Assembly: GCF_963855985.1 (NCBI RefSeq) | Contig: NC_087111.1 | Location: 1,431,001-1,495,000, forward strand | DNA: 64,000 nt | Origin: Ostrinia nubilalis | Taxonomy: Eukaryota > Arthropoda > Insecta > Lepidoptera > Crambidae | Reading direction: 5' to 3' | In this document: piece after piece, positions 1-64,000 of the stretch | How positions within the stretch are numbered: the first letter of the stretch is position 1 | Layout: every line of letters begins with the position of its first letter | Notes under the pieces: model-generated | Databases searched by the model: none | The model's input: only the letters and a program-made list of their open reading frames with translations | What the model was told of the DNA's origin: nothing | Position numbers and translations under genes: made by a program

Positions 1-1120
1 GAAGCTAAAAAGTCCAATAATTCATTTTAAGCTGCACAACCATTAATTGGACTTATTGACACACCAAAACGACCAAAACGTTATTAATCAGTCACACGGT
101 ACAAATTAAAGGGCCCGCAATTAGCGGTCCTGCCGACGGAACCCATTGACGGAATGCAATGAAAAGATTGCTCGACGGACGGATGAATCGGTAATTGGCA
201 ATCTGCGTGGCTACTGATGTACAATGAAGCACGAACGGCTTAGTAATTGATAAGACTTTTTGCTGAGAAATACGGGTAACTTGGACATTTTTTGCCGTGC
301 GCCATCTGGTCTCAAAGTACACAAAATATGCAAATTTATAGCTACGCAATTTCATTTACTTGGAAGAAATACTTTTTTCAGTAATTTTGATCTAAAAAAC
401 TCAACGACGGAACCAATTTTGCAAAAATTTTAATTTATATTTAAATCAATCAATTAACCTATAATAGTCATCCTACAAATATTACGAGTATAAGAAATAA
501 ATGTGAAATCATGTGATGGATGGATGAACTTTTATCTTTGCGAATCTTTCTCGATTAAACCACTAAAATGATTTAAGTAATTTAGTTAGCTAATAAGTAG
601 AGTTTGAAACCTAGAGAACCGTCGGATATCTTTTGTCTCCAGAATAAAATTGTCATTTTGACCTAATACAATACAAAAACCTCCAAAATGCCAATTTTAT
701 TCTTCATATAAAAGTATCTCGATTGAAAAATCAGCCCTTTAAAAACAAATAAGTACTTTTGTTTCAACAAATCAGCAGATCCACTAGCTTCCTACATCAA
801 CGGCATCATTGTGTTGGCGTGGCCCATTTACGATGATTGTGCCCGATGCAACGATTTAATGATGATAATGCTAACGAATGTACTTTTGTTCCTTTATTGC
901 ATTCAGGGACACTTGAGCTGGACTGGCGGAATCATAGAGTAAACAAGGTCAATAGCTTACCTATCAAAATAATTGCGTCTGAATGTCAGATTTTTCTACT
1001 CTTGAGGTAGGCACTAGGAGGCAGTGATTTATTTATAGGACACTCTTTTTTACCAAGTTTTTAGGTTCCAATTGAAATTAACTTTTCTAACAGACAGCCG
1101 GCTGATGTATTAAAGTGGTA
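1..1120. other. Unassigned non-coding DNA
   Basis: No convincing gene, RNA or mobile element is visible. The first 320 bases are less AT-rich than their surroundings and contain no repeat seen elsewhere in the window, so this may be single-copy DNA. The 87-residue minus-strand open frame here has no recognisable motif and I do not call it. Confidence 0.4.
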
Positions 1121-1128
1121 AGGGATAG

Positions 1129-1225
1129 TAGGTAGACTATTCCCACTCGTTTCGTTGCTGCAACTCCTGTGTAGTCAGGATCTACAGCTTGACCGCTAAT
1201 AAAAACCCAACTAGTGAACCTTAGG
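1129..1225 (+). repeat. SINE-like fragment, family shared with 61831-61935
   Basis: The stretch with 'actattcccac', 'aggatctacagcttgaccg' and 'aaaaacccaa' recurs at 61831-61935, where it is a discrete insertion flanked by 7-bp duplications. It is therefore a dispersed mobile repeat; this copy is partial. It resembles the body of a lepidopteran SINE, but the class is an inference. Confidence 0.5.
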
Positions 1226-1363
1226 CCTTTGTCCCGGGGGAAAGTAGAATTGTCATTGGATCCAGAACTAAATTAATCAGAAGAACATAAAATGAGTAAA
1301 GGAGGTTGGTAAGGGATACAAAATTCCTGTTGTAAATTATTTGGAACTGACTTGAACGTTTGA

Positions 1364-1597
1364 CTGTCGTCGTCGTCGTCGTCGTCGATTCAGCCGAAAG
1401 ACGTCCACTGCTGGACAAAGGCCTCCCCCAAAGATTTCCACGAAGACCGATCCCGCGCCGCTCGCATCCAGGCACCTCCCGCGACCTTCACCAGATCGTC
1501 GGTCCACCTAGTGGGAGGCCTGCCCACGCTACGTCTTCCGGCTCGTGGTCGCCACTCAAGAACTTTTCTGCCCCAGCGGCCATCAGCACTACGATTG
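1364..1597 (-). mobile_element. RTE-clade LINE, 3' end fragment
   Basis: Read on the minus strand, this encodes the C-terminus of an RTE reverse transcriptase (RRWGRKVLEWRPR-like, RPPTRWTDD-like, ending in VQQW..). It ends in a trinucleotide tail that appears on the plus strand as (GTC)n at 1364-1387. RTE elements end in short tandem repeats rather than poly(A), which fits. The copy is 5'-truncated and too short to be active. The closest copies in this window are at 6244, 22658 and 25273. Confidence 0.8.
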
Positions 1598-2008
1598 TTT
1601 GTAACCTCGCCTAATGATGAGTTGATATACCTACTCCATACTGTGATTGAAGCTACTAAAGTGCTGGATTTTTAAGCTCATTTACAAAATTAGAGTATTA
1701 AATAAATAAATAGAAGCTTTTCAAAGTCAGATTTTTTTAATTAAATTATTAAAGGCTGATCTAACCGCCCATTGTCCCGCCAAAAATCAACGTTCCCGCT
1801 AAAGTTAGCCTAAACCAAATCCCGTAAGCCGGGTCAAGATCCGAGTTTAATTAATTTTGAGCCCCTTCCTCGAATATAACTTAAGCTAATCCACCGGTTT
1901 AATTAATAGATATTAGGGGTTTCCAACCGCAAGGCACCTGGGCGTGTATTGATGATGGCCATCTGATCATCTGATTAGGTAGAACTGGAGACACACTGTC
2001 AGTTAAAT

Positions 2009-2214
2009 CAGAGTAAATACAAATGAGTAGGGCATCTTCATAGAAACGCACCGAACGCGGTTTGTATGTGAGCGCGCCAATATGTATGCGGCGCGCACGC
2101 ACACACTGACAAAATTTAGCGTGGATTAGCGGGGTGTTGCACCGAATTTTGTCACATACAAACCGCACTCGATGCGTTTCTATGAAGATGACCTACTCAT
2201 TTGTATTTACTCTG
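2009..2214. mobile_element. Foldback MITE (CAGAGTAAATAC termini)
   Basis: The inverted ends read CAGAGTAAATAC...GTATTTACTCTG, and the arms are long and CpG-rich (ggtttgtatgtgagcgcgcc on one side, its complement on the other). Direct 7-bp duplications GTTAAAT flank it at 2002-2008 and 2215-2221. There is no coding capacity. Further copies lie at 15401-15645 and, split in two, at 23265-27664. A 7-bp duplication with CAGAG termini suggests a hAT-like or P-like source, which remains open. Confidence 0.8.
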
Positions 2215-2275
2215 GTTAAATTGACCGTTTTGTGCGAAATCTTCAGTTGAATTTCATTGTAAACTGTTATTTTTA

Positions 2276-2310
2276 ACACCCGACGAAAAAACGACGGGGT
2301 GTTATAAGTT
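2276..2310 (+). repeat. Small hairpin repeat fragment
   Basis: A short hairpin of the form cccgacg..A-run..cgacgggg is followed by 'tgttataagttt'. I recall this as the end of a common lepidopteran dispersed repeat, but no second copy is seen in this window. Confidence 0.3.
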
Positions 2311-2470
2311 TTAAGTGTGCCTAGACACTAGCGCCTGAAACTGAAATCAAATTTAATTATAAACGGACTATCGAACTTACCAAATTGAGAGTTAAAAATC
2401 TTATCCGTTCAGTGTTTCGAGTCTCAATCACTCTTTCGTCAAATTCCCAATGGGAATTTCAGGAATTTCA

Positions 2471-2698
2471 GCATCATCGTCTCAGTTACTGAACGTCCCC
2501 TGTTGAAAATAGGTCTTTCCCAATGATTTTCTGATTAGAAAATTGGTAGTAGCTTGCATCCAGCGCCTTTCTGCACCTTTATGAGGTCGTCTGTCCACCC
2601 TGTGGGTGTACGTCTCACGCTGCACTTGCTTGCCTGTGGGCTGTGGCCTCCAATCCAGAACCTTGCTGCCCGATCGGCCGTCAGTTCTGCGTACTACT
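2471..2698 (-). mobile_element. RTE-clade LINE, diverged 3' fragment
   Basis: This is the minus-strand C-terminal coding remnant of the RTE subfamily with an (ATC)-type tail. The segment complementary to 'ggccgatcgggcagcaaggt' matches the KVLEWRP region of the copy at 36566-36938. Frame disruptions and many substitutions make it older than the 15702 or 36566 copies. Confidence 0.7.
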
Positions 2699-2796
2699 AA
2701 ATTTACAAAATCAGTAATATTCATTCTGCAATTTGGTCCTTTTGAATTCATTATTTCCTTGGGCCTTCCCCTTCAATATTTGTTTTAAGTAACTGT

Positions 2797-2935
2797 CCTC
2801 ACCATAGGCTGTCTGGAAGAGATCGCTTCATAGCGATAAGACCGCCTAGTTGTAACTTGTGTGTTCCTTTTCTTTCTGTTATGTTATTTGTTTGGTGTGC
2901 AATAAAGTGTATTTATTAATACATTATTATTATTA
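2797..2935 (+). mobile_element. LINE 3' untranslated end
   Basis: The sequence 'ggctgtctggaagagatcgc', 'agcgataagaccgcc', then 'ggtgtgcaataaagtg' and an AT-rich tail is a 3' end that I recognise from lepidopteran non-LTR retrotransposon transcripts. AATAAA lies about 20 bases before the tail. No coding part remains. Confidence 0.55.
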
Positions 2936-3148
2936 AACCTTAGTGAGTTGAAAGTGCTAAGAATATTGTTCATATGAACCTACTTTAGATTGTTGCACAA
3001 CTATGGCAACGCTTTATCAAACTATTTATGAAAATTCTAGAGCAAACTTAACCGACACTTAATGAGTTTAGAGATGCGGGATCTGAAGAATTTGTATTAA
3101 AGTTAGTGACTACGGAAGATAATAATATGATTTTAGATAATGAGAAAT

Positions 3149-3320
3149 AGCCACGGTAACCGAACGATGAAGGGGTCGGACTGGCCGACTCGTGATCCGG
3201 GGAACGCGTTCGAACGCGGGTTCGATCCCCGCCGCCGCTCGACTATTGTGGTGAGCTCACTCGTGACACAAGCATAATATTTAGCTTAGTAGGTACGAGA
3301 GGCTAACGAGACTTAAAAAG
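3149..3320 (+). mobile_element. tRNA-derived SINE (family S3)
   Basis: A tRNA-like head carries a B-box (GGTTCGATCCC, near 3219) and is followed by 'actattgtggtgagctcac' and 'acacaagcat..atttagctta'. The same head-plus-body order occurs at 42650-42811, which shows a dispersed SINE family. The head is not a plausible working tRNA because the acceptor stem is not formed. Confidence 0.65.
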
Positions 3321-3504
3321 AAAACTTCGCCGTGGTCGAGTGACAAGAGAAATGGACTCCTTATGTTTCTGAAATCTGACATAGAGATTGTGACATCGTT
3401 GTTACAGTCATTTTTTTGTATTTATTTATTTTGCACAAAATAACTAAAAGTCCCGTTAGTCCTCGTGTGGAAAGACCCATGCTTGTGTTACGAGTAGGTT
3501 CATC

Positions 3505-3560
3505 ACAATAGTCCAGTGGTTGGGTTATAACCAGCGTTCTTCGGATCTTGAGTCGGCCAG
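3505..3560 (+). repeat. tRNA-like SINE fragment
   Basis: 'aatagtccagtggttg' resembles a Pol III A-box and is followed by 'agcgttcttcg'. A similar order (aatagtccaatggttg...gcgttcttcgaacctgg) occurs at 5827-5888. This is probably the remnant of one old SINE family; support is weak. Confidence 0.35.
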
Positions 3561-4295
3561 TTCACTGTTCGGCTTCAAACTTTCCTCCATGACAAACTTG
3601 ACCTTCACCGGTTGGATTTTTATTGGCAGTCATGCTGTAAACACTGGCAACACAGGAGTTGCAGTAGTGGGAACAAGAGGTGGAAATAGTCCAATTATTG
3701 TCGCTTCGAAATCGATGAAATAAATTGACTTACGATAGAAGTAACAGACTTTGATAAATTGATAAATCTTCAAGCGCGAGTAATAATCTGTACACCAAGC
3801 ATAGTCAACAACAACTTATCACAGCACAAATCCGAGCCTTTTGTTATCACATTAATTAATTCCCCTTTATCTTAACTTAACTAAAACCAGCAGCGTAGAG
3901 CTTCCATCAGTTTAGGTTGATTTCTGCGATCCATTGTGATTGTAAATTGTAGTAGTGATTGTTATTTAGTATTACAGACAGACATACAGAATTTAATAAT
4001 CAAGATAAATTATATTCAATCTTGATCAGTCCTCAGTATATACTAACTAACTAATTAATATTATGTATGGAATAACCCTCCTCTTAATTAAAACATATCT
4101 TGGGGTTTTGGCGTGAAATTAAATTATTTTTATATACCTATCACTGATGAGCTTTTTATGTAAAAAAAGCGTAGCGGAAGAAAATAATAACATATAAAAA
4201 ATAAAAAATTATAATAACATATCTAGAGACAGATAGAAAACAATGCATTGGCTATGATTTTTCTTTTCTGAAATAATGATTGTCATTATCTTATT

Positions 4296-4400
4296 GTTTT
4301 TTCTCCGAACTCGAGAACTCTTGACTAGAAGTCGTGGGTTCGATTTCCGCCATAGGCAGTTCGGTTTTTTTCAAGTTATTTATAATTTTCAAATATTTTT
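4296..4400 (+). repeat. tRNA-like SINE fragment
   Basis: 'agtcgtgggttcgatttccg' (B-box-like) followed by 'aggcagttcg' and 'tttcaagttatttataattt' is shared with 20812-20885, so it is a dispersed repeat. Confidence 0.45.
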
Positions 4401-4825
4401 CTATTCCACTATTCATCTTTTACCAAATGCCTAGCTCTAAACTTAATGCTTGCACTAATATCTAGATGAAAGATAACTCAAAGACTCCTATAAAGCTCGG
4501 GCTTATCACACCTGACACTTGTCCCTTACGAGGTTTGAACCTGCTATCTTAAATATTTCAGACTATTGCTCAAGTAACTAACCTAATTTAACAAATACGA
4601 TACATCAGACTATACATTTTCTTTGCAAAATCAACCCTATTTCAACTACATAGATGCCACATGGGAAGCTAGACGTGCCATCGAGCGTGTTCGCTTCGAA
4701 ACCAAACCACAATTGTACGGTGTAGATCCTTTGTCTCAGGTTACGGGGGAATCAAAGGGACTAGCAAATACAAGGTATTGATTATAAGGTATTGTTTGTG
4801 ATATATCGACGAAGTTGATCATTAA

Positions 4826-4882
4826 TACCTGGCTTGTACCCTACATAATGGTAAATAAAATATATATTTGAATTTGAATTTG
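4826..4882 (+). repeat. Possible retroposon tail
   Basis: An AATAAA-type signal is followed by a short (TTGAA) repeat, as at the ends of several insect LINEs. No other part is recognisable. Confidence 0.25.
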
Positions 4883-4979
4883 CCTGCGTTGATTTTAGTT
4901 TGTTACAGTGCAAGCTGAACGCGTTGATTTGGCTAAACCTTAAGCTAATAATATGTCAGTGTTAAGTGTAATAAGACTT

Positions 4980-4980
<1 letters not shown>

Positions 4981-5022
<42 letters not shown>

Positions 5023-5190
5023 ACAGCCCTTTACAATCCACTGCTGGACTATAAGCCTCCTCCACTGTAGTGGATTGTTTTGCTATAATCCCCAAGCTTG
5101 GAGATTGCAGTTTAAAAGATTGGTGTTTTTCAGAGAGCGCTGCTGCCCGTTCTCTGTTTGATGTGTAGTCACTAAGTCGCCTTATATTTA
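4981..5190 (-). mobile_element. (ATC)14 microsatellite plus LINE 3' fragment
   Basis: Fourteen perfect TCA units (4981-5022) abut 'ccactgctggactataagcc', an eroded match to the terminal VQQWTS coding region of RTE elements read on the minus strand. The microsatellite is best explained as the expanded 3' tail of this element. The fragment fades out before the Helitron-like repeat that starts at 5194. Confidence 0.55.
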
Positions 5191-5193
5191 TTA

Positions 5194-5781
5194 CTAGCGG
5201 CCGCCCGCGACTTCGTACGCGTGGATCCCGTTTTACCCCCTTCATCTATCTTACGCGGTTTAGATTTTTGAGGGAATTTTGCAATATCCTGTTGTAAAGC
5301 TTTAAGTTTACTAATGTACCTGCATGCCAAATTTCAAGAGTCTAACTTAAGCGGTTTAGATTTTTCATATAAAAGGATTTTCCCGCTAATTCCCGTTCCC
5401 GTGGGAATTTCGGGACTTCCTATCTTAGTGCACCTCTACGGTACCTAAGCTACGTCCCTTCCAAATTTAACCATTAAGGCTGCACACGCGACGGAAGCTT
5501 AAAAATGGAGTAACTTCTCCCGTTTTCCCAAAATTTCCCTTCACTACTCTGCTCCTAAGTATACTATATCCTGACCAGAAGTATGAAGAATAATTGTACC
5601 AAGTTTCGTTAAAATCCGTCGAGTAGTTTTTGTTTCTATAAGGAACATACAGACAGACAAAAATTTTACTGATTGCATTTTTGGCATCAGTATTGATCAC
5701 TAATCACCCCCTGATAGTTATTTTGAAAATATATTTCATGTACAGGTTTGACCTCTCTACAGATTTATTATAAGTATAGAT
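5194..5781 (-). mobile_element. Helitron-like repeat, family C, copy 1
   Basis: Read on the minus strand it ends ...CGAAGTCGCGGGCGGCCGCTAG, a GC-rich hairpin followed by CTAG, which matches the CTRR end of Helitrons. The other end carries a (CTGT)-type microsatellite and 'atctatacttataat'. Between them are about two copies of an internal unit marked by 'gcggtttagattttt'; other copies have three or four. It has no genes. Related copies are at 46764, 54997 and 62482. Assignment to Helitrons is inferred from the end structure. Confidence 0.65.
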
Positions 5782-5826
5782 ATTAATTATGCTCATGACG
5801 TTACAAGCTTTCATAAGAAGCTTCAA

Positions 5827-5888
5827 CATAATAGTCCAATGGTTGATAGGAAATATAAGAATAGAACTAGCGTTCTTCGAACCTGGAA
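5827..5888 (+). repeat. tRNA-like SINE fragment
   Basis: This is the partner of 3505-3560: an A-box-like 'aatagtccaatggttg' with 'gcgttcttcgaacctgg' downstream. Confidence 0.35.
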
Positions 5889-6243
5889 TTTGCATTCCGA
5901 TGCAGTAATTTAGGCTATTGTCGAAATTATAATGAAGCTGTTCCGAAAATCAGACTTAATAGGAAATACAATACAATAAAATTGTATAATTATTATTATT
6001 CAAGGATTTCCACTAACTATCGAATAGTCTCTGTGTTCATGAATCGTTTTGGATTGTGTTCATGAACACGTTGTAAAGTGTTCAATGAAAAAGTGACTCT
6101 ATACAGAAAGAGCCAAAAGCATCGTCGTTGCAACGCATCGTATGCATTAGTTCAAAAGAAAAAATAATACTTATGGATAGAATGTGGAATGAAATTGATA
6201 GTTCACATTCACACATACAAGGAGTGGTAGGGTTAAACATTAT

Positions 6244-6377
6244 CGTTCGTTCGTTTCAGCCGAAAGACGTCCACTGCTGGACAAAGGCCTCCCCCAAGGA
6301 TTGCCACAAAGACCGGTCCTGCGCCGCTCGCATCCAGGCACCTCCCGCGACTTTCACCAGATCGTCGGTCGTCGATC
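6244..6377 (-). mobile_element. RTE-clade LINE, 5'-truncated insertion with TSD
   Basis: A (CGTT) tail (6244-6253) is followed by the minus-strand code for the last ~40 residues of the RTE C-terminus. Flanking 13-bp repeats GGTTAAACATTAT (6231-6243) and GGTTAAAAATTAT (6378-6390) differ at one base and mark the target duplication. The insertion is therefore severely 5'-truncated rather than eroded. Confidence 0.85.
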
Positions 6378-6399
6378 GGTTAAAAATTATACTTGAACT

Positions 6400-7150
6400 G
6401 CATTTATAAAACGGTTTTAATAACAATAAGTTAACGTTACAGAGTTTACATACCATTATATTTTAATATCACGAATGTACTACAGATAATAAGGTACAAG
6501 TATTCCTAACCCGTAAACGGCGAACTGAATTTCTAAATCCAATTCCATTTCCGTGGAATTGCATAGAAATCGGACCAATATTTTGATAAAAATTCCAATT
6601 GGAGTTATCCAGTGTTGAATATTTCATGTAATCACTCCACCGTGAATGATTAATTTAGAAATGACCCGGTATATATTGGGTCAGATGTGGGTGGTATATT
6701 AATGAAGATAGGTACGTGACGGTGGCGATTTTTGGATTTTTTGGGACACATCTGACCCCTCGGTGGTTTGAGATCAACAGTCTAGGTAATTCAATTGGGG
6801 ACATCTGTGCTAAACCTGGCACAAATTAGATTTAGGCGTTGAGGTCTTTCGTAAACGTGCTGAAGTGTAATTTTAAAATGTAATTAAGACCTTGGCTGCT
6901 TAGTCAGATTTTTCGTGTAACTAAATACTATGCTAGAGGTCGCTGGTTTGAATCTCGTTTAGGAATTATTATTATATCTTTATTCATGCTTAATCCCATT
7001 TACAAAATCTATTTTACCACTGAGGGACTTTGAAGGAGTTGTAACAACTTTGTTGTAATCTAAATAAATTAAATTCATACATAATCTATGCTATGCAATT
7101 TATAATGAGGCCGCGACGTCATCCTAGACTGCCTGCTGAATTCTAGAAAT
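6400..7150. other. No feature recognised
   Basis: AT-rich DNA without a repeat shared in this window, apart from a short tRNA-like string near 6937-6957 ('ggtcgctggtttgaatctcg'). Confidence 0.35.
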
Positions 7151-7237
7151 ACCTGTTTTGAGCTGCAAAAAAACTACCAATATCACCAACCAAACTATCA
7201 AAAATCAATTTTACATCACATCAATAAACATAGATAC

Positions 7238-7497
7238 AGACACAGATCACAGAAACTATAATAAAGGGAGATGTGACAAGGGGGCGGGGCCGGTGTCGCA
7301 GCAATATGCCCAAAAACGGAACACATTGCTCGTGAAATCAATGATGACAGCAGCGACGTCATAATGTAAAGAGTTTACATTGCTTGCGTAGTACTAAAGA
7401 TTATTCAAACGTTGAGTACTGATACCGCAGTGGATATTGAACTGAGTTTCGAACTCAGTGCATCAGTTGGCATCTCTCTATATCTCTATGGATACAG
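7238..7497 (+). repeat. Dispersed repeat P, copy 1
   Basis: 'gggcggggccggtgtcgcag', 'caatatgcccaaaaa', 'taaagagtttac' and 'gttgagtactgataccgcag' recur in the same order on the opposite strand at 14735-15020. This is a mobile or duplicated repeat of about 260-285 bp of unknown class. A foldback MITE begins directly at its end. Confidence 0.65.
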
Positions 7498-7678
7498 TGT
7501 GCCTACCATGAGTTTACGTTAGGTGAGCTCGCTAGCGAATACGTCAAAAAATTCTATGAAGATTTTATTTCTTGAAAGTAGCCGCTAGGGGCGCTGCACA
7601 ATATGTCATACATTTAAATGTCATTTTTTTACGCAGTCGCTAGCGAGCACACCTAACGTAAACTCATGGTAGGCACAC
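7497..7678. mobile_element. MITE with long inverted ends
   Basis: The ends GTGTGCCTACCATGAG and CTCATGGTAGGCACAC are exact complements, and the match continues inward through 'tttacgttaggtg..cgctagcga'. The element is about 182 bp and non-coding. Confidence 0.75.
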
Positions 7679-7699
7679 AGATGTACAAATGTTAAACAT

Positions 7700-8920
7700 A
7701 GAGCACGTCGAATGCATTTACTGATTGCCAGTTGCACCCTTTGACGAGCACCGAGTCAAGTTAAATAAATAGCAAGCGCCAAGTAAACAGAGCAAGTTTG
7801 CTAGTTATTTTTATGGGGGTAATTTGATTGGAAGTGATCTAAAAGGCTTGGTTAGGTAGAGTAGGTATCGTCACAAAAAACATAACTATCCTTCTGGCGC
7901 AGTCGGGTAAAAATGAAGGCAAAACAGCTATGAATGAATAGGTAGATAATTATGTTTCAAGAGTACATTTTGACGTAAGACGTATACCAAAATTCCAAGA
8001 TAATTTACATCAAGTTTTGATTTTCGAGTTATTTACCTTCAATGTTATATAAAAAAAACTTGAAATTCTATAGAAACGTACATAATTGTGATTTTACTCT
8101 ATGAGAAATTGAGTGCTTCAGGATAATTAATAAAGGCATTGAAATGCAAAACTTCCAATGATTTCATAACTTGCTTTTAAACCACAAGCACCACCAATAA
8201 TCTGATTTCAAAGAGCAAACCTTTCAGAAACCCACATTAAAATGTATTGATGGCCATTGAATAAACTACCGTAAAATTGCATAGCGATTCCATTCGTGGG
8301 AATTCTATGCATTTTCTTTGCGAATATCATTCATTCAATTTTCCGTAATTGACTGTGCTTTTGGTCTTTTGGTGCGCTTGCCTCTCGGGTCCTTTCGAGT
8401 ACCCATTCACTTCGAAGTGTGCTTCAGAAATTTTATCTAGGAAATGCATTCAATTGCTGTTTTTTTTTTATAAAAACAAGCCATTGAATTAAAACCTTAT
8501 GGTTTGTTTGTGTAGTTAGATCGATTTGCGTAACGATTACCTATTGTGTTTATGAACTAATAGTAGTTTTGAATTGAAAAACAGTATTTAATGTAATGTC
8601 GTTTTGACTGGAATTGAAAACTTCTTTAAACATACTCGTTTAAAAAGGAATGATTTAAAATAAATAAAAAAAAAAAATTTGTGGCGCCAAATATAAGTTT
8701 ATGGAGTCATATTTTCTTGAAAAATAATGACACTGGCAGCTAATGCAAGCCATGCTGCTGGCAATTTTTGAAATAATAACATGAAAAATAATTTAAACAT
8801 CAGAAAATAGAAAACCAGACAATTCAAGATGTATGCTTAACTCTGACAGTTATCAACTTTTGTCTAAATTTTTTTTTTACTGCGATCTCTTATTAGTATT
8901 TATTTTTTATTTTTAGTAAG
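7700..8920. other. No gene; AT-rich DNA
   Basis: No open frame of note and no repeat shared with the rest of the window. There are poly(T) and poly(A) runs near 8460 and 8665. Confidence 0.35.
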
Positions 8921-8928
8921 ATGGTGAT

Positions 8929-9043
8929 CATCTTACTAACTTTAACAAACGTCAAAAATCTGTCAAATTTACATACTCGTACAAAAACATCGGTTATCGA
9001 TTAAGTTACGGTTATAGTTAGGTAGTGCAATTCAGACTTATAT
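8929..9043 (+). mobile_element. MITE family M1 (Harbinger-like), decayed copy
   Basis: The core 'aaacgtcaaaaatctgtcaa', 'cggttatcg' and 'ggttatagttaggtagtgca' matches copies at 21630, 32853, 44155, 46620, 59179 and 62172. The left terminus is replaced by a short inverted repeat (gtaagatggtgatcatcttac). Confidence 0.6.
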
Positions 9044-9594
9044 TTTTAAGTCAACAACACTGTTTATGGACATAAATTGCATTGTCGTTTGTCGTCAATT
9101 GATGTCATGTCATGCTTGCATGTCCGACGACTTCCCACTCCTCGTTATGTGCAATCATCGACCGAGTGGAGAGGTAGTGATGTTACAGGACAATAAAATA
9201 TCGACTAAACATAGTGTAGGCATCTATCTTACTTCGTATATAGCATAGGTTTCTACTAATTACGCTCATAATTATTTTGTATTTTATTTTCTTTTGTAGG
9301 AAAGAAAAGAAAACATACTTAAATAAAAATAATAACCTTTTTTTATAATATTGTAACGCATTTCGAAAAAAAAAGACAAAATAAATTGTGATTGATAAAT
9401 CAGTTACGATCAAATTCAATAACATGCAATATTACACTTTATTGCCACAAGAACATAATGCAAAGCAAAATAATGTTCACCTAATTACGAATGGAATATT
9501 TCAAAGAAAATTTCGCACAACAAGAAAATTAAAACATAATTTTCGACAACAATTTTCTCAAGAGCAAAACTTGTGAACCGAGGAACTTTCAGAA

Positions 9595-9825
9595 TTGAGG
9601 AGTATAAAATTTATGCCAATTTGTACCCTTAAATGTAATTATGTAAATAAATACGAATTCAGTTGTGAAACCCTTTTTGCTGTGTCGGATAAATCTCCCA
9701 GAACACTGTCTTACCCTTCTCAAGAATTTAAATCAAAATGTCGAGCAACGGTGTTACAGTTCTTTACGGTTGGGCACGAGCGTTTGCAAAACAGCGTCCA
9801 CAGTATAATGTGATGCAGTAGCTAA
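9595..9825 (+). other. Short open frames, not called
   Basis: Two overlapping short frames end near 9813-9823. The one beginning ATGTCGAGCAACGG (9738) could encode MSSNGVTVLYGWARAF..., which looks more protein-like than random, but there is no splice signal or supporting homologue I can name. Confidence 0.15.
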
Positions 9826-9861
9826 TTTTGATATACACCTAAATATTTCTATCTAAAGCCC

Positions 9862-10059
9862 GGTCTGTGAGCACGTAGAATATTATCCAATGACCCCAAG
9901 CTACCCATCCTTATTGCTCGCGCGTAATTATATTGCTGTCGCGACTGTGCGATGGGCGGCAGAAGTGAGTGTGCGAGCACGACAGTAACATAATTACGCG
10001 CGAGCGATAAGGATAGATAGCTTGGGGTCATTGAACAAAATTCTACGTGCTCGCAGACC
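9862..10059. mobile_element. Near-palindromic MITE
   Basis: Inverted ends GGTCTGTGAGCACGTAGAAT / ATTCTACGTGCTCGCAGACC; the inner arms are also complementary (tgaccccaagcta.. / ..tagcttggggtca; gctcgcgcgtaatta / taattacgcgcgagc). Almost the whole 198 bp folds on itself. It is non-coding. Confidence 0.75.
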
Positions 10060-10084
10060 AGACTATACTCGTATAACAGTCTAT

Positions 10085-10330
10085 GGGGTTCGTCTTCGAA
10101 CATGGGTCTCCTCTTTAACCTTCCACCGACTTCTGCCCCAAGTGCATCTAGTTTATTCCATCTTATTGCTGGATGTCATCTGTCCATCTTTTAGGCGGTC
10201 TTCCTCTTCCGCGGGTGTTATGTCAAGGTCTCCACACCAAGGTATTTCTGGCCCAGTGATCGAGGTTCATCCGTGCAATGTGTCCTGCCCATCCCATTAT
10301 CCTCCTGCGTACATTTGTCCTACACACAGT
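10085..10330 (-). mobile_element. RTE-like LINE C-terminal fragment, second subfamily
   Basis: Minus-strand translation gives RRRIMGWAGHIARMN, a WARNTLVWRP-like block and GRGRPPKRWTDDI, the C-terminal motif set of RTE-type endonuclease/reverse transcriptases but clearly different from the other copies. A stop codon interrupts the WRP-to-RGRG stretch. It is a fragment only. Confidence 0.65.
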
Positions 10331-10756
10331 ACATAAAAAATAAAAAAATCTGTTGGCTTCATTTTGCTAGAAAACACTAAACTATGTAACTTTTAATGTT
10401 ACTTGGCAACACTAATCTATGGTAAAAAATTAAAACGTCAACTATCATCCGTAATTTTGTCTAAAATGGCGTCCGAAGATAAATCTGTGACTGTGCGTCC
10501 GCGCAAAGTTAAATAAATCTTTATTCATCTATAGAAATAATTAGTAAATATGTGTTATTTTGTGGTAAATAATATATTAGTTGTATAAACTAAGGGTTTG
10601 AAGTTCTATTTTGTTGAAGAAATAAATACTGTAGTCCTACCCTCAATTTCATTTTTTATGTCCTTTGCAAAGTACAATAGCATGTAATTGATACTAAAAT
10701 TCTAGAGTTCTGATGTTCTATGTAAAGTACATATACGTAAATTTAAGTTTTTTACA

Positions 10757-11110
10757 GCGGTTAAAAAAGATGTCATTGCAGATATCTGGAATGACTCCGA
10801 ATCGGACTTTTCTGGTGATGATTCCGATGAAAATCCAGAGTTTATCCTACCAAAATTCCAACAAAGAACATATAACCATCGTATCAGTGAATCTAGTAGC
10901 TCGGATGAGGGAGAGATAGCTTTGATCACTCCTGTGGATTCTCTAACACCCTATGCATCATCAGATTTCTCATATCTACCACCAATAAGAGGTCGACTTA
11001 GTATTGCATCGCGGGAGCGGGGATGTTCGCGTGGATTTAGTCGTGGCCGTTACCGAGGTGTTGGTTCGCCATCGGTATCTACGTTAGATAGCTATGCAAA
11101 ACAATGCTAA
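10757..11110 (+). pseudogene. piggyBac-type transposase, N-terminal remnant
   Basis: An open frame from 10760 to the stop at 11108 reads VKKDVIADIWNDSESDF, then an acidic Ser/Asp/Glu stretch, then RGRLSIASRERGCSRGFSRGRY. Acidic, Ser-rich N-termini are usual in piggyBac transposases. The stop comes well before the DDE/D catalytic core, which is missing. A strong acceptor-like 'gttttttacag' directly precedes 10757, and ATGGCGTCCGAAG at 10467 could be an upstream start, but no donor keeps the frame cleanly. With the Cys-rich end at 11173-11342 this looks like an internally deleted element. N-terminal assignment alone would be weak. Confidence 0.5.
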
Positions 11111-11172
11111 CACTCAAAATAGATGGCCAAATGACACACTAAAAACAGAAATTTAAAAAAATTATGCAGTCT

Positions 11173-11342
11173 GCCTATTTTCTAGAATATTGTGTAAAAC
11201 AATCGCGCTGCAGAAGCATTGGTTGTAATAAAAAACTACAGTTCTCTGCAAAAAATGTGGGATCTACCTGTGTTTCACTCCTAATCGCAATTTTTTCACC
11301 AATTTCCATGTAGTATTTATAAATATGAGTCTTAAAAACTAA
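11173..11342 (+). pseudogene. piggyBac-type transposase, C-terminal cysteine-rich domain
   Basis: The frame beginning near 11173 gives LEYCVKQSRCRSIGCN; after a one-base slip in the A-run at 11230-11235 it continues TVLCKKCGIYLCFTP and ends FHVVFINMSLKN-stop at 11340. Cysteine spacing C-x5-C-x4-C-x8-C-x2-C-x4-C followed by H is the zinc-binding domain at the C-terminus of piggyBac transposases, which binds the transposon ends. The slip means no continuous protein is made. The catalytic core that should lie between this and the N-terminal part is deleted. Confidence 0.65.
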
Positions 11343-11554
11343 CTATTATGAAGAACTGACTGATCTCTAATGTTTCTAATGTTTAATTATAGTGACTTTG
11401 TAAGAGAAAGTTAAATTTTGAGAATTATATTGATAAAAAATTGAATTTTGTTAATTTTGATAAAGAACATTAAAAATAAATATTATACATGTAAAATTCT
11501 GTTTTAAATAACCTATTATTTGTAGTATATTCTGGATTAACCCGCAAAAATGGC

Positions 11555-11743
11555 TATGTCCTTTATAAATGACATATTCATTAAATACCGTTGTCCTTTA
11601 TAAAGGACATAGTGAAAAACAAGATTTTCCAATTCGATCATTTATTTTCTATTTTTTTTATACTAACTTACTATAATGTAGTGCACTACAAAAGTTTCAT
11701 AACGAAACTCCAAAAAAAGTATGTCTGGTACTCAGGAGGTTAA
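11555..11743 (+). repeat. Subterminal palindromes and probable right end of the piggyBac-like element
   Basis: Two related palindromes, 11555-11576 (one mismatch) and TGTCCTTTATAAAGGACA at 11592-11609 (perfect), follow the coding remnant. The sequence then runs to '..ctggtactcaggagg' and TTAA at 11740-11743, the target sequence used by piggyBac. The expected mirror-image left end (TTAA followed by CCTCCTGAG) was not found, so the left end is lost or changed. Confidence 0.45.
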
Positions 11744-12104
11744 ATGGCTCTAAAATAAATTAGTGGGTTTCTTCAGCTCAGCTTGAAAATTAGGACACAA
11801 GTGTATGTTTTACCCTCCATGCATCTTACTTTAATGGACAACACAAACATTATTTCTTTAGTTGTAGTTTAGAGCGATTTTACAGTAAACATTATTTTCA
11901 AATAAGCTACTTCATCATTTTTGACTGTGGTAAAACTTTTTCGGCAGTCCAGTGAAGGGTTCACAAGCGTTTTTGGACACGAAATGGGTTCCGTAGAAAT
12001 AGATAACATAGCCGATCTCCTTCGTTAAATATTTGGACATTTACTTCGTGCTTTGTCAAGCAAGACTCGTATGATTATTTTTCGATGTGGATATTATGTA
12101 ATCC

Positions 12105-12334
12105 CAACTAATATTATAAATGCGAAAGTAACTCTGTTTGTCTGTCTGTCTGTTACGCTTTCCCGCTTAAACCTCGCAACCGATTTTGATGAAATTTGGC
12201 ATAGAGATAGTTTGAGTCCCGGGAAAGAACATAGGATAGTTTTTATCCCGGTTTTTGAAACAGGGACGCGCGCGATAAAGTTTTTCTGTGACAGACAAAA
12301 TTCCACGCGGGCGAAGCCGCGGGCGGAAAGCTAG
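12105..12334 (+). mobile_element. Helitron-like repeat, family A, copy 1
   Basis: It starts 'actaatattataaatgcgaa', carries a (TCTG)n tract, then 'gattttgatgaaatttgg', 'atagtttttatcccgg' and ends CGCGGGCGAAGCCGCGGGCGGAAAGCTAG in two adjoining blocks, a GC hairpin plus CTAG end. Matching copies are at 44715 and 57304. Non-coding. Confidence 0.65.
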
Positions 12335-12580
12335 TAAAAGAATAATCTTTTAAAATGGTGATAAAGTCAGGAATGGTAATTAATACGAAAGATTAAGACC
12401 GTTTTTTGTAATAATTAGATGACAGAGATTGCAGTTTGCTTCCAACTGGCCAATCTGAAAATCATTGAAGGAGGTCTACGTGGATGTACTATAGCTGAGA
12501 TGATGATGGAATATAATGAATGTCAACCAAGATTTTAGTGACAAAGCTAATATTAATATTTCTCATTGTTTTTGTTACAG

Positions 12581-12613
12581 GTACGAGTATTATATTTGCA
12601 AGTAACTTTTTAT
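12581..12613 (+). other. Candidate 33-nt microexon
   Basis: The acceptor 'tctcattgtttttgttacag' is followed by 33 bases and then a consensus donor GTAAGT at 12614. The length is a multiple of three; frame 1 reads VRVLYLQVTFY without a stop. Such signals can occur by chance in AT-rich DNA, so transcript support is needed. Confidence 0.25.
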
Positions 12614-12849
12614 GTAAGTAGAGGTGTTAGCAAAAGTTTATTTCACGGCTGACCTGCTCCTGTCAGCACCATTACCATCACCCGCGTTACAAGGGATGTC
12701 ATATAGTGATACATAATCATATTTTCTTAGTACGTTTCGTTTTCGACTTCACAATATTATGATGAAGGATAATGAAGTTACAACATATTTTGTTATTATA
12801 ATGTTTGTTCACAAAGAATGGGGTTGATATCTCTATCTGATCCTTTTTT

Positions 12850-12989
12850 TAGCCTTTCGAACTAAACGTCACAGACGCAGCGTCTTTAGCTTTGGTTTGT
12901 GCCACCAACGCCGCGTCACTAACTCGCTTCCAAAGGCTACCTTTAAGACCAAAACTAAAGACGTCTGTGACGCTTAGTTCGAAAGGCTA
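12850..12989. mobile_element. MITE, 140 bp
   Basis: The ends TAGCCTTTCGAACTAA and TTAGTTCGAAAGGCTA are exact complements; inner arms 'cgtcacagacg' / 'cgtctgtgacg' also pair. A loop with 'ccaccaacgccgcgtcac' separates them. Non-coding. Confidence 0.75.
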
Positions 12990-13251
12990 CATTAAGTCCA
13001 ATTAATTACTCCTCTACAACAGGTGTTAGTTCCCACGACGAATAGTTACGATCTATAGTCTCGGACTCACGGGAACTGTTTAAGAAGTTTTCTGGGACAA
13101 CTTTTGCGGAGCTATGAATGAAGGTTTTGTCAAATAGTTAAAAGGTTAAATAATCTTATTAATCCTTGATTTTGAAAGATAAATCAAAACGCCGGCCGTA
13201 ACAGCGTTTTTTCACTTGAAAATTTTCACGGGCTCACCCAATGTATACTAA

Positions 13252-13403
13252 GCCCGTATTTATAAGCGATACTTGCTTAAGTGAAGCAGCAAATAAAAGA
13301 TCGAACGCACAGCGCTGAATAGAGCTCTGTGATTGGTTCGTGTGTCACCCTGTGCGTCCACGCGCACTGTGAGACCTCATAGTAATGTTTGTGAATACGG
13401 GCG
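13252..13403. mobile_element. MITE family M2, copy 1
   Basis: The ends GCCCGTATTTATAAGCGAT / ATTCACAAAC-type complement (GTTTGTGAATACGGGCG) flank a body with 'agtgaagcagcaaat', 'cgaacgcacagcg' and 'cgtccacgcgcactgtgaga'. TAA flanks both sides (13249-13251, 13404-13406). Other copies: 28151, 30971, 42081, 44282 and split at 56600. Three-base TWA duplications suggest PIF/Harbinger mobilisation. Confidence 0.75.
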
Positions 13404-13449
13404 TAAATAGCTCAAAATTCCCAACCTCAGGCAAGTTTTTTAAATGTTA

Positions 13450-14208
13450 TACAGGGTGTTTCTTGTAAGGTGTCAAGCCGAAGGCAGGTGATAGGTGAGG
13501 ACTAGACCTATCGATTTCACCCCCATGTATGTTCTACGATTTTTCATAGTTTAGAAGTTATCGTTAATTTTGTGATTTTTTCAAATTGTATGACCCAGTA
13601 GGCTTTAAATTTTTTAATCTTTTTTTTGGGTCGACTTTTCTCAGATTTCTTTTTTTGCCAGATTCCCTATTAATTGCATATTTAAAAAAAAAATAATCAA
13701 CTTCCTATCTTTGATGCAAGATACAAAATTTTTGCTAGAAACATAAAAAAATATGCTTTTAGCGGAACATTCTAAAATTTTCAACTTAAAAGTTTAAAAA
13801 AAAAAAGAAATTCCATAGGTCCAAAATAATTTTAAAAACTGCGCAGTTTTCTGAACTTTCATAATAACACAAAAAAACATGTACTTAATAGGCCATTATT
13901 TTCTGTAATCGCTCCACTAAAGTGGTAAGTCGGAGATTCGGTTACATTTTTTTGACTTTCTTAGGACTAACTAATGTTTGCAATTAATAGGGAATCTGTC
14001 AAAAAAAAGAAATCTGAGAAAAGTCGACCCAAAAAAAAGATAAAAAAATTTAAAGCCTACTAGGTCATAAAATTTGAAAAAATCACAAAATTAACGATAA
14101 CTTCTAAACTACGAAAAATCGTAGAATATACATGGGGGTGAAATCGATAGGTCTAGTCCTCACCTATCACCTGCCTTCGGCTTGACACCTTACAAGAAAC
14201 ACCTTGTA
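13450..14208. mobile_element. 759-bp element with ~230-bp inverted ends
   Basis: TACAGGGTGTTTCTTG at the left pairs with CAAGAAACACCTTGTA at the right, and the complementarity continues for about 230 bases on each side (13450-13678 and 13979-14208) with few mismatches and small A/T-run slips. About 300 unique AT-rich bases lie between. No transposase is present. The outer bases are compatible with a TA target (TA before CAGGGTG, TA after CACCTTG). The very long arms could produce double-stranded RNA if transcribed. Confidence 0.8.
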
Positions 14209-14342
14209 TAATCTTTTTAAATTCTAGATCTTTTTCTAATGGCTGATTTTTCAGAACTGAAGAATAAGATTGGCACATTGACAAGTTTATTCTACAGTTA
14301 AAAGATATCTCAGGATTAACAATCAGTCCAGTCAGTTTCATA

Positions 14343-14500
14343 AAGACGCGCCCCACCTTCCGCTAATGTTTGAGTGTTATCAGTACACGCTAAATATCCA
14401 TGAGTGCACACGCACACTACAATAATGACGCTCGGATTGCTCGGATCAAACTCCCCGCACCCCGCGTTTCCCTCGACCAAAAATTGGTGGGGCGCGTCTT
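14343..14500. mobile_element. GC-ended MITE, 158 bp
   Basis: Perfect 15-bp inverted ends AAGACGCGCCCCACC / GGTGGGGCGCGTCTT enclose a non-coding body containing 'cactacaataatgacgctcgg'. Only one copy is seen in this window. Confidence 0.6.
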
Positions 14501-14734
14501 CGTGGATGAAACGATCTATAATCTGGTATTCATCAACTACTTGGAACCAAAACTAATTATCAAAGCTTTTATGCTATGATTAATTGAATTCTGAAATTTA
14601 ACCCATTAGCTGCTAACAAGATTTTCCTGGAATTCTGTCGAGGCTTAAAACTTGCTGACGGATTTAACAAAACTAATATTAAGTTCAGGAATTCTACGTC
14701 TTCTATTAAGTTGTCTACCAATAAATATTGGACC

Positions 14735-15020
14735 ACAGAGATGTAGAGAGATGCCAACAATGCGCTGAGTTTCGACACTCGGTGTCGCATTAGAAATTCA
14801 CACCCACAAAGTAATCAAAATATGTGCTTATTATCCACTGCGATATCAGTACTCAACGTTCGAATAATCTTTAGTTTAGTAAACTGTTTACATTATCACG
14901 TCGTCGCTGCTGTAATCATTGCTGTCACGAGCAATGAGTTCTATTTTTGGGCATATTGCTGCGACACCGGCCCCGCCCCCTTGTCACATCTCCATTTAGT
15001 TTCTGTGATCTGTGTTTTGA
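14735..15020 (-). repeat. Dispersed repeat P, copy 2
   Basis: This is the reverse complement of 7238-7497: 'gagagatgccaac', 'gcgatatcagtactcaacg', 'gtaaactgtttacattatc', 'gggcatattgctgcgacacc' and 'ggccccgcccccttgtcac'. The two copies lie 7 kb apart in opposite orientation and are well conserved in their GC-rich part. Confidence 0.65.
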
Positions 15021-15400
15021 ACGGTTTGTAAGCACTATCTAAATAGTCTATAGAAATACCTACTACCATTTTTTACTTTTTTTAATGACTATGATGATAA
15101 TTTAAGTCTTGTTTTGTTAATAATAGGCTTTATCTATGATTCCTCAAAAACATTTTGGAATACAGTCGCTCTCTCTTCTATCAAATACAGCGTTTAGGGG
15201 CGAGAGAGAGACAGGTAGAGCTAAATTAACGTACATTGCAACGCATTACTGCAACAATCACATCAATTACCTAGAACTGCAAACTAAGCAGAGCTTGACT
15301 ATAGCAACTAGGTTACAGATAAACATACCTACTCGTACTTAATCTATAGATAGTACATAATATAAACCCACAATATCAACCCTCCGGACTTACGCATTAC

Positions 15401-15645
15401 CAGAGTAAATACAAATGAGTAGGTCATCTTCATAGAAACGCACCGAGCTCGGTTTGTATGTGAGCGCGCCAATATACGTATGCGGCGCGCACGCACACAC
15501 TGACAAAATTCGGCGCACTTCACCGCTAATCACCGCTAAATTTTGTCAGTGTGTGCGTGCGCGCCGCATACGTGTTGGCGCGCTCGCATACAAACCGCGC
15601 CCGTGCGTTCCTATGAAGATGACCTACTCATTTTTATTTACTCTG
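15401..15645. mobile_element. Foldback MITE (CAGAGTAAATAC termini), complete copy
   Basis: The inverted ends are CAGAGTAAATAC / TATTTACTCTG, and the arms match over about 100 bases each (e.g. 'gtatgcggcgcgcacgcac' against its complement). Direct 7-bp duplications GCATTAC lie at 15394-15400 and 15646-15652. It is the best intact reference for the split copy at 23265-27664. Confidence 0.85.
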
Positions 15646-15701
15646 GCATTACTTACATTTTTACCCCAACTGAACTCGAATTCGCTACCGCATCTGGCGT
15701 T

Positions 15702-15968
15702 CATCATCATCATCATCATCATCTCAGCCATAGGACGTCCACTGCTGAACATAAGCCTCCCCCAATGCTTTCCATGTTACCCGGTTGGTAGCGGATGCGT
15801 CCAGCGCTTTCCTGCTACCTTTATGATTTCGTCGGTCCACCTTGTGGGTGGACGTCCCACGCTGCGTTTTCCGGTACGCGGCCTCCACTCCAGAACCTTG
15901 CTGCCCCATCGGCCGTCAGTTCTGCGTACTATGTGCCCTGCCCATTGCCATTTCAGCTTGCTAATTCT
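15702..15968 (-). mobile_element. RTE-clade LINE, 3' fragment with 12-bp TSD
   Basis: (CAT)n tail followed by the minus-strand code for the RTE C-terminus: KLKWQWAGH, GRWGSKVLEWRP, VGRPPT..WTDE and, before the stop, a VQQWTS-like end with one substitution. Identical 12-bp repeats GCATCTGGCGTT at 15690-15701 and 15969-15980 are the target duplication. The insertion is 5'-truncated at birth. Confidence 0.88.
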
Positions 15969-16119
15969 GCATCTGGCGTTACATACGTGAAAATGTAGCC
16001 GTGAAAATATCAGTGAGTTAAAGTCACCACTAACCTGCGTTTATCTCTCTGACAGTGTAGGTAGATCGAGCTCGGTTACAGCCCAAACCAACCCCATATT
16101 CGAAACTTACAAAGGCCTC

Positions 16120-16168
16120 CCCGAAATGAGGGTAGTTATATTCAACGCTCATCCCCAAAATGAGGGTA
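16120..16168 (+). repeat. Paired 16-bp direct motif
   Basis: CCCCGAAATGAGGGTA and CCCCAAAATGAGGGTA occur 33 bases apart in otherwise unrepeated DNA. They could be a duplicated binding site; no function is assigned. Confidence 0.35.
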
Positions 16169-17064
16169 TTCTGTTATTCTAGCCAGCCATGACCCGCCGC
16201 GCGAGTTATTTACCCCGTTGTAGTCCTGAAAAATTACCGGGATTCGCGCAAATATGTTACTGTAGTAAATTAAGGTGGGTATTTATTTAATGTATTTAAG
16301 AGACACAATTTTTGGATTGTTTTTGGAGTAGGTACTTTAGGTAAAAAGACTGATTCTACTACTTACATTGAAAAATTTAAGTAGTAGAATTAACCTTTTT
16401 TAAACTCATAGCGAGCAAAATCATAAGATCAAAACGGAACCAAAATAGGTTCAAAATAATCTTTCCTTAAACTCTTCACAAAATCTTCCGATTGCCTACT
16501 TTTCTTTTGAAAACTATACCTAATGAGTTATTAATAAAAATGGTAAGAAAATTAAGAAACATTAATTTCCGGTCTTCAATTCTAGTTCTTTGTGTCAATG
16601 AAAATATCGACAAAAATTTAATATCACGTTTCATTATATTTTTAGATAGATAAGGTAACTTTATTTTTCGTGGGTATAGTGATAGTCTCTTAGACTGTCC
16701 GTATAAATAAAAATCAGTTTTACTTATTTCGTTTATAAATTACTCCTCATGATATCTTAAAAGCTTTCGTAAATCTCCACTTATCTCCCCGAAATATCCA
16801 TCTAAAGTCCTTCTGTCGTTGTTTAGTTAAACCAACGTCAATTTAACTCCAAGATAGTGTAGTTACAGCAAATAGGTTTACCGGTTTATCCTAACATCTC
16901 GGACGGGGATTCCCCAAAGTCCAGACGAACGCCAACTGAGTTCCGTGAGGGTAATGGTGATTGTCAATTACGGTAGTGACGGGACGTGTAGCAAGAATAT
17001 CGATAAATTGAATTGAGTTGTCGACATGAAAATAATATTCTTTTAAACTTTCATGGTCACTGAC

Positions 17065-17224
17065 ATAATAATTATTTTTGGCGGGATTGCTACCATGTAC
17101 CTTAATTTTGAGTTTCCGATATTTCGGCACTGTTGCAAGCAAGAAGTGACTGAGGAAACTGGCGGGTGAGATTGGAAACTCGAAATTAAGGTACATGGTA
17201 GCAATCCCGTCAATAATAATTATT
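17065..17224. mobile_element. MITE, about 160 bp
   Basis: Arms 17065-17120 and 17171-17224 are complementary ('gggattgctaccatgtacct' against its complement), with a 50-base loop. It overlaps the 238-residue minus-strand open frame at 16891-17607 and shows that this frame is accidental. Confidence 0.7.
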
Positions 17225-17345
17225 AAACGTGGAATTTTTTGAAAGGTACGAAATAGGTTGATAAAACGTATAAACTGCGTGTTGATTGAATCGTGTAGGT
17301 TGTAGCATATGATATTACATGCTTTTATAGTTTGAAGAGATTCCA

Positions 17346-17680
17346 CTACATTTGTGCCGGACGGTATGGGGTTGCAACCCTGTGCGGACCCTTGATACCG
17401 TACGCCGACACGGCGCGATGCGGGGTGCAGCGCGAGCGGGAGAGCGAGACGAAGGGGGCGGGGAGCGCAGAAATAATAACTCGGTTGTGGTTGAGACTGT
17501 GACCGGTTCCTCGGAGCAGTGGCGAGAGCTTGGTGTTGTAGCTTGTTGAGGAGAAAACGCGGAACTGACTGGGTCCGGATGGCACCCCGATATTTATTTA
17601 CTTTCATTAGAGTGAGAAAACCTAGCTGCCTCTCGCTCTAATGAAACAGCAAATCTATTGCCCTCTCTTTCTAATTTAGA
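17346..17680 (-). promoter_or_regulatory. Candidate TATA/initiator promoter with CpG-rich leader
   Basis: On the minus strand, TAAATAAATA (17600-17591) lies about 25-34 bases upstream of TCAGT (17568-17564), the arthropod initiator consensus. Upstream are two GAGA-type sites (complement of 'ccctctctttct' at 17661-17672, and 'gcgagag' near 17631) and an inverted repeat around TCATTAGAG (17601-17617 / 17631-17646). Downstream, 17566-17346 is unusually GC- and CpG-rich for this window and contains no ATG until an ATG-TAG pair at its end, as expected of an untranslated first exon. The downstream gene is not visible. Spacing is right for a core promoter, but there is no expression evidence. Confidence 0.4.
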
Positions 17681-17689
17681 CCCCCCCTG

Positions 17690-18660
17690 GGCGGCAATAC
17701 CGTATAGAGAGCCTGTTTTTTATCTATTCGGTGACCTATTTTTTAACTATGACCTTGACCTAATTCTTATCGGATTCTAATTAGCTCTTCCACTATTCTT
17801 TGGAATCTATGTTATTTATTTTCAGACAAATTACTTCTTACTATTCGATAGGTAAATAAAGGTACACAGGTACAGGGTTAATTACTAATAAAGCATTAAA
17901 ATTTGTACAAAAAATAGGGCTCATTTGGCCACACTATTTTACATTAATTGCCTTTATGGCTAATTAAGATTATCACCAATTAAAAGTAAATAACTATAAA
18001 GATCTATACATAATTATCTTTCTAATTTACATATTAAAAATATGACTCGACATACATAACTATGCGAAATTACAGGTTTAATCGATATACATAAAACAAA
18101 GGGCTATCAAATTATACATTTCTATGGTTTTCTAAAATAAACTATGATTTATACATCTCCAATATCACATACGTCTATTAATTAGTAATTAATTAGAGAC
18201 TTTACACATTAACTGAGAACTAATTGCGAACCAACAAAGAGAAAGTGGACTGTATTACGAAATTATCGAAATTTTAACTATACAAACTTTATAAAACGAA
18301 ATAACTATGAAACAAAAACGAAACAATTATTTACAACTATTTTACGGTACGATTCGGAGGCCGTCCGTCGTGCACAACATTAATAGCTCGAGTGGAGTCC
18401 AACGTGTTAATGATACTGACATGAGACCGACGGGTTAATATGCCACGTATTTATTTTTCACAAATGTGGCTTTTAACTTTTTCAACATTATCGAATAAGA
18501 AAACGAATGCCTGAAAATCTCCTTTCCTGTAAACAACTTTATTTTTACAAAATCCTCTAAAGTTACCTTTCTAAATTAAGAGCTCTTTAATTTGCTTCAA
18601 AAGGTTTTCAGTCAAATTGTTACCGACTGGCAAACATAATTTTGTTGCCAGACAATTATC
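17690..18660. other. No gene recognised
   Basis: AT-rich DNA with no shared repeat. A short moderately GC-rich patch at 18345-18430 stands out but carries no motif I recognise. Confidence 0.35.
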
Positions 18661-18674
18661 GCATTTTAATTCTA

Positions 18675-20073
18675 AGGTACTTGATACAAATAAGGCCTAC
18701 GTTCTAATAAGGCCTATACATCAGAAAACACAGATAAATAAATCCAACCGGGATAATACTTCAAGGACACGTACTCATATGCCCTACAACCCGGTAGAGT
18801 GCAAGAGCGTCCCGATCCACGATCCCAGCACCAATTGGCACGCGTTCTTCTAAGGTGGTGGGTGATTTCGTGCTCTCTTATAAAAATCTGGCGATTTCAT
18901 CTTAAATTTTCGGTAAAATAACGCTGTTTTAGATTAAGCTTTTCTTAGTAATCGTTTCTAAATATTTCTTACTAGCTAATAATTACCTTAATTTGTACTA
19001 CTGGCTATAGATGCATTATTTGTAAATTTTTAAAGACAACAAGAGCGAGATATCTAATAAGGCCTAGGCCTTATTTCAGCATTGTAGGCCATATTGGATA
19101 CTTATGTCAACACCTGACTACGGACAAATTCATTAAACTAAATGAGTCAAAGAGTAACTAAATATTTATTTAATAAGAATGTTACTAACAGCACAGAAAA
19201 TAAAAAGAAAACAGAGTAAAAAAAAAATTACTAAACCTGTAAAAAAAAGAAACAAAATACAAAACCAATAAAAACTAAGAAAAAAAAGCCGTATGTATAA
19301 TTCTAAAGGATAGGAGAATTAATGCTGGTATTATCATGCCTGTCTCGAAGACAATGTAGCAGATATGCTACCATAAAGGACTGCTTTTGGTGGTATCATA
19401 AAGATTGTGTAGGAGTTCGTAAAGATGATTCAGAAGCCTTTTTATGCACTGGTTCTAACAAAAATTGAGATCTCATTTTGTTTACATAAAATCAAGACTA
19501 AATGATGTTCCTAAACTGATTTATTTAAAAGGTTTTATGTGTAGGCCTTATTCGAACACGGTGTTTTAATAAGCCCTATACAAAAAAATAATATTGTTTG
19601 TTTTTGATATTTTTTTTGATAATTTAAGTAAGGAATCATTACTTTGTTACTATGAATATTTAATTTTATCTATAATTTATGTATTATTCTTAATAAGTGG
19701 AATTTAAGTTTATCTAGAGATATACAGTATATTTCTGTTTACTTGGTATGTAAAATTTTGATAACGCAAACAAATCGACGTGTTTAATGTTATAAGACCG
19801 CATTTTGTTTAATACAACCTCAATTTTAAGGTCTACAGGCACTTGAATCATATAGGCCTTATTCCGTGTAGGTGATTTAATAAAGCCAAAATCAGTGGTT
19901 TCGTAATTTGCTTATTTTGAATAGATTTAATTAAAAATTGTGTTATTTTTTGTAATATTGCTAAAATTAAAGGATGGAAGAAGTTAATTAACCTTGTTTT
20001 TGTTGACTGGCGTTAATATTTATTGAAATATAAGCATTTAAAGTTAGGTAGGCCTTATTTGTATCAAGTACCT
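18675..20073. mobile_element. 1.4-kb TA-flanked element with GGCCTTAT subterminal repeats
   Basis: AGGTACTTGATACAAATAAG plus GCCTAC at the left (18675-18700) is the exact complement of the right end (20048-20073), and TA flanks both ends. The inner motif of the inverted end, GTAGGCCTTATT, is repeated inside in both orientations near 18710, 19055 (as a palindromic pair), 19543, 19565 and 19850. No transposase frame is present, so it is non-autonomous. TA targets suggest a Tc1/mariner-type or other TA-specific transposase, but the repeated binding-site-like array is not typical of mariner. Confidence 0.75.
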
Positions 20074-20443
20074 TATACAAGACAAACAATCTTAGAACCG
20101 CAAATCGTTTACAAAGCTAAAATAATTGTTCATTTTGTTAGAGGACTTGATTCCGTACAAAATGGGTAGTTATGTCGTCAGTGTATTGTAGTTTTGTAGT
20201 ATTTATTCTGTGATATTGTTAAAAACAATGATGCGATAAGGCCTGCTGTAAACTAGGACATCAGATAGATTTTAGGATGCATGCATGCTTTAGTAAAGCG
20301 ACGTAAAATAGAGCAGAATACGTTTTGTAGAGTTTAGAAGTAATGACATTTTTTACCAAGGTATGTTACCAGTGATGACATAAATGGTTCGGAAACGTGG
20401 CGTCTCACTAAATAGGCCTTGTACATAAGCTTAAAGTTGCACA

Positions 20444-20747
20444 GTGTGCCATGGAAAAGGCTATGCTCGGTGTTTCTTTACGAGATCGAATCAGAAATGA
20501 AGAGATCCGTAAACGAACTAAAGTCGCTGACATAGCCCGACGGATTAGCAAGCTGAAGTGGCAATGGGCAGGGCACATAGTACGCAGAGCTGAAGGCCGA
20601 TGAGGCAGGAAGGTTTTGGAATGGAGTTGATGATGACTTCAGATGATGTCATAAAGGTTACAAGATGCATGTCGCAGCCAACCGGCCAATCCAGAAATCC
20701 TTAAGAGACCTTTGTTATGCAGTGTCCAGTCCTGTGGCTAAAATGAT
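20444..20747 (+). mobile_element. RTE-clade LINE fragment, rearranged
   Basis: Plus-strand code for AMLGVSLRDRIRNEEIRKRT, VADIARRISKLKWQWAGHIV and RRAEGR*GRKVLEW (internal stop), then a short deletion and a degenerate remainder with 'aagagacctttgttatgcag' and 'ggctaaaatgatgac' at the end. Not functional. Confidence 0.75.
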
Positions 20748-20811
20748 GACATTGACATGGATATAATAGGTTTATTTAATTTTTAGCGTTAAGAGTTGCA
20801 TCTCAAAGGTA

Positions 20812-20885
20812 AGCGAAAGGTCGTGGGTTCGATAAAATCGATTCCCGCCTAAGGCAGTTCGATTTTTTCAAGTTATTTATAATTT
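20812..20885 (+). repeat. tRNA-like SINE fragment
   Basis: 'aggtcgtgggttcgat', 'ttcccgcctaaggcagttcg' and 'ttcaagttatttataattt' match 4296-4400; the B-box region carries a 10-base local duplication (ttcgataaaatcgatt). Confidence 0.45.
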
Positions 20886-20904
20886 ACAATAGGTTTAATC
20901 TTTG

Positions 20905-21181
20905 GATTCTGTTTAAAAATAAATAAATATCCTTGGACATTTTACACTGCGCTTCTAGTCCCAAACTAAGCAAAGCTTGTACTATGGGTACTAGACAACG
21001 GATATAAACATACTTAAATACTTTTTTTTTTGTAAATACATACATATTATACATAGAAAACACCCAGTCCAATACAAACAAATATGTTCATGCACACAAA
21101 TGTTTGTACTGTGCGGGAATCGAACCCGCAACCTCCGGAATAGTAGTCCGTTTCGAACCACTACACCAAATGGCCGATGTT
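20905..21181 (-). mobile_element. tRNA-derived SINE (family S2), near-complete copy
   Basis: On the minus strand: a tRNA-like head (A-box 'tggtgtagtggttcgaaacg', B-box 'gggttcgattcccgcac'), then 'ttggactgggtgttttctat', 'tatgtatttac', 'tatccgttgtctagtaccc', 'gggactagaagc' and an (ATTT)n tail at 20917-20930. Copies at 36182 and 58735 share head and body. Confidence 0.8.
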
Positions 21182-21629
21182 TACAACACATGACTGTATG
21201 TTTATTGCAAAATTGTACCAGTTAGGTATATAACATTCCACAGTGATTAGCTAGATGTGTTGTGGCCTGTGTATAATTACGAGTACATTTCTATCCTGTT
21301 GTTTAACTAGGCTTTGTTCTGCTATGCACATTGTTTAGCTGAAATCCAAAGGTTGTGCCCGGATTAATAAAGCCTTTCGAGAGGCTTCTAAACTCCATTC
21401 AATTATGAACCCGATCACTACACCTTGTTAATTATGCATAGAGTTGTTATTTCTCGCCGAGGTTTATTAGGGAGATGTTATTAGTGGGGTAATCTTGGCT
21501 GGCTGTATGAAATGCAGATAGGCCTACAATATTAATTTCAACCTTGTATCTTTTAGAAAAGGTTCAAAGTAAAAATAAAAGTTGACAGGTCATTGTAATT
21601 TTTTGTTGCAAATTCGCACCTATCTCTTA

Positions 21630-21747
21630 GGCTGGATTGCACCATCTTACTTTAACTTTGACAAACGTCAAAAATCTATCAAATTCCAAACAAAAAACAC
21701 CGGTTATCGTTAAAGTTACGGTCAAAGTTAGGTGGTGCAACTCAGCC
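21630..21747 (+). mobile_element. MITE family M1 (Harbinger-like)
   Basis: The ends GGCTGGATTGCACCA and TGGTGCAACTCAGCC are near-complements; the body has 'aaacgtcaaaaatctatcaa' and 'accggttatcg'. Flanks are TTA and TAC, consistent with a decayed TWA duplication. Confidence 0.75.
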
Positions 21748-21863
21748 TACGAAGCCAGTGTTAACTTACTTATCCTAATGTTTGTGTTGTTATTATAGTA
21801 GACAGCTCTTTAAATCATATATTTTTGTAGAAAAATAGCATCTATTATTTTTATTTTATTTTT

Positions 21864-22033
21864 ATACACAACGAGGAAGCTCTTAGCCTGTATCTCACCT
21901 GATGGTAAGTGATGATCAGGCCGAAGGTGGAAGCGAGCTTCACCCGGAATCCTCAACCACGGAGGAACTGGCTATCTTACCTCTAACTGCCGGAACACAA
22001 CAATGCTGTTAACATTACACATTGTTAACAATA
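21864..22033 (-). mobile_element. SINE family S1, 5'-truncated copy
   Basis: The minus-strand body matches the complete copies at 45314 and 51431 from 'gttaacagcattgttgtg' through 'cttccaccttcggcctgatc' to the 'gaagcttcctcgttgtg' end. The tRNA-like head is absent. Confidence 0.75.
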
Positions 22034-22499
22034 CAATTTATTAAGAGACCTATTTAATCTAATTAACTTGATTTAAAAAAAAAGGTCATTTATTCACCGA
22101 GACAAGGTAATACAATAAGGTAGATGTTACAATAGTTATACAGCTCGAGGTAGTTTTGATTAAAATAATAGAGGAATTGAAATGGAAGCTTGAAACCATC
22201 ATCGATACCTAGGTCAATGAACGAATTGAAGTGATAGTAGCGACGATAAGCGATTGTTTCAGAAAAAATAATTTAAGACTCAACAATCGAACGCACGGAC
22301 TATCGATTGTTAATCGTTAAACGAATGAAATTCGATATGAAACGCGAATATCCACTCATGTAAACAATCAAAGTAAAATAAATCCAGTCTACTTTTTTAC
22401 TCCCATCAAAATCATCACCAGGTAATTTAGAGCTGATTTTTCAATCATCAGTTGACTTTTAACTGAAGAATAAACTTGTCATTTTGACAATTCATCACA

Positions 22500-22555
22500 T
22501 CTTATTTTATTTATTTATTTATTTATTTACACTTTTGCACATATAAATGTACAGT
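22500..22555 (-). mobile_element. LINE 3' tail with (TTTA)n
   Basis: A (TTTA)6 run adjoins 'cacttttgcacatataaatg' and 'tacagtggcggactta', which I recall as the reversed 3' untranslated end of a lepidopteran LINE. Short fragment. Confidence 0.4.
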
Positions 22556-22557
22556 GG

Positions 22558-22612
22558 CGGACTTATTATTTTAACTTTGACAAACGTCAAAAATCTGTAA
22601 AACTCAATACAA
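22558..22612 (+). mobile_element. MITE family M1, half copy
   Basis: 'ttattttaactttgacaaac' and 'gtcaaaaatctgtaaaactc' match the left half of M1 copies; the right half is missing. Confidence 0.55.
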
Positions 22613-22657
22613 ATTATAATTTCTAATGAACATACGCGGTCCGAAGTTCACCAGGTT

Positions 22658-22846
22658 CGTTCGTTCGTTCGTTTCAGCCGAAAGACGTCCACTGCTGGAC
22701 AAAGGCCTCCCCCAAGGATTTCCACAAAGACCGGTCCTGCGCCGCTCGCATCCAGGTACCTCCCGCGACCTTCACCAGATCGTCGGTCCACCTAGTGGGA
22801 GGCCTGCCCACGCTACGTCTTCCAGCTCGTGGTCGCCACTTCGTCG
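22658..22846 (-). mobile_element. RTE-clade LINE, 3' fragment with 10-bp TSD
   Basis: A (CGTT)n tail leads into the minus-strand C-terminal RTE code, 5'-truncated near 22846. Direct 10-bp repeats TCACCAGGTT at 22648-22657 and 22847-22856 mark the insertion. No frame disruption is visible in this short piece, so it may be fairly recent. Confidence 0.85.
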
Positions 22847-22893
22847 TCACCAGGTTAGGTAGTAAATAAATAAATAGTTAATTCTAATTCTAC

Positions 22894-23181
22894 GCGCAGA
22901 CCACCGACTTTTAGTTGGCCGATTCTAATTTGAATGAAGAATCGGCTGATACCAAATCGGTGTAATGTGCGCACTTTCATACATCTCCATACTGATTAAC
23001 AGCCCGACCCAACTATCGGCCAACTAAAAGTCGGTGGTCTGCGACTTTTAGTTGGCCGATTCTAATTTGAATGAAGAATCGGCTGATACCAAATCGGTGT
23101 AATGTGCGCACTTTCATACATCTCCATACTGATTAACAGCCCGACCCAACTATCGGCCAACTAAAAGTCGGTGGTCTGCGC
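22894..23181. mobile_element. MITE family M3, tandem dimer
   Basis: A 137-bp unit (22906-23042) is repeated immediately (23043-23179); I see no difference between the two units. The outer ends GCGCAGACCACCGACTTTTA / TAAAAGTCGGTGGTCTGCGC are inverted, and a partial inverted end is shared at the junction. Single copies are at 40785 and 41225. Confidence 0.8.
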
Positions 23182-23327
23182 TTAGGCTAAAACGAGATAA
23201 GACAAAAGGATGTCGACAGCCCCAAACTTGCTTTATCAAGACGTTGAAATGGGTTTAGTTTACGCAGAGTAAATACAAATGAGTAGGTCATCATCATAGA
23301 AACACACCGAGCGCGGTTTGTATGAGA

Positions 23328-23390
23328 GAATAAGAAAAACTTTATTTGACACAAAAATAAAACAAAAAACAGAACAAAGGGACTTAAAAC
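23328..23390 (-). mobile_element. Retroposon 3' end
   Basis: Minus strand: '..gtgtcaaataaagtttttct' with an AATAAA signal near the end of the insert, an arrangement typical of retroposed 3' ends. It lies exactly at the left breakpoint of the split MITE. Source unknown. Confidence 0.4.
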
Positions 23391-24892
23391 TATACTGCCG
23401 TCCGATCACTATAACGCCGTTAAGTGCAAAAACCACTTTCGGAGAAAAACGAGTTTAAAGATCACGAATTAAAAAAAAATCGCTGTTTCAAAAGTAAAAG
23501 AGTAATTTGTAATTTAAATATATCATTTTAAAGGTATTTTTAAGAGCTACAATTGACACAAACTCTCACGACGCTACATATTATAGATTTTGAAATATTT
23601 TAATTTATACATTTTAACTCAGTATTATTGAAATAATATCTCAAAATATACACAACTAAAACGCCGGTATGGCTACCTTAACGGCGTTTAAGTTTTGGAT
23701 CTTGAATAACTTTGATACATTTGTAAAATGAGTTTCTAACTAATAATTCTACTAAACTTTAATGCCGTTAAATAGTTTAACGGCGTTTTAGCTCGGTAAA
23801 ACTATTATTTTTTAACGTGAAAATACTTGCCTTAAATGCAGCTAATGTTAGCTAACGTCATTAAAGTCTAGTATTAACACATAAATTCCGAAACTATTGG
23901 TATGCCTGTTTGATTCGTTTTGATTACAAGACTAAAATGCAGTTAAAAACAAAACTTTTCACCATAACGGCATTTAAGCTAAGTACTAGCTACTTAATAG
24001 TTCAGGAAATAAAGAAAATTGCATTTATGTCAAAAATAACAAAACCTGTTTTAGTGTTGAAAATTTATATTGATTTTAAAAAAATCAAGTCTTTACTATT
24101 TTTAGCATTCGTTGACATCAATAATACGTTTTATTATGTTAATTTTTTAAATTTACCACTTTAAAAAAGTAGATACTCATAAAAGACAACACAAAATAAA
24201 ATCTTTACATTTTCATTATTTGAGATCAATTAAAACCAACTATTGAAAGTTCTCAAACTTAGCAGTTTCATAATAATAAAAATAATAAGTGACGACACTT
24301 TATTACCAATGCCGCAATATATTTATATTATTTTGCCTGTTTACTGAAACAGGTTACAACTACAATATTTTGTAGTTAATAAAAATTGATATCTATTTAT
24401 TTAATTCAATAATAATGTACAACGCGGCAAGCCTTACCTAATAAATTAACTTCACGCTGCTTATAATAATCACCTAGTTAGTGAGAATGGTGAGAATCAT
24501 GTTTATCAAATGGAAATAAACTACAATTCTTAAGTAAAATAGTATCAAATTAAGTCGACATATAAGTGGTTCACGGTAATATTCTCAATATAACTACACC
24601 TTTACTAAATTTAATTTTTTCTTCGTGAAATGTTGTTTTAATGACAGGAATGTCTTTTTACACGTAATTACATAATGTTACTGTCCATTTGTTCGTTTTT
24701 TGACATTAAGGGCATATTTTACAATCGCTTAGTAAGGGCCTGTTTCACGACTTTTGAATAAGTTGTGGATAGCCTATGTGACGGATCATTTGACACATTT
24801 TTATAGAAAATACGTGCTAGCTAGATAGACCCGACACTTGCCGAATATATCCCGTATATTAGTCTGTACGAGATTAGAATGGTTCTCAAATA

Positions 24893-25744
24893 GCTAAAAT
24901 CAACAAGGCACCTGGTGATGATGTAATCACAGCTGAGCTTCTGAAAGCAGGCGGAACGCCGGTACAAGGCTTTTCAGAAGCTGTTTGATTCCGTCATCCT
25001 CAAGGGAAAAACGCCTACGGCATTGCAAAGAAGTATGGTGGTACTCCTCTTCAAAAAAGGTTTGTATAAAAACGTCATAATGTCAGTCCGTCTCCAGGAT
25101 TAGGTCTCGAAACCTATCTAGTTGCAGCGAGGGGTGAGACAGGGAGACGTAATATCTCCGAAACTGTTTACCACCGCCCTGGAAGATGTTTTCAAGCTTC
25201 TGGGCTGGAGAGGATTCAGCATAAATATCAACGGCGAGTTCATCACCCACCTTCGATTTGCAGACGATATCGTAGTGTCTCAAGACGAAAGTCTTCGAGC
25301 AGTGTGTGTTGCCAGTGTTGACATATGGATCCGAAACGTGGTCGCTTACTATGGGCCTCATAAGAAGGCTCAAGGTCACCCAAAGGGCGATGGAGCGGGC
25401 TATGCTCGGAGTTTCCCTGCGTGATCGAATCAGAAATGAGGAGATCCGTAGGAGAACCAAAGTAACCGACATAGCTCGCAGAATTGCTAAAATCAAGTGG
25501 CAGTGGGCGGGGTACATAGCTCGTAGAGACGATGGCCGTTGGGGCAGGAAAGTTCTCGAGTGGCGACCACGGGCTGGAAAACGTAGCGTGGGCAGGCCTC
25601 CTACTAGGTGGACCGACGATCTGGTAAGGGTCGCGGGAAGAGCCTGGATGCGGGCAGCGCAGGACCGTTCATTGTGGAAAACCTTGGGGGAGGCCTTTGT
25701 CCAGCAGTGGACGTCATTTGGCTGAAACGAACGAACGAACGAAT
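24893..25744 (+). pseudogene. RTE reverse transcriptase, internally deleted copy 1
   Basis: Three collinear coding pieces remain: KINKAPGDDVITAELLKAGG (24905 on), RGVRQGDVISPKLF...LRFADDIVV (25130-25278, carrying the conserved RQGD region and the FADD catalytic motif), and the C-terminal domain VLTYGSETWSLTMG...RPPTRWTDDLV...VQQWTSFG (25306-25724), followed by a (GAAC)n tail. RTE proteins copy their RNA at a nicked target. Here the endonuclease and much of the palm domain are missing, so it is dead. The second deletion joins two GTAGTG strings (see findings). No target duplication could be found. Confidence 0.85.
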
Positions 25745-26484
25745 CGTAGTTGTGGCAGATCTAGGCACAATGCTCGATGGCCTCAGTAGAGCCTCGCAAC
25801 AAGTGGGTCTCAAAATGAACATGGACAAGACAAAAATCATGTCAAATGTCCGTGTTGTACCCACTCCTCTGAAAGTTGGAGACTACACTCGAAGTTGTTG
25901 ACAGTTATGTATGTATACCTGAGACAAACCATCCAGTTAGGTCGGTCCAACTTTGAGAGAGACGTCGATTGTCGAATCCAGGTCGGCTGGGCAGCGTTCG
26001 GGAAGCTTCGCGATATTTTCACGTCCGAAATACCGTAGTGTCTTAAGACAAAAGTCTGTGACCAGTGTGTGTTGCCAGTGATAGTATACGGATTTGAGAT
26101 GTGGTCGCTTACTATGGGCCTCATAAAAAGGCTCAAGGTCACCCAAAGGGCGATGGAGCGTGCTATGCCAAGCATAGTTTCCCTGCGTGCTCGAATCAGA
26201 AATGAGGAGATCCGTAGAAAAACCAAGGTGACCGACATAACCCCCAGAATTGCTAAAATCAAGTGGCAGAGCTGAATATGGCCGATGGGGTAGAAAAATT
26301 CTCGAGTGGCGACCACGAGCCGAGACGTAGTGAGGGCAGGCAGGCCCCTTACTAGATGGATGGACTATCTGGTAAAGGTCATAAGAGGTGCCTGGATGCG
26401 GGCGGCGCAGGACCGATCGTTGTGGAAATCCTTGAGACCTTTGTCCAGCCGTTGAACGACATTTGCCTGAAACAAACGAACGTT
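25744..26484 (+). pseudogene. RTE reverse transcriptase, 5'-truncated copy 2
   Basis: It begins directly after the tail of copy 1 with IVVVADLGTMLDGLSRASQQ and continues VGLKMNMDKTKIM, then a VDSYVYL block, NFERDVDCRIQVGW, AFGKLRDIF, a C-terminal YGFEMWSLTMG domain and a degenerate end with 'acgacatttgcctgaaacaa'. Stops and frame slips (e.g. near 26270-26340) are present. It supplies exactly the segment after FADD that copy 1 lacks. The C-terminal domains of the two copies differ at many positions, so they are not a recent duplication. Confidence 0.85.
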
Positions 26485-28072
26485 ATGTCTTCGTCTAACA
26501 TAGAAGATGTAAAACAAAATGAACAAGTAAAATGATCGAACACCAGGCTTCTTTTACTAATTTTTAAAATTAGAAAACAAAACGCAACGTGTTCTTATCA
26601 TTTAAAACTCAGAGGCACACTGATGCTCAATTACCGCGCTGCCGTGTCTTAAAGTTGCAGTGCGAATTAGCCACGAAAATAGTGACAAGACAACAATATC
26701 TCACTAACACGTTTCATACCTTGTTTATAACGACTAGTCTTAGATAATAAAACATAGAAACATTGCACATCACATATTAATAAACAACAAACATAAAATT
26801 AAAACTAAATTTATTTTGTTGAGAACGCTAGGAATATTTCCGGGAGCGTTATCAGCGGCACATCAGTAACTCTGACTGAGCTGAGTGATCGACGCACGCA
26901 ACGACGCTTAGAACACTTCATTCAACTTTTTGAACATAGCCGCATTATAGTTTAGGAATGTAGGTTAACGGCATTTAAGTCTTGTAAAAATGTAAAAAAC
27001 ACATAGATTGTTACATTTGGTTAGCCTTAATGGTGAATTTACTAGTGCAATTTTAATAAATAAATTCATGTAATACAAAGCTATAATGCCGTTATTGGAC
27101 CTTTGTTGCGTTTAAGTCTAATAATTTTACTTAACGGCGTTTTAGTCTTGAGGAGTCTATTAAAGCTTTGCAAAGAGCAGCTTAGCAATATTGTCGTTAA
27201 AGTACCTTAACGGCTGTATTGACTAGAAATTGTAAATAACGGCAATAAAGCTTTGTAATTTTTCTTAAATTTTTAATTCTAATAACAATTAAAGACGCTT
27301 AACCGCGTTTAAGCTAAGAAATGTAATGTAACTGCATTTTAGTTATGTAATCTTGCAGAAGCGAAGCAGTTATCGGCTTTCTTATTTTTTTTATCTCAGG
27401 AACTAAACAAGATATAAAAATTTCGATAACAGTGCTAGATTAAGCATTTTTTTCTGATTCGGATGGTATTCAAAAGTCAAAATTGACCAATTGTGGGTTA
27501 ACGGCATTATAGTGATTGGACGGCAGTATACACGCACCTCACCGCTAATCCACGCTAAATTTTGTCAGTGTTTGCGTGCGCGCCGCATACGTATTGGCGC
27601 GCTCACATACAAACCGCGCTCGGGCGTTTCTATGAAGATGACCTACTCATTTGTATTTACTCTGGTTTAGGTATTTAGTAGGTATTTACACAGCCTGGCA
27701 AATGATAAGGCTCAGTCATGGGCGGTTAGATATTAGATATTAATATTGAGTTTCAGAATTTCTAGATCGCAGATATTAATCATGCTTGGGTAGTGAAATC
27801 CAGTCTAGACTATTTAAAGTAGGTGATTAGTAAGTTGTGCTTCGTAATGGTAAAACTTGCCTTAATCAGGGGTTATTAGAACTGACATATTGTTTGAAGT
27901 ATCATGTTGGACCTAATACATAAAATCTTAAAAAGCATTTATCACGATGATGTTAGTGTTTATTTACTTGATAGTTACGTTCGCAAAAGCTACAGAGAAA
28001 AAAAATCTGGAACGTGAAATCTTAGTTCTGTATGTTTCATGCCCTTCCCGTTTGGCCATCAAATATACAAGG

Positions 28073-28140
28073 TGAACCGACGATATAAAAGTAGCAGGAA
28101 GGCGCTGGATGCACTAACCGGTCATTATGGAAATCATTGT
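28073..28140 (+). mobile_element. RTE fragment
   Basis: 'ggtgaaccgacgatataaaa', 'gtagcaggaaggcgctggat' and 'ggtcattatggaaatca' match the RWTDDI..VAGRRW..RSL region of other RTE copies. Isolated remnant. Confidence 0.5.
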
Positions 28141-28150
28141 TAGTTTCTAA

Positions 28151-28293
28151 CGCCCGCATTCACAAACGATGCTTGCTTAAGTGAAGCAGCAAATCGAACG
28201 CACAGCGTTGAATAGATCTGTAATTGATTCGTGTGTCGCCCTGGGCGTCCACGCTCACTATGAGACCTCATAATACGTTTGTGAATACGGTCG
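28151..28293. mobile_element. MITE family M2
   Basis: CGCCCGCATTCACAAACGAT at the left pairs with GTTTGTGAATACGGTCG at the right; TAA flanks both sides (28148-28150, 28294-28296). The body is the reverse orientation of 42081 and 44282. Confidence 0.75.
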
Positions 28294-28299
28294 TAATAT

Positions 28300-29290
28300 A
28301 ATTAAATCACGCCGAAGTTCTACACTAAATACCAGCTGTTATAATAATATTGTGTGACAAATACAGTAAATAAATCTTTTACGATATTTCACACCGTCTC
28401 CAACCAAAACCCAGTTTCTCGTCCGATGTAAAAAATATACTCTTCTTTTCGTAGCCACGAACTGAAAACGGGGTCACTCCGTATTCCACCCGTTCGTATA
28501 AAAATAGTGTTGGGATATCGAGTATTGTCACGATACATCGGTGACGCAATATTTGATGCGATCGGCAGGAGCTGTGACACACATACGAGTAAAAATATCT
28601 TTTGATGTAGCAGAATAAGTTTGATAAATGCCACTATTAATTACGCAGCGTGTCAACTGTCGCAAAATTTTTGAAATGAATTTAGTTAGATACGTTTTTT
28701 TTGTTGTTTATGTATCCAAAAAAGGAGCAGCCATAGCGGTGAAAAAAGTACTTAATTAAAATCGAATTACAACATTGTTTTAATGAAACAATTAATTACG
28801 AAACACAATAAAATAACAGACAATATTTACGAGTACGCTATGATTAAATTACAATTGAATTTCGAATTTAACACCTATTTTAATTTAAAGTGGATTCCAG
28901 TTAAACCAAAACCCAATCATTAAGCGTTAAATCACTTTTAGTTTTAATTATGGATCAAATGTGATCCACTAATGAGATACAATCAAAGACAAGGACCGCG
29001 TGCAAATTGGATGAAATATCGATAAACCGCAAACCGATACTCCGATTGCATGTGAAATGCGTTAAGCTGACATCACTGTTCATTGAGTGACTGATAACTG
29101 ACAATATGACGTTAATATTAAGTTACATCGAATTAAAATTACTAAATCAACAAATATATTAAAACTTAAGGATCAATACAGTGCAACATGGAAAAAATGC
29201 AACTATACGAATTAAAATTACAAGTGTAATAAACATACCTATAAAATAATAGCAAAACTTAGTCATCAAAATTATAAATACTCCCAAAAT
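28300..29290. other. No feature recognised
   Basis: AT-rich unique-looking DNA. Minus-strand short frames at 28379-28634 have no motif and are not called. Confidence 0.3.
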
Positions 29291-29296
29291 TGATCC

Positions 29297-29560
29297 ATCA
29301 TCATCATCATCTCAGCCATAGGATGTCCACTGTTGAACATAGGCCTCCCCCAATGCTTTCCATGTTGCCCGGTTGGTAGCAGCCAGCGTCTAGCGCCTTC
29401 CACCTTTACGATATCGTTGGCGGATGTCTCACGCTGCGTTTACTTGTACGCGGCCTCCACTCCAGAACCTTGCTGCCCCATCGGCCGTCAGTTCTGCTTA
29501 CTATGTGCCCTGCCCATTGCCACTTCAGCTTGCTAATCCGTTGGGCTAATATGTATCCAT
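29297..29560 (-). mobile_element. RTE-clade LINE, 3' fragment
   Basis: (ATC)n tail, then minus-strand RTE C-terminus close to the 15702 copy: ISKLKWQWAGHIVSRTDGRW and GSKVLEWRPR, with a deletion in the RPPT..WTDD region that breaks the frame. ATCCAT occurs at both borders but is too short to prove a target duplication. Confidence 0.75.
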
Positions 29561-30319
29561 ACATATTAGCCATGGTTATATCACCGAGGAAAATAGGTGT
29601 TGATTTTATTGAAATCCATTCATTTGTTTGAATAGTATAGATTTTAGGTTTATATACCCTTTTCCGCACGAGTTATAGTTTAGTTGCGAATACATAATAC
29701 TGATAGATTGGTATACATAGATATACTCGGGTTTAGTTGAAAATATCACGTTACTTCTCGCTTCTCGGAACCGTGTTCTGTTGAATAAGTTTATTGAAAA
29801 CGGTGTATGAACAAGGATATCAATTTCGTATGAAGTAACCGTTGTTATAACAAGGGCTTATACTGTGGTTTACCGACTCCTGTTCAGGATAATATGGTTT
29901 CTAAAGACGTATGTAAATGGAATGATTGTATTCATATGAGCTAAAGTATGAGAAATTGGTTTAATAAAAAGAATGTAGCTGAATATTCATTAGTGAGTCA
30001 TATTTAACGAAAGTTGTATATTATCTTAACTTGATTTTAAAAATAATTCCTACTTACTTACTTTTTGTATAAAAAATAATATACATATTTTATTTTTATT
30101 TTATTTATTAACAATTGGTACGATTGTAATTTGAAATTTCACACGAGTCATTTTTCGCACTTATTTTATTTTTATTTCATAATGCACTGCCAATAATTGT
30201 CCTGTATTGTACGCCTTATTTTATTTAGGGTTTCCATACAGAATACTATAATGTTGCAAGGTTGCCTGTAAAATTCATTCTATCCTTAAACACTTCTAAT
30301 AAATAAATAAAAACATTGT

Positions 30320-30545
30320 GGACATTCCACCAGCTCGCGCTAAGCGTATCGATAACTCATAATATGCGAACAGGACTGGAATTCGCTGCCTTGTCTTTTC
30401 TGAACACTATAATCCGGGTCTTTATATAACGAGAGTGAATAGGCACTTACTGGGCAGATTATGTCCCATCCTAGACTGCATCTCACTTAACACCAGATGC
30501 GATTGCGGTCAAATACCTGTATTGTTAAAAATAAAAACGTTTACT
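30320..30545 (+). pseudogene. LINE (Jockey/CR1-like) ORF2 C-terminus remnant
   Basis: Two frames read IPPARAKRIDNS..YANRTGLEFAAL and, after a frame slip, NPGLYITRVNRHLLGRLCP then SLNTRCDCGQIPVL. An RTG..W/E F..L block followed by an FK/YITRVNR-like helix and a short Cys-rich end is the usual C-terminus of Jockey/CR1-type ORF2 proteins. A stop codon and the slip show decay. Confidence 0.5.
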
Positions 30546-30970
30546 AAATCACTAAAATACAACTTCAAAAATATCAAGTGACAACCGTCACGTCACTATC
30601 ATTAAGGGCGAGTACCACGGCCTAGAAAAGCATTTACTTTGTGGTGCTATGCATTCGTCAAGTGGGTTTTAAAGTGAATCCGTGAAAACGACTTTTTTGA
30701 CGGAGCAAAAAGATACTTGCCGGTGAATGGACGGGACTTTAGAACGCATTTAAAGTAGTTGAAGAAAGTAAAGGGTATTTTGTTTTACCGCTAAATGGCT
30801 GAAGAAGCTTCATTCTTTGGAAAATCGAATGTAACAAAGAATATCTGTTGAAACAGTTTTTATAAAATCATCCGATTTCATCAAATATTTATTAGTTAGA
30901 CTTATGACTTAGTACAAAATGCTCCTCAAAAAAGACTTATTCAGAAAATATACATAAACAAAACGACTAT

Positions 30971-31117
30971 CACCCGTATTCACAAACATTACTATGAGGT
31001 CTCACAGTGTACGTGGACGCACAGGGTGACACATGAACCAATCATAGAGCTCAATTTGACCGCTGTGCGTTCGATTTGTTACTTCACTTAAGCAAGTATC
31101 GTTTGTGAATACGGGCG
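30971..31117. mobile_element. MITE family M2
   Basis: 'acccgtattcacaaacatta' at the left and 'gtttgtgaatacgggcg' at the right; the body has 'gtacgtggacgcacagggtg' and 'tgtgcgttcgatttg'. TAA follows the right end; the left flank (TAT) has changed. Confidence 0.7.
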
Positions 31118-31138
31118 TAAGTGTGTAAAAAATGTTTT

Positions 31139-31212
31139 AGGGGGAGGCCTAAGTATAGGTCTGTTCAAATTGTTCAGCAGTGTATGTTCTGAGTGGCTGA
31201 AATTATGATGAT
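31139..31212 (+). mobile_element. RTE terminal fragment, eroded
   Basis: 'agggggaggcctaagtatag' and 'ttcagcagtgtatgttctga' with 'ggctgaaattatgatgatga' recall the last ~20 codons and (ATG) tail of the RTE subfamily. Heavily mutated. Confidence 0.4.
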
Positions 31213-31384
31213 GAAAAAAATCTCAATATTTGTCTTGTTTTTGTTGTTTTTATCAGTTTCTGTAACATAATAACCCATTTTTAAGCAAACAGGTAGCCAT
31301 AAATGAATAGCACTAGCAAAAACATTGGGAAAATTAGTTATCTAAAAGAAAAAAATCAAAACCTTATGGTACACTTTACATGTC

Positions 31385-31450
31385 TCCTTATCTTTTGGGC
31401 CCTACCAGCGCTTCGAGAGTGCTGAGAAGAAACGCCGGAAACAATGTGCT
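31385..31450 (+). mobile_element. LINE 3' motif fragment
   Basis: 'ccctaccagcgcttcgagag' with 'gctgagaagaaacgccgg' shares its layout with 45886-45995 (plus strand) and 42225-42262 (minus strand): a CTACC..CGCTTCGG block followed by GAGAAGAA. Confidence 0.4.
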
Positions 31451-31998
31451 GTATAGTTTATAAATGTAATATTAGTAACTTAACAGTTGTTAACTTATAA
31501 TTTAGTTAAATTATAAGTTTATTTTTGATCTAAATCCATCTCAATTTTCCATCAACAAAGTTTGATGTGTACAAATCGCCGTGATACCGAATTTTATTGT
31601 CATCAATCTACGTATACTTCAATCCAAATCCCAAATCTGCCGATAAAAAGGCAAATAAAGCAGTTACGGTATTACTTATCATAATTTTTTCGGGCATCCG
31701 TATTATTACAACCCTTCGAATCCCAAAATAATAAATTACCGTACAAAAGCAAGGATTTGCCTAAATAAAATCCCGACTCAGCTGGTCTACATTGAAAACG
31801 ATGTCGAATATTGCTGTCTCTCTCACTTATGTCAACAATTCAGAGGGAGTGAGTGAGATAAATATATCAAAACAAGATTGAAGGGTAGGCCACAGATTTT
31901 ATCTTGTTTAAACACAAAAACTCATTCGCTTGTGCCTGTCGAAGCTTGAATTTCAGATATCTTTTCCTATCTTTTTTAGGTAGGGTTGACAATGGTTT

Positions 31999-32081
31999 AG
32001 TCATTGAACGCCGAGACGCTAGACACAATGGAAATTGTATTGTTCGAGGCTCACCGGTGAGCCGCGTGGCGTCCAACGTGT
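31999..32081 (+). repeat. 83-bp repeat, left member of an inverted pair
   Basis: An 83-bp block from AGTCATTGAACGCCGAGACG to GGCGTCCAACGTGT is repeated without any difference that I can see, as the reverse complement, at 35546-35628. It contains the perfect palindrome GGCTCACCGGTGAGCC. Its own ends are imperfectly inverted (CATTGAACGCC / GGCGTCCAACGTG), so it could be an independent small MITE; alternatively the pair are the ends of a 3.6-kb element. Confidence 0.7.
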
Positions 32082-32777
32082 ATTGGAAGAAATATTAAGA
32101 AACAACTACATTACTTACATTTAAACTCTGATTGAAACTGATTTGATAAGCAAAATCAATCTATTAACTCCCACTGTAAAGCCATCCATGAGATTATTAT
32201 TATGGGGTAGCTGAGACCATAAAATTGGACAGGAGGCGCTGTGTGGAAAAGTAGGAGTAAGGTTTTTTGTTAGAGGTTTTAAACCCTCTTGAGCACCTAA
32301 ATAGTCTGACTAAGCAAAATGTTTTTCTATTTACATGGCCTCTATCTACCAAAGAATATAAATTCATTATTCTAAGCATTTATTGTGTCAAGTCTATCCC
32401 TTTAGGTAGAGTTTTATTTCAGCATCCAAAAGTTATCAACCCTATCAAAATGCTGGTTGAAAAATACAAAAGAAGGGCGTAGGTATTGTCAGCATAAAAT
32501 AAGGAGAAACTCCTTCCCCAATAATTTGAATACAACTGATAGATTGAAATCGAAATATTCAAAGGAAAATGTTCTTAATATAATATATTTAAGCGCTAGT
32601 TTGATAAGTAAACAAATCTATGTAGAGTCGATTAACTAACGCTACTACATGTATGGATAGAGAAGTTGTGAATAAATCAGTATAAACTGAACAATTAAAT
32701 ATCGTAAAGCAAATTTTGTAACTTTATGAATGGACAATGAACTTAAATTAAATGAAAACGAAAAAAGAACACAGGTA

Positions 32778-33015
32778 CAATGTATAATACTTAAAATCCT
32801 TCTATCACTCTAGCTAATAAAAAAACGCATCAAAATCCGTTGCGTAGTTTTAGGCTGAGTCGCACCACCTAACTTTAACGGTAACTATTACGATAACAGG
32901 TGTTTTTTGTATGGAGTATGACAGATTTTTGACATTTGTCACAGTTAAAGTAAGATGGTGCAATCCACCCTTAAAGATCTAAGCATACATAGGGACAGAC
33001 AGATAGTTGTAGTGA
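32778..33015 (-). mobile_element. Helitron-like repeat, family D, split by a MITE
   Basis: 'ctaataaaaaaacgcatcaa' and 'aatccgttgcgtagttt' continue, after the MITE at 32853-32970, as 'aagcatacatagggacagac'. The uninterrupted order is seen at 33466-33640. The CTAG end is missing, so the copy is truncated. Confidence 0.65.
32853..32970 (-). mobile_element. MITE family M1 inserted in a family D repeat
   Basis: GGCTGAGTCGCACCACCT at the left and AGATGGTGCAATCCACCC at the right. TTA at 32850-32852 and 32971-32973 is the target duplication, which is demonstrated by comparison with the uninterrupted copy at 33466-33640, where a single TTA occupies the site. Confidence 0.85.
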
Positions 33016-33465
33016 TTAGTTGCTTTGACTTGACAACAACAATGTTTTATAACTTGTTGAAATTAAATTAAAAGGTCTTAATTCCGATAAAAGGGGGAAA
33101 ATTTAAGATCACCACATTTCAAAGGATTAAAAGTTAACGATTATAAGATTCACGGAAGTTAAGATTCACGGAAATCGTTTATAGAAAATAACGAGAAACG
33201 GTAAATTAACATGAAACGTTATGCTTACAAATAGGTAGTACGGTATAATTTAAGGAAATAATTTACCATAACCTTAGCAGATTATTTTGACGTAATCTCA
33301 ATAATCATTTCATATTCTTGTACAAAAATGATTTTTATTTTTAGTCAATTTTCCAACGTTTTTATTATTTATTTACCAAGTGCTAGAGAAAGGTTTCCCA
33401 CAAGGATTTACACTTATCTATTTTGCTATTTATATTCGAACCAATGCGACTTGTTTTATATTATA

Positions 33466-33640
33466 CTAGCGACCCGCCCCTGCTTCGCATAGATACAATG
33501 TAATATACTTACTTAAAAACCTTTCTCTTGAATCACTTTATCTAATAAAAAAACGCATCAAAATCCGTTACGTAGTTTTAAAGTTATAAGCATACATAGG
33601 GACAGACAGCGGAAAGCGACTTTGTTTTATACTATGTAAT
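33466..33640 (-). mobile_element. Helitron-like repeat, family D
   Basis: On the minus strand it ends 'tatgcgaagcaggggcggg' plus TCGCTAG (CTRR-type end). Inside: 'aaactacgtaacggattttg' complement and 'gggacagacagcggaaagcg'. Copies at 32778 and 40964. Confidence 0.6.
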
Positions 33641-34066
33641 GATAATGATAATAAAGATATAATCAACATCAATCAATACCTATTACAGTTCATAAACACA
33701 CGAGCTAAAATTCTCGCAAATATACAATGTGTATTGTGTACTTTATTTAGCAAACGCAAACACAGACATCAGTTAACCCATAACGTACAACAAAACCCGA
33801 TTAACCATTTTATTGCCGCGCCAAGTTGGAACTGCTTCTAATTCCGTAAATAAATCCCGGAGTTACAACTTACCTCGTATACGGTTTATGTTGAACTACA
33901 TAATAAAGACTCTTTACTGTCCCGCGCAAGTTATGAGAATAGCGGGAGGAATGGGTTAATATTGGCAGATTTCAATGGAAGGCTGTTAATATTTTAACTT
34001 CGATAAAAACCTGTACTAAGCAAAGTAATTGGACTCGACTTTAACTTGACTCAACGATAAGTTATG

Positions 34067-34300
34067 TAAGAAAGAAAATACATTTATTTGTAACACTAAA
34101 ACAACAAATTACAAAAATTAATACGATAAAAAAAATAATTTAAAAATTATGCCAAATAGGCTTCCACTCAGCATAATGCCGCAGTGCGTAGCACCACGAC
34201 GCTGGTTTTCAGTGGTCGCCTGATTGTAGTGGTGGAGAGGCGCAGGTAAACATTAAAAAACAAGACGCAACTGAGCAACGGTGACACATACACATTTTGG
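34067..34300 (-). mobile_element. Retroposon 3' end with (GAAA) tail, family R
   Basis: 'aagaaagaaaatacatttat' at the left, then 'ccactcagcataatgccgca' and 'gacgctggttttcagtgg'. The same order is found at 54685-54935. The minus strand has an ATAAATGTA-type signal before the tail, as in retroposons. Confidence 0.5.
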
Positions 34301-34480
34301 CATAGGTTTAAGTAAAGCAGAAACAACAAACATGACAATGATAATGAGAATAACAAGGCACAAGATCAGATACCAACAGTAGATACCTACGTGCAAACAG
34401 TCCCCGAAATTATCACGTGCAAAACTACATCAGTTTTACTGTACGTAACGAGTAGAAAAATACAAGTTTTGTGCAATTTT

Positions 34481-34885
34481 CAACCGACTTCAAAAAAGGA
34501 GGAGGTTCTCAATTCGACGCGTATGTTTTTTTTTTTTTTTTTTTTTCTATGTTTGTTACGCGATAACTCCGCCAATTATGAACCGATTTGAACAAATCTT
34601 TTTTCGGCGATAGGTAATACCTCAAGGGTGGTCCCATTTAAATTTAATAATAAAAAAAACAACCCCCAAGGGTGGAAAATTGGGGATGAACTTTTTTATA
34701 CGCAATATCTCCGCCGATTATAAACCAATTTGAACGATTATTTTTTTGTTGAATAGGTATTATCAAAAGGGTGGTTTCATGCGAATTTGAAGAAAATATT
34801 TCACCCCCAAGGGTGGAAAATTGGGGATGAACTTTTTTATACGCAATATCTCCGCCGATTATGAACCAATTTTTTTTGGTCTCAG
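34481..34885 (+). repeat. Lepidopteran dispersed repeat G with internal 141-bp tandem
   Basis: 'caaccgacttcaaaaaagga' and 'ggaggttctcaattcgacgc' are followed by a 22-base T-run and two copies of a 141-bp-period unit starting at 34663 and 34804 ('cccccaagggtggaaaattg', 'gggatgaacttttttatacg', 'caatatctccgccgatta'). I recall this opening from many lepidopteran genomes; the class is not certain. A small eroded relative is at 52925-52990. Confidence 0.6.
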
Positions 34886-34959
34886 TGTACTGCCTACCTT
34901 CAGTGGTAACATCAAGGTAATAATTAGTTAACTAAAAAGCAAGAAATAAGTAAAATTTT

Positions 34960-35264
34960 ATAAAAAAAAATAAAACCGACTCCAAAAAACCTACACTAAA
35001 ACGTAGAAAAATAATTACTAATTACCTACTTATTTATTAGGACGAATTATTAATATTTATGTAGGTATACCATGATTGATACTTTTGGAGTCGGTGCAGG
35101 CAAACTTTACATGTTTCATAATCTTGGCACCGACTCCAGAAGTATCAATCATGGTATACCTACATAAATATTAATAATTCGTCCTAATAAATAAGTAGGT
35201 AATTAGTAATTATTTTTCTACGTTTTAGTGTAGGTTTTTTGGAGTCGGTTTTATTTTTTTTTAT
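34960..35264. repeat. Near-perfect inverted repeat, 138-bp arms, 29-nt loop
   Basis: Arms 34960-35097 and 35127-35264 match with a single T/C difference. Each arm also begins with ACCGACTCC and ends with GGAGTCGGT, so each arm could be one small MITE and the locus two copies head to head. There is no coding capacity. If transcribed, it would form a long hairpin RNA. Confidence 0.8.
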
Positions 35265-35545
35265 TTAAAATCATTACCAGTGAAATATTGTTAAGCATCT
35301 ACTTTGCCGCTTTTTTCAGGAACCTACTACATTTTCAAACATAAATTTAAAAATTACATTTCAGTATAATAATGTTTAGTAAAAGTAACAACACGTAAGA
35401 AGGAAGACTACAAGAAATGCTTTGTTATTTGTGTGTAACTTTCTTTTTTCAATTTATTTTTATTACGAAGAAATTTTTAATTTCGGGAAAATATTTAATA
35501 CATGGCACGCAACCCGCAACATGCTTTGTTAAAATTAAGTTTTGC

Positions 35546-35628
35546 ACACGTTGGACGCCACGCGGCTCACCGGTGAGCCTCGAACAATACAATTTCCATT
35601 GTGTCTAGCGTCTCGGCGTTCAATGACT
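35546..35628 (-). repeat. 83-bp repeat, right member of an inverted pair
   Basis: Exact reverse complement of 31999-32081. The outer flank here is TTAA (35627-35631 region: GACTTAA); the left member has TTTA at the corresponding place, so a decayed TTAA target is possible. Confidence 0.7.
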
Positions 35629-35639
35629 TAATAGTTTTA

Positions 35640-36025
35640 ATTTTGAATTTTTTTTACATAAGTAGGTAATCATGTTTTCTAAAATTGCTATAAGTCGCTG
35701 TCTTATTCCGTCCAAAGTTGAGTTAACGCACGGAGATTTGTCTGGTCGTTCCGCGGTCTCCAGGGAAGCTGCCATTATTGCTCTTTGAACGGAAAATTTG
35801 TTGAATTAGGTGCATTTAATAGGCAGTAAAAGGGTTAATTTGCGTAATGAAGATAAAGTTATTCTGCTGAAGACGCTAGCAATAAAACAAAATCTTGTAC
35901 CTACGTAACTAATATTTTAACCAAAAATTCTGTAAGTATTAGTTGGCACTAGGTATTCTCACAATAGGAAAAGGAGTACGGAATAAATATGGGGAAAATA
36001 CTTGATCGCATCTATTTAATGCGTT
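35640..36025. other. No feature recognised
   Basis: Contains a modestly GC-rich patch at 35700-35790 without shared repeats or a coding signature. Confidence 0.3.
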
Positions 36026-36030
36026 CTTTT

Positions 36031-36055
36031 CATCATCATCATCATCATCATCATC
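36031..36055 (+). repeat. (CAT)8 microsatellite
   Basis: Eight CAT units; the adjacent sequence does not clearly match an RTE end, unlike the (ATC) tract at 4981. Confidence 0.6.
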
Positions 36056-36181
36056 AATCAGGTCTTTTCGTCTTAACTGTAGGAGTAAATCTTTTTCTTA
36101 TTTGTTAGAGGCAAATGGAGGTCTGTGTATACTACTACTCCTCACGCTGTTCAAATGGGTTGATTTTTAATTGCAACAAGA

Positions 36182-36375
36182 ATATCGGCCGTTTGGTGTA
36201 GTGGTTCAGAACGGACTACTACGCCGAGAGGTCCCGGATTCGATTCCCGGCCCAGCAGAAATTGAAATGATAAATTTTAATTTCTGTGACGGGTCTGGGT
36301 GTTTTCTATGTATAATAATGTATGTATTTACAAAAAAAAAGTATGTGGTGACACATTTATCTTTAATTATCTCTG
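36182..36375 (+). mobile_element. tRNA-derived SINE (family S2)
   Basis: Head 'cggccgtttggtgtagtggt' (A-box) and 'ggtcccggattcgattcccg' (B-box), then 'gacgggtctgggtgttttct', 'tatgtatttac' and an A-run. The 3' body seen at 20905 is absent, so this is either 3'-truncated or a shorter subfamily. The anticodon-stem region is not tRNA-like enough for a functional gene. Confidence 0.75.
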
Positions 36376-36424
36376 GTAATAAACTACCAGATTGATAAAA
36401 AATAGTCAGAAGATGTAGTATAGG

Positions 36425-36535
36425 CACTTCGACTCGGTGAACTGACGATCTAAGACCAAGACTGGTCGTAGTGGAAATTCTTGGGGAAGGCCTTTGTCCA
36501 GCAGCAGACGTCATTTGGCTGGAACGAACGAACTA
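36425..36535 (+). mobile_element. RTE 3' fragment
   Basis: 'ggtgaactgacgatctaaga' then 'gggaaggcctttgtccagca' and 'tcatttggctggaacgaacg', i.e. the terminal RTE code with an internal loss and a short (GAAC) tail. It lies 30 bases upstream of the next RTE copy. Confidence 0.7.
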
Positions 36536-36565
36536 ATAATGTAGCTATAGGGGTATAGGCATACT

Positions 36566-36938
36566 ATGTACTATATACAGTGTGCTATGGAGAGGGCTAT
36601 GCTTGGTGTTTCTTTGCGAGATCTAATCAGAAATGAGGAAATCCGTAAACGAACTAAAGTCGCTGACATTGCCCGAAGGATTAGCAAGCTGAAGTGGCAA
36701 TGGGCAGGGCATATAGTACGCAGAACTGACGGCCGATGGGGCAGCAAGGTTCTGGAATGGAGGCCGCGTACCGGAAAACGCAGCGTGGGACGTCTACCTA
36801 CAAGGTGGACCGACGACATCGTAAAGGTAGCAGGGAGGCGCTGGACGCAGGCTGCTACCAATCGATCAACGTTGAAAGCATTAGGGGAGGCCTGTGTTCA
36901 GCAGTGGACGTCCTATGGCTGAAATGATTATAATGATG
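36566..36938 (+). pseudogene. RTE C-terminal domain, open frame with 11-bp TSD
   Basis: A 118-residue frame ends the RTE protein intact: AMERAMLGVSLRDLIRNEEI, TKVADIARRISKLKWQWAGH, GRWGSKVLEWRPRTGKRSVG, RLPTRWTDDIVKVAGRRW and VQQWTSYG-stop at 36920, then an ATGAT tail. Identical 11-bp repeats ATAGGCATACT at 36555-36565 and 36939-36949 flank it. The copy is 5'-truncated, so the frame is a relic of the parent and not a gene. Exact duplications and the open frame make it one of the youngest RTE insertions here. Confidence 0.88.
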
Positions 36939-37231
36939 ATAGGCATACTGATGTAGGTAGTATGGTTATCATGATAGATTATTCGTCATAATATTAATCA
37001 ACCATATCTGTTTGAGATAAGAACTGTTCATTAGTCAATTTGATATTCACTTTGAGATAATTTTGGCGCGTGTATGTAACTTTACCATGGCATGACTTTA
37101 TGTAGAAACGATTTCAAAGCTACATCATACATGTTAAATGATGTATTTTCAGCACATAGCTTACAAAATTTAAGATTTTAGTAGGAGAATTTAGAATTAA
37201 CTAGCTTTTTATTTTTACTAGCTAGGGAATA

Positions 37232-38125
37232 ATTATCTGGGGGCACGGCAGTGCCCCCACCAAGTCGAGCAAAAAAGCGGCACGGCCGTACCATCCTTTT
37301 CTCGAAGCAATTCAGGCCATTTTCGACCGCCTGTAACTTCGTTGTGGATAAAACTAGAAGGCTGAATTTTCATTAGCTATGCAGGCATTGTAAAGACACG
37401 GTATATTTAAAATTTCATTCAATTTGAACCAGTAGTTTAAGAATTATAACGGGTCAAAGTTACTTAATTTTGTCACTCACTGACTCACTGACTCACCGAT
37501 CATCAAAACTCTAAGGCACTTCTAGCAGACCTAGAAGCTTCAAATTTGGAATATAAGTAGTGTTTGGTGTATGAATCAAGGAAAAACTAAAATATTTGGG
37601 GGCACGGTAGTGCAACCGCCAAGTCGAATAAAATTTTTCAATTTCGGTCCAGTTTTCTAGATACATAACTGCTGTCTACAAAATACAAAAAGAAATGATA
37701 TTTGGGGGCACGGTAGTGCAACCGCCAAGTCGAGTAAAATTTTTCAATTTCGGTCCAGTTTTCTAGATACATAACTGCTGTCTACAAAATACAAAAAGAA
37801 ATGAGATCCCATCAAAAACAATACTTGTCAAAAAAACCAAGTCTCGCAACTCAGTTGTTCTACGGTAAAAAGTTGTGAGATCCATGTAATACCAAGTCCA
37901 GGCCAGGAAATCTTTAACGTTTTACATAAATATATTGACTTGGCCATCGCATGAAAACACGTGTAAATTAAATTATTTAGTGCGATGGCCAAGTCAATAA
38001 TTTATGTAAAACGTTAAAGATTTCCTGGCCTGGACTTGGTATTACATGGATCTCACAACTTTTTACCGTAGAACAACTGAGTTGCGAGACTTGGTTTTTT
38101 TGACAAGTATTGTTTTTGATGGGAT
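37232..38125 (+). mobile_element. 0.9-kb dispersed element H, copy 1, ending in a long hairpin
   Basis: It opens with the hairpin GGGGGCACGGCAGTGCCCCC (37240 region), then 'ccaccaagtcgagcaaaaaa', a (CACTGACT) tract, two 106-bp direct repeats (from 37592 and 37698; 'gggggcacggtagtgcaacc'), and finally inverted arms 37806-37951 and 37981-38125 with a 29-nt loop (arms differ by one base insertion). The part up to the left arm is repeated almost identically from 63300 to the window end. I recall this repeat as very common in Lepidoptera; its class is unknown to me. No protein-coding frame. Confidence 0.8.
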
Positions 38126-38320
38126 TAAGTAATATCCTTAAGAGTATTTATTAAAATTACTCAATAAAATGTGGGGGTTTAGTTATATTGCTATTGAACG
38201 ATTTCATAGAGATAAATGAATATTTGCTATGTATCGCTGCTGGTAAAAACAGACAGCTAGACAGACAGACATTGCTCTAGGTTAGATATACTGTCCGTTT
38301 AAAGAAAATTTATGAACATA

Positions 38321-38518
38321 CTAGCTTTTGCCCGCGGCTTCACCCGCGTGAAATTTTGTCACAGAACGTCTTAAATTATAGCCTATATGTTATTCTGGAT
38401 TATAAAGAATAACACTGTAAAGTTTCATCAAAATCCGTTCAGTAGTTTTTGCGTGAAAGAGTAACAAACATCCATCTAAACATCCAGACATCCAAACTTT
38501 CGCATTTTATTAGTAGGA
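38321..38518 (-). mobile_element. Helitron-like repeat, family B, copy 1
   Basis: CTAGCTTTTGCCCGCGGCTT at the left (complement of a GC hairpin plus CTAG end), 'attatagcctatatgttatt', 'aatccgttcagtagtttttg' and 'aaactttcgcattttattag' at the far end. Copies at 47965 and 49495. Confidence 0.65.
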
Positions 38519-38899
38519 TTTTTCGTTTTAACAGTGCAGGGTGCACAGAGGTTTAACTCAACTGACTACATTTTGCTTACATTTAAAACAACATCTATAT
38601 TTCTACCTGTAATATTCCCGTTACACCAAAAACATATTACACATCAACCAGTGAGCAGCTCCCTTATAACAAACATCCGTGAACATATCAAACTCGGTGA
38701 CAGTCGATATCTCGCCAAAACTTGCCCGTGTCCCGGTTAGCTGTCATCGATTGAATTCAATTGGGACACCTTCCCGGTTCTGCGAAGATGATTCGTGAAG
38801 TTTGTTCAAGTACAGTTAAACAGACTTATTAATAACAATCTGTAAACAAACATAAATACTTAGTATACATATTTATGCTGTAGATTTTGAGTTCGTTCT

Positions 38900-38955
38900 T
38901 ATGCCGTTCGTTGCCTTCACTAGATCGTCAGTCCACCTAGTAGGAGGCCAGCCTA
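38900..38955 (-). mobile_element. RTE fragment
   Basis: 'ccttcactagatcgtcagtc' and 'cacctagtaggaggccagcc' match the minus-strand RPPTRWTDDLV region. Isolated. Confidence 0.5.
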
Positions 38956-38959
38956 CATT

Positions 38960-39715
38960 GATTTGTAACTATTTGATATCTTGAACCAAATCCTGCACAT
39001 AAATTGTGTGTATCTTTTGTATGTTTCTTTTCTTTTCTTGTCTTGTGTGGTGTACATAAAAGTGTGTTCTATGTATATTTATGTAGGGCTGGGGTTCTCA
39101 AGAGAAACTTCAGCTTTCAGTTTCGTGAAAAACACCGTTTATTCCGATTTATTAGCGGAGCACATTTGCACGCCATAGCAGTTGGGACGAGAGAGAGCGA
39201 GCCTCGCACCTTTCATTCAATCCTTTCATTCGGTTTATTTTACCGTTTCACTGTTTGAACGTTTCAACGAAATAAAAAATAAAAAATAAATTTTGTTTTC
39301 TTTTACATTCCTACATTTATGTAATGTATTTTTTCCTTATCTAGTTATCTTATCTAGTTATAAACTACTACACGCTATGTTAACTTTAGGGTAGGTAATT
39401 CGTATATTATATTATCGGGAAAACTATCTAACTATGAAACTAAGCATTTATCGGACTAAATTTACTAACACCAGTGTACTAGTTATAAACCATAATTGGT
39501 TAGTGACCTAGCACATTATTGCTGCACAGGATAGAGTAATTAAATACATAATTAAAGTGTGACATACTCATCCACAAACACTGGATACTATGTTAGCTCA
39601 TACAAATTAAGGGTCAAGTCCCAACTATAGCTCCCCAAATTAATTTTTTTAATGCAAAAAAATCTTATTAAAATTTTTGATGTGAAATGAATGATAATGT
39701 ACTAAATGAAACACA
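38960..39715. other. No gene recognised
   Basis: Unassigned AT-rich DNA with T-rich and TAAAA-rich tracts; the two overlapping short frames at 38981-39258 are not supported by any motif. Confidence 0.3.
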
Positions 39716-39738
39716 ACAAAATTTATTTTATTTTTCAG

Positions 39739-39766
39739 GTATTACCAGAGCCGGCCATCCGTGTAG
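39739..39766 (+). other. Candidate 28-nt microexon
   Basis: A textbook acceptor (tttattttatttttcag, ending 39738) is followed by 28 bases and a perfect donor GTAAGT at 39767. Frame 1 reads VLPEPAIRV and has no stop; frame 2 ends in a stop and frame 3 reads ITRAGHPC. The segment is GC-richer than its AT-rich flanks and does not match any repeat in the window. Because 28 is not a multiple of three, it would have to be constitutive or change the frame when skipped. The host gene cannot be named. Confidence 0.4.
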
Positions 39767-39779
39767 GTAAGTCTTATTA

Positions 39780-40550
39780 ATATTTAAATCAATGCATGTG
39801 CTCATAATTATATTAATTAAAGTACCTATTGCTCATAATTAAAATAACGGTATAAACTCTCTGATATTTCGAAATGTTTTGTTCGCGATTTCAAGCATTT
39901 TAATAGTAAATTTTAATTTATTAACCAACTTAATAATTACAATGTTTCAATAAATTATTATTTCATAAAAGCTGTTAATAATTATATTCTAGCCTGGGTC
40001 TGTTTAGGTATAACGTGTTTATAACGTCATTGTGAAATTAGTAGGTAATAATTAAAACAAATTATTTATCGAACCTAGATTACCATGAAAACAATAATAG
40101 GTGTGTACAGCACAAGTCAAATCTTGAACAGCTCTGCAATAATTTATACAAATACTCCATTATCAGTACTTATAACATTTTTATTTTTACCAAACATAAA
40201 CTCATCGAATACATCGAACTAATATGAAAACAAGAAAGCTTTCTATAGGTACAGCACAAGCCAGATCTTCAACAGCTGACTGATGTACAATATTATAGGC
40301 AAATACTCAATTATCAGTTACAACATTTGTATCTTTACTTAAAACTCACTGAATACACAACCTCATTTCCTGTATACATTCTCCCCTGAATATTGAGAGC
40401 GCGTGTACCCTTCATTGATCTTTTGTAATACGAACGCGTTCGTGTTCGATACATTGTACACCAAATGTACAGCATCCGGTAATGTACCTCTGAATTACCG
40501 GGAAGTTTGTTTATTTTGTTGTGAAATAAAATTCAATAACATTGAATATA
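39780..40550. other. No gene recognised
   Basis: AT-rich DNA flanking the candidate microexon. A diverged local duplication is visible: 'gtgtacagcacaagtcaaat..' near 40090 and 'ggtacagcacaagccagatc' near 40248. Confidence 0.35.
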
Positions 40551-40558
40551 GGACGAAG

Positions 40559-40705
40559 CACACTTATCAACCTGGAAGCGGATCGTAACCGTATCAAAGC
40601 GGTCAGTATTATTTGTATGAAACTCCGAACTGCAACGCACACTTATCCGCACCGTCGTAAACGGCAAAAGGCGATACAGTGTTCCTTTCAGGGTTGATAA
40701 GTGTG
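40559..40705. mobile_element. MITE, 147 bp
   Basis: The inverted ends CACACTTATCAACC / GGTTGATAAGTGTG are perfect; the body is GC-richer with 'gcggatcgtaaccgtatc'. Non-coding, single copy here. Confidence 0.65.
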
Positions 40706-40784
40706 TTATGGTAACCTGTATGTAGATTTACCTACAACGTAGCACTTGCATCGCGAATTCTTAGTTAGAATAACGCACTTAGCC

Positions 40785-40899
40785 TAGGCGCAGACCACCG
40801 ATTTTATTCGGCCGATAGTTGGGCCCGATTCTCGAAAGTGCGCACTCCATACTGGTTAACTGACTAAACTATCGGCCGAAAAAAGTTTGCAGTCTGCGG
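40785..40899. mobile_element. MITE family M3, decayed copy
   Basis: 'taggcgcagaccaccgattt' at the left and 'aaaagtttgcagtctgcgg' at the right, with 'cggccgatagttgggcccga' inside. Shorter than the 22894 units. Confidence 0.65.
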
Positions 40900-40963
40900 A
40901 CGACAAAAAAGTTTTTTTACCTAAACAAAAAACCCATAAATAAATAAACATTTTATAGTTATA

Positions 40964-41085
40964 CTAGTGACCCGCCCCGGCTTTGCACGGGTGCTTTGTA
41001 TGAAGACTATTAAGTAACATAAACTTCCTCTTGAATCATCACTCTATTATTGAAAACTGCATTAAAATAAGTTGCGCAGTTTCAA
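40964..41085 (-). mobile_element. Helitron-like repeat, family D, partial
   Basis: CTAGTGACCCGCCCCGGCTT, then 'cttcctcttgaatcatcact' and 'ttgcgcagttt', collinear with 33466-33640 but broken off. Confidence 0.5.
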
Positions 41086-41224
41086 TTGATCAACGTCCAG
41101 ATCATCCTTGTCCAGATGATCCATCAGATCAACGCCCAGAGACAGCGAAACACAGTGTTTTATTTTGCCTTAGAAGCGGACATCCATGTTTTATGAATTC
41201 AATCGTTAGATATTACTATTAGAG

Positions 41225-41395
41225 TAGGCGCACACCGTTGATTTTTAGTTGGCCGATAGTTGTGCCCGATTTTAATTTGTATGTATAAAGAATCGGCCAA
41301 ATCGAATCGGCGTAGTGTGCGCACCCATACATGCCCATACTGATCAACTGCCCGACTAAACTATCGGCCGACGAAAAATCAACGGTGTGCGCCTA
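41225..41395. mobile_element. MITE family M3
   Basis: The ends TAGGCGCACACCGTTGATTT and AAATCAACGGTGTGCGCCTA are exact complements. The interior has 'gttggccgatagttgtgccc' and 'aaactatcggccgac'. This is the cleanest single copy of M3. Confidence 0.8.
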
Positions 41396-41839
41396 CTTTT
41401 ATGTATAAAATTGGGGAAGTAACTAGTAGGTAGTTGTTTTTGCTTAGTTTCGAAAAAATATTAGATTTCCTGATTTTATAAAAAAAAAACAGTTTTAGAA
41501 GCATATTTTACTAAATAACGTAAACAAAAATTTAAGAAATGATACACACAATTTTGATGAAAAGCCATCTTAATTATCTGTATTCAAAATTAAATTCCAT
41601 TCAGTCTATTTTCGACCCTGTCTTAATTAGTAACACAAATTAATTTGTAACATTATAACTCATAGGTAATTTGTAACACAAATACATGTTGATATTTTTA
41701 GGTATACGAAACGTTTTAATTAATTCAATTAAACGAAGTTAAGTCGAAGAATTGATGTAAACTTAATTTGTAATTGTATTTTTTCTCGTAAAGATGTTTA
41801 ATTCATTGCGTAACGTATTAATTAATTATAATTTAAAAA

Positions 41840-42055
41840 CTAGCTGTGCCCGCGACTTCGTGCGCGTGAAAAAAGTTTGAATTATTTTTTCCAGTTTCAC
41901 AACATGTTGGTCGTAGCGTGATGAAAATTAAATACAGCCTTTCTCGATAAATGGACTATCCACTACAATAATATTTTTCAATTCGATCCGGTACCTAGTT
42001 CCTGAGATTAGCACGCACGTTCAACCAAACAATCAGCTTTTTGTATTAGTACAGA
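41840..42055 (-). mobile_element. Helitron-like repeat, family E
   Basis: CTAGCTGTGCCCGCGACTTC at the left, then 'gtcgtagcgtgatgaaaatt' and 'tagttcctgagattagcacg'. The CTAG plus GC-hairpin end places it with the other Helitron-like families; the interior is distinct. Confidence 0.5.
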
Positions 42056-42080
42056 AGTGGTGATGCTCATAGGTGACTGA

Positions 42081-42210
42081 CGCCCGTATTCACAAACTAT
42101 GAGGTCTCACAGTGCGCGTGGACGCACAGGGTTAGCAACGCTGCTCTATTCAACGCTGTACGTTCGATTTGCTGCTTCACTTAAGCAAGCATCGTTTGTA
42201 AATACGGGTG
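42081..42210. mobile_element. MITE family M2
   Basis: CGCCCGTATTCACAAAC at the left and GTTTGTAAATACGGGTG at the right, flanked by TGA on both sides (42078-42080, 42211-42213). About 20 bases shorter than other copies because of a deletion near the left end. Confidence 0.75.
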
Positions 42211-42224
42211 TGAGTTACTTCCGC

Positions 42225-42262
42225 CATTTCTTCTCAACAGCAGCCCGATATTTTACCCAGAA
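42225..42262 (-). mobile_element. LINE 3' motif fragment
   Basis: The complement of 'cgccatttcttctcaacagc' is the GAGAAGAA block also seen at 31385 and 45886. Confidence 0.35.
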
Positions 42263-42649
42263 GTGGTGATAGGACAAGCTATATTTGAAACGCTTTTCAG
42301 AACATTTATATTCTAAAAAGGGCCTAATTTTAATTTGAATAGTACTCATTCAGTAAAGTTGCACCTTTTTGCATTATAAATATAAATAAAACACCTGCAC
42401 AGTCATTAAAAAGACAAGAATACCATTAAAAACACAAGAAATGTTCCTATTTTGGTAAAGACAGTGCACTAATTGGCCGGACCTTGGCCGCGACAGAAAT
42501 AGTGGAGAGGTGGCTGCGAGCCAACAGTTATCAGGGTACTCTGATTCCGCTTTTACTGTCACATCTTGTTTATTAACAGTCATGCCGAGTTATTTTTTAA
42601 CCCATTAGCTCTCCCATAAGCTTATGGTGTATTTGTCAACCATTGCCAT

Positions 42650-42811
42650 GACGATAGCCGAGCGATGAAGGGGTCGGACTGGCTGACTTGACATCCGAGG
42701 AACGCGAGTTCGAACCCCGTCGCCGTTCTACTATTGTGATGAGCCCACTGGTAACACAAGCATATTTAGCTTAATACCTACAAGGGTTAGCGGGACTTAT
42801 ATTCTTTAAAA
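42650..42811 (+). mobile_element. tRNA-derived SINE (family S3)
   Basis: 'gagcgatgaaggggtcggac', B-box GTTCGAACCCCGTCG, 'actattgtgatgagcccact' and 'acacaagcatatttagctta' match 3149-3320 throughout. Confidence 0.65.
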
Positions 42812-42904
42812 ATGGCTCTGAGAATTTCAGAAACTCGTTCCGTAAGCTTATGGAGCACTTAGAACTTAAAAGTAGTTCGATCTGAAAGGATTTTGGGACG
42901 AATT

Positions 42905-42950
42905 GCAGCTTCGTTTCAACCAAATGACGTCCACTGCTGGACACACACAC
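42905..42950 (-). mobile_element. RTE terminal fragment with CA microsatellite
   Basis: 'gcttcgtttcaaccaaatga' and 'cgtccactgctggac' is the minus-strand RTE stop region; it runs into (AC)n at 42939-42951. Confidence 0.5.
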
Positions 42951-43399
42951 ACCTTAGATTCTAACAAAAATGGGTAGATACGGCATCCTACGTCTTGTGT
43001 GTTACTTAGGTACGTTGCTATGGAAAAAACAAAGCCCTAAAAACTTGGCGAATGTCAATAAATAAATGTATTTTATAAATGAAAGGTGATGGTGGACTTA
43101 GTTTTTAGTTCTTAAATTATTTGTTATTGTAAAAAATACAAGAACTCTGCTGTTTACCACTGTACTACAGATATAAATATTCCTAGTATAATAATACCCA
43201 GTAAATGCCACTGCTTAGTGCACTAACTGCATCTCATGACGGAAATACAGTAGTGTCATTTCAAAGATGGCCGCGCGCCAGGTTGTCATCAATGCGCTGC
43301 CCGAGCTCATTCATTGTTATGGCCGTTTAAAATAAGCGTTTAGAAGACCTATTAATTACCAACCATCTTAGATAGGTAGTATACTAATTATTTTGTATT

Positions 43400-43590
43400 T
43401 TTTTTAATCCACTACGAGGAAGCTCTTGGCCTGTATCTCACTTGATGGAAAGTAATGAATCCTCAACCATAGAGGAACTGGCTATTCTTATCTCCAACTG
43501 CCGGAACACAACATTGCTGTTAACATTGTTGTTATGGCGACAGACTTAGGTAAGATGATGGTAGCTAGCCAGGCGGACTAAGAACATAAT
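43400..43590 (-). mobile_element. SINE family S1, partial copy
   Basis: Minus-strand match to the S1 body from 'tagtccgcctggctagctac' to the 'gaagcttcctcgtagtgg' end, with a deletion around the 'cttccaccttcggcctga' block. The head is missing. Confidence 0.7.
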
Positions 43591-43594
43591 ATTT

Positions 43595-44150
43595 GGTTAG
43601 TAAGAAAATAATTAACTCCTTCAATCAAATAACCATTTGTGATTGTTAGAATAACTTATTAGGAAAACAAGCAGGTTAATTCGAACTAGCTTAACTAAAT
43701 TGAGAGATTTTCTGGAAATTTTACAGAATCTTCAGCGGACTCATTCTCGTAGCACTAGACCCGAAAAGCGTCTCAGTTTTATACGAAATAATAAAGATCA
43801 AGGTAAATTTTTTGGTAATCTTGAGACTGAAATAAAAACAGGAAAAATCACGTTATGTCATTTTAAATAACATTCCATTAGTTGTCACTTTGCTACAATA
43901 GTGTCAACATACTTTCAATCATTGCTATTCGAATATACCGAATACAAGAATTTTACTCTAAAAATCAGCATAGTTCAACAATATTCGTCCTCTAATGTCA
44001 TGTAAGAAAAATGACAGTTGTCACAGTGACACGTGTAATGTCAGAATAGTTTTTCGTTAAATGGAACAATGATGTTTTTTGTTCAAACATTTTTAAAACA
44101 AAGAGACATATTTTAACCAGATATTTCTACACTGTACCTAAAGCACGTAA
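43595..44150. other. No feature recognised
   Basis: AT-rich DNA without shared repeats or coding signature. Confidence 0.3.
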
Positions 44151-44154
44151 TTAA

Positions 44155-44268
44155 GGTTGAGTCACACCAACTTAATTTAACCGTAACTATAACAATAACC
44201 GGTGTTTTTGTATTGAGTTACACAGATTTTTGACGTTTGTTAAAGTTAAAGTAAAGTGCAACTCAGCC
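44155..44268 (-). mobile_element. MITE family M1
   Basis: GGTTGAGTCACACCAACTTA at the left and GTGCAACTCAGCC at the right, flanked by TAA (44152-44154, 44269-44271). Ends 13 bases before the next MITE. Confidence 0.75.
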
Positions 44269-44281
44269 TAAATGTCTCTTA

Positions 44282-44427
44282 TGCCCGTATTCACAAACAT
44301 TACTATGAGGTGTCACAGTGCGCGTGGACGCACAGAGTGACACACGAACCGATCACAGAGCTCTATTCAATGCTGTGCGTTCGATTTGCTGCTTTACTTA
44401 AGCAAGCATCGTTTGTGAATACGGGCG
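44282..44427. mobile_element. MITE family M2
   Basis: TGCCCGTATTCACAAACATT at the left, GTTTGTGAATACGGGCG at the right; TTA on both sides (44279-44281, 44428-44430). The body matches 13252 in reverse orientation. Confidence 0.8.
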
Positions 44428-44714
44428 TTATTAAATAAAAGAGACAGAAATAACATTTTACCACGTAGAAATCGAACCCAGAACCTCTTAATTGACTCAG
44501 TTTAAGTTGTTGTTTACAAGGACAGATCAAACAGGCAATTAGTTAATCAGTTGCCGAAACATGTAGCTTTGGTACTGGTTTATGTGATTAAATAGATAAC
44601 AAACAAACGCAGACGCGCTAACACTAAACATTGATTGATTAGTTTAGTCGACTGTGGAGGGTTACACTTTAACACGGAAAATTCATGTACCTTTAGGTAG
44701 GTAATCTATACTTC

Positions 44715-45030
44715 TATACTAATATCGTCCATTTGCGACGACAGTGTGACATCTCCTATGTTAATCTAATTGAAGATGTCACACTGTCGTCGCAAATGGG
44801 CGATATTATAAAAGCGAAAGTAACTCTGTCTGTCTGTCCATCTGTCTGTCACGCTTTCACGTCTAAACCACTGAAGCGATTTTGATAAAATTTGGCAAAG
44901 AGATAGTTTGAGTCCCGAGAAAGGATAAAGGATAGTTTTTATCCCGGTTTTTGAAACAGGGACGCGCGCGATAAGGTTTTTCTGTGACAGACAAAATTCC
45001 ACGCGGGCGAAGCCGCGAGCGGAAAGCTAG
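44715..45030 (+). mobile_element. Helitron-like repeat, family A, copy 2 (split by a hairpin MITE)
   Basis: 'tatactaatat' is separated from 'tattataaaagcgaaagtaa' by the insert at 44725-44803; the rest ('gattttgataaaatttggca', 'tagtttttatcccggttttt', 'ggaaagctag') matches copies at 12105 and 57304. Confidence 0.75.
44725..44803. mobile_element. 79-bp hairpin MITE inserted in a family A repeat
   Basis: Arms TCGTCCATTTGCGACGACAG.. and ..CTGTCGTCGCAAATGGGCGA pair almost perfectly around a 20-nt loop. TA flanks both ends, and the uninterrupted sequence at 57304 (aatattataaa) shows a single TA at this site. This is a TA-targeted insertion younger than its host repeat. Confidence 0.8.
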
Positions 45031-45313
45031 TACTTTAATAAAGAGGCTTAAAATAACTAAAATGTCAACGGGCGTTGACAAGTAAAGTTACAGAAAATTA
45101 AAGAAAAATATGGCATCAAATGATTTTGTTACAAAAAATAAACAACTATTTAAACACAAATAAAACTATTTAGAAAAAATAAAAAAATGGCAAAAACTTT
45201 AACACACTTTTGTGTTTTGGCTAAAAATTTACTCATAATATCTCTTTTAATTTATGGTACGGTAAAAAAAACTTTATTATTAATATGCCTTTTAAATTAT
45301 CTAAATATCATGT

Positions 45314-45640
45314 CGCCTCTGTGGTCTAGTGGTAAGACCACCTGCTTCAGACGCAAAGGTCCCGGGTTCGATTCCCAGTGGGGGCAGATTTTTCTGTTCG
45401 GTTTGGTTGGTGGTAGGGCTTGTTCTAAGTCCGCCTGGCTAGCTACCACCATCTTACCTAAGTCTGTCGCCATAACAACAATGTTAACAGCATTGTTGTG
45501 TTCCGGCAGCTAAAGGTAAGATAGCCAGTTCCTCCGTGGTTGAGGATTCGGGGTGAAGCTCGCTTCCACCTTCGGCCTGATCATCACTTACCAGCAGGTG
45601 AGATACAGGCCAAGAGCTTCCTCGTTATGGATAAAAAAAA
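45314..45640 (+). mobile_element. tRNA-derived SINE (family S1), complete copy
   Basis: Head: A-box 'tgtggtctagtggtaagac', B-box 'gggttcgattcccagtg'. Body: 'tctgttcggtttggttggtg', 'aagtccgcctggctagctac', 'aacagcattgttgtgttccg', 'ttccaccttcggcctgatca', ending 'cttcctcgttatgg' plus an A-rich tail. It resembles the Metulj SINEs of Heliconius, from memory. SINEs are transcribed by Pol III and moved by LINE proteins. Copies: 51431, 21864, 43400, 61640. Confidence 0.85.
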
Positions 45641-45885
45641 TGTAAACTCTAAACAATAGAATTACGTAAGAAAATCTAAACCAAGGGCCACTGCAATGAT
45701 TTACTACATCCTTTTTAATTCAGATAGCGATCTAAATGACTTGTTTTTGACTCGTTCAAGTATGTTGTAAATGAGTGTTTATTTATACGATCCTGCTCAG
45801 ATGCGGCGGATAACGTTGGAGACGTGTGAAAGAGTATATTTAGGGATCAATAGGAATATGAAAAAGTCATAAAATTCATTTATTC

Positions 45886-45995
45886 AAGTAGGTGAGCTTT
45901 TAAAAATCACTTTTACACGTCCCAGTATTAACCCTACCGCTGCTTCGGGACAATAATTGGACCAGTGTTGAGAAGAAGCAGCTTCGGTAACTATT
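45886..45995 (+). mobile_element. LINE 3' motif fragment
   Basis: 'ggtgagcttttaaaaatcac', 'ttttacacgtccc', 'ccctaccgctgcttcggga' and 'tgttgagaagaagcagc' is an order I recall from lepidopteran LINE 3' ends; compare 31385 and 42225. Confidence 0.45.
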
Positions 45996-45999
45996 GTCA

Positions 46000-46610
46000 G
46001 TCATTAGACAATGTAAGATAGAGTTAGATTTTATTTCTTTATCCCTTAGTTACGTCCGTGAAATACGTAAAAATAAACACAACAGACATTATCACTAAAA
46101 ATTTAAACTATAGTTACAAATATTATCTTTTTATAGGCCTGCTGCTGATTGCGGGTACGAATCTCATAGGCAGTAGAAAAAGTACCAAAAAGATGGTAAA
46201 TTATTAGCAACAGTTTTATCATGCAAAACTACCTTTTAGTGCCAAAGTATACAGGCTGTTTATTTTTGTTGCATAACATTATTTGGAGTCCGTGAAAAAT
46301 TCTAATGGAAAAATTATCAACGCATTTCTTTATTTTTTATAAATCAGAAACAATCAAAGCTTCACGTTGCCATAAACAAACAAGTATTCAAAGTTATGTT
46401 AAAGTATTCTGGGCCTACCTGCGCTCAAAAGGCTGAAAGTATGCAAAATCATGCGAATCAGTTCACCAGCTGATCCGTGAAGGAACGACAAACAAACTCC
46501 TGAATTCACAATAGTTTCAATTTTGTCGACGAAAATGTCGATACAGTTTGATTAAGTTTTTAAAAACCCGCAGCTTTGGAAGTTAAAACTTATTTTTAAA
46601 TAAGAAATGA
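46000..46610. other. No gene recognised
   Basis: AT-rich DNA with a short tRNA-like string near 46140-46180 ('attgcgggtacgaatctcat'). Confidence 0.3.
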
Positions 46611-46619
46611 TTGATCTAA

Positions 46620-46731
46620 GTCTGGGTTGCACCATATTACTTTAACTTTGACAAACGTCAAAAATCTGTCAAACTCCATACAAAACACACCGGTTATCGT
46701 CATAGTTACTGTTAAGTGGTGCAACTCAGCC
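46620..46731 (+). mobile_element. MITE family M1
   Basis: 'tctgggttgcaccatattac' at the left, 'agtggtgcaactcagcc' at the right, TAA on both sides (46617-46619, 46732-46734). Confidence 0.75.
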
Positions 46732-46763
46732 TAAGAGTTACCTAAATACCAATTTTATTTCTG

Positions 46764-47525
46764 AGTAGCGGCCGCCCGCGACTTCGTACGCGTGGATCCC
46801 GTTTTACCCCCTTCATCTATCTTACGCGGTTTAGATTTTTTCATACAAATGTTTTTTCCCGCTAACTCCCGTTCCCGTGGGAATTTTGCAATATCCTGTT
46901 GTAACTAAGCTTAAAGTTTACTAAGGTACCTGCATGCCAAATTTCAAGCGTCTATCTTACGCGGTTTAGATTTTTTCATACAAATGTTTTTTCCCGCTAA
47001 CTCCCGTTCCCGTGGGAATTTTACAAAATCCTGTTGTAACTAAGCTTTAAGTTTACTAAGGTACCTGAATGCCAAATTTCAAGCGTCTAACTTAAGCGGT
47101 TTAGATTTTTCATACAAAAGGATTTTCCCGCTAATTCCCGTTCCCGTGAGAATTTCGGGAATTCCTTGTTATAACTAAGCTTTAAGTTTACTAAGGTACC
47201 TACATGAAAAATTTGAAGCGTCTAACTTAAGCGGTTTAGATTTTTCATACAAAACGATTTTCCCACTAAATCCCGTTCCCGTGGGAATTCCTAAGTATAC
47301 TATAACCTGCCTAGGAGTATGAAGAATAATTGTACCAAGTTTCGTTAAAATCCGTCGAGTAGTTTTTGTTTCTATAAGGAACATACAGACAGACAGACAG
47401 ACAAAAATTTTACTGATTGCATTTTTGGCATCAGTATCGATCACTAATCACCCCCTGATAGTTATTTTGAAAATATATTTCATGTACAGAATTGACCTCT
47501 CTACAGATTTATTATAAGTATAGAT
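46764..47525 (-). mobile_element. Helitron-like repeat, family C, copy 2 (four internal units)
   Basis: It opens with TAGCGGCCGCCCGCGACTTC, the same GC end as 5194 but with the C of CTAG lost. Four units marked by 'gcggtttagattttt' occur at about 46827, 46965, 47095 and 47234, then the (GACA)n tract and the 'tattataagtatagat' end. Confidence 0.7.
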
Positions 47526-47680
47526 AATGAACTTAAAATAGTTACACGCTTTTGCGGTATTCCAATTAAACTTTGTACGGAACCAGAATCACAAAACCCA
47601 AACACGCTTACCACCTTATTAAATATCAAACAATAACACAACAGATCACAGCTTGAATAGTTTTTTTTCGACAGTCTATT

Positions 47681-47730
47681 TTAGTGATGTGCGTTGGCCG
47701 CCGGCCAGATATTCAGTGTCGCATCACTAA
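47681..47730. mobile_element. 50-bp mini inverted-repeat element
   Basis: The ends TTAGTGATG and CATCACTAA are perfect complements, and the centre has 'ggccgccggcc'. Possibly the smallest MITE in the window, though a chance palindrome is not excluded. Confidence 0.4.
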
Positions 47731-47964
47731 TATAAATAAAATGACTGAGACCCTAACCTTCGTTTGGAATCCAGGAATAAGTCTTGATAATTAGTCTGGA
47801 TTTTGTAGTGTTGATAATAATATTTCCTGGTCTTCCAAGCGATTAAGGATCTAAAGGTAATCATTTTAATTAATATGAATCTATTCTCGTATTTTACTAC
47901 GAAACGTTAAAGCTATTCGTAATTTTATTTTTTAGACCCTATGCTTTGATTATACCTACATTTA

Positions 47965-48159
47965 CTAGCTTTTGCCCGCGGCTTCACCCGCGTGAAGTTT
48001 CGTTTGTCACAGATCGTCATAAATTATAGCCTATAATGTTATTCTGGGTTATAAACAATAATACTGTAAAATTTCATCAAAATCCGTTCAGTAGTTTTTG
48101 CGTGAAGAAGTACCAAACATCCAGACATCCAAACTTTCGCATTTATAATATTAGTAGGA
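47965..48159 (-). mobile_element. Helitron-like repeat, family B, copy 2
   Basis: CTAGCTTTTGCCCGCGGCTT, 'attatagcctataatgttat', 'aatccgttcagtagtttttg', ending 'tttcgcatttataatattag'. Close to the 38321 copy. Confidence 0.65.
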
Positions 48160-48288
48160 TCTTTAACACCAATTTATTTAGCCCCAAACTAAGCAGATAT
48201 AATTTTAATATGAGCCAAGAAATACTACAGTGCTATATTTTAATTGTAACTATTAGTCGACAGAACATCATACTAGTTTAGTTACTTA

Positions 48289-48444
48289 AACATTATTATG
48301 AGGTTAACTTTTTTTAAGTAAATAAATAAGGTGGTAAATGTGCTATACAGCATTATAATATGTAGCATATGGTAAATGTGCTATAAATAGCACATTTACC
48401 ACCTTATTTTTTTACTTAAAAAAAGTTAACCACATAATAATGTT
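48289..48444. repeat. Inverted repeat, ~56-bp arms
   Basis: Arms 48289-48344 and 48388-48444 pair ('ggtggtaaatgtgcta' / 'tagcacatttaccacc'; 'gttaactttttttaagta' / 'tacttaaaaaaagttaac'). The loop contains a third, partial copy 'ggtaaatgtgctata', which suggests formation by copying or slippage. Confidence 0.65.
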
Positions 48445-48612
48445 TTCCCGGCAATACGACCATGACCTCAACAAAGTTCTCATCAAAAATAAAACAATGA
48501 ACACAACAGAATTATTTAAATTATCGTCTTCCGACGGATATCTAAATATAAAAGGATTTGACCTACAAAATATAACTTGTTTGTATCATTATAATTAAAT
48601 TATTATGATAGA

Positions 48613-48775
48613 CTAGAGGCCGTCCGCGACTTCGTACGCGTGGATTCCGTTTTATCGCTTTAGGGGTGGAATTTTGCAAAATTTCGTCTTATTGAGCACC
48701 TACGTTCTAAAAGGAACCCCCATGTAAAAATATTAGACTCCTATCAGACAGTCAGCAAGATAACCTTTTGCCCTT
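48613..48775 (-). mobile_element. Helitron-like repeat, family F
   Basis: CTAGAGGCCGTCCGCGACTT and 'cgtacgcgtggattccgttt' resemble the family C end, followed by a distinct interior ('tcttattgagcacctacgtt'). Confidence 0.5.
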
Positions 48776-48894
48776 TTTATAAAAAATATAACCAATTTTT
48801 AAGCCTATTTACAGAAATAAATGAGTTTTATTATATATATTTTTATTTGATTTGATTGATTATGCAGTATTATTGTAATTGATTTTTTTTTAAT

Positions 48895-49016
48895 TTAATT
48901 TGTACACCGCAAAGGTACGACATGTTGATACCATTTTAAATGCTGACTTAACACCTTATGTACACATGTTTGAACAAATAAATGTATCTTTATCTTATCT
49001 TTATCTTATCTTTATG
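48895..49016 (+). mobile_element. LINE 3' end with (TCTTA) tail
   Basis: 'atttgtacaccgcaaaggta', 'cgacatgttgataccatttt', 'gtttgaacaaataaatgtat' and then a (CTTAT)n tail. AATAAA near the end and a short-repeat tail fit a non-LTR retrotransposon 3' end common in Lepidoptera. Confidence 0.5.
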
Positions 49017-49019
49017 AGT

Positions 49020-49490
49020 TTTTATAGATTAAGCATTAAAACTGGTAATATGTCGAGATTAATTTATTCTACATACTTCAAAAGTAATTAATTACAACGA
49101 ATTAAAGAAGCAGAGATACGCTACTTACAGGGACAAGTCATTCAAGAGAGTTAATTTACTTATTATACTTACTAATTACGAAATAATCTTTTAAAACAAA
49201 ACCTTCCACGAGTAACGAGTAACGTTCTTCCTTCTCTACATAATATTATCTTTCCTCTCACTCTCCTTCTCATACATTTCTTATTAATTTTGTCTTCATT
49301 TTCTAATTACATCGCTGCTCCATCGAAATAACAATGATTCAAATTGTATTCAGCTTCAATACGTTTCTTAAACATTGCTTTGCAATGGCAAAGAGGGTCG
49401 TACAAAATAACATTATTCAATTATGTTTGCTTTAGTGTGCTAGTGGGCTTTGATTTACATTACTAAGGAATAAATCTTATTTATTCCTTA
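49020..49490. other. No feature recognised
   Basis: AT-rich DNA with no shared repeat. Confidence 0.3.
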
Positions 49491-49494
49491 GCGA

Positions 49495-49695
49495 ATAAAT
49501 GCGAAAGTTTGTATAGATGTCTGGATGTCTGGATGTCAACATGTTTGTTACTCTTTCACGCAAAAACTACTGAACGGATTTTGATGAAACTTTGCAGTAT
49601 TTTAGTTTATGACCCAGATTAACATATAGGCTATAATTTATGACGATCTGTTACAAACTAAATTTCACGCGGGTCAAGCCGCGGGCAAAAGCTAG
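49495..49695 (+). mobile_element. Helitron-like repeat, family B, copy 3
   Basis: Opposite orientation to the other two: 'aaatgcgaaagtttgtatag' (start), 'caaaaactactgaacggatt', 'aggctataatttatgacgat', ending 'gtcaagccgcgggcaaaagc' plus TAG. A short ATGTCTGG tandem lies at 49518-49536. Confidence 0.65.
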
Positions 49696-49699
49696 TAGT

Positions 49700-50380
49700 T
49701 AAATATTTTATTGAAAGAGTCTATTCTGTGAAATACAACTTTAATTTATTAAATACAGTCTAGATTTATCCTTAAACATTCTTTCAAACCAGGCTCTCAT
49801 TCTCTAAACCTCAAAAAAAGACAAAACCCCTTACAAATCATACTAGTACTTGCACCCATTCATCTATTCCACACACAAATTGCATACATTTGCATACGAG
49901 GCAATTGCTGTAAAACTACGGTTTGCAATACAATGAGAACAATATACAATTAGTTATGCGTTGGTTCCTGCTTCCACATAAGTATTAGTGTGCTCATATC
50001 GAGGTGCAGAGTAATGTGGAGGTTAATCAATTGTGATAAGGGCTAAGCACAGGTGCGGTAGACTGTGTATAGATGTTAGTAATGAACGCGGAGTGTATGC
50101 GAGCCGCGTAGGAGGTTCGGGACACACGGCCGGGAAGTTCGGAAAGCTTTTAGATTTGAATAAGTGTGAATCGATTAAAATATCAAAATATAAGATTTTT
50201 TGTTGGTATTGAATCACATAAAAAAAACATAAGCAAGTGTATTAAAATATTAAATATCTAATTCGTGTACTGTTTTTCAAAAGTGACAAATAGAATTTGA
50301 CAGTGGCAATGTGGCAAAGTTACCTACGTGATTTTCACAAACTGTCACTTTTGTGAAAGAAAGTTCTGAAGTGCTGACTT
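49700..50380. other. No gene recognised
   Basis: Includes a GC-richer patch (50040-50150) with 'gtatgcgagccgcgtaggag' but no coding or repeat signature. Confidence 0.3.
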
Positions 50381-50390
50381 AAAATCTCAG

Positions 50391-50574
50391 GAAACAAAAG
50401 TTGGAGAGCCGGTAGGCTGAGAACCTTAATATTCCACATCCCAAAGTTGTGAGAAGTCGGACTTCTATGGGTTCTACTAGCATATTCAAAAGTGAACTTC
50501 CTGAGGCTAATGATAATGATGAGACTGACTCACCACTACACATTTGTGAGTCACAGATCACGCAACTACAGTAG
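50391..50574 (+). pseudogene. Coding remnant of unknown protein
   Basis: One frame reads RKQKLESR, a TAG stop at 50413, then AENLNIPHPKVVRSRTSMGS, TSIFKSELPEANDNDETDSP and LHICESQITQLQ before a stop at 50572. The amino-acid composition and the stop after a Gln-rich end look like a real protein C-terminus rather than chance. An acceptor-like 'aatctcag' precedes 50391 but its pyrimidine tract is poor. It could be a retrocopy, a transposon ORF end, or a terminal exon carrying a nonsense change. I do not recognise the family. Confidence 0.35.
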
Positions 50575-50794
50575 ACTTATTTGTAAAGTTTAATCTTTAT
50601 TAACAATCACAACTTAACAATGAATGTGATAAAACACATCACTTCATTACTTCAGAAGCGTCAGTCTACGCGTACAAATATTTGATTCGAGTTTACACCT
50701 CGCTCTGGCGTCGAACCAAACGCAGTGGAAAGGTATGAAGAAGGCTCTATTTGACAAAAAGCTAAAAAATTAAATCAGTTTAATCAATCAGGGG

Positions 50795-50885
50795 TAGCGC
50801 ATTAGCGGATCGGTCGTTGTGGAAATCATTGGGGGAGGCCTTTGTCTAGCAGTGGACGTCTTTTGGTTGAAACAAACGAAAACAT
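50795..50885 (+). mobile_element. RTE 3' fragment
   Basis: 'cggatcggtcgttgtggaaa' and 'gggggaggcctttgtctagc' end in 'ggttgaaacaaacgaaa', the RTE terminal code with a degenerate (GAAC) tail. Confidence 0.7.
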
Positions 50886-51293
50886 TTTGGTATTTTGCCC
50901 CAATAAAGTGAATAAGTACACCTTTCAGGTCTCTGTCAGGTCTCAAGTAGAGGTCAGCTTGGCGTAGGTATTCTATAAATTGAGATATCTAATTATCACA
51001 CACGGATTAAATGATTTTCAATAAGTATGTAAAGGACGCTCCGCGCTTGACTCGTAGCTATATTGTATTTACACTTCGTCCTTTTCCCTTCGACCAAATA
51101 ATTTTTATTATACTACAAGTTGTATTGAACAAAAATTGTGTCATAGCGCCAGCGAGTGGTGCTTAAAATAACATCATTTCACGTAAACAACATGTGTACT
51201 TTAATATGACAAATTGGTATCCGGTTTACGATACACATGTCCCTCCCACTCGCTTGCAATCGGCTAAATGAGATGTTGATACTAATTAACTAC

Positions 51294-51350
51294 TAGCTTT
51301 TAGGTACTTGCGGCCTTACCCGCGTGAATATTAATCTGATAGACATACAG
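51294..51350 (-). mobile_element. Helitron-like repeat, family B, terminal fragment
   Basis: CTAGCTTTTAGGTACTTGCG then 'gccttacccgcgtgaatatt': the B end interrupted by a few extra bases. Confidence 0.4.
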
Positions 51351-51362
51351 TAACACTTGTTT

Positions 51363-51780
51363 TAGACCCGGTTTCCACCAAGGGCGGAGCGGAGTGTAGA
51401 AGTGTTTTGAATAACCAATCAGATACTAACCGCCTCTGTTGTCTAGTGGTAAGATCACCTGTTTCAGACGCAGAGGTCCCGGGTTCGATTCCCAGTGCGG
51501 GCAGATTTTTCTGTTCGGTTTGGTTGGTGGTAGGGCTTGTTCTAAGTCCGCCTAGTTAGCTAACACCATCTTACCCAAGTCTGTCGCCATATTAACAACA
51601 ATGTTAACAGCATTGTTGTGTTCCGGCAGTTAGAGGTAAGATAGCCAGTTCCTCCGTGGTTGAGGATTCCGAGTGAAGCTCGCTTCCACCTTCGGCCTGA
51701 TCATCACTTACCATCAGGTGAGATACAGGCCAAGAGCTTCCTCATTGTGGATAAAAACCTTGGTGAAAACCGGGCCTTAT
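51363..51780. mobile_element. Small MITE split by a SINE
   Basis: 'agacccggtttccaccaagg' (51364) and 'ccttggtgaaaaccgggcct' (51758) are inverted ends. They are separated by about 45 bases of body plus the complete S1 SINE at 51431-51757, so the MITE was present first. Confidence 0.7.
51431..51757 (+). mobile_element. tRNA-derived SINE (family S1), complete copy
   Basis: The head 'gttgtctagtggtaagatca' (A-box) and 'gggttcgattcccagtgcgg' (B-box) plus the full body match 45314-45640 nearly throughout, ending in 'ggataaaaa'. The high similarity suggests recent activity of the family. Confidence 0.85.
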
Positions 51781-52119
51781 GGTAAGTACGTCGTAGGTAC
51801 GAACGGTGTCAGGATAAGGACGTTACTGTACCGATTTCCATTGTGATCCAATTCCACGTTGATTTTATTATGCAAACGCGACAGCGTTACGTACATTGTC
51901 GCAATCATAAACATCGAATACATTATTGGTTTAAATTAACCTGCAGTGTTCGTTGTCTCTTAGGGGCTTTTGTCCTTTTCATAAAATGTTCATGAACTAA
52001 CTTTATTATTGTTTTACATAATTGTAGGATCTATTCGTGTTCAGACAAGATATAAAAGTAGCCTGCTCGAGTCTAATAGATAATTGAGTCACTCATAGTA
52101 GGTATGATACAAACTAGTT

Positions 52120-52215
52120 AAGCCTCATCCTTTTGCCTCTTATGTTTTTTAATATTTTTTTTGTTTTTATTTCTATGTTTGTAAAGCATGTAAAAACGAG
52201 GCAATAAAGTATTAT
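52120..52215 (+). mobile_element. LINE/SINE 3' end
   Basis: 'agcctcatccttttgcctct', T-rich tract, 'aaacgaggcaataaagtatt' and an (ATCTT) tail. AATAAA and the short-repeat tail indicate a retroposon end. Confidence 0.4.
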
Positions 52216-52754
52216 CTTATCTTAAGAAACATTTTGACACACGCAAATATTTATTGTATTTTTTTGTTTTCTTTCAAATAAGTTTTAATCTACTCTACTC
52301 CAACCAATATGTTTTACTCAAAATTATTAGCCAAAAAAGTTGTTTTTTGCCCTGAAAAGTCTTGAACTCGCAAATGCTGCTGATTGAAATTCCTTAAAAT
52401 TAATATTACAGTCGATGAGACCAAACTAACACTGCAGGTTAACAAAAATTTATACAAATACCCTTAGGCGTTTCAGCTTCATAAATTGACCTCGTTACGC
52501 GTGTAAATTGTGAGAAAATTTGTTGTCGCACACTCAGAACATCCATTAGCCTTGGTCTTAACTTAGTCTTAAGACGTCCTCTCAGATCTCAATGAAATCA
52601 CACAATAAATTGGAACAGAAGGAGCAGTTTAAGTCAGGTGTTCAATGCTATCGAAACGTTTGCAACTAATTGAAGCAGATAATTTTACATTGTGAACAGT
52701 ACAGCACATTAATCTCACCTTAAATCTTGGAATAAAGTGTCTCAATATGTCGAA

Positions 52755-52800
52755 CATATTATGTTCAGCAGTGGACGTCCTATGGCTGAGATGATGATGG
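52755..52800 (+). mobile_element. RTE tail fragment
   Basis: 'ttatgttcagcagtggacgt' and 'cctatggctgagatgatgat': the last codons of RTE plus (GAT) tail. Confidence 0.6.
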
Positions 52801-52924
52801 TCCTCTCAAGAGAATTTAAACATTTTCTTCACCTTCTAAACAAAAGTTTTGTCAGGTTTACCAATAATATCTCTATAGCTCTGTGTTCAAAGCAGTCACT
52901 ATTCACTCAGCAAGTAAAATATTT

Positions 52925-52990
52925 TAACCGACTTTTAAAAAGGAGCAGTCTCTAAATTCTATTTTTTTTTCAAGGAAAAGTCGTTTAAAA
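52925..52990 (+). repeat. Dispersed repeat G, eroded
   Basis: 'aaccgacttttaaaaaggag' followed by a T-run recalls the opening of 34481-34885. Confidence 0.4.
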
Positions 52991-53160
52991 AAAGAGTTTG
53001 TCAGTGATATAACAGACGAGCTGTTGCCAAACCCAGCTTCCTACCTCGAGTAAATCTGTAAGGATATGAGCAATCACCCTCAATGTTTATCGGATTTGGC
53101 ACGGTGACAGCGAGCGTGTTGGCTCTTACCAAAGATCTGCTGGTATCGGAGGCGATGTAT

Positions 53161-53737
53161 TCTTCTTCTTCTCAGTCGGTACACTCTTGTCAGAGTGATC
53201 GTGGTCATCATTTTGAATCACGATTCAGAGTGATGTTCCTCGTAATACGGCGCCATTCCTCGCGGACTGCAGCTTTCCGGGTACTTTCGCTAACCGAGCA
53301 CTTAGTTGCGGCCTTGATCTGGTCCATCTCATTGGTGATCTGCCACGTGGTCTGGTGCCCTCAACTTTTCCCTGCACTACGAGACGCTCTATGGAGTCAT
53401 TACTGCGCCGAGATACATGGCCGAAGAAGGTTAAAATGCGTGACTGAACCGTGCTTGATAGGCGCTGTCTGATGCCGAGTTCTTTTAATATGGAGTCATT
53501 GGTACGAAACTCGGTCCACAATATTCCCAGTATCCGTCTCCAGCACCACATCTCCAATGCGTCAATCTTCTTCCTTTCGGTTTCACGAAGAGTCCATGTT
53601 TCCGACGCATAGAGGAAAATGGGGAATATTAGGCAATAAACGAGCCTGGTTTTCGTGGCCTTGGTGATGTTTCTGTTGCCCCAAATCTTCCTCATTTTGT
53701 CCATAGCAGACCTAGTGATGATGAGACATAGCAGACC
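53161..53737 (-). pseudogene. Non-LTR retrotransposon C-terminal domain with 11-bp TSD
   Basis: Minus strand: KMRKIWGNRNITKATKTRLV, YCLIFPIFLYASETWTLRET, IDALEMWCWRRILGILWTEF, RTNDSILKELGIRQRLSSTV, FFGHVSRRSNDSIERLVVQG and GTRPRGRSPMRWT; a short deletion then shifts the frame into DQIKAATKCS...EEWRRITRN. This is the end of an endonuclease/reverse transcriptase of RTE- or L1-like type, distinct from the other RTE copies. It ends in (GAA)n, seen as TTCTTCTTC at 53161-53170. The 11-bp repeats AGGCGATGTAT at 53150-53160 and 53738-53748 are the target duplication. Confidence 0.85.
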
Positions 53738-53759
53738 AGGCGATGTATACTCGTAGTTT

Positions 53760-54680
53760 TTGATAACTTAATTACTTATTATCATAAATTAGCGTAGATT
53801 ATTGTTCCTTCTTTTGTTTTTTTTTAGATTAAGAGCTTTTTAATTCACTATATTCATTTAAACAAGCCTTTTTATGTTACAATTTCCCTCAAATTTAGTT
53901 TAAGTCACGTATTTTGTTTCCTTAATTCTGTTGAAATCATTAATTCTATGTTTAATTATTTATTTTTTGGAAAAGTATGTCAAAGTATGTTAAATGTATA
54001 GTAAGTGTGTAATTGTACGGCAGTAAAAACGCGTTTATGCCAATAAATGCGTTTTGAAAGACATCATTAAACGCAGAGCTTATCATTACAAAATAATTCG
54101 TCATGTTTTTTTAACCTAGAAAATTGAATAAATAATAACAAACATTTAATATTCATCGAACGCGCCAGCAGTGTGTCGCACAACATATTGCGCCCGAATA
54201 AAGACAAAATAGGTCATGAATTATTTAATTACAAACGCTAAGATCGTGACCGCGTTGTTTATGGATAATTATCGCCTAATTTATGGGCTGGAGTATACCA
54301 CTCGTTATTAATGTTATGACATTCACTTTATTTTCATTCTTATTTGCAAGGTTATTCATTCAATTTTAGGATAAACACAAAATTTTAAGAATTCCGTGCC
54401 TTTGTACAAGATTGAACACCATATACTTTCGTAAATCAAACAGAAACAAAAATATAGATACATAGAAGACACTCTTTATTGATCAACACACGAAACTGAC
54501 AAATAAAAGAAATATAAGAACGAAATATTTATTCTTAGAGCGGCTATGTTGTGTATAAATTATATGTACACTTATTCCATTATCATCCTCATCATCATTA
54601 GCATCAAATTCTTAGGTCTTCATTGCTAGGAGCACGATTCTCTAATTTACCAAAGGCGAATGGAGAATTTGAAGGACACC
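53760..54680. other. No gene recognised
   Basis: AT-rich DNA; a weak inverted motif around 54029-54054 ('aaaacgcgtttatgccaata'). Confidence 0.3.
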
Positions 54681-54684
54681 CCAT

Positions 54685-54935
54685 AGAAAGAAAGAAAGAA
54701 AGAAAGATACATTTATTACAATGGACATACAGGCAATTACATAGACATGACAGTGGCAGTGGCACATAATAATAGAAGAAGAAAAAAATAAAAACAAGAG
54801 TAAACTGAGCAGTGCCACCCATTTACCAACAAGATGCCCACTGCAACGGGACCCCACTCAGCATATGCCGTGGCCCACGGTGACGAAGGCCACGGAGCTG
54901 GTTTTCAGTGTGACCCATGCCGAGTGAGGATCACG
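54685..54935 (-). mobile_element. Retroposon with (GAAA) tail, family R
   Basis: (GAAA)5 at 54687-54706, 'gatacatttattacaatgg', then 'accccactcagcatatgccg' and 'cacggagctggttttcagtg', matching 34067-34300. Confidence 0.55.
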
Positions 54936-54996
54936 GACCATTTTGGTAAAATAAATAAAATACTAAGCTGCATAAAATTGTCTAGATAAACATACA

Positions 54997-55115
54997 TCTA
55001 TACTTATAATAAATCTGTAGAGAGGTCAATTCTGTACATTAAATATATTTTCAAAATAACTATCAGGGGGTGATTAGTGATCGATACTGATGCCAAAAAT
55101 GCAATCAGTAAAATT

Positions 55116-55160
<45 letters not shown>

Positions 55161-55644
55161 ATGTTCCTTATAGAAACAAAAACTACTCGACGGATTTTAA
55201 CGAAACTTGGTACAATTATTCTTCATACTCCTGGGCAGGTTATAGGATATTTAGGAATTCCCACGGAAATGGGAATTAGCGGGAAAATCGTTTTGTATGA
55301 AAAATCTGAACCGCTTAAGTTAGACGCTTGAAATTCGGCATGCAGGTACCTTAGTAAACTTAAAGCTTAGTTACAACAGGATATTGCAAAATTCCCACGG
55401 AAACGGGAGTTAGCGGGAAAAAACATTTGTATGAAAAATCTAAACCGCTTAAGTTAGACGCTTGAAATTTGGCATGCAGGTACCTTAGTAAACTTGAAGC
55501 TTAATTACAACAGGATATTGCAAAATTCCCACGGGAACGGGAGTTAGCGGAAAAAAGCATTTGTATGAAAAAATCTAAACCGCGTAAGATAGATGAAGGG
55601 GGTAAAACAGGATCCACGCGTACGAAGTCGCGGGCGGCCGCTAG
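54997..55644 (+). mobile_element. Helitron-like repeat, family C, copy 3 (three units)
   Basis: Plus orientation: 'atctatacttataataaatc', 'aactatcagggggtgattag', (GTCT)10 at 55119-55160, 'aactactcgacggattttaa', three internal units and the GC end 'acgaagtcgcgggcggccgc' plus TAG. The microsatellite is longer than in other copies. Confidence 0.7.
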
Positions 55645-55649
55645 TAAAT

Positions 55650-56515
55650 AATAATATTAGTGCACACATAAATAAATAGGTAGCCGGACGGGTTGGGTTG
55701 ATGTTGTACCTAATGTACTGGAGTCGCCTCTTACGACATCCACGGGACGAAGAGTAACTGGTTTTTCTATTCTACTCAGCCAGAACCACTTATACTAACA
55801 AAACAATTTTGTTAACTGACAGCTGAAAATAGTTCTCCATCAAAATTAAAGTCTTACTTTGTAGCCCTATCAATAACAATATTCCGTTTCAATTGGCATT
55901 CCTTTCGCGTTTACTCATATAATTAACTCAACCGTTACTTATAACAATATTATTTTAACAATACGTGATACAATTCGAATACAAAGCGAACAATTCCCGC
56001 GCTTTTAATTATTATGGCGGGAACAATGTCGCCGCCGCCATTTTGTGGGCCCTTTGTTTTTCACGCAAAGGAATAGCGAATTATTCGTTCTGTGTAGTTG
56101 GAATTTCTTTTCTTTTATTGTGAAAAAATTTATATTGTGCGTAACTCCAATTAATACTTGGGTGAAATGAGTTTTTGTTAGATTGTTTTTGGGAAAGGCT
56201 TTGATTTAGTTTCGGATGTTTAATCTTGAAAGTAAAGAGTTACATTCGTTATTTTTATGCGATCTTTTAAAGTCAAGTTTTAGGTACGCCCTTGGTCACA
56301 AACCCTCAGTTTTCCCAAAGTTTAAGTAGAAGAGAAATTTAAATGATTAGAGAGTTAAAACTCAATAACTCTGAGGTAGCAACAGCTTTAAAAATATTAG
56401 AAAGAAAGGGGTGGTCTAGAACAAAGTCTTTTTAAAATTCTTCATTTCTAATGATGAAAAACTGTGACCAAGTTCAAGTAAGAGACTGTTTACCTAATAG
56501 TAAGATAACCTACAT
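55650..56515. other. No gene recognised
   Basis: Includes 55990-56050, a GC-richer patch ('aacaatgtcgccgccgccat') without a coding signature. Confidence 0.3.
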
Positions 56516-56519
56516 TAAT

Positions 56520-56580
56520 AATTACCGTTTCAGTCACAGGACTTCCACTGCAGAATATAGGCCTCTCTAACAAAAACTGT
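56520..56580 (-). mobile_element. RTE terminal fragment
   Basis: 'ccgtttcagtcacaggactt' and 'ccactgcagaatataggcct' match the minus-strand RTE stop region with several changes. Confidence 0.45.
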
Positions 56581-56599
56581 AGGTACAGTTGCAATTTTA

Positions 56600-56954
56600 C
56601 CATACTCACAAACTGATGCTTGCTTAAGTGAAGCAGCAAATCGAACGTACACCGTAGAATTGTTTCAGCCAAATGTCATCCACTGCTGGACAAAAGCCAA
56701 GCCTGCTTGGGGGACCAAGGTTATCCATAATGAACGGTCCTGCGCTTCCTGCACCCAGGTTCTACCCGCGACCTTTACCAGATCGTTGGTCCACCTAGTA
56801 GGAGGCTTGCCCAGGCTACGTCTTCCAGCCCATGGTCGCCACTCGAGAACTTTTCTGCTCCAACTGAATAGAGCTCTGTGATTGGTTCGTGTGTGATCCT
56901 GTGCGTCCACGTACACTGTGAGGCCTAATAATAATGTTTGTGAATACAGTAAGT
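56600..56954. mobile_element. MITE family M2 split by an RTE fragment
   Basis: The left part 'actcacaaactgatgcttgc' to 'acaccgtagaat' (56602-56659) and the right part 'tgaatagagctctgtgattg' to 'gtttgtgaata' (56867-56945) are continuous in intact copies such as 13252. The RTE insert lies exactly between them. Confidence 0.78.
56660..56866 (-). mobile_element. RTE 3' fragment inserted in an M2 MITE
   Basis: Minus-strand terminal RTE code (complement of 'ccaaatgtcatccactgctg'...'ggtcgccactcgagaacttt'), with RSLWITLVPQAGLAFVQQW showing a small insertion. GAAT occurs at both borders, too short to prove the duplication length. It is older than the 36566 copy. Confidence 0.78.
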
Positions 56955-57303
56955 TTCTTGTTAGTAGTCTGCTACAAGAAGTAGGTATCTCCAACTATCT
57001 ACTATCAATGAAGTTCGTCTTACTGCTTGCACTTTGATTACGTTGAAACGAAGACTCAAAGCAATCGAAACTTTAATTTACAGTTACTTTTCTTGGCTTC
57101 GACGGAAAATTGAAGTTGTTGATTTAAATTGTGTTTCAGTAGTCGCTAGTTATCGACGCGAATATAACCTTTGTAGAAAGATAACTAAGTTAAAATATAG
57201 GAGGAAAGTTGTTTTAACTTGTCCAGCGCTTCGGTAGTTATAAATGAAGTTAAGTAACGGTTGGTAGTAGTTGGTAGTGGAATAGTTATAATATCTATAC
57301 TAT

Positions 57304-57527
57304 CTATACTAATATTATAAATGTGAAAGTAACTCTGTCTGTCTGTCTTGTTTTCACGCCTAAACCACTGAACCGATTTTGATGAAATTTGGCATAAAGA
57401 TAGTTTGAGTCCCGGGAAAGGACATAGGATAGTTTTTATCCCGGTTATTGAAACAGGGACGCGCGCGATAAAGTTTTTCTGTGACATACAAAATTCCACG
57501 CGAGCAAAGCCGCGGGCGGAAAGCTAG
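57304..57527 (+). mobile_element. Helitron-like repeat, family A, copy 3
   Basis: 'tatactaatattataaatgt', 'gattttgatgaaatttggca', 'atagtttttatcccggttat', ending 'gcaaagccgcgggcggaaag' plus CTAG. Uninterrupted at the site where 44715 carries a hairpin MITE. Confidence 0.68.
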
Positions 57528-57636
57528 TTGGCTATATTTAGTGATATTAAATAAGTACCATGTTGTGCAAGCGTTTGGTATAAATAAATTAGTGGTATTT
57601 AGGTATTTATACTGACAAAGGTGAGCAAGTTTTTAC

Positions 57637-58210
57637 TATTTATTTATTTATTTATTATCAGAAAATGTATGTTTACAGACAGGTCCAAAACACATACATA
57701 TAATATAATTAATTTTACATTTAGTTGCATGTCATAAATTAGGATTACCATGTCAAATCAAATACAAAAATAAAATACATTGTCATCAATATGGTCATTA
57801 AATACAAGTCATAGCTCCAGAAACAGGCGTCCAAGGAAGAACATAATGTAAAACACTCAAGTCAACACAAATCATTGCAAAGTCAGAAATAAACATTAAA
57901 ACAAGTCACACAATGTTAATTAAGTAGGTACAAATGTCATTAATAAACGAAAAGGCTTTGCAACACAACTGCCCAAAACTGTCAGCAAATAGGTCGGTAT
58001 CATAATCGTGAGCGAGCATATCTCCAATTAGGCGCAAAGCACGAGTGGTGGGCGCGTGTGCGGCGTACCTAGTGCGCGCGGGCGGGCACCACAGCAGGCG
58101 CGGCTGCCGCCGCGGCGCTACCGTTCCTTCCTCGTCCCAACTCAGGCGCTTGGGAGCTAGTAGCCCCACTTTACTCAGCGTCGTCGGGCTATCAATCCTA
58201 TTGTATTGTA
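57637..58210 (-). pseudogene. Jockey/CR1-type LINE, ORF2 C-terminus and 3' UTR
   Basis: The minus-strand frame ends PRRQPRLLWCPPARTRYAAH, APTTRALRLIGDMLAHDYDT, DLFADSFGQL then a stop at 57906. The pattern P..RT.Y..(x)RA.R..N/D followed by D.F...F is the usual end of Jockey/CR1-like ORF2 proteins. About 270 bases of 3' untranslated sequence follow to an (ATTT)n tail at 57637-57658. The coding part is GC-rich relative to its surroundings and begins near 58210, so the copy is strongly 5'-truncated. The rest of the 151-residue frame upstream is not LINE-like. Confidence 0.6.
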
Positions 58211-58379
58211 CTATAAAAACTTCAATAAAAAACTGTTTTGTTAGTGAATTTATCAGGACTGTTAATAAGAGAAAAACATTATTAATAAAGGTATATTCCT
58301 CAGCACGTCGATAGCAGATTAATGTCAAAATTAAAGTAATCAATATTGAGTCTTTTACCATAAAGTGTAGTGTTCAAAA

Positions 58380-58690
58380 TTGATTGCGGTAAATGCATCA
58401 TTTATTTTGCGTTAATTTCTTAACCTAATGACGTCATTAGTGCTTAACGTCTTCATACCTCATTTTTTACTGTAACCAAAGTCATCAATAACGCTGTTAA
58501 TCTCCAAACAATTGCTTATACTAATAACACAGGAAAATAAATAAAAACACAGGTTAATCCCAAACGCTCGCGCCCGGTCTGGGAGTAGCAATCGCTTATT
58601 GTTTGTTACGTCCCGGGGGAACAACAGTGTAAGGTACAAGAGACTGCGTGCTTAGAAATTAGATTAAATACAAATTTATTTGGCATTAAA
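58380..58690. other. No feature recognised
   Basis: AT-rich DNA with one GC patch at 58565-58620 ('acgctcgcgcccggtctggg'). Confidence 0.3.
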
Positions 58691-58734
58691 GTTTTAAATA
58701 AATAAATAAATCATTATTGACACTCATAAACAAT

Positions 58735-58945
58735 AAATAATAAATAAATATCCTTGGACATTTACACGGCGCTTCTAGTCCCAAACTAAGCAAAGCTTGT
58801 ACTATGGGTACTAGACAACGGATATAAACATATAAAATACTTTTTTTTTTGTAAATACATACTTATTATACATAGAAAACACCCAGTCCAATACAAACAA
58901 ATATGTTCATGCACACAAATGTTTGTACTGTGCGGGAATCGAACT
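58735..58945 (-). mobile_element. SINE family S2, 5'-truncated copy
   Basis: (AAAT)n tail, 'tatccttggacatttacacg', 'cttctagtcccaaactaagc', 'gaaaacacccagtccaatac' and part of the B-box 'tgtgcgggaatcgaac' match 20905-21181; the A-box end is missing. Confidence 0.78.
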
Positions 58946-58967
58946 CATAAGAGTTACATCCGTGTTA

Positions 58968-59115
58968 GAGCCAAAGCACACGATGCATTACGGCGGCGGT
59001 GCGATGCCGGAGCAGTGTCGCTGCGTCTTCTTGTCTTAGATAGAAATATTTGTGCGGCACCACGCGATACGGCGAAAACTGCGGTGCGGCGCCGCAAAGC
59101 AGTGTGCTTTGGTTC
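58968..59115. mobile_element. CpG-rich MITE with TTA duplication
   Basis: The ends GAGCCAAAGCACAC and GTGTGCTTTGGTTC are near-perfect complements, flanked by TTA (58965-58967, 59116-59118). The body is GC-rich ('cggcggcggtgcgatgccgg', 'gcggtgcggcgccgcaaagc'). Another family with a Harbinger-type target. Confidence 0.72.
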
Positions 59116-59178
59116 TTAGGCTCTTATAGACTTATCACGCTAACATCTTGAGTATTTTGAACAAAAGTTAGCACGTTA

Positions 59179-59296
59179 GGGTGGGTTGCACCATCTTACT
59201 TTAACTTTGACAAACGTAAAAAATATGTCAAACTCCATACAAAATATACCGGTTATCGTTATAGTTACGGTCGAAGTTAGGTAGTGCAATTTAGCC
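59179..59296 (+). mobile_element. MITE family M1
   Basis: GGGTGGGTTGCACCATCTTA at the left, 'gttaggtagtgcaatttagcc' region at the right; TTA at 59176-59178 and 59297-59299. Confidence 0.78.
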
Positions 59297-59346
59297 TTAA
59301 AGTTTAATATTTCGTAAACGGATCCTTAAATCGAAAAATAGTGTTA

Positions 59347-59446
59347 TGCCCGTTTTCACCATCAATACCTAATTTTTAAGTGACCCCTATGAAAACAAAA
59401 TTCCTGTGTTGTTACTTATCTACTGGATTGATGGTGAAAACGGACA
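59347..59446. mobile_element. 100-bp MITE with TTA duplication
   Basis: TGCCCGTTTTCACCATCAAT at the left, ATTGATGGTGAAAACGGACA at the right, TTA on both sides (59344-59346, 59447-59449). Resembles M2 only in its first six bases. Confidence 0.78.
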
Positions 59447-59449
59447 TTA

Positions 59450-60080
59450 GAAACCCCCAAGTCATAGGGACTCACCGTTATGAGTCACGTCAGAAATTAT
59501 ACGTTATTTTTGAGAAATGGTGTCCCTAAGATTGGATAATATTGTCTACTACTGATCTAATTACAATAAACCGCAGTTGCTCTCAAATTGTACCACCGAA
59601 AGCCGTGTTAAATTGTGTCACAGGTGGCGATGTCCCGGCAGATACCGTTGTTTACACAGTTTTACTATACAACTAGCTGCTTTATAACAAAGTTTCGACT
59701 TATAGCATTAGACGGACTTAAGTCACGAAATCGTCAGAATAGAAAACGATTTTTCGAAACATTAATATCTTGTCTCAAGCCATTGTAGCAACTTAAATGG
59801 TTGCAAATTTTTAACAAGATCTTACGAAATGATAGTATGAAGTCACTTTTATTTTGAGCTTACGATTATAGATATTGCAGTGCAAACGATTGTATTTAAT
59901 AGTTTCTCAGGTATGGTTTTAATAAAAATACTTAGTTAGGTATTTTATGGTATTTTGCACAAACAGTAAAATTGATTTTAAAGCTTCAAAAGATAATTGG
60001 TATATTATTGTTGTAATGCATAATATGGCATTTTAACATTAGCTTTAAGTATCTACGAGTAAGTAGGTAATGTATTGTTT
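59450..60080. other. No gene recognised
   Basis: AT-rich DNA with no shared repeat or coding signature. Confidence 0.3.
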
Positions 60081-60082
60081 CT

Positions 60083-60618
60083 GTGCCCAAACCGTTCTAT
60101 CTATCATACAATACTTATGATGAAAGCAATAAAATTCTGATTACATCTGCGCCATCTTCTTACCAATCACATCAAGATTATTCAAGATCCACACTACAAA
60201 GGGAATCTCACAAGTACCCAGATTCTGCATCAATAAACTCTTCAGCATCAAGTTCAAAGGGAATCTCACAAGTAGACCGATCAGTTGTTTCACAAGCCAG
60301 CTGATATCATAGAGGAAGATGAGGCAACCGCCATTACCTCGCGCTGACCATCCGGTCGATAGGGTTGCCACTGCGGAAATAACGGGTCATCAGGATTTAC
60401 TTTTTCCCAAAACTAAAAAAAAAAAATTTTTCTGGTAATTTTTATTACTAAAAAAAACTATTATTTACATTTCTAATTTTAAGAATATTTCTTTCAAATG
60501 TTGGATGTAACTCCAGTTCACAAAGTCCATTCTGCGGTCCAATTTTCAATGTGAGAATCATGCCCTTCCAGATGATGATGATTTTCATACAACTGTGAGT
60601 AATTTGGACTTTGCATAA
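60083..60618 (+). pseudogene. Decayed coding remnant, Ser-rich
   Basis: Three frames in series look protein-like: PKPFYLSYNTYDESNKILIT and SAPSSYQSHQDYSRSTLQRE (60086-60302, stop), PADIIEEDEATAITSR (60297-60344, stop), and ENHALPDDDDFHTTVSNLDF-A-stop (60553-60618). Together they resemble the acidic, Ser-rich end of one protein broken by frame slips. A 19-bp repeat 'aaagggaatctcacaagta' occurs twice (near 60197 and 60257). The family is not recognised; a transposon-encoded or retroposed protein is possible. Confidence 0.3.
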
Positions 60619-60629
60619 CAATTTTATTT

Positions 60630-61630
60630 TTTTATTTTAATATTTTGTAGTAGATTTTAAACCTAGCTTTTCTACAAACATTAGCTTTTCTGTATTAAAG
60701 TGACTCTCTCCGAGGACGTGATTATGGTATTTAAATAAAATAGCAGCTATTTTAAGTAAATTCGAATAATATTATCATACTTTATAAGTTAACATCGTAC
60801 GTGCATATTTTATTTAAGAAGCTTTGCAAAATTACCGCTGAGCTTGCTAATGGATCTCTAAGGATTTCCACTAGTGAATAGCTTTGAAAAATTTACATAT
60901 TACATATTTTAGAATGTCATAGGGTAATAAGTATGTCAAAGAAGATAGTGGAATGATTAATCTTGCCATTTGAATAATAAATCATATGTCAAGGCACTTA
61001 GAGTCGGTATGTAATTACAGTTTTTGATATTTTCGTAGATTCTTTCAAAGATATTATGTATGTAGGATTGTAGGTAAATTATTTAACTATCTACTAACTG
61101 CTAAGTTATGTTGTTACAATTTTCAATATATTTTGCAGAAATAATCTAAAACATAACCTGGCGCATAACATTCTGGCGCAGTTGGGTAAAAAAACTTCGT
61201 AATTACAGTTTATAAGGCGAAAAGTGTAAAATTGAGGCAGCATGTAACAATAACAACTACTGTTATTAATATGTTAATGTTGTTCCTCGTTGTGGATAAA
61301 AAAAACTGTATTTTTAAAATGATTTGATGAAAAGTGTAACATGTTAAAAATTGAATGTGATAATGTCATTTTTGACAGCCCTGCATGTCCAATGATCTGA
61401 CCTTGTTTAAGGTACATTGACCGGTTATATTTACCGATTAGTTACAACATAATATGTGTATCACTGTGACACAACCAGGGCATGTTATCAATGTCATTAC
61501 TACTATGATGCTACTATTACTTCAATGTTATAATCTAATCTCCGAGTATAACAACCATCTTAGTATACAAGTCATCTTTATTTTATTTTTAGTAATCTTG
61601 TTTCTCTAAAAATAGCACTTCATTTTAATA
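60630..61630. other. No gene recognised
   Basis: AT-rich DNA. A short string at 61171-61190 ('ttctggcgcagttgggtaaa') also occurs near 7893 ('ttctggcgcagtcgggtaaa'), probably a small tRNA-like SINE remnant at both sites. Confidence 0.3.
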
Positions 61631-61671
61631 TTAATTTTTCCTGCTTGGTTTGGTAATGGAAGGGTTTGTTC

Positions 61672-61802
61672 CGTTTCTAGTACCCAAGGCGCCGACCACT
61701 ATGCGGCAGAGGGAACACCCCAGGTTTTTAGTGGGTTCGAGCCCCACATAACCTACCGTCCCCCGGCGGTAGGTATGGATAGGCCATTTTCCTGGGTAAA
61801 AA
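61672..61802 (+). mobile_element. SINE inserted in S1, 12-bp TSD
   Basis: A B-box-like 'gtgggttcgagccccacata', then 'ccccggcggtaggtatggat' and 'cattttcctgggtaaaaa' (A-rich end). The duplication AAGGGTTTGTTC lies at 61660-61671 and 61803-61814. Poly(A) plus a 12-bp duplication indicates LINE-driven retroposition. Confidence 0.8.
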
Positions 61803-61830
61803 AAGGGTTTGTTCTAAGTCAGCCTAGCTA

Positions 61831-61935
61831 CGGGACTATTCCCACCTCTCGTTCCCACCACTACAACTGTGTGTAGCCAGGATCTACAGCTTGACCGCCA
61901 ACAAAAACCCAAACGGTGAAGGTCAAGTTTGTCAC
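61831..61935 (+). mobile_element. Second insertion in S1, 7-bp TSD
   Basis: 'cgggactattcccacctctc', 'gtagccaggatctacagctt' and 'gaccgccaacaaaaaccc' match 1129-1225. CTAGCTA at 61824-61830 and 61936-61942 is duplicated, whereas the intact S1 copy at 45314 has a single 'ggctagcta' at this point. Confidence 0.75.
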
Positions 61936-62171
61936 CTAGCTACCACCTTCTTACATAATTCTATCGCATTGTTGTGTTCTGGCAGTTGAGGTATATAGCC
62001 AGTTCTTCAGTGGTTGAGGATTCAGGGTCAGTCTCACTTCCACCGGCTTAATCATTACTTATCATCACGTGACATGCAGGCCAATTAAATAGCTTCCTCA
62101 GTGTAGATTAAAAAAAAAAACATTTTTTCGTTCAGCTGTCAGCTATCTTCCTACTCAAATACCTATTATGC

Positions 62172-62278
62172 CTGGACTGCACCATCTTACTTTAACTTCA
62201 CAAACTTCAAAAGTCTGTTAAACTCCACACAAAAACACCGGTTATGGTTATAAATACGGTTAAAGTAAGGTCAGTCTT
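62172..62278 (+). mobile_element. MITE family M1, decayed copy
   Basis: 'tggactgcaccatcttactt', 'caccggttatggttataaat' and 'ggttaaagtaaggtcag'; the right terminus is lost. Confidence 0.6.
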
Positions 62279-62481
62279 AGAATTGCACAGCCCTGCCACA
62301 CTAGATCATTATTTACATGTGTGTGCGTTAACATAACCATTATTTATTCAAGTGCGTCTTGTTTCTTGTTCGCAGTTTTTGTTTTAAAGTGATATTCAAA
62401 TCGAATGCAAAAACAAGAATAATAATGCTAATATTAGATAGGTAACATTACAGTGAAGAGAAGGTCGCTATTATTATATTA

Positions 62482-63119
62482 CTAGCGGCCGCCCGCGACT
62501 TCGTACGCGTGGATCCCGTTTTACCCCCTTCATCTATCTTACGCGGTTTAGATTTTTTCATACAAAGGTTTTATCCCGCTAACTCCCGTTCCCGTAAGAA
62601 TTTTGCAATATCCTGTTGTAACTAAGCTTTTAGTTTACTAAGATACCTGCAAGCCAAATTTCAAGCGTCTAAATTAAGCGGTTTAGATTTTTCAAACAAA
62701 AGGATTTTTCCGCTTATTACCTACCGTTCCCGTGGGAATTTTGCAATATCCTGTTGTAACTAAGCTTTAAGTTTACTAAGATACATTATCTGCATGCCAA
62801 ATTTCAAGCGTCTAACTTAAGCGGTTTAGATTTTTCATACAAAAGGATTTTCCTGCTAATTCCCGTTCCCGTGGGAATTCCTAAGTATACTATAACCTGC
62901 CCAGGAGTACGAAGAACAATTGTACCAAGTTTCGTTAAAATCGGTCGAGTAGTTTTTGTTTCTATAAGGAACATACAGACGGACAGACAGACAGACAAAA
63001 ATTTTACTGATTGCATTTTTGGTATCAGTATCGATCACTTATCACCCCCTGATAGTTATTTTGAAAATATATTTCATGTACAGAATTGACACCTCTACAG
63101 ATTTATTATAAGTATAGAT
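62482..63119 (-). mobile_element. Helitron-like repeat, family C, copy 4 (three units)
   Basis: CTAGCGGCCGCCCGCGACTT, three units marked by 'gcggtttagattttt' (about 62544, 62679, 62822), (GACA) tract, 'aactatcagggggtgataag' complement and 'tattataagtatagat'. Close to 54997 in reverse. Confidence 0.7.
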
Positions 63120-63149
63120 TTTGGTTACTAGCTAGAGATGAAACGGATA

Positions 63150-63235
63150 GTGGTTTGGCCGGATACCGGATACCGGATATCCGGCCAGCTGCTAGGCCGG
63201 ATAGCCGGATATCCGGCGGCCGGATAGTTGGCCCA
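63150..63235. repeat. CCGGATATCCGG-type minisatellite
   Basis: Overlapping copies of 'ccggatatccgg' and 'ccggataccgg' with intervening 'gccggatag' form a self-complementary GC-rich array of about 80 bases between two mobile elements. It may belong to the end of an unrecognised insertion. Confidence 0.5.
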
Positions 63236-63299
63236 TTGTCTCGTTGCATGTAGTGACGAGTTTAGCACCGCAAAGGTGCTTCGAACGCGATCAGTGGGT

Positions 63300-64000
63300 C
63301 TATCTGGGGGCACGGCAGTGCCCCCACCAAGTCGAGCAAAAAAGCGGCACGGCCGTACCATCCTTTTCTCGAAGCAATTCAGGCCATTTTCGACCGCCTG
63401 TAACTTCGTTGTGGATAAAACTAGAAGGCTGAATTTTCATTAGCTATGCAGGCATTGTAAAGACACGTTATATTTAAAATTTCATTCAATTTGAACCAGT
63501 AGTTTAAGAATTATAACGGGTCAAAGTTACTTAATTTTGTCACTCACTGACTGACTCACTGACTCACTGACTCACCGATCATCAAAACTCTAAGGCACTT
63601 CTAGCAGACCTAGAAGCTTCAAATTTGGAATATAAGTAGTGTTTGGTGTATGAATCAAGGAAAAACTAAAATATTTGGGGGCACGGTAGTGCAACCGCCA
63701 AGTCGAGTAAAATTTTTCAATTTCGGTCCAGTTTTCTAGATACATAACTGCTGTCTACAAAATACAAAAAGAAATGATATTTGGGGGCACGGTAGTGCAA
63801 CCGCCAAGTCGAGTAAAATTTTTCAATTTCGGTCCAGTTTTCTAGATACATAACTGCTGTCTACAAAATACAAAAAGAAATGAGATCCCATCAAAAACAA
63901 TACTTGTCAAAAAAACCAAGTCTCGCAACTCAGTTGTTCTACGGTAAAAAGTTGTGAGATCCATGTAATACCAAGTCCAGGCCAGGAAATCTTTAACGTT
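63300..64000 (+). mobile_element. 0.9-kb dispersed element H, copy 2 (cut by window end)
   Basis: It matches 37232-37932 nearly base for base: the opening GGGGGCACGGCAGTGCCCCC hairpin, 'ccaccaagtcgagcaaaaaa', a slightly longer (CACTGACT) tract, two 106-bp direct repeats (from 63671 and 63777) and the first arm of the terminal inverted repeat. The few differences (e.g. one G/T change in 'agacacgttatattt') imply very recent spread. The second arm lies beyond the window. Confidence 0.82.

What the first reader, a model, noticed from the sequence alone, without database searches (positions are those of the whole stretch)
23393..27528. 4.1-kb element whose inner end motif is repeated about ten times in both orientations
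Inverted ends TACTGCCGTCC... lead into TTAACGGCRTTWTAGT, and this motif recurs at 23413, 23660-23700, 23760-23795, 23965, 26965, 27087, 27130, 27213, 27300 and the right end, clustered near both ends. Known elements of the CACTA and Mu types carry subterminal transposase-binding arrays, but TA flanks with this terminal sequence do not match a superfamily I can name. It may be a non-autonomous member of an undescribed family.
Basis: partly seen in the sequence, partly recalled or inferred. Interest (0 to 1): 0.75.

Follow-up and report, generated by a model that had tools for sequence, protein, structure and literature searches.

The report
Non-autonomous jumping gene with transposase-site arrays
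A recently multiplied piece of moth-like or butterfly-like DNA carries arrays of one short repeated word at both ends, probably landing sites for a cut-and-paste enzyme, and the genome still holds one truncated copy of a likely enzyme gene, which belongs to a protein family with no assigned function.

The parts
23391..23394 (.). Target-site duplication, left (TATA)
   Evidence: Exact 4-bp duplications in 36 of 38 paired copies
23395..23423 (+). Left terminal inverted repeat CTGCCGTCCGATCACTATAACGCCGTTAA
   Evidence: I1, 94% complementary; genome-wide pattern search
23408..23979 (.). Left subterminal array: sites at 23408-, 23655-, 23678+, 23756-, 23777+, 23830- (weak), 23852+, 23931-, 23964+; in the consensus the last eight form four minus/plus pairs, start to start 23, 21, 22 and 33 bp
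24393..24458 (+). Block homologous (about 82%) to the 5' region of the transposase-bearing copy L031, co-linear with the right arm
24889..26482 (+). Captured LINE (RTE-like by my recollection) reverse-transcriptase fragment, dead, outer limits set by eye; includes a block (25267-25737) about 80% identical to 26030-26482 that is extra in the window copy (1 of 21 copies)
   Evidence: RVT_1 E 1.2e-6, 28.8 bits, cut-off 29.6
26936..27513 (.). Right subterminal array: sites at 26936+ (weak), 26965+, 27080-, 27131+, 27185- (weak), 27207+ (weak), 27236+, 27299+, 27328+, 27498+
27498..27526 (-). Right terminal inverted repeat (CTGCCGTCCAATCACTATAATGCCGTTAA on the minus strand)
27527..27530 (.). Target-site duplication, right (TATA)
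23307..27623 (.). Host palindromic MITE-like repeat into which the element is inserted (arms 23307-23328 and 27602-27623; relatives at 15397-15646 and about 2001-2220)

Best explanation
The element is a non-autonomous cut-and-paste DNA transposon, one of about 40 recent copies. A transposase of the DUF7869 family, made from a relative of which the truncated copy on contig 31 is a remnant, binds the 16-bp sites arrayed in the first and last 600 bp, pairs the two ends, cuts at CTGCC with a DDE/D active site, and joins the ends to staggered 4-bp cuts, preferably at C-NATN-G. SHOWN: shared ends, copy number, low divergence, 4-bp duplications, a filled-versus-empty site, arrays nearly confined to this family, a shared right arm next to a protein with a predicted DDE/D fold. 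INFERRED: that this protein binds the arrays, that it is what moved the copies, that the array serves pairing, and that the third catalytic residue is D272 of the modelled core. Origin (inferred): the transposase gene was deleted from an ancestral element and a LINE fragment was gained between the arms.
Against: No complete autonomous copy was found: L031 lacks the last 110-124 residues of its homologues and any left end in the 18 kb read, so its own duplication cannot be tested. The 98% arm could in principle be a truncated non-autonomous copy lying beside an unrelated DUF7869 gene, though the co-linear 66-bp block argues against this. No binding evidence exists. Foldseek with the whole 812-aa model gave nothing at E <= 0.001, and the core's Foldseek alignments to Mos1 have low TM-scores (0.2-0.3) and large rmsd. 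E279 is as well conserved as D272. Two of 38 pairs lack an exact duplication. The close relative L036, which has the C terminus, shows no matching ends. 14 of the 38 paired copies were read at their ends only.
Confidence: 0.77

Rival explanations
1. The same non-autonomous element, but mobilised by another transposase; L031 is a chance junction of a truncated copy with an unrelated DUF7869 gene.
For: L031 has only one of the two ends and no complete gene; the identity break at consensus 3004 is sharp; 28 other DUF7869 matches lie scattered in the genome (29 in all), so proximity by chance is conceivable.
Against: A second co-linear homologous block (66 bp, 82%) lies between the arm and the gene and was otherwise found only in element copies. 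Of 39 right ends the only one without a left partner is the one that leads into a gene with a predicted DDE/D fold.
Confidence: 0.15
2. A CACTA (CMC) or mariner-type element in the sense of the reader's named candidates.
For: Subterminal repeats bound by an element-encoded protein are a known feature of plant CACTA elements (PMC2613891, passages seen); Mos1 (mariner) is the nearest fold.
Against: The ends are CTGCC, not CACTA/CACTG; the flanking bases vary; duplications are 4 bp and not TA; the candidate transposase matches DUF7869 and otherwise only sub-threshold Pfam hits.
Confidence: 0.04
3. An ordinary dispersed repeat or segmental duplication with chance motif clustering.
For: None beyond its repetitive nature.
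Against: Precise shared ends, 4-bp duplications in 36 of 38 pairs, an unfilled site, motif enrichment.
Confidence: 0.01

Closest known systems
Sola superfamily (Sola1/2/3; Bao et al. 2009, recalled; the paper is not held)
   Same: 4-bp duplications (for Sola2 seen in PMC3627910 passages); DDD transposase (recalled); an 888-aa Sola2 transposase is mentioned, DUF7869 homologues here are mostly 500-880 aa
   Different: No Sola sequence was available to compare; the ends and the arrays of about 18 sites could not be compared with Sola ends
CACTA/EnSpm elements
   Same: Arrays of short motifs in the outer few hundred bases; deletion derivatives moved by proteins supplied in trans (PMC2613891 passages)
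   Different: Termini, duplication length and transposase family
hAT elements such as Hermes
   Same: Repeated sites near the end contacted by many copies of the transposase (start of the abstract of PMC10368747, seen)
   Different: 8-bp duplications (recalled) and another transposase family
Tc1/mariner (Mos1)
   Same: Nearest solved fold of the catalytic core by Foldseek
   Different: TA duplication absent; no mariner Pfam match

Membership tests
Cut-and-paste TIR transposon (DDE/D) | Terminal inverted repeats and a target-site duplication of fixed length | tested here: met
   36 of 38 pairs, 4 bp
Cut-and-paste TIR transposon (DDE/D) | DDE/D transposase in an autonomous relative | tested here: inconclusive
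   Predicted DDE/D fold and conserved acids, but only in a copy truncated on one side
Sola | 4-bp target-site duplication | tested here: met
   the Sola2 value seen in passages
Sola | Significant similarity to Sola transposases | not testable with these tools
   No Sola protein or profile at hand; Pfam gives only DUF7869 for the four homologues scanned
Sola | DDD catalytic triad (recalled) | tested here: inconclusive
   D148, D228, D272 conserved but E279 is as well conserved; geometry not measured
CACTA / CMC | Termini CACTA or CACTG (recalled) | tested here: not met
   Element starts CTGCC; the bases before it vary between copies
CACTA / CMC | Subterminal motif arrays | tested here: met
Tc1/mariner | TA duplication | tested here: not met
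   4-bp duplications of 26 different sequences among 34
piggyBac / Kolobok | TTAA duplication | tested here: not met
   TTAA in 1 of 34
Academ | 3-bp duplication (iMITEdb paper PMC5199201, passages) | tested here: not met
   4 bp
Ginger | TGT... ends (recalled) | tested here: not met
   Ends CTGCC

The most novel reading that the evidence does not exclude
DUF7869 proteins, which the sources that name them list as uncharacterised in insects, fish, Hydra and a mollusc, are transposases of an undescribed superfamily with 4-bp palindromic C-NATN-G targets and dense inverted-pair site arrays, possibly with a second product from the same gene (exon 1 read into a Tc5-C-like zinc-binding tail) that binds the arrays in the manner of CACTA TnpA.
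Probability: 0.2. Interest if true: 0.65.

Novelty: new member of a known kind. Interest (0 to 1): 0.45.

Why it matters
It gives a concrete, young, multi-copy transposon with defined ends, target preference and candidate binding sites, and ties it to a protein domain of unknown function found widely in animals. If the link holds, DUF7869 can be annotated as a DDE/D transposase domain, and many 'uncharacterised' insect genes become transposon genes. No paper in the held library contains the string DUF7869.

Tried and rejected
Rejected readings: TA duplication. Transposase inside one of the long copies: the insertions in L010, L011, L014, L016, L018, L019, L021, L023-L025, L027, L029 and L032-L034 gave LTR-element, Tc1-like, BEL-like, LINE or unidentified sequence (named by eye from reading frames and repeats, not by a family search), and tblastn with three DUF7869 proteins matched only L031 among all loci held then. 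Of 38 paired copies, 23 were read in full, one (C25) in part (8.9 of 11.1 kb) and 14 at their ends only, among them the 7.6-kb C11:15464030; none of the 24 protein matches falls inside any of the 38 (compared by eye; 59 candidates were scored there).

Led nowhere: the exact 20-bp end in viral contigs, 0 hits in one scan; ORF1 of L031, none of 402 candidates at E <= 0.01; NCBIfam, one sub-threshold hit; ends of two further DUF7869 loci, L036 and L037, not recognisable; L030, an unpaired left end, only 174 bp at 88.5% and no transposase match; the third unpaired end, C6:17572965, was not read; two papers not held; a search for other copies of the L031 5' region scored 40 of 4,451 candidates, nearly all copies of a repeat inserted at its positions 606-815, so it does not exclude others. 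A search with L031:940-1090 did not complete.

Weak points: the weight matrix was trained on the element; the genome-wide motif list was shown only in part, so '236 is about six per copy' is arithmetic. The palindromic target preference was not compared with a genomic background.

Full report
What is there. The window lies in a 495-Mb genome (52 contigs) that is probably lepidopteran; this is inferred from relatives of the transposase in Cydia, Brenthis and Spodoptera, not given. The element is 23395-27526. It starts CTGCCGTCCGATCACTATAACGCCGTTAA and ends with the inverted version (94% complementary).

Copies. A 101-base query found 40 places; the 29-bp end pattern with up to three mismatches found 79 hits and none for the reversed control: 40 left and 39 right ends, of which 38 pair. 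Spans run from 3,274 to 18,055 bp; the longer ones that were read hold nested insertions. 36 of 38 pairs have an exact 4-bp duplication (34 of 36 by script, and L029 and L032/L033 read by eye in the same output). Exceptions: L018 (TCTG/ACTG) and the C25 copy (GCGG/AGCG). Across 34 scripted sites C precedes the duplication in 23 and G follows in 20, with A then T in its middle (20 and 20 of 34), a palindromic C-NATN-G preference. An unfilled relative of the L025 site lies in L027 at 254/256 identity with one CAGG. The window copy sits in a palindromic MITE-like repeat whose relative at 15397-15646 is uninterrupted, although the centre of that alignment is too diverged to give the exact point.

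Age. 21 copies (the window and 20 of the other 37 paired copies) differ from their majority consensus of 3,660 bp by 0.47-1.22% (gaps and the larger nested insertions left out). The family spread recently; no absolute date is claimed.

Arrays. In the consensus 20 matches score 13/16 or better for TTAACGGCRTTWWAGY, two of them overlapping a better site on the other strand, so 18 places; a weight matrix puts 17 at 12 bits or more. They fill positions 14-585 and 3070-3647 and leave the middle empty. On the left, eight of nine form four minus/plus pairs with start-to-start distances of 23, 21, 22 and 33 bp; on the right, distances are 29-170 bp and 7 of 9 point the same way. The inner part of each terminal repeat is itself one site. 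In the genome the exact motif occurs 236 times against 4 for the reversed control, close to six per copy times forty, so the word appears to be nearly private to this family (arithmetic on a count whose list was shown only in part).

Interior. No copy read encodes a transposase (23 of 38 paired copies in full, one in part). The core is a dead reverse-transcriptase fragment (RVT_1, E 1.2e-6, slightly below its cut-off), RTE-like by my recollection, present in all 21 aligned copies though partly deleted in some; the window copy alone has an extra block of about 470 bp, 80% identical to it.

Partner. The only right end without a left partner is at C31:3277888 (L031). It shares consensus 3004-3660 at 98.3% and, further in and in order, a 66-bp block at about 82% that among the 30 sequences searched (the window and L009-L037) was found only in element copies and in L031. 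Reading inward come a 362-aa frame (299 aa from its ATG at 1803) and a 535-aa frame. The second hits DUF7869 (E 7.7e-6, 26.1 bits, cut-off 26) and has 630 homologues at E <= 0.001, the best 68% identical over 79% of it (P0001) and 54% over 96% (P0007 of Cydia amplana). It aligns with P0001, P0003 and P0007 up to 110-124 residues before their ends and stops; neither the missing part nor a left end was found in the next 13.6 kb. In the own genome this is the only close copy found; the next is decayed (48-72%, C31:4828311-4829803) and the rest are 23-35% identical. The DUF7869 profile matches 29 places in this genome and none of 14 control genomes.

How it works (inference). A DUF7869 transposase supplied in trans binds the arrays, brings the two arms together, cuts at CTGCC and inserts with a 4-bp stagger, preferably at C-NATN-G. 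The inverted pairs some 22 bp apart suggest a dimeric binder; that no protein was tested is the main gap. With the only close gene copy truncated in this assembly, the family may now be stranded, unless an intact copy exists in other individuals or in sequence not assembled.

Known kinds. It is a TIR cut-and-paste transposon of a family I could not match to a described one. It is not CACTA, mariner, piggyBac/Kolobok or Academ by termini or duplication. Sola fits by duplication length (Sola2 value seen in PMC3627910 passages) and, by recollection, by DDD triad, but no Sola sequence could be compared. The CACTA parallel (a protein bound to subterminal repeats) is one of working, seen in passages of PMC2613891; the hAT parallel is from the start of an abstract in a search listing. 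Searches for DUF7869 in the held library found no paper.

Noticed in passing
window 22905-23178: Perfect direct repeat of a 137-bp unit (two copies, 100% identical) with inverted-repeat ends, directly left of the host MITE.
   Followed up: no
window about 20360-20760 and 22640-22850: Further fragments that read like the same LINE as in the element's core, seen by eye; the L025 flank matches it also.
   Followed up: no
   Followed up: partly
G000:C12:13076848-13084850: Four frames within 8 kb that match only the N-terminal part of the DUF7869 protein, perhaps a tandem host gene family.
   Followed up: no
G000:C7:3244002 (L030): Lone left end, 88.5% identical over 174 bp, with unrelated interior: an older relative.
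   Followed up: partly
L031:1803-2699: First exon read through gives a 299-aa product ending in a weak Tc5-C-like zinc-binding tail (E 0.005, 17.6 bits, cut-off 27.4) with no homologue found at E <= 0.01.
   Followed up: partly
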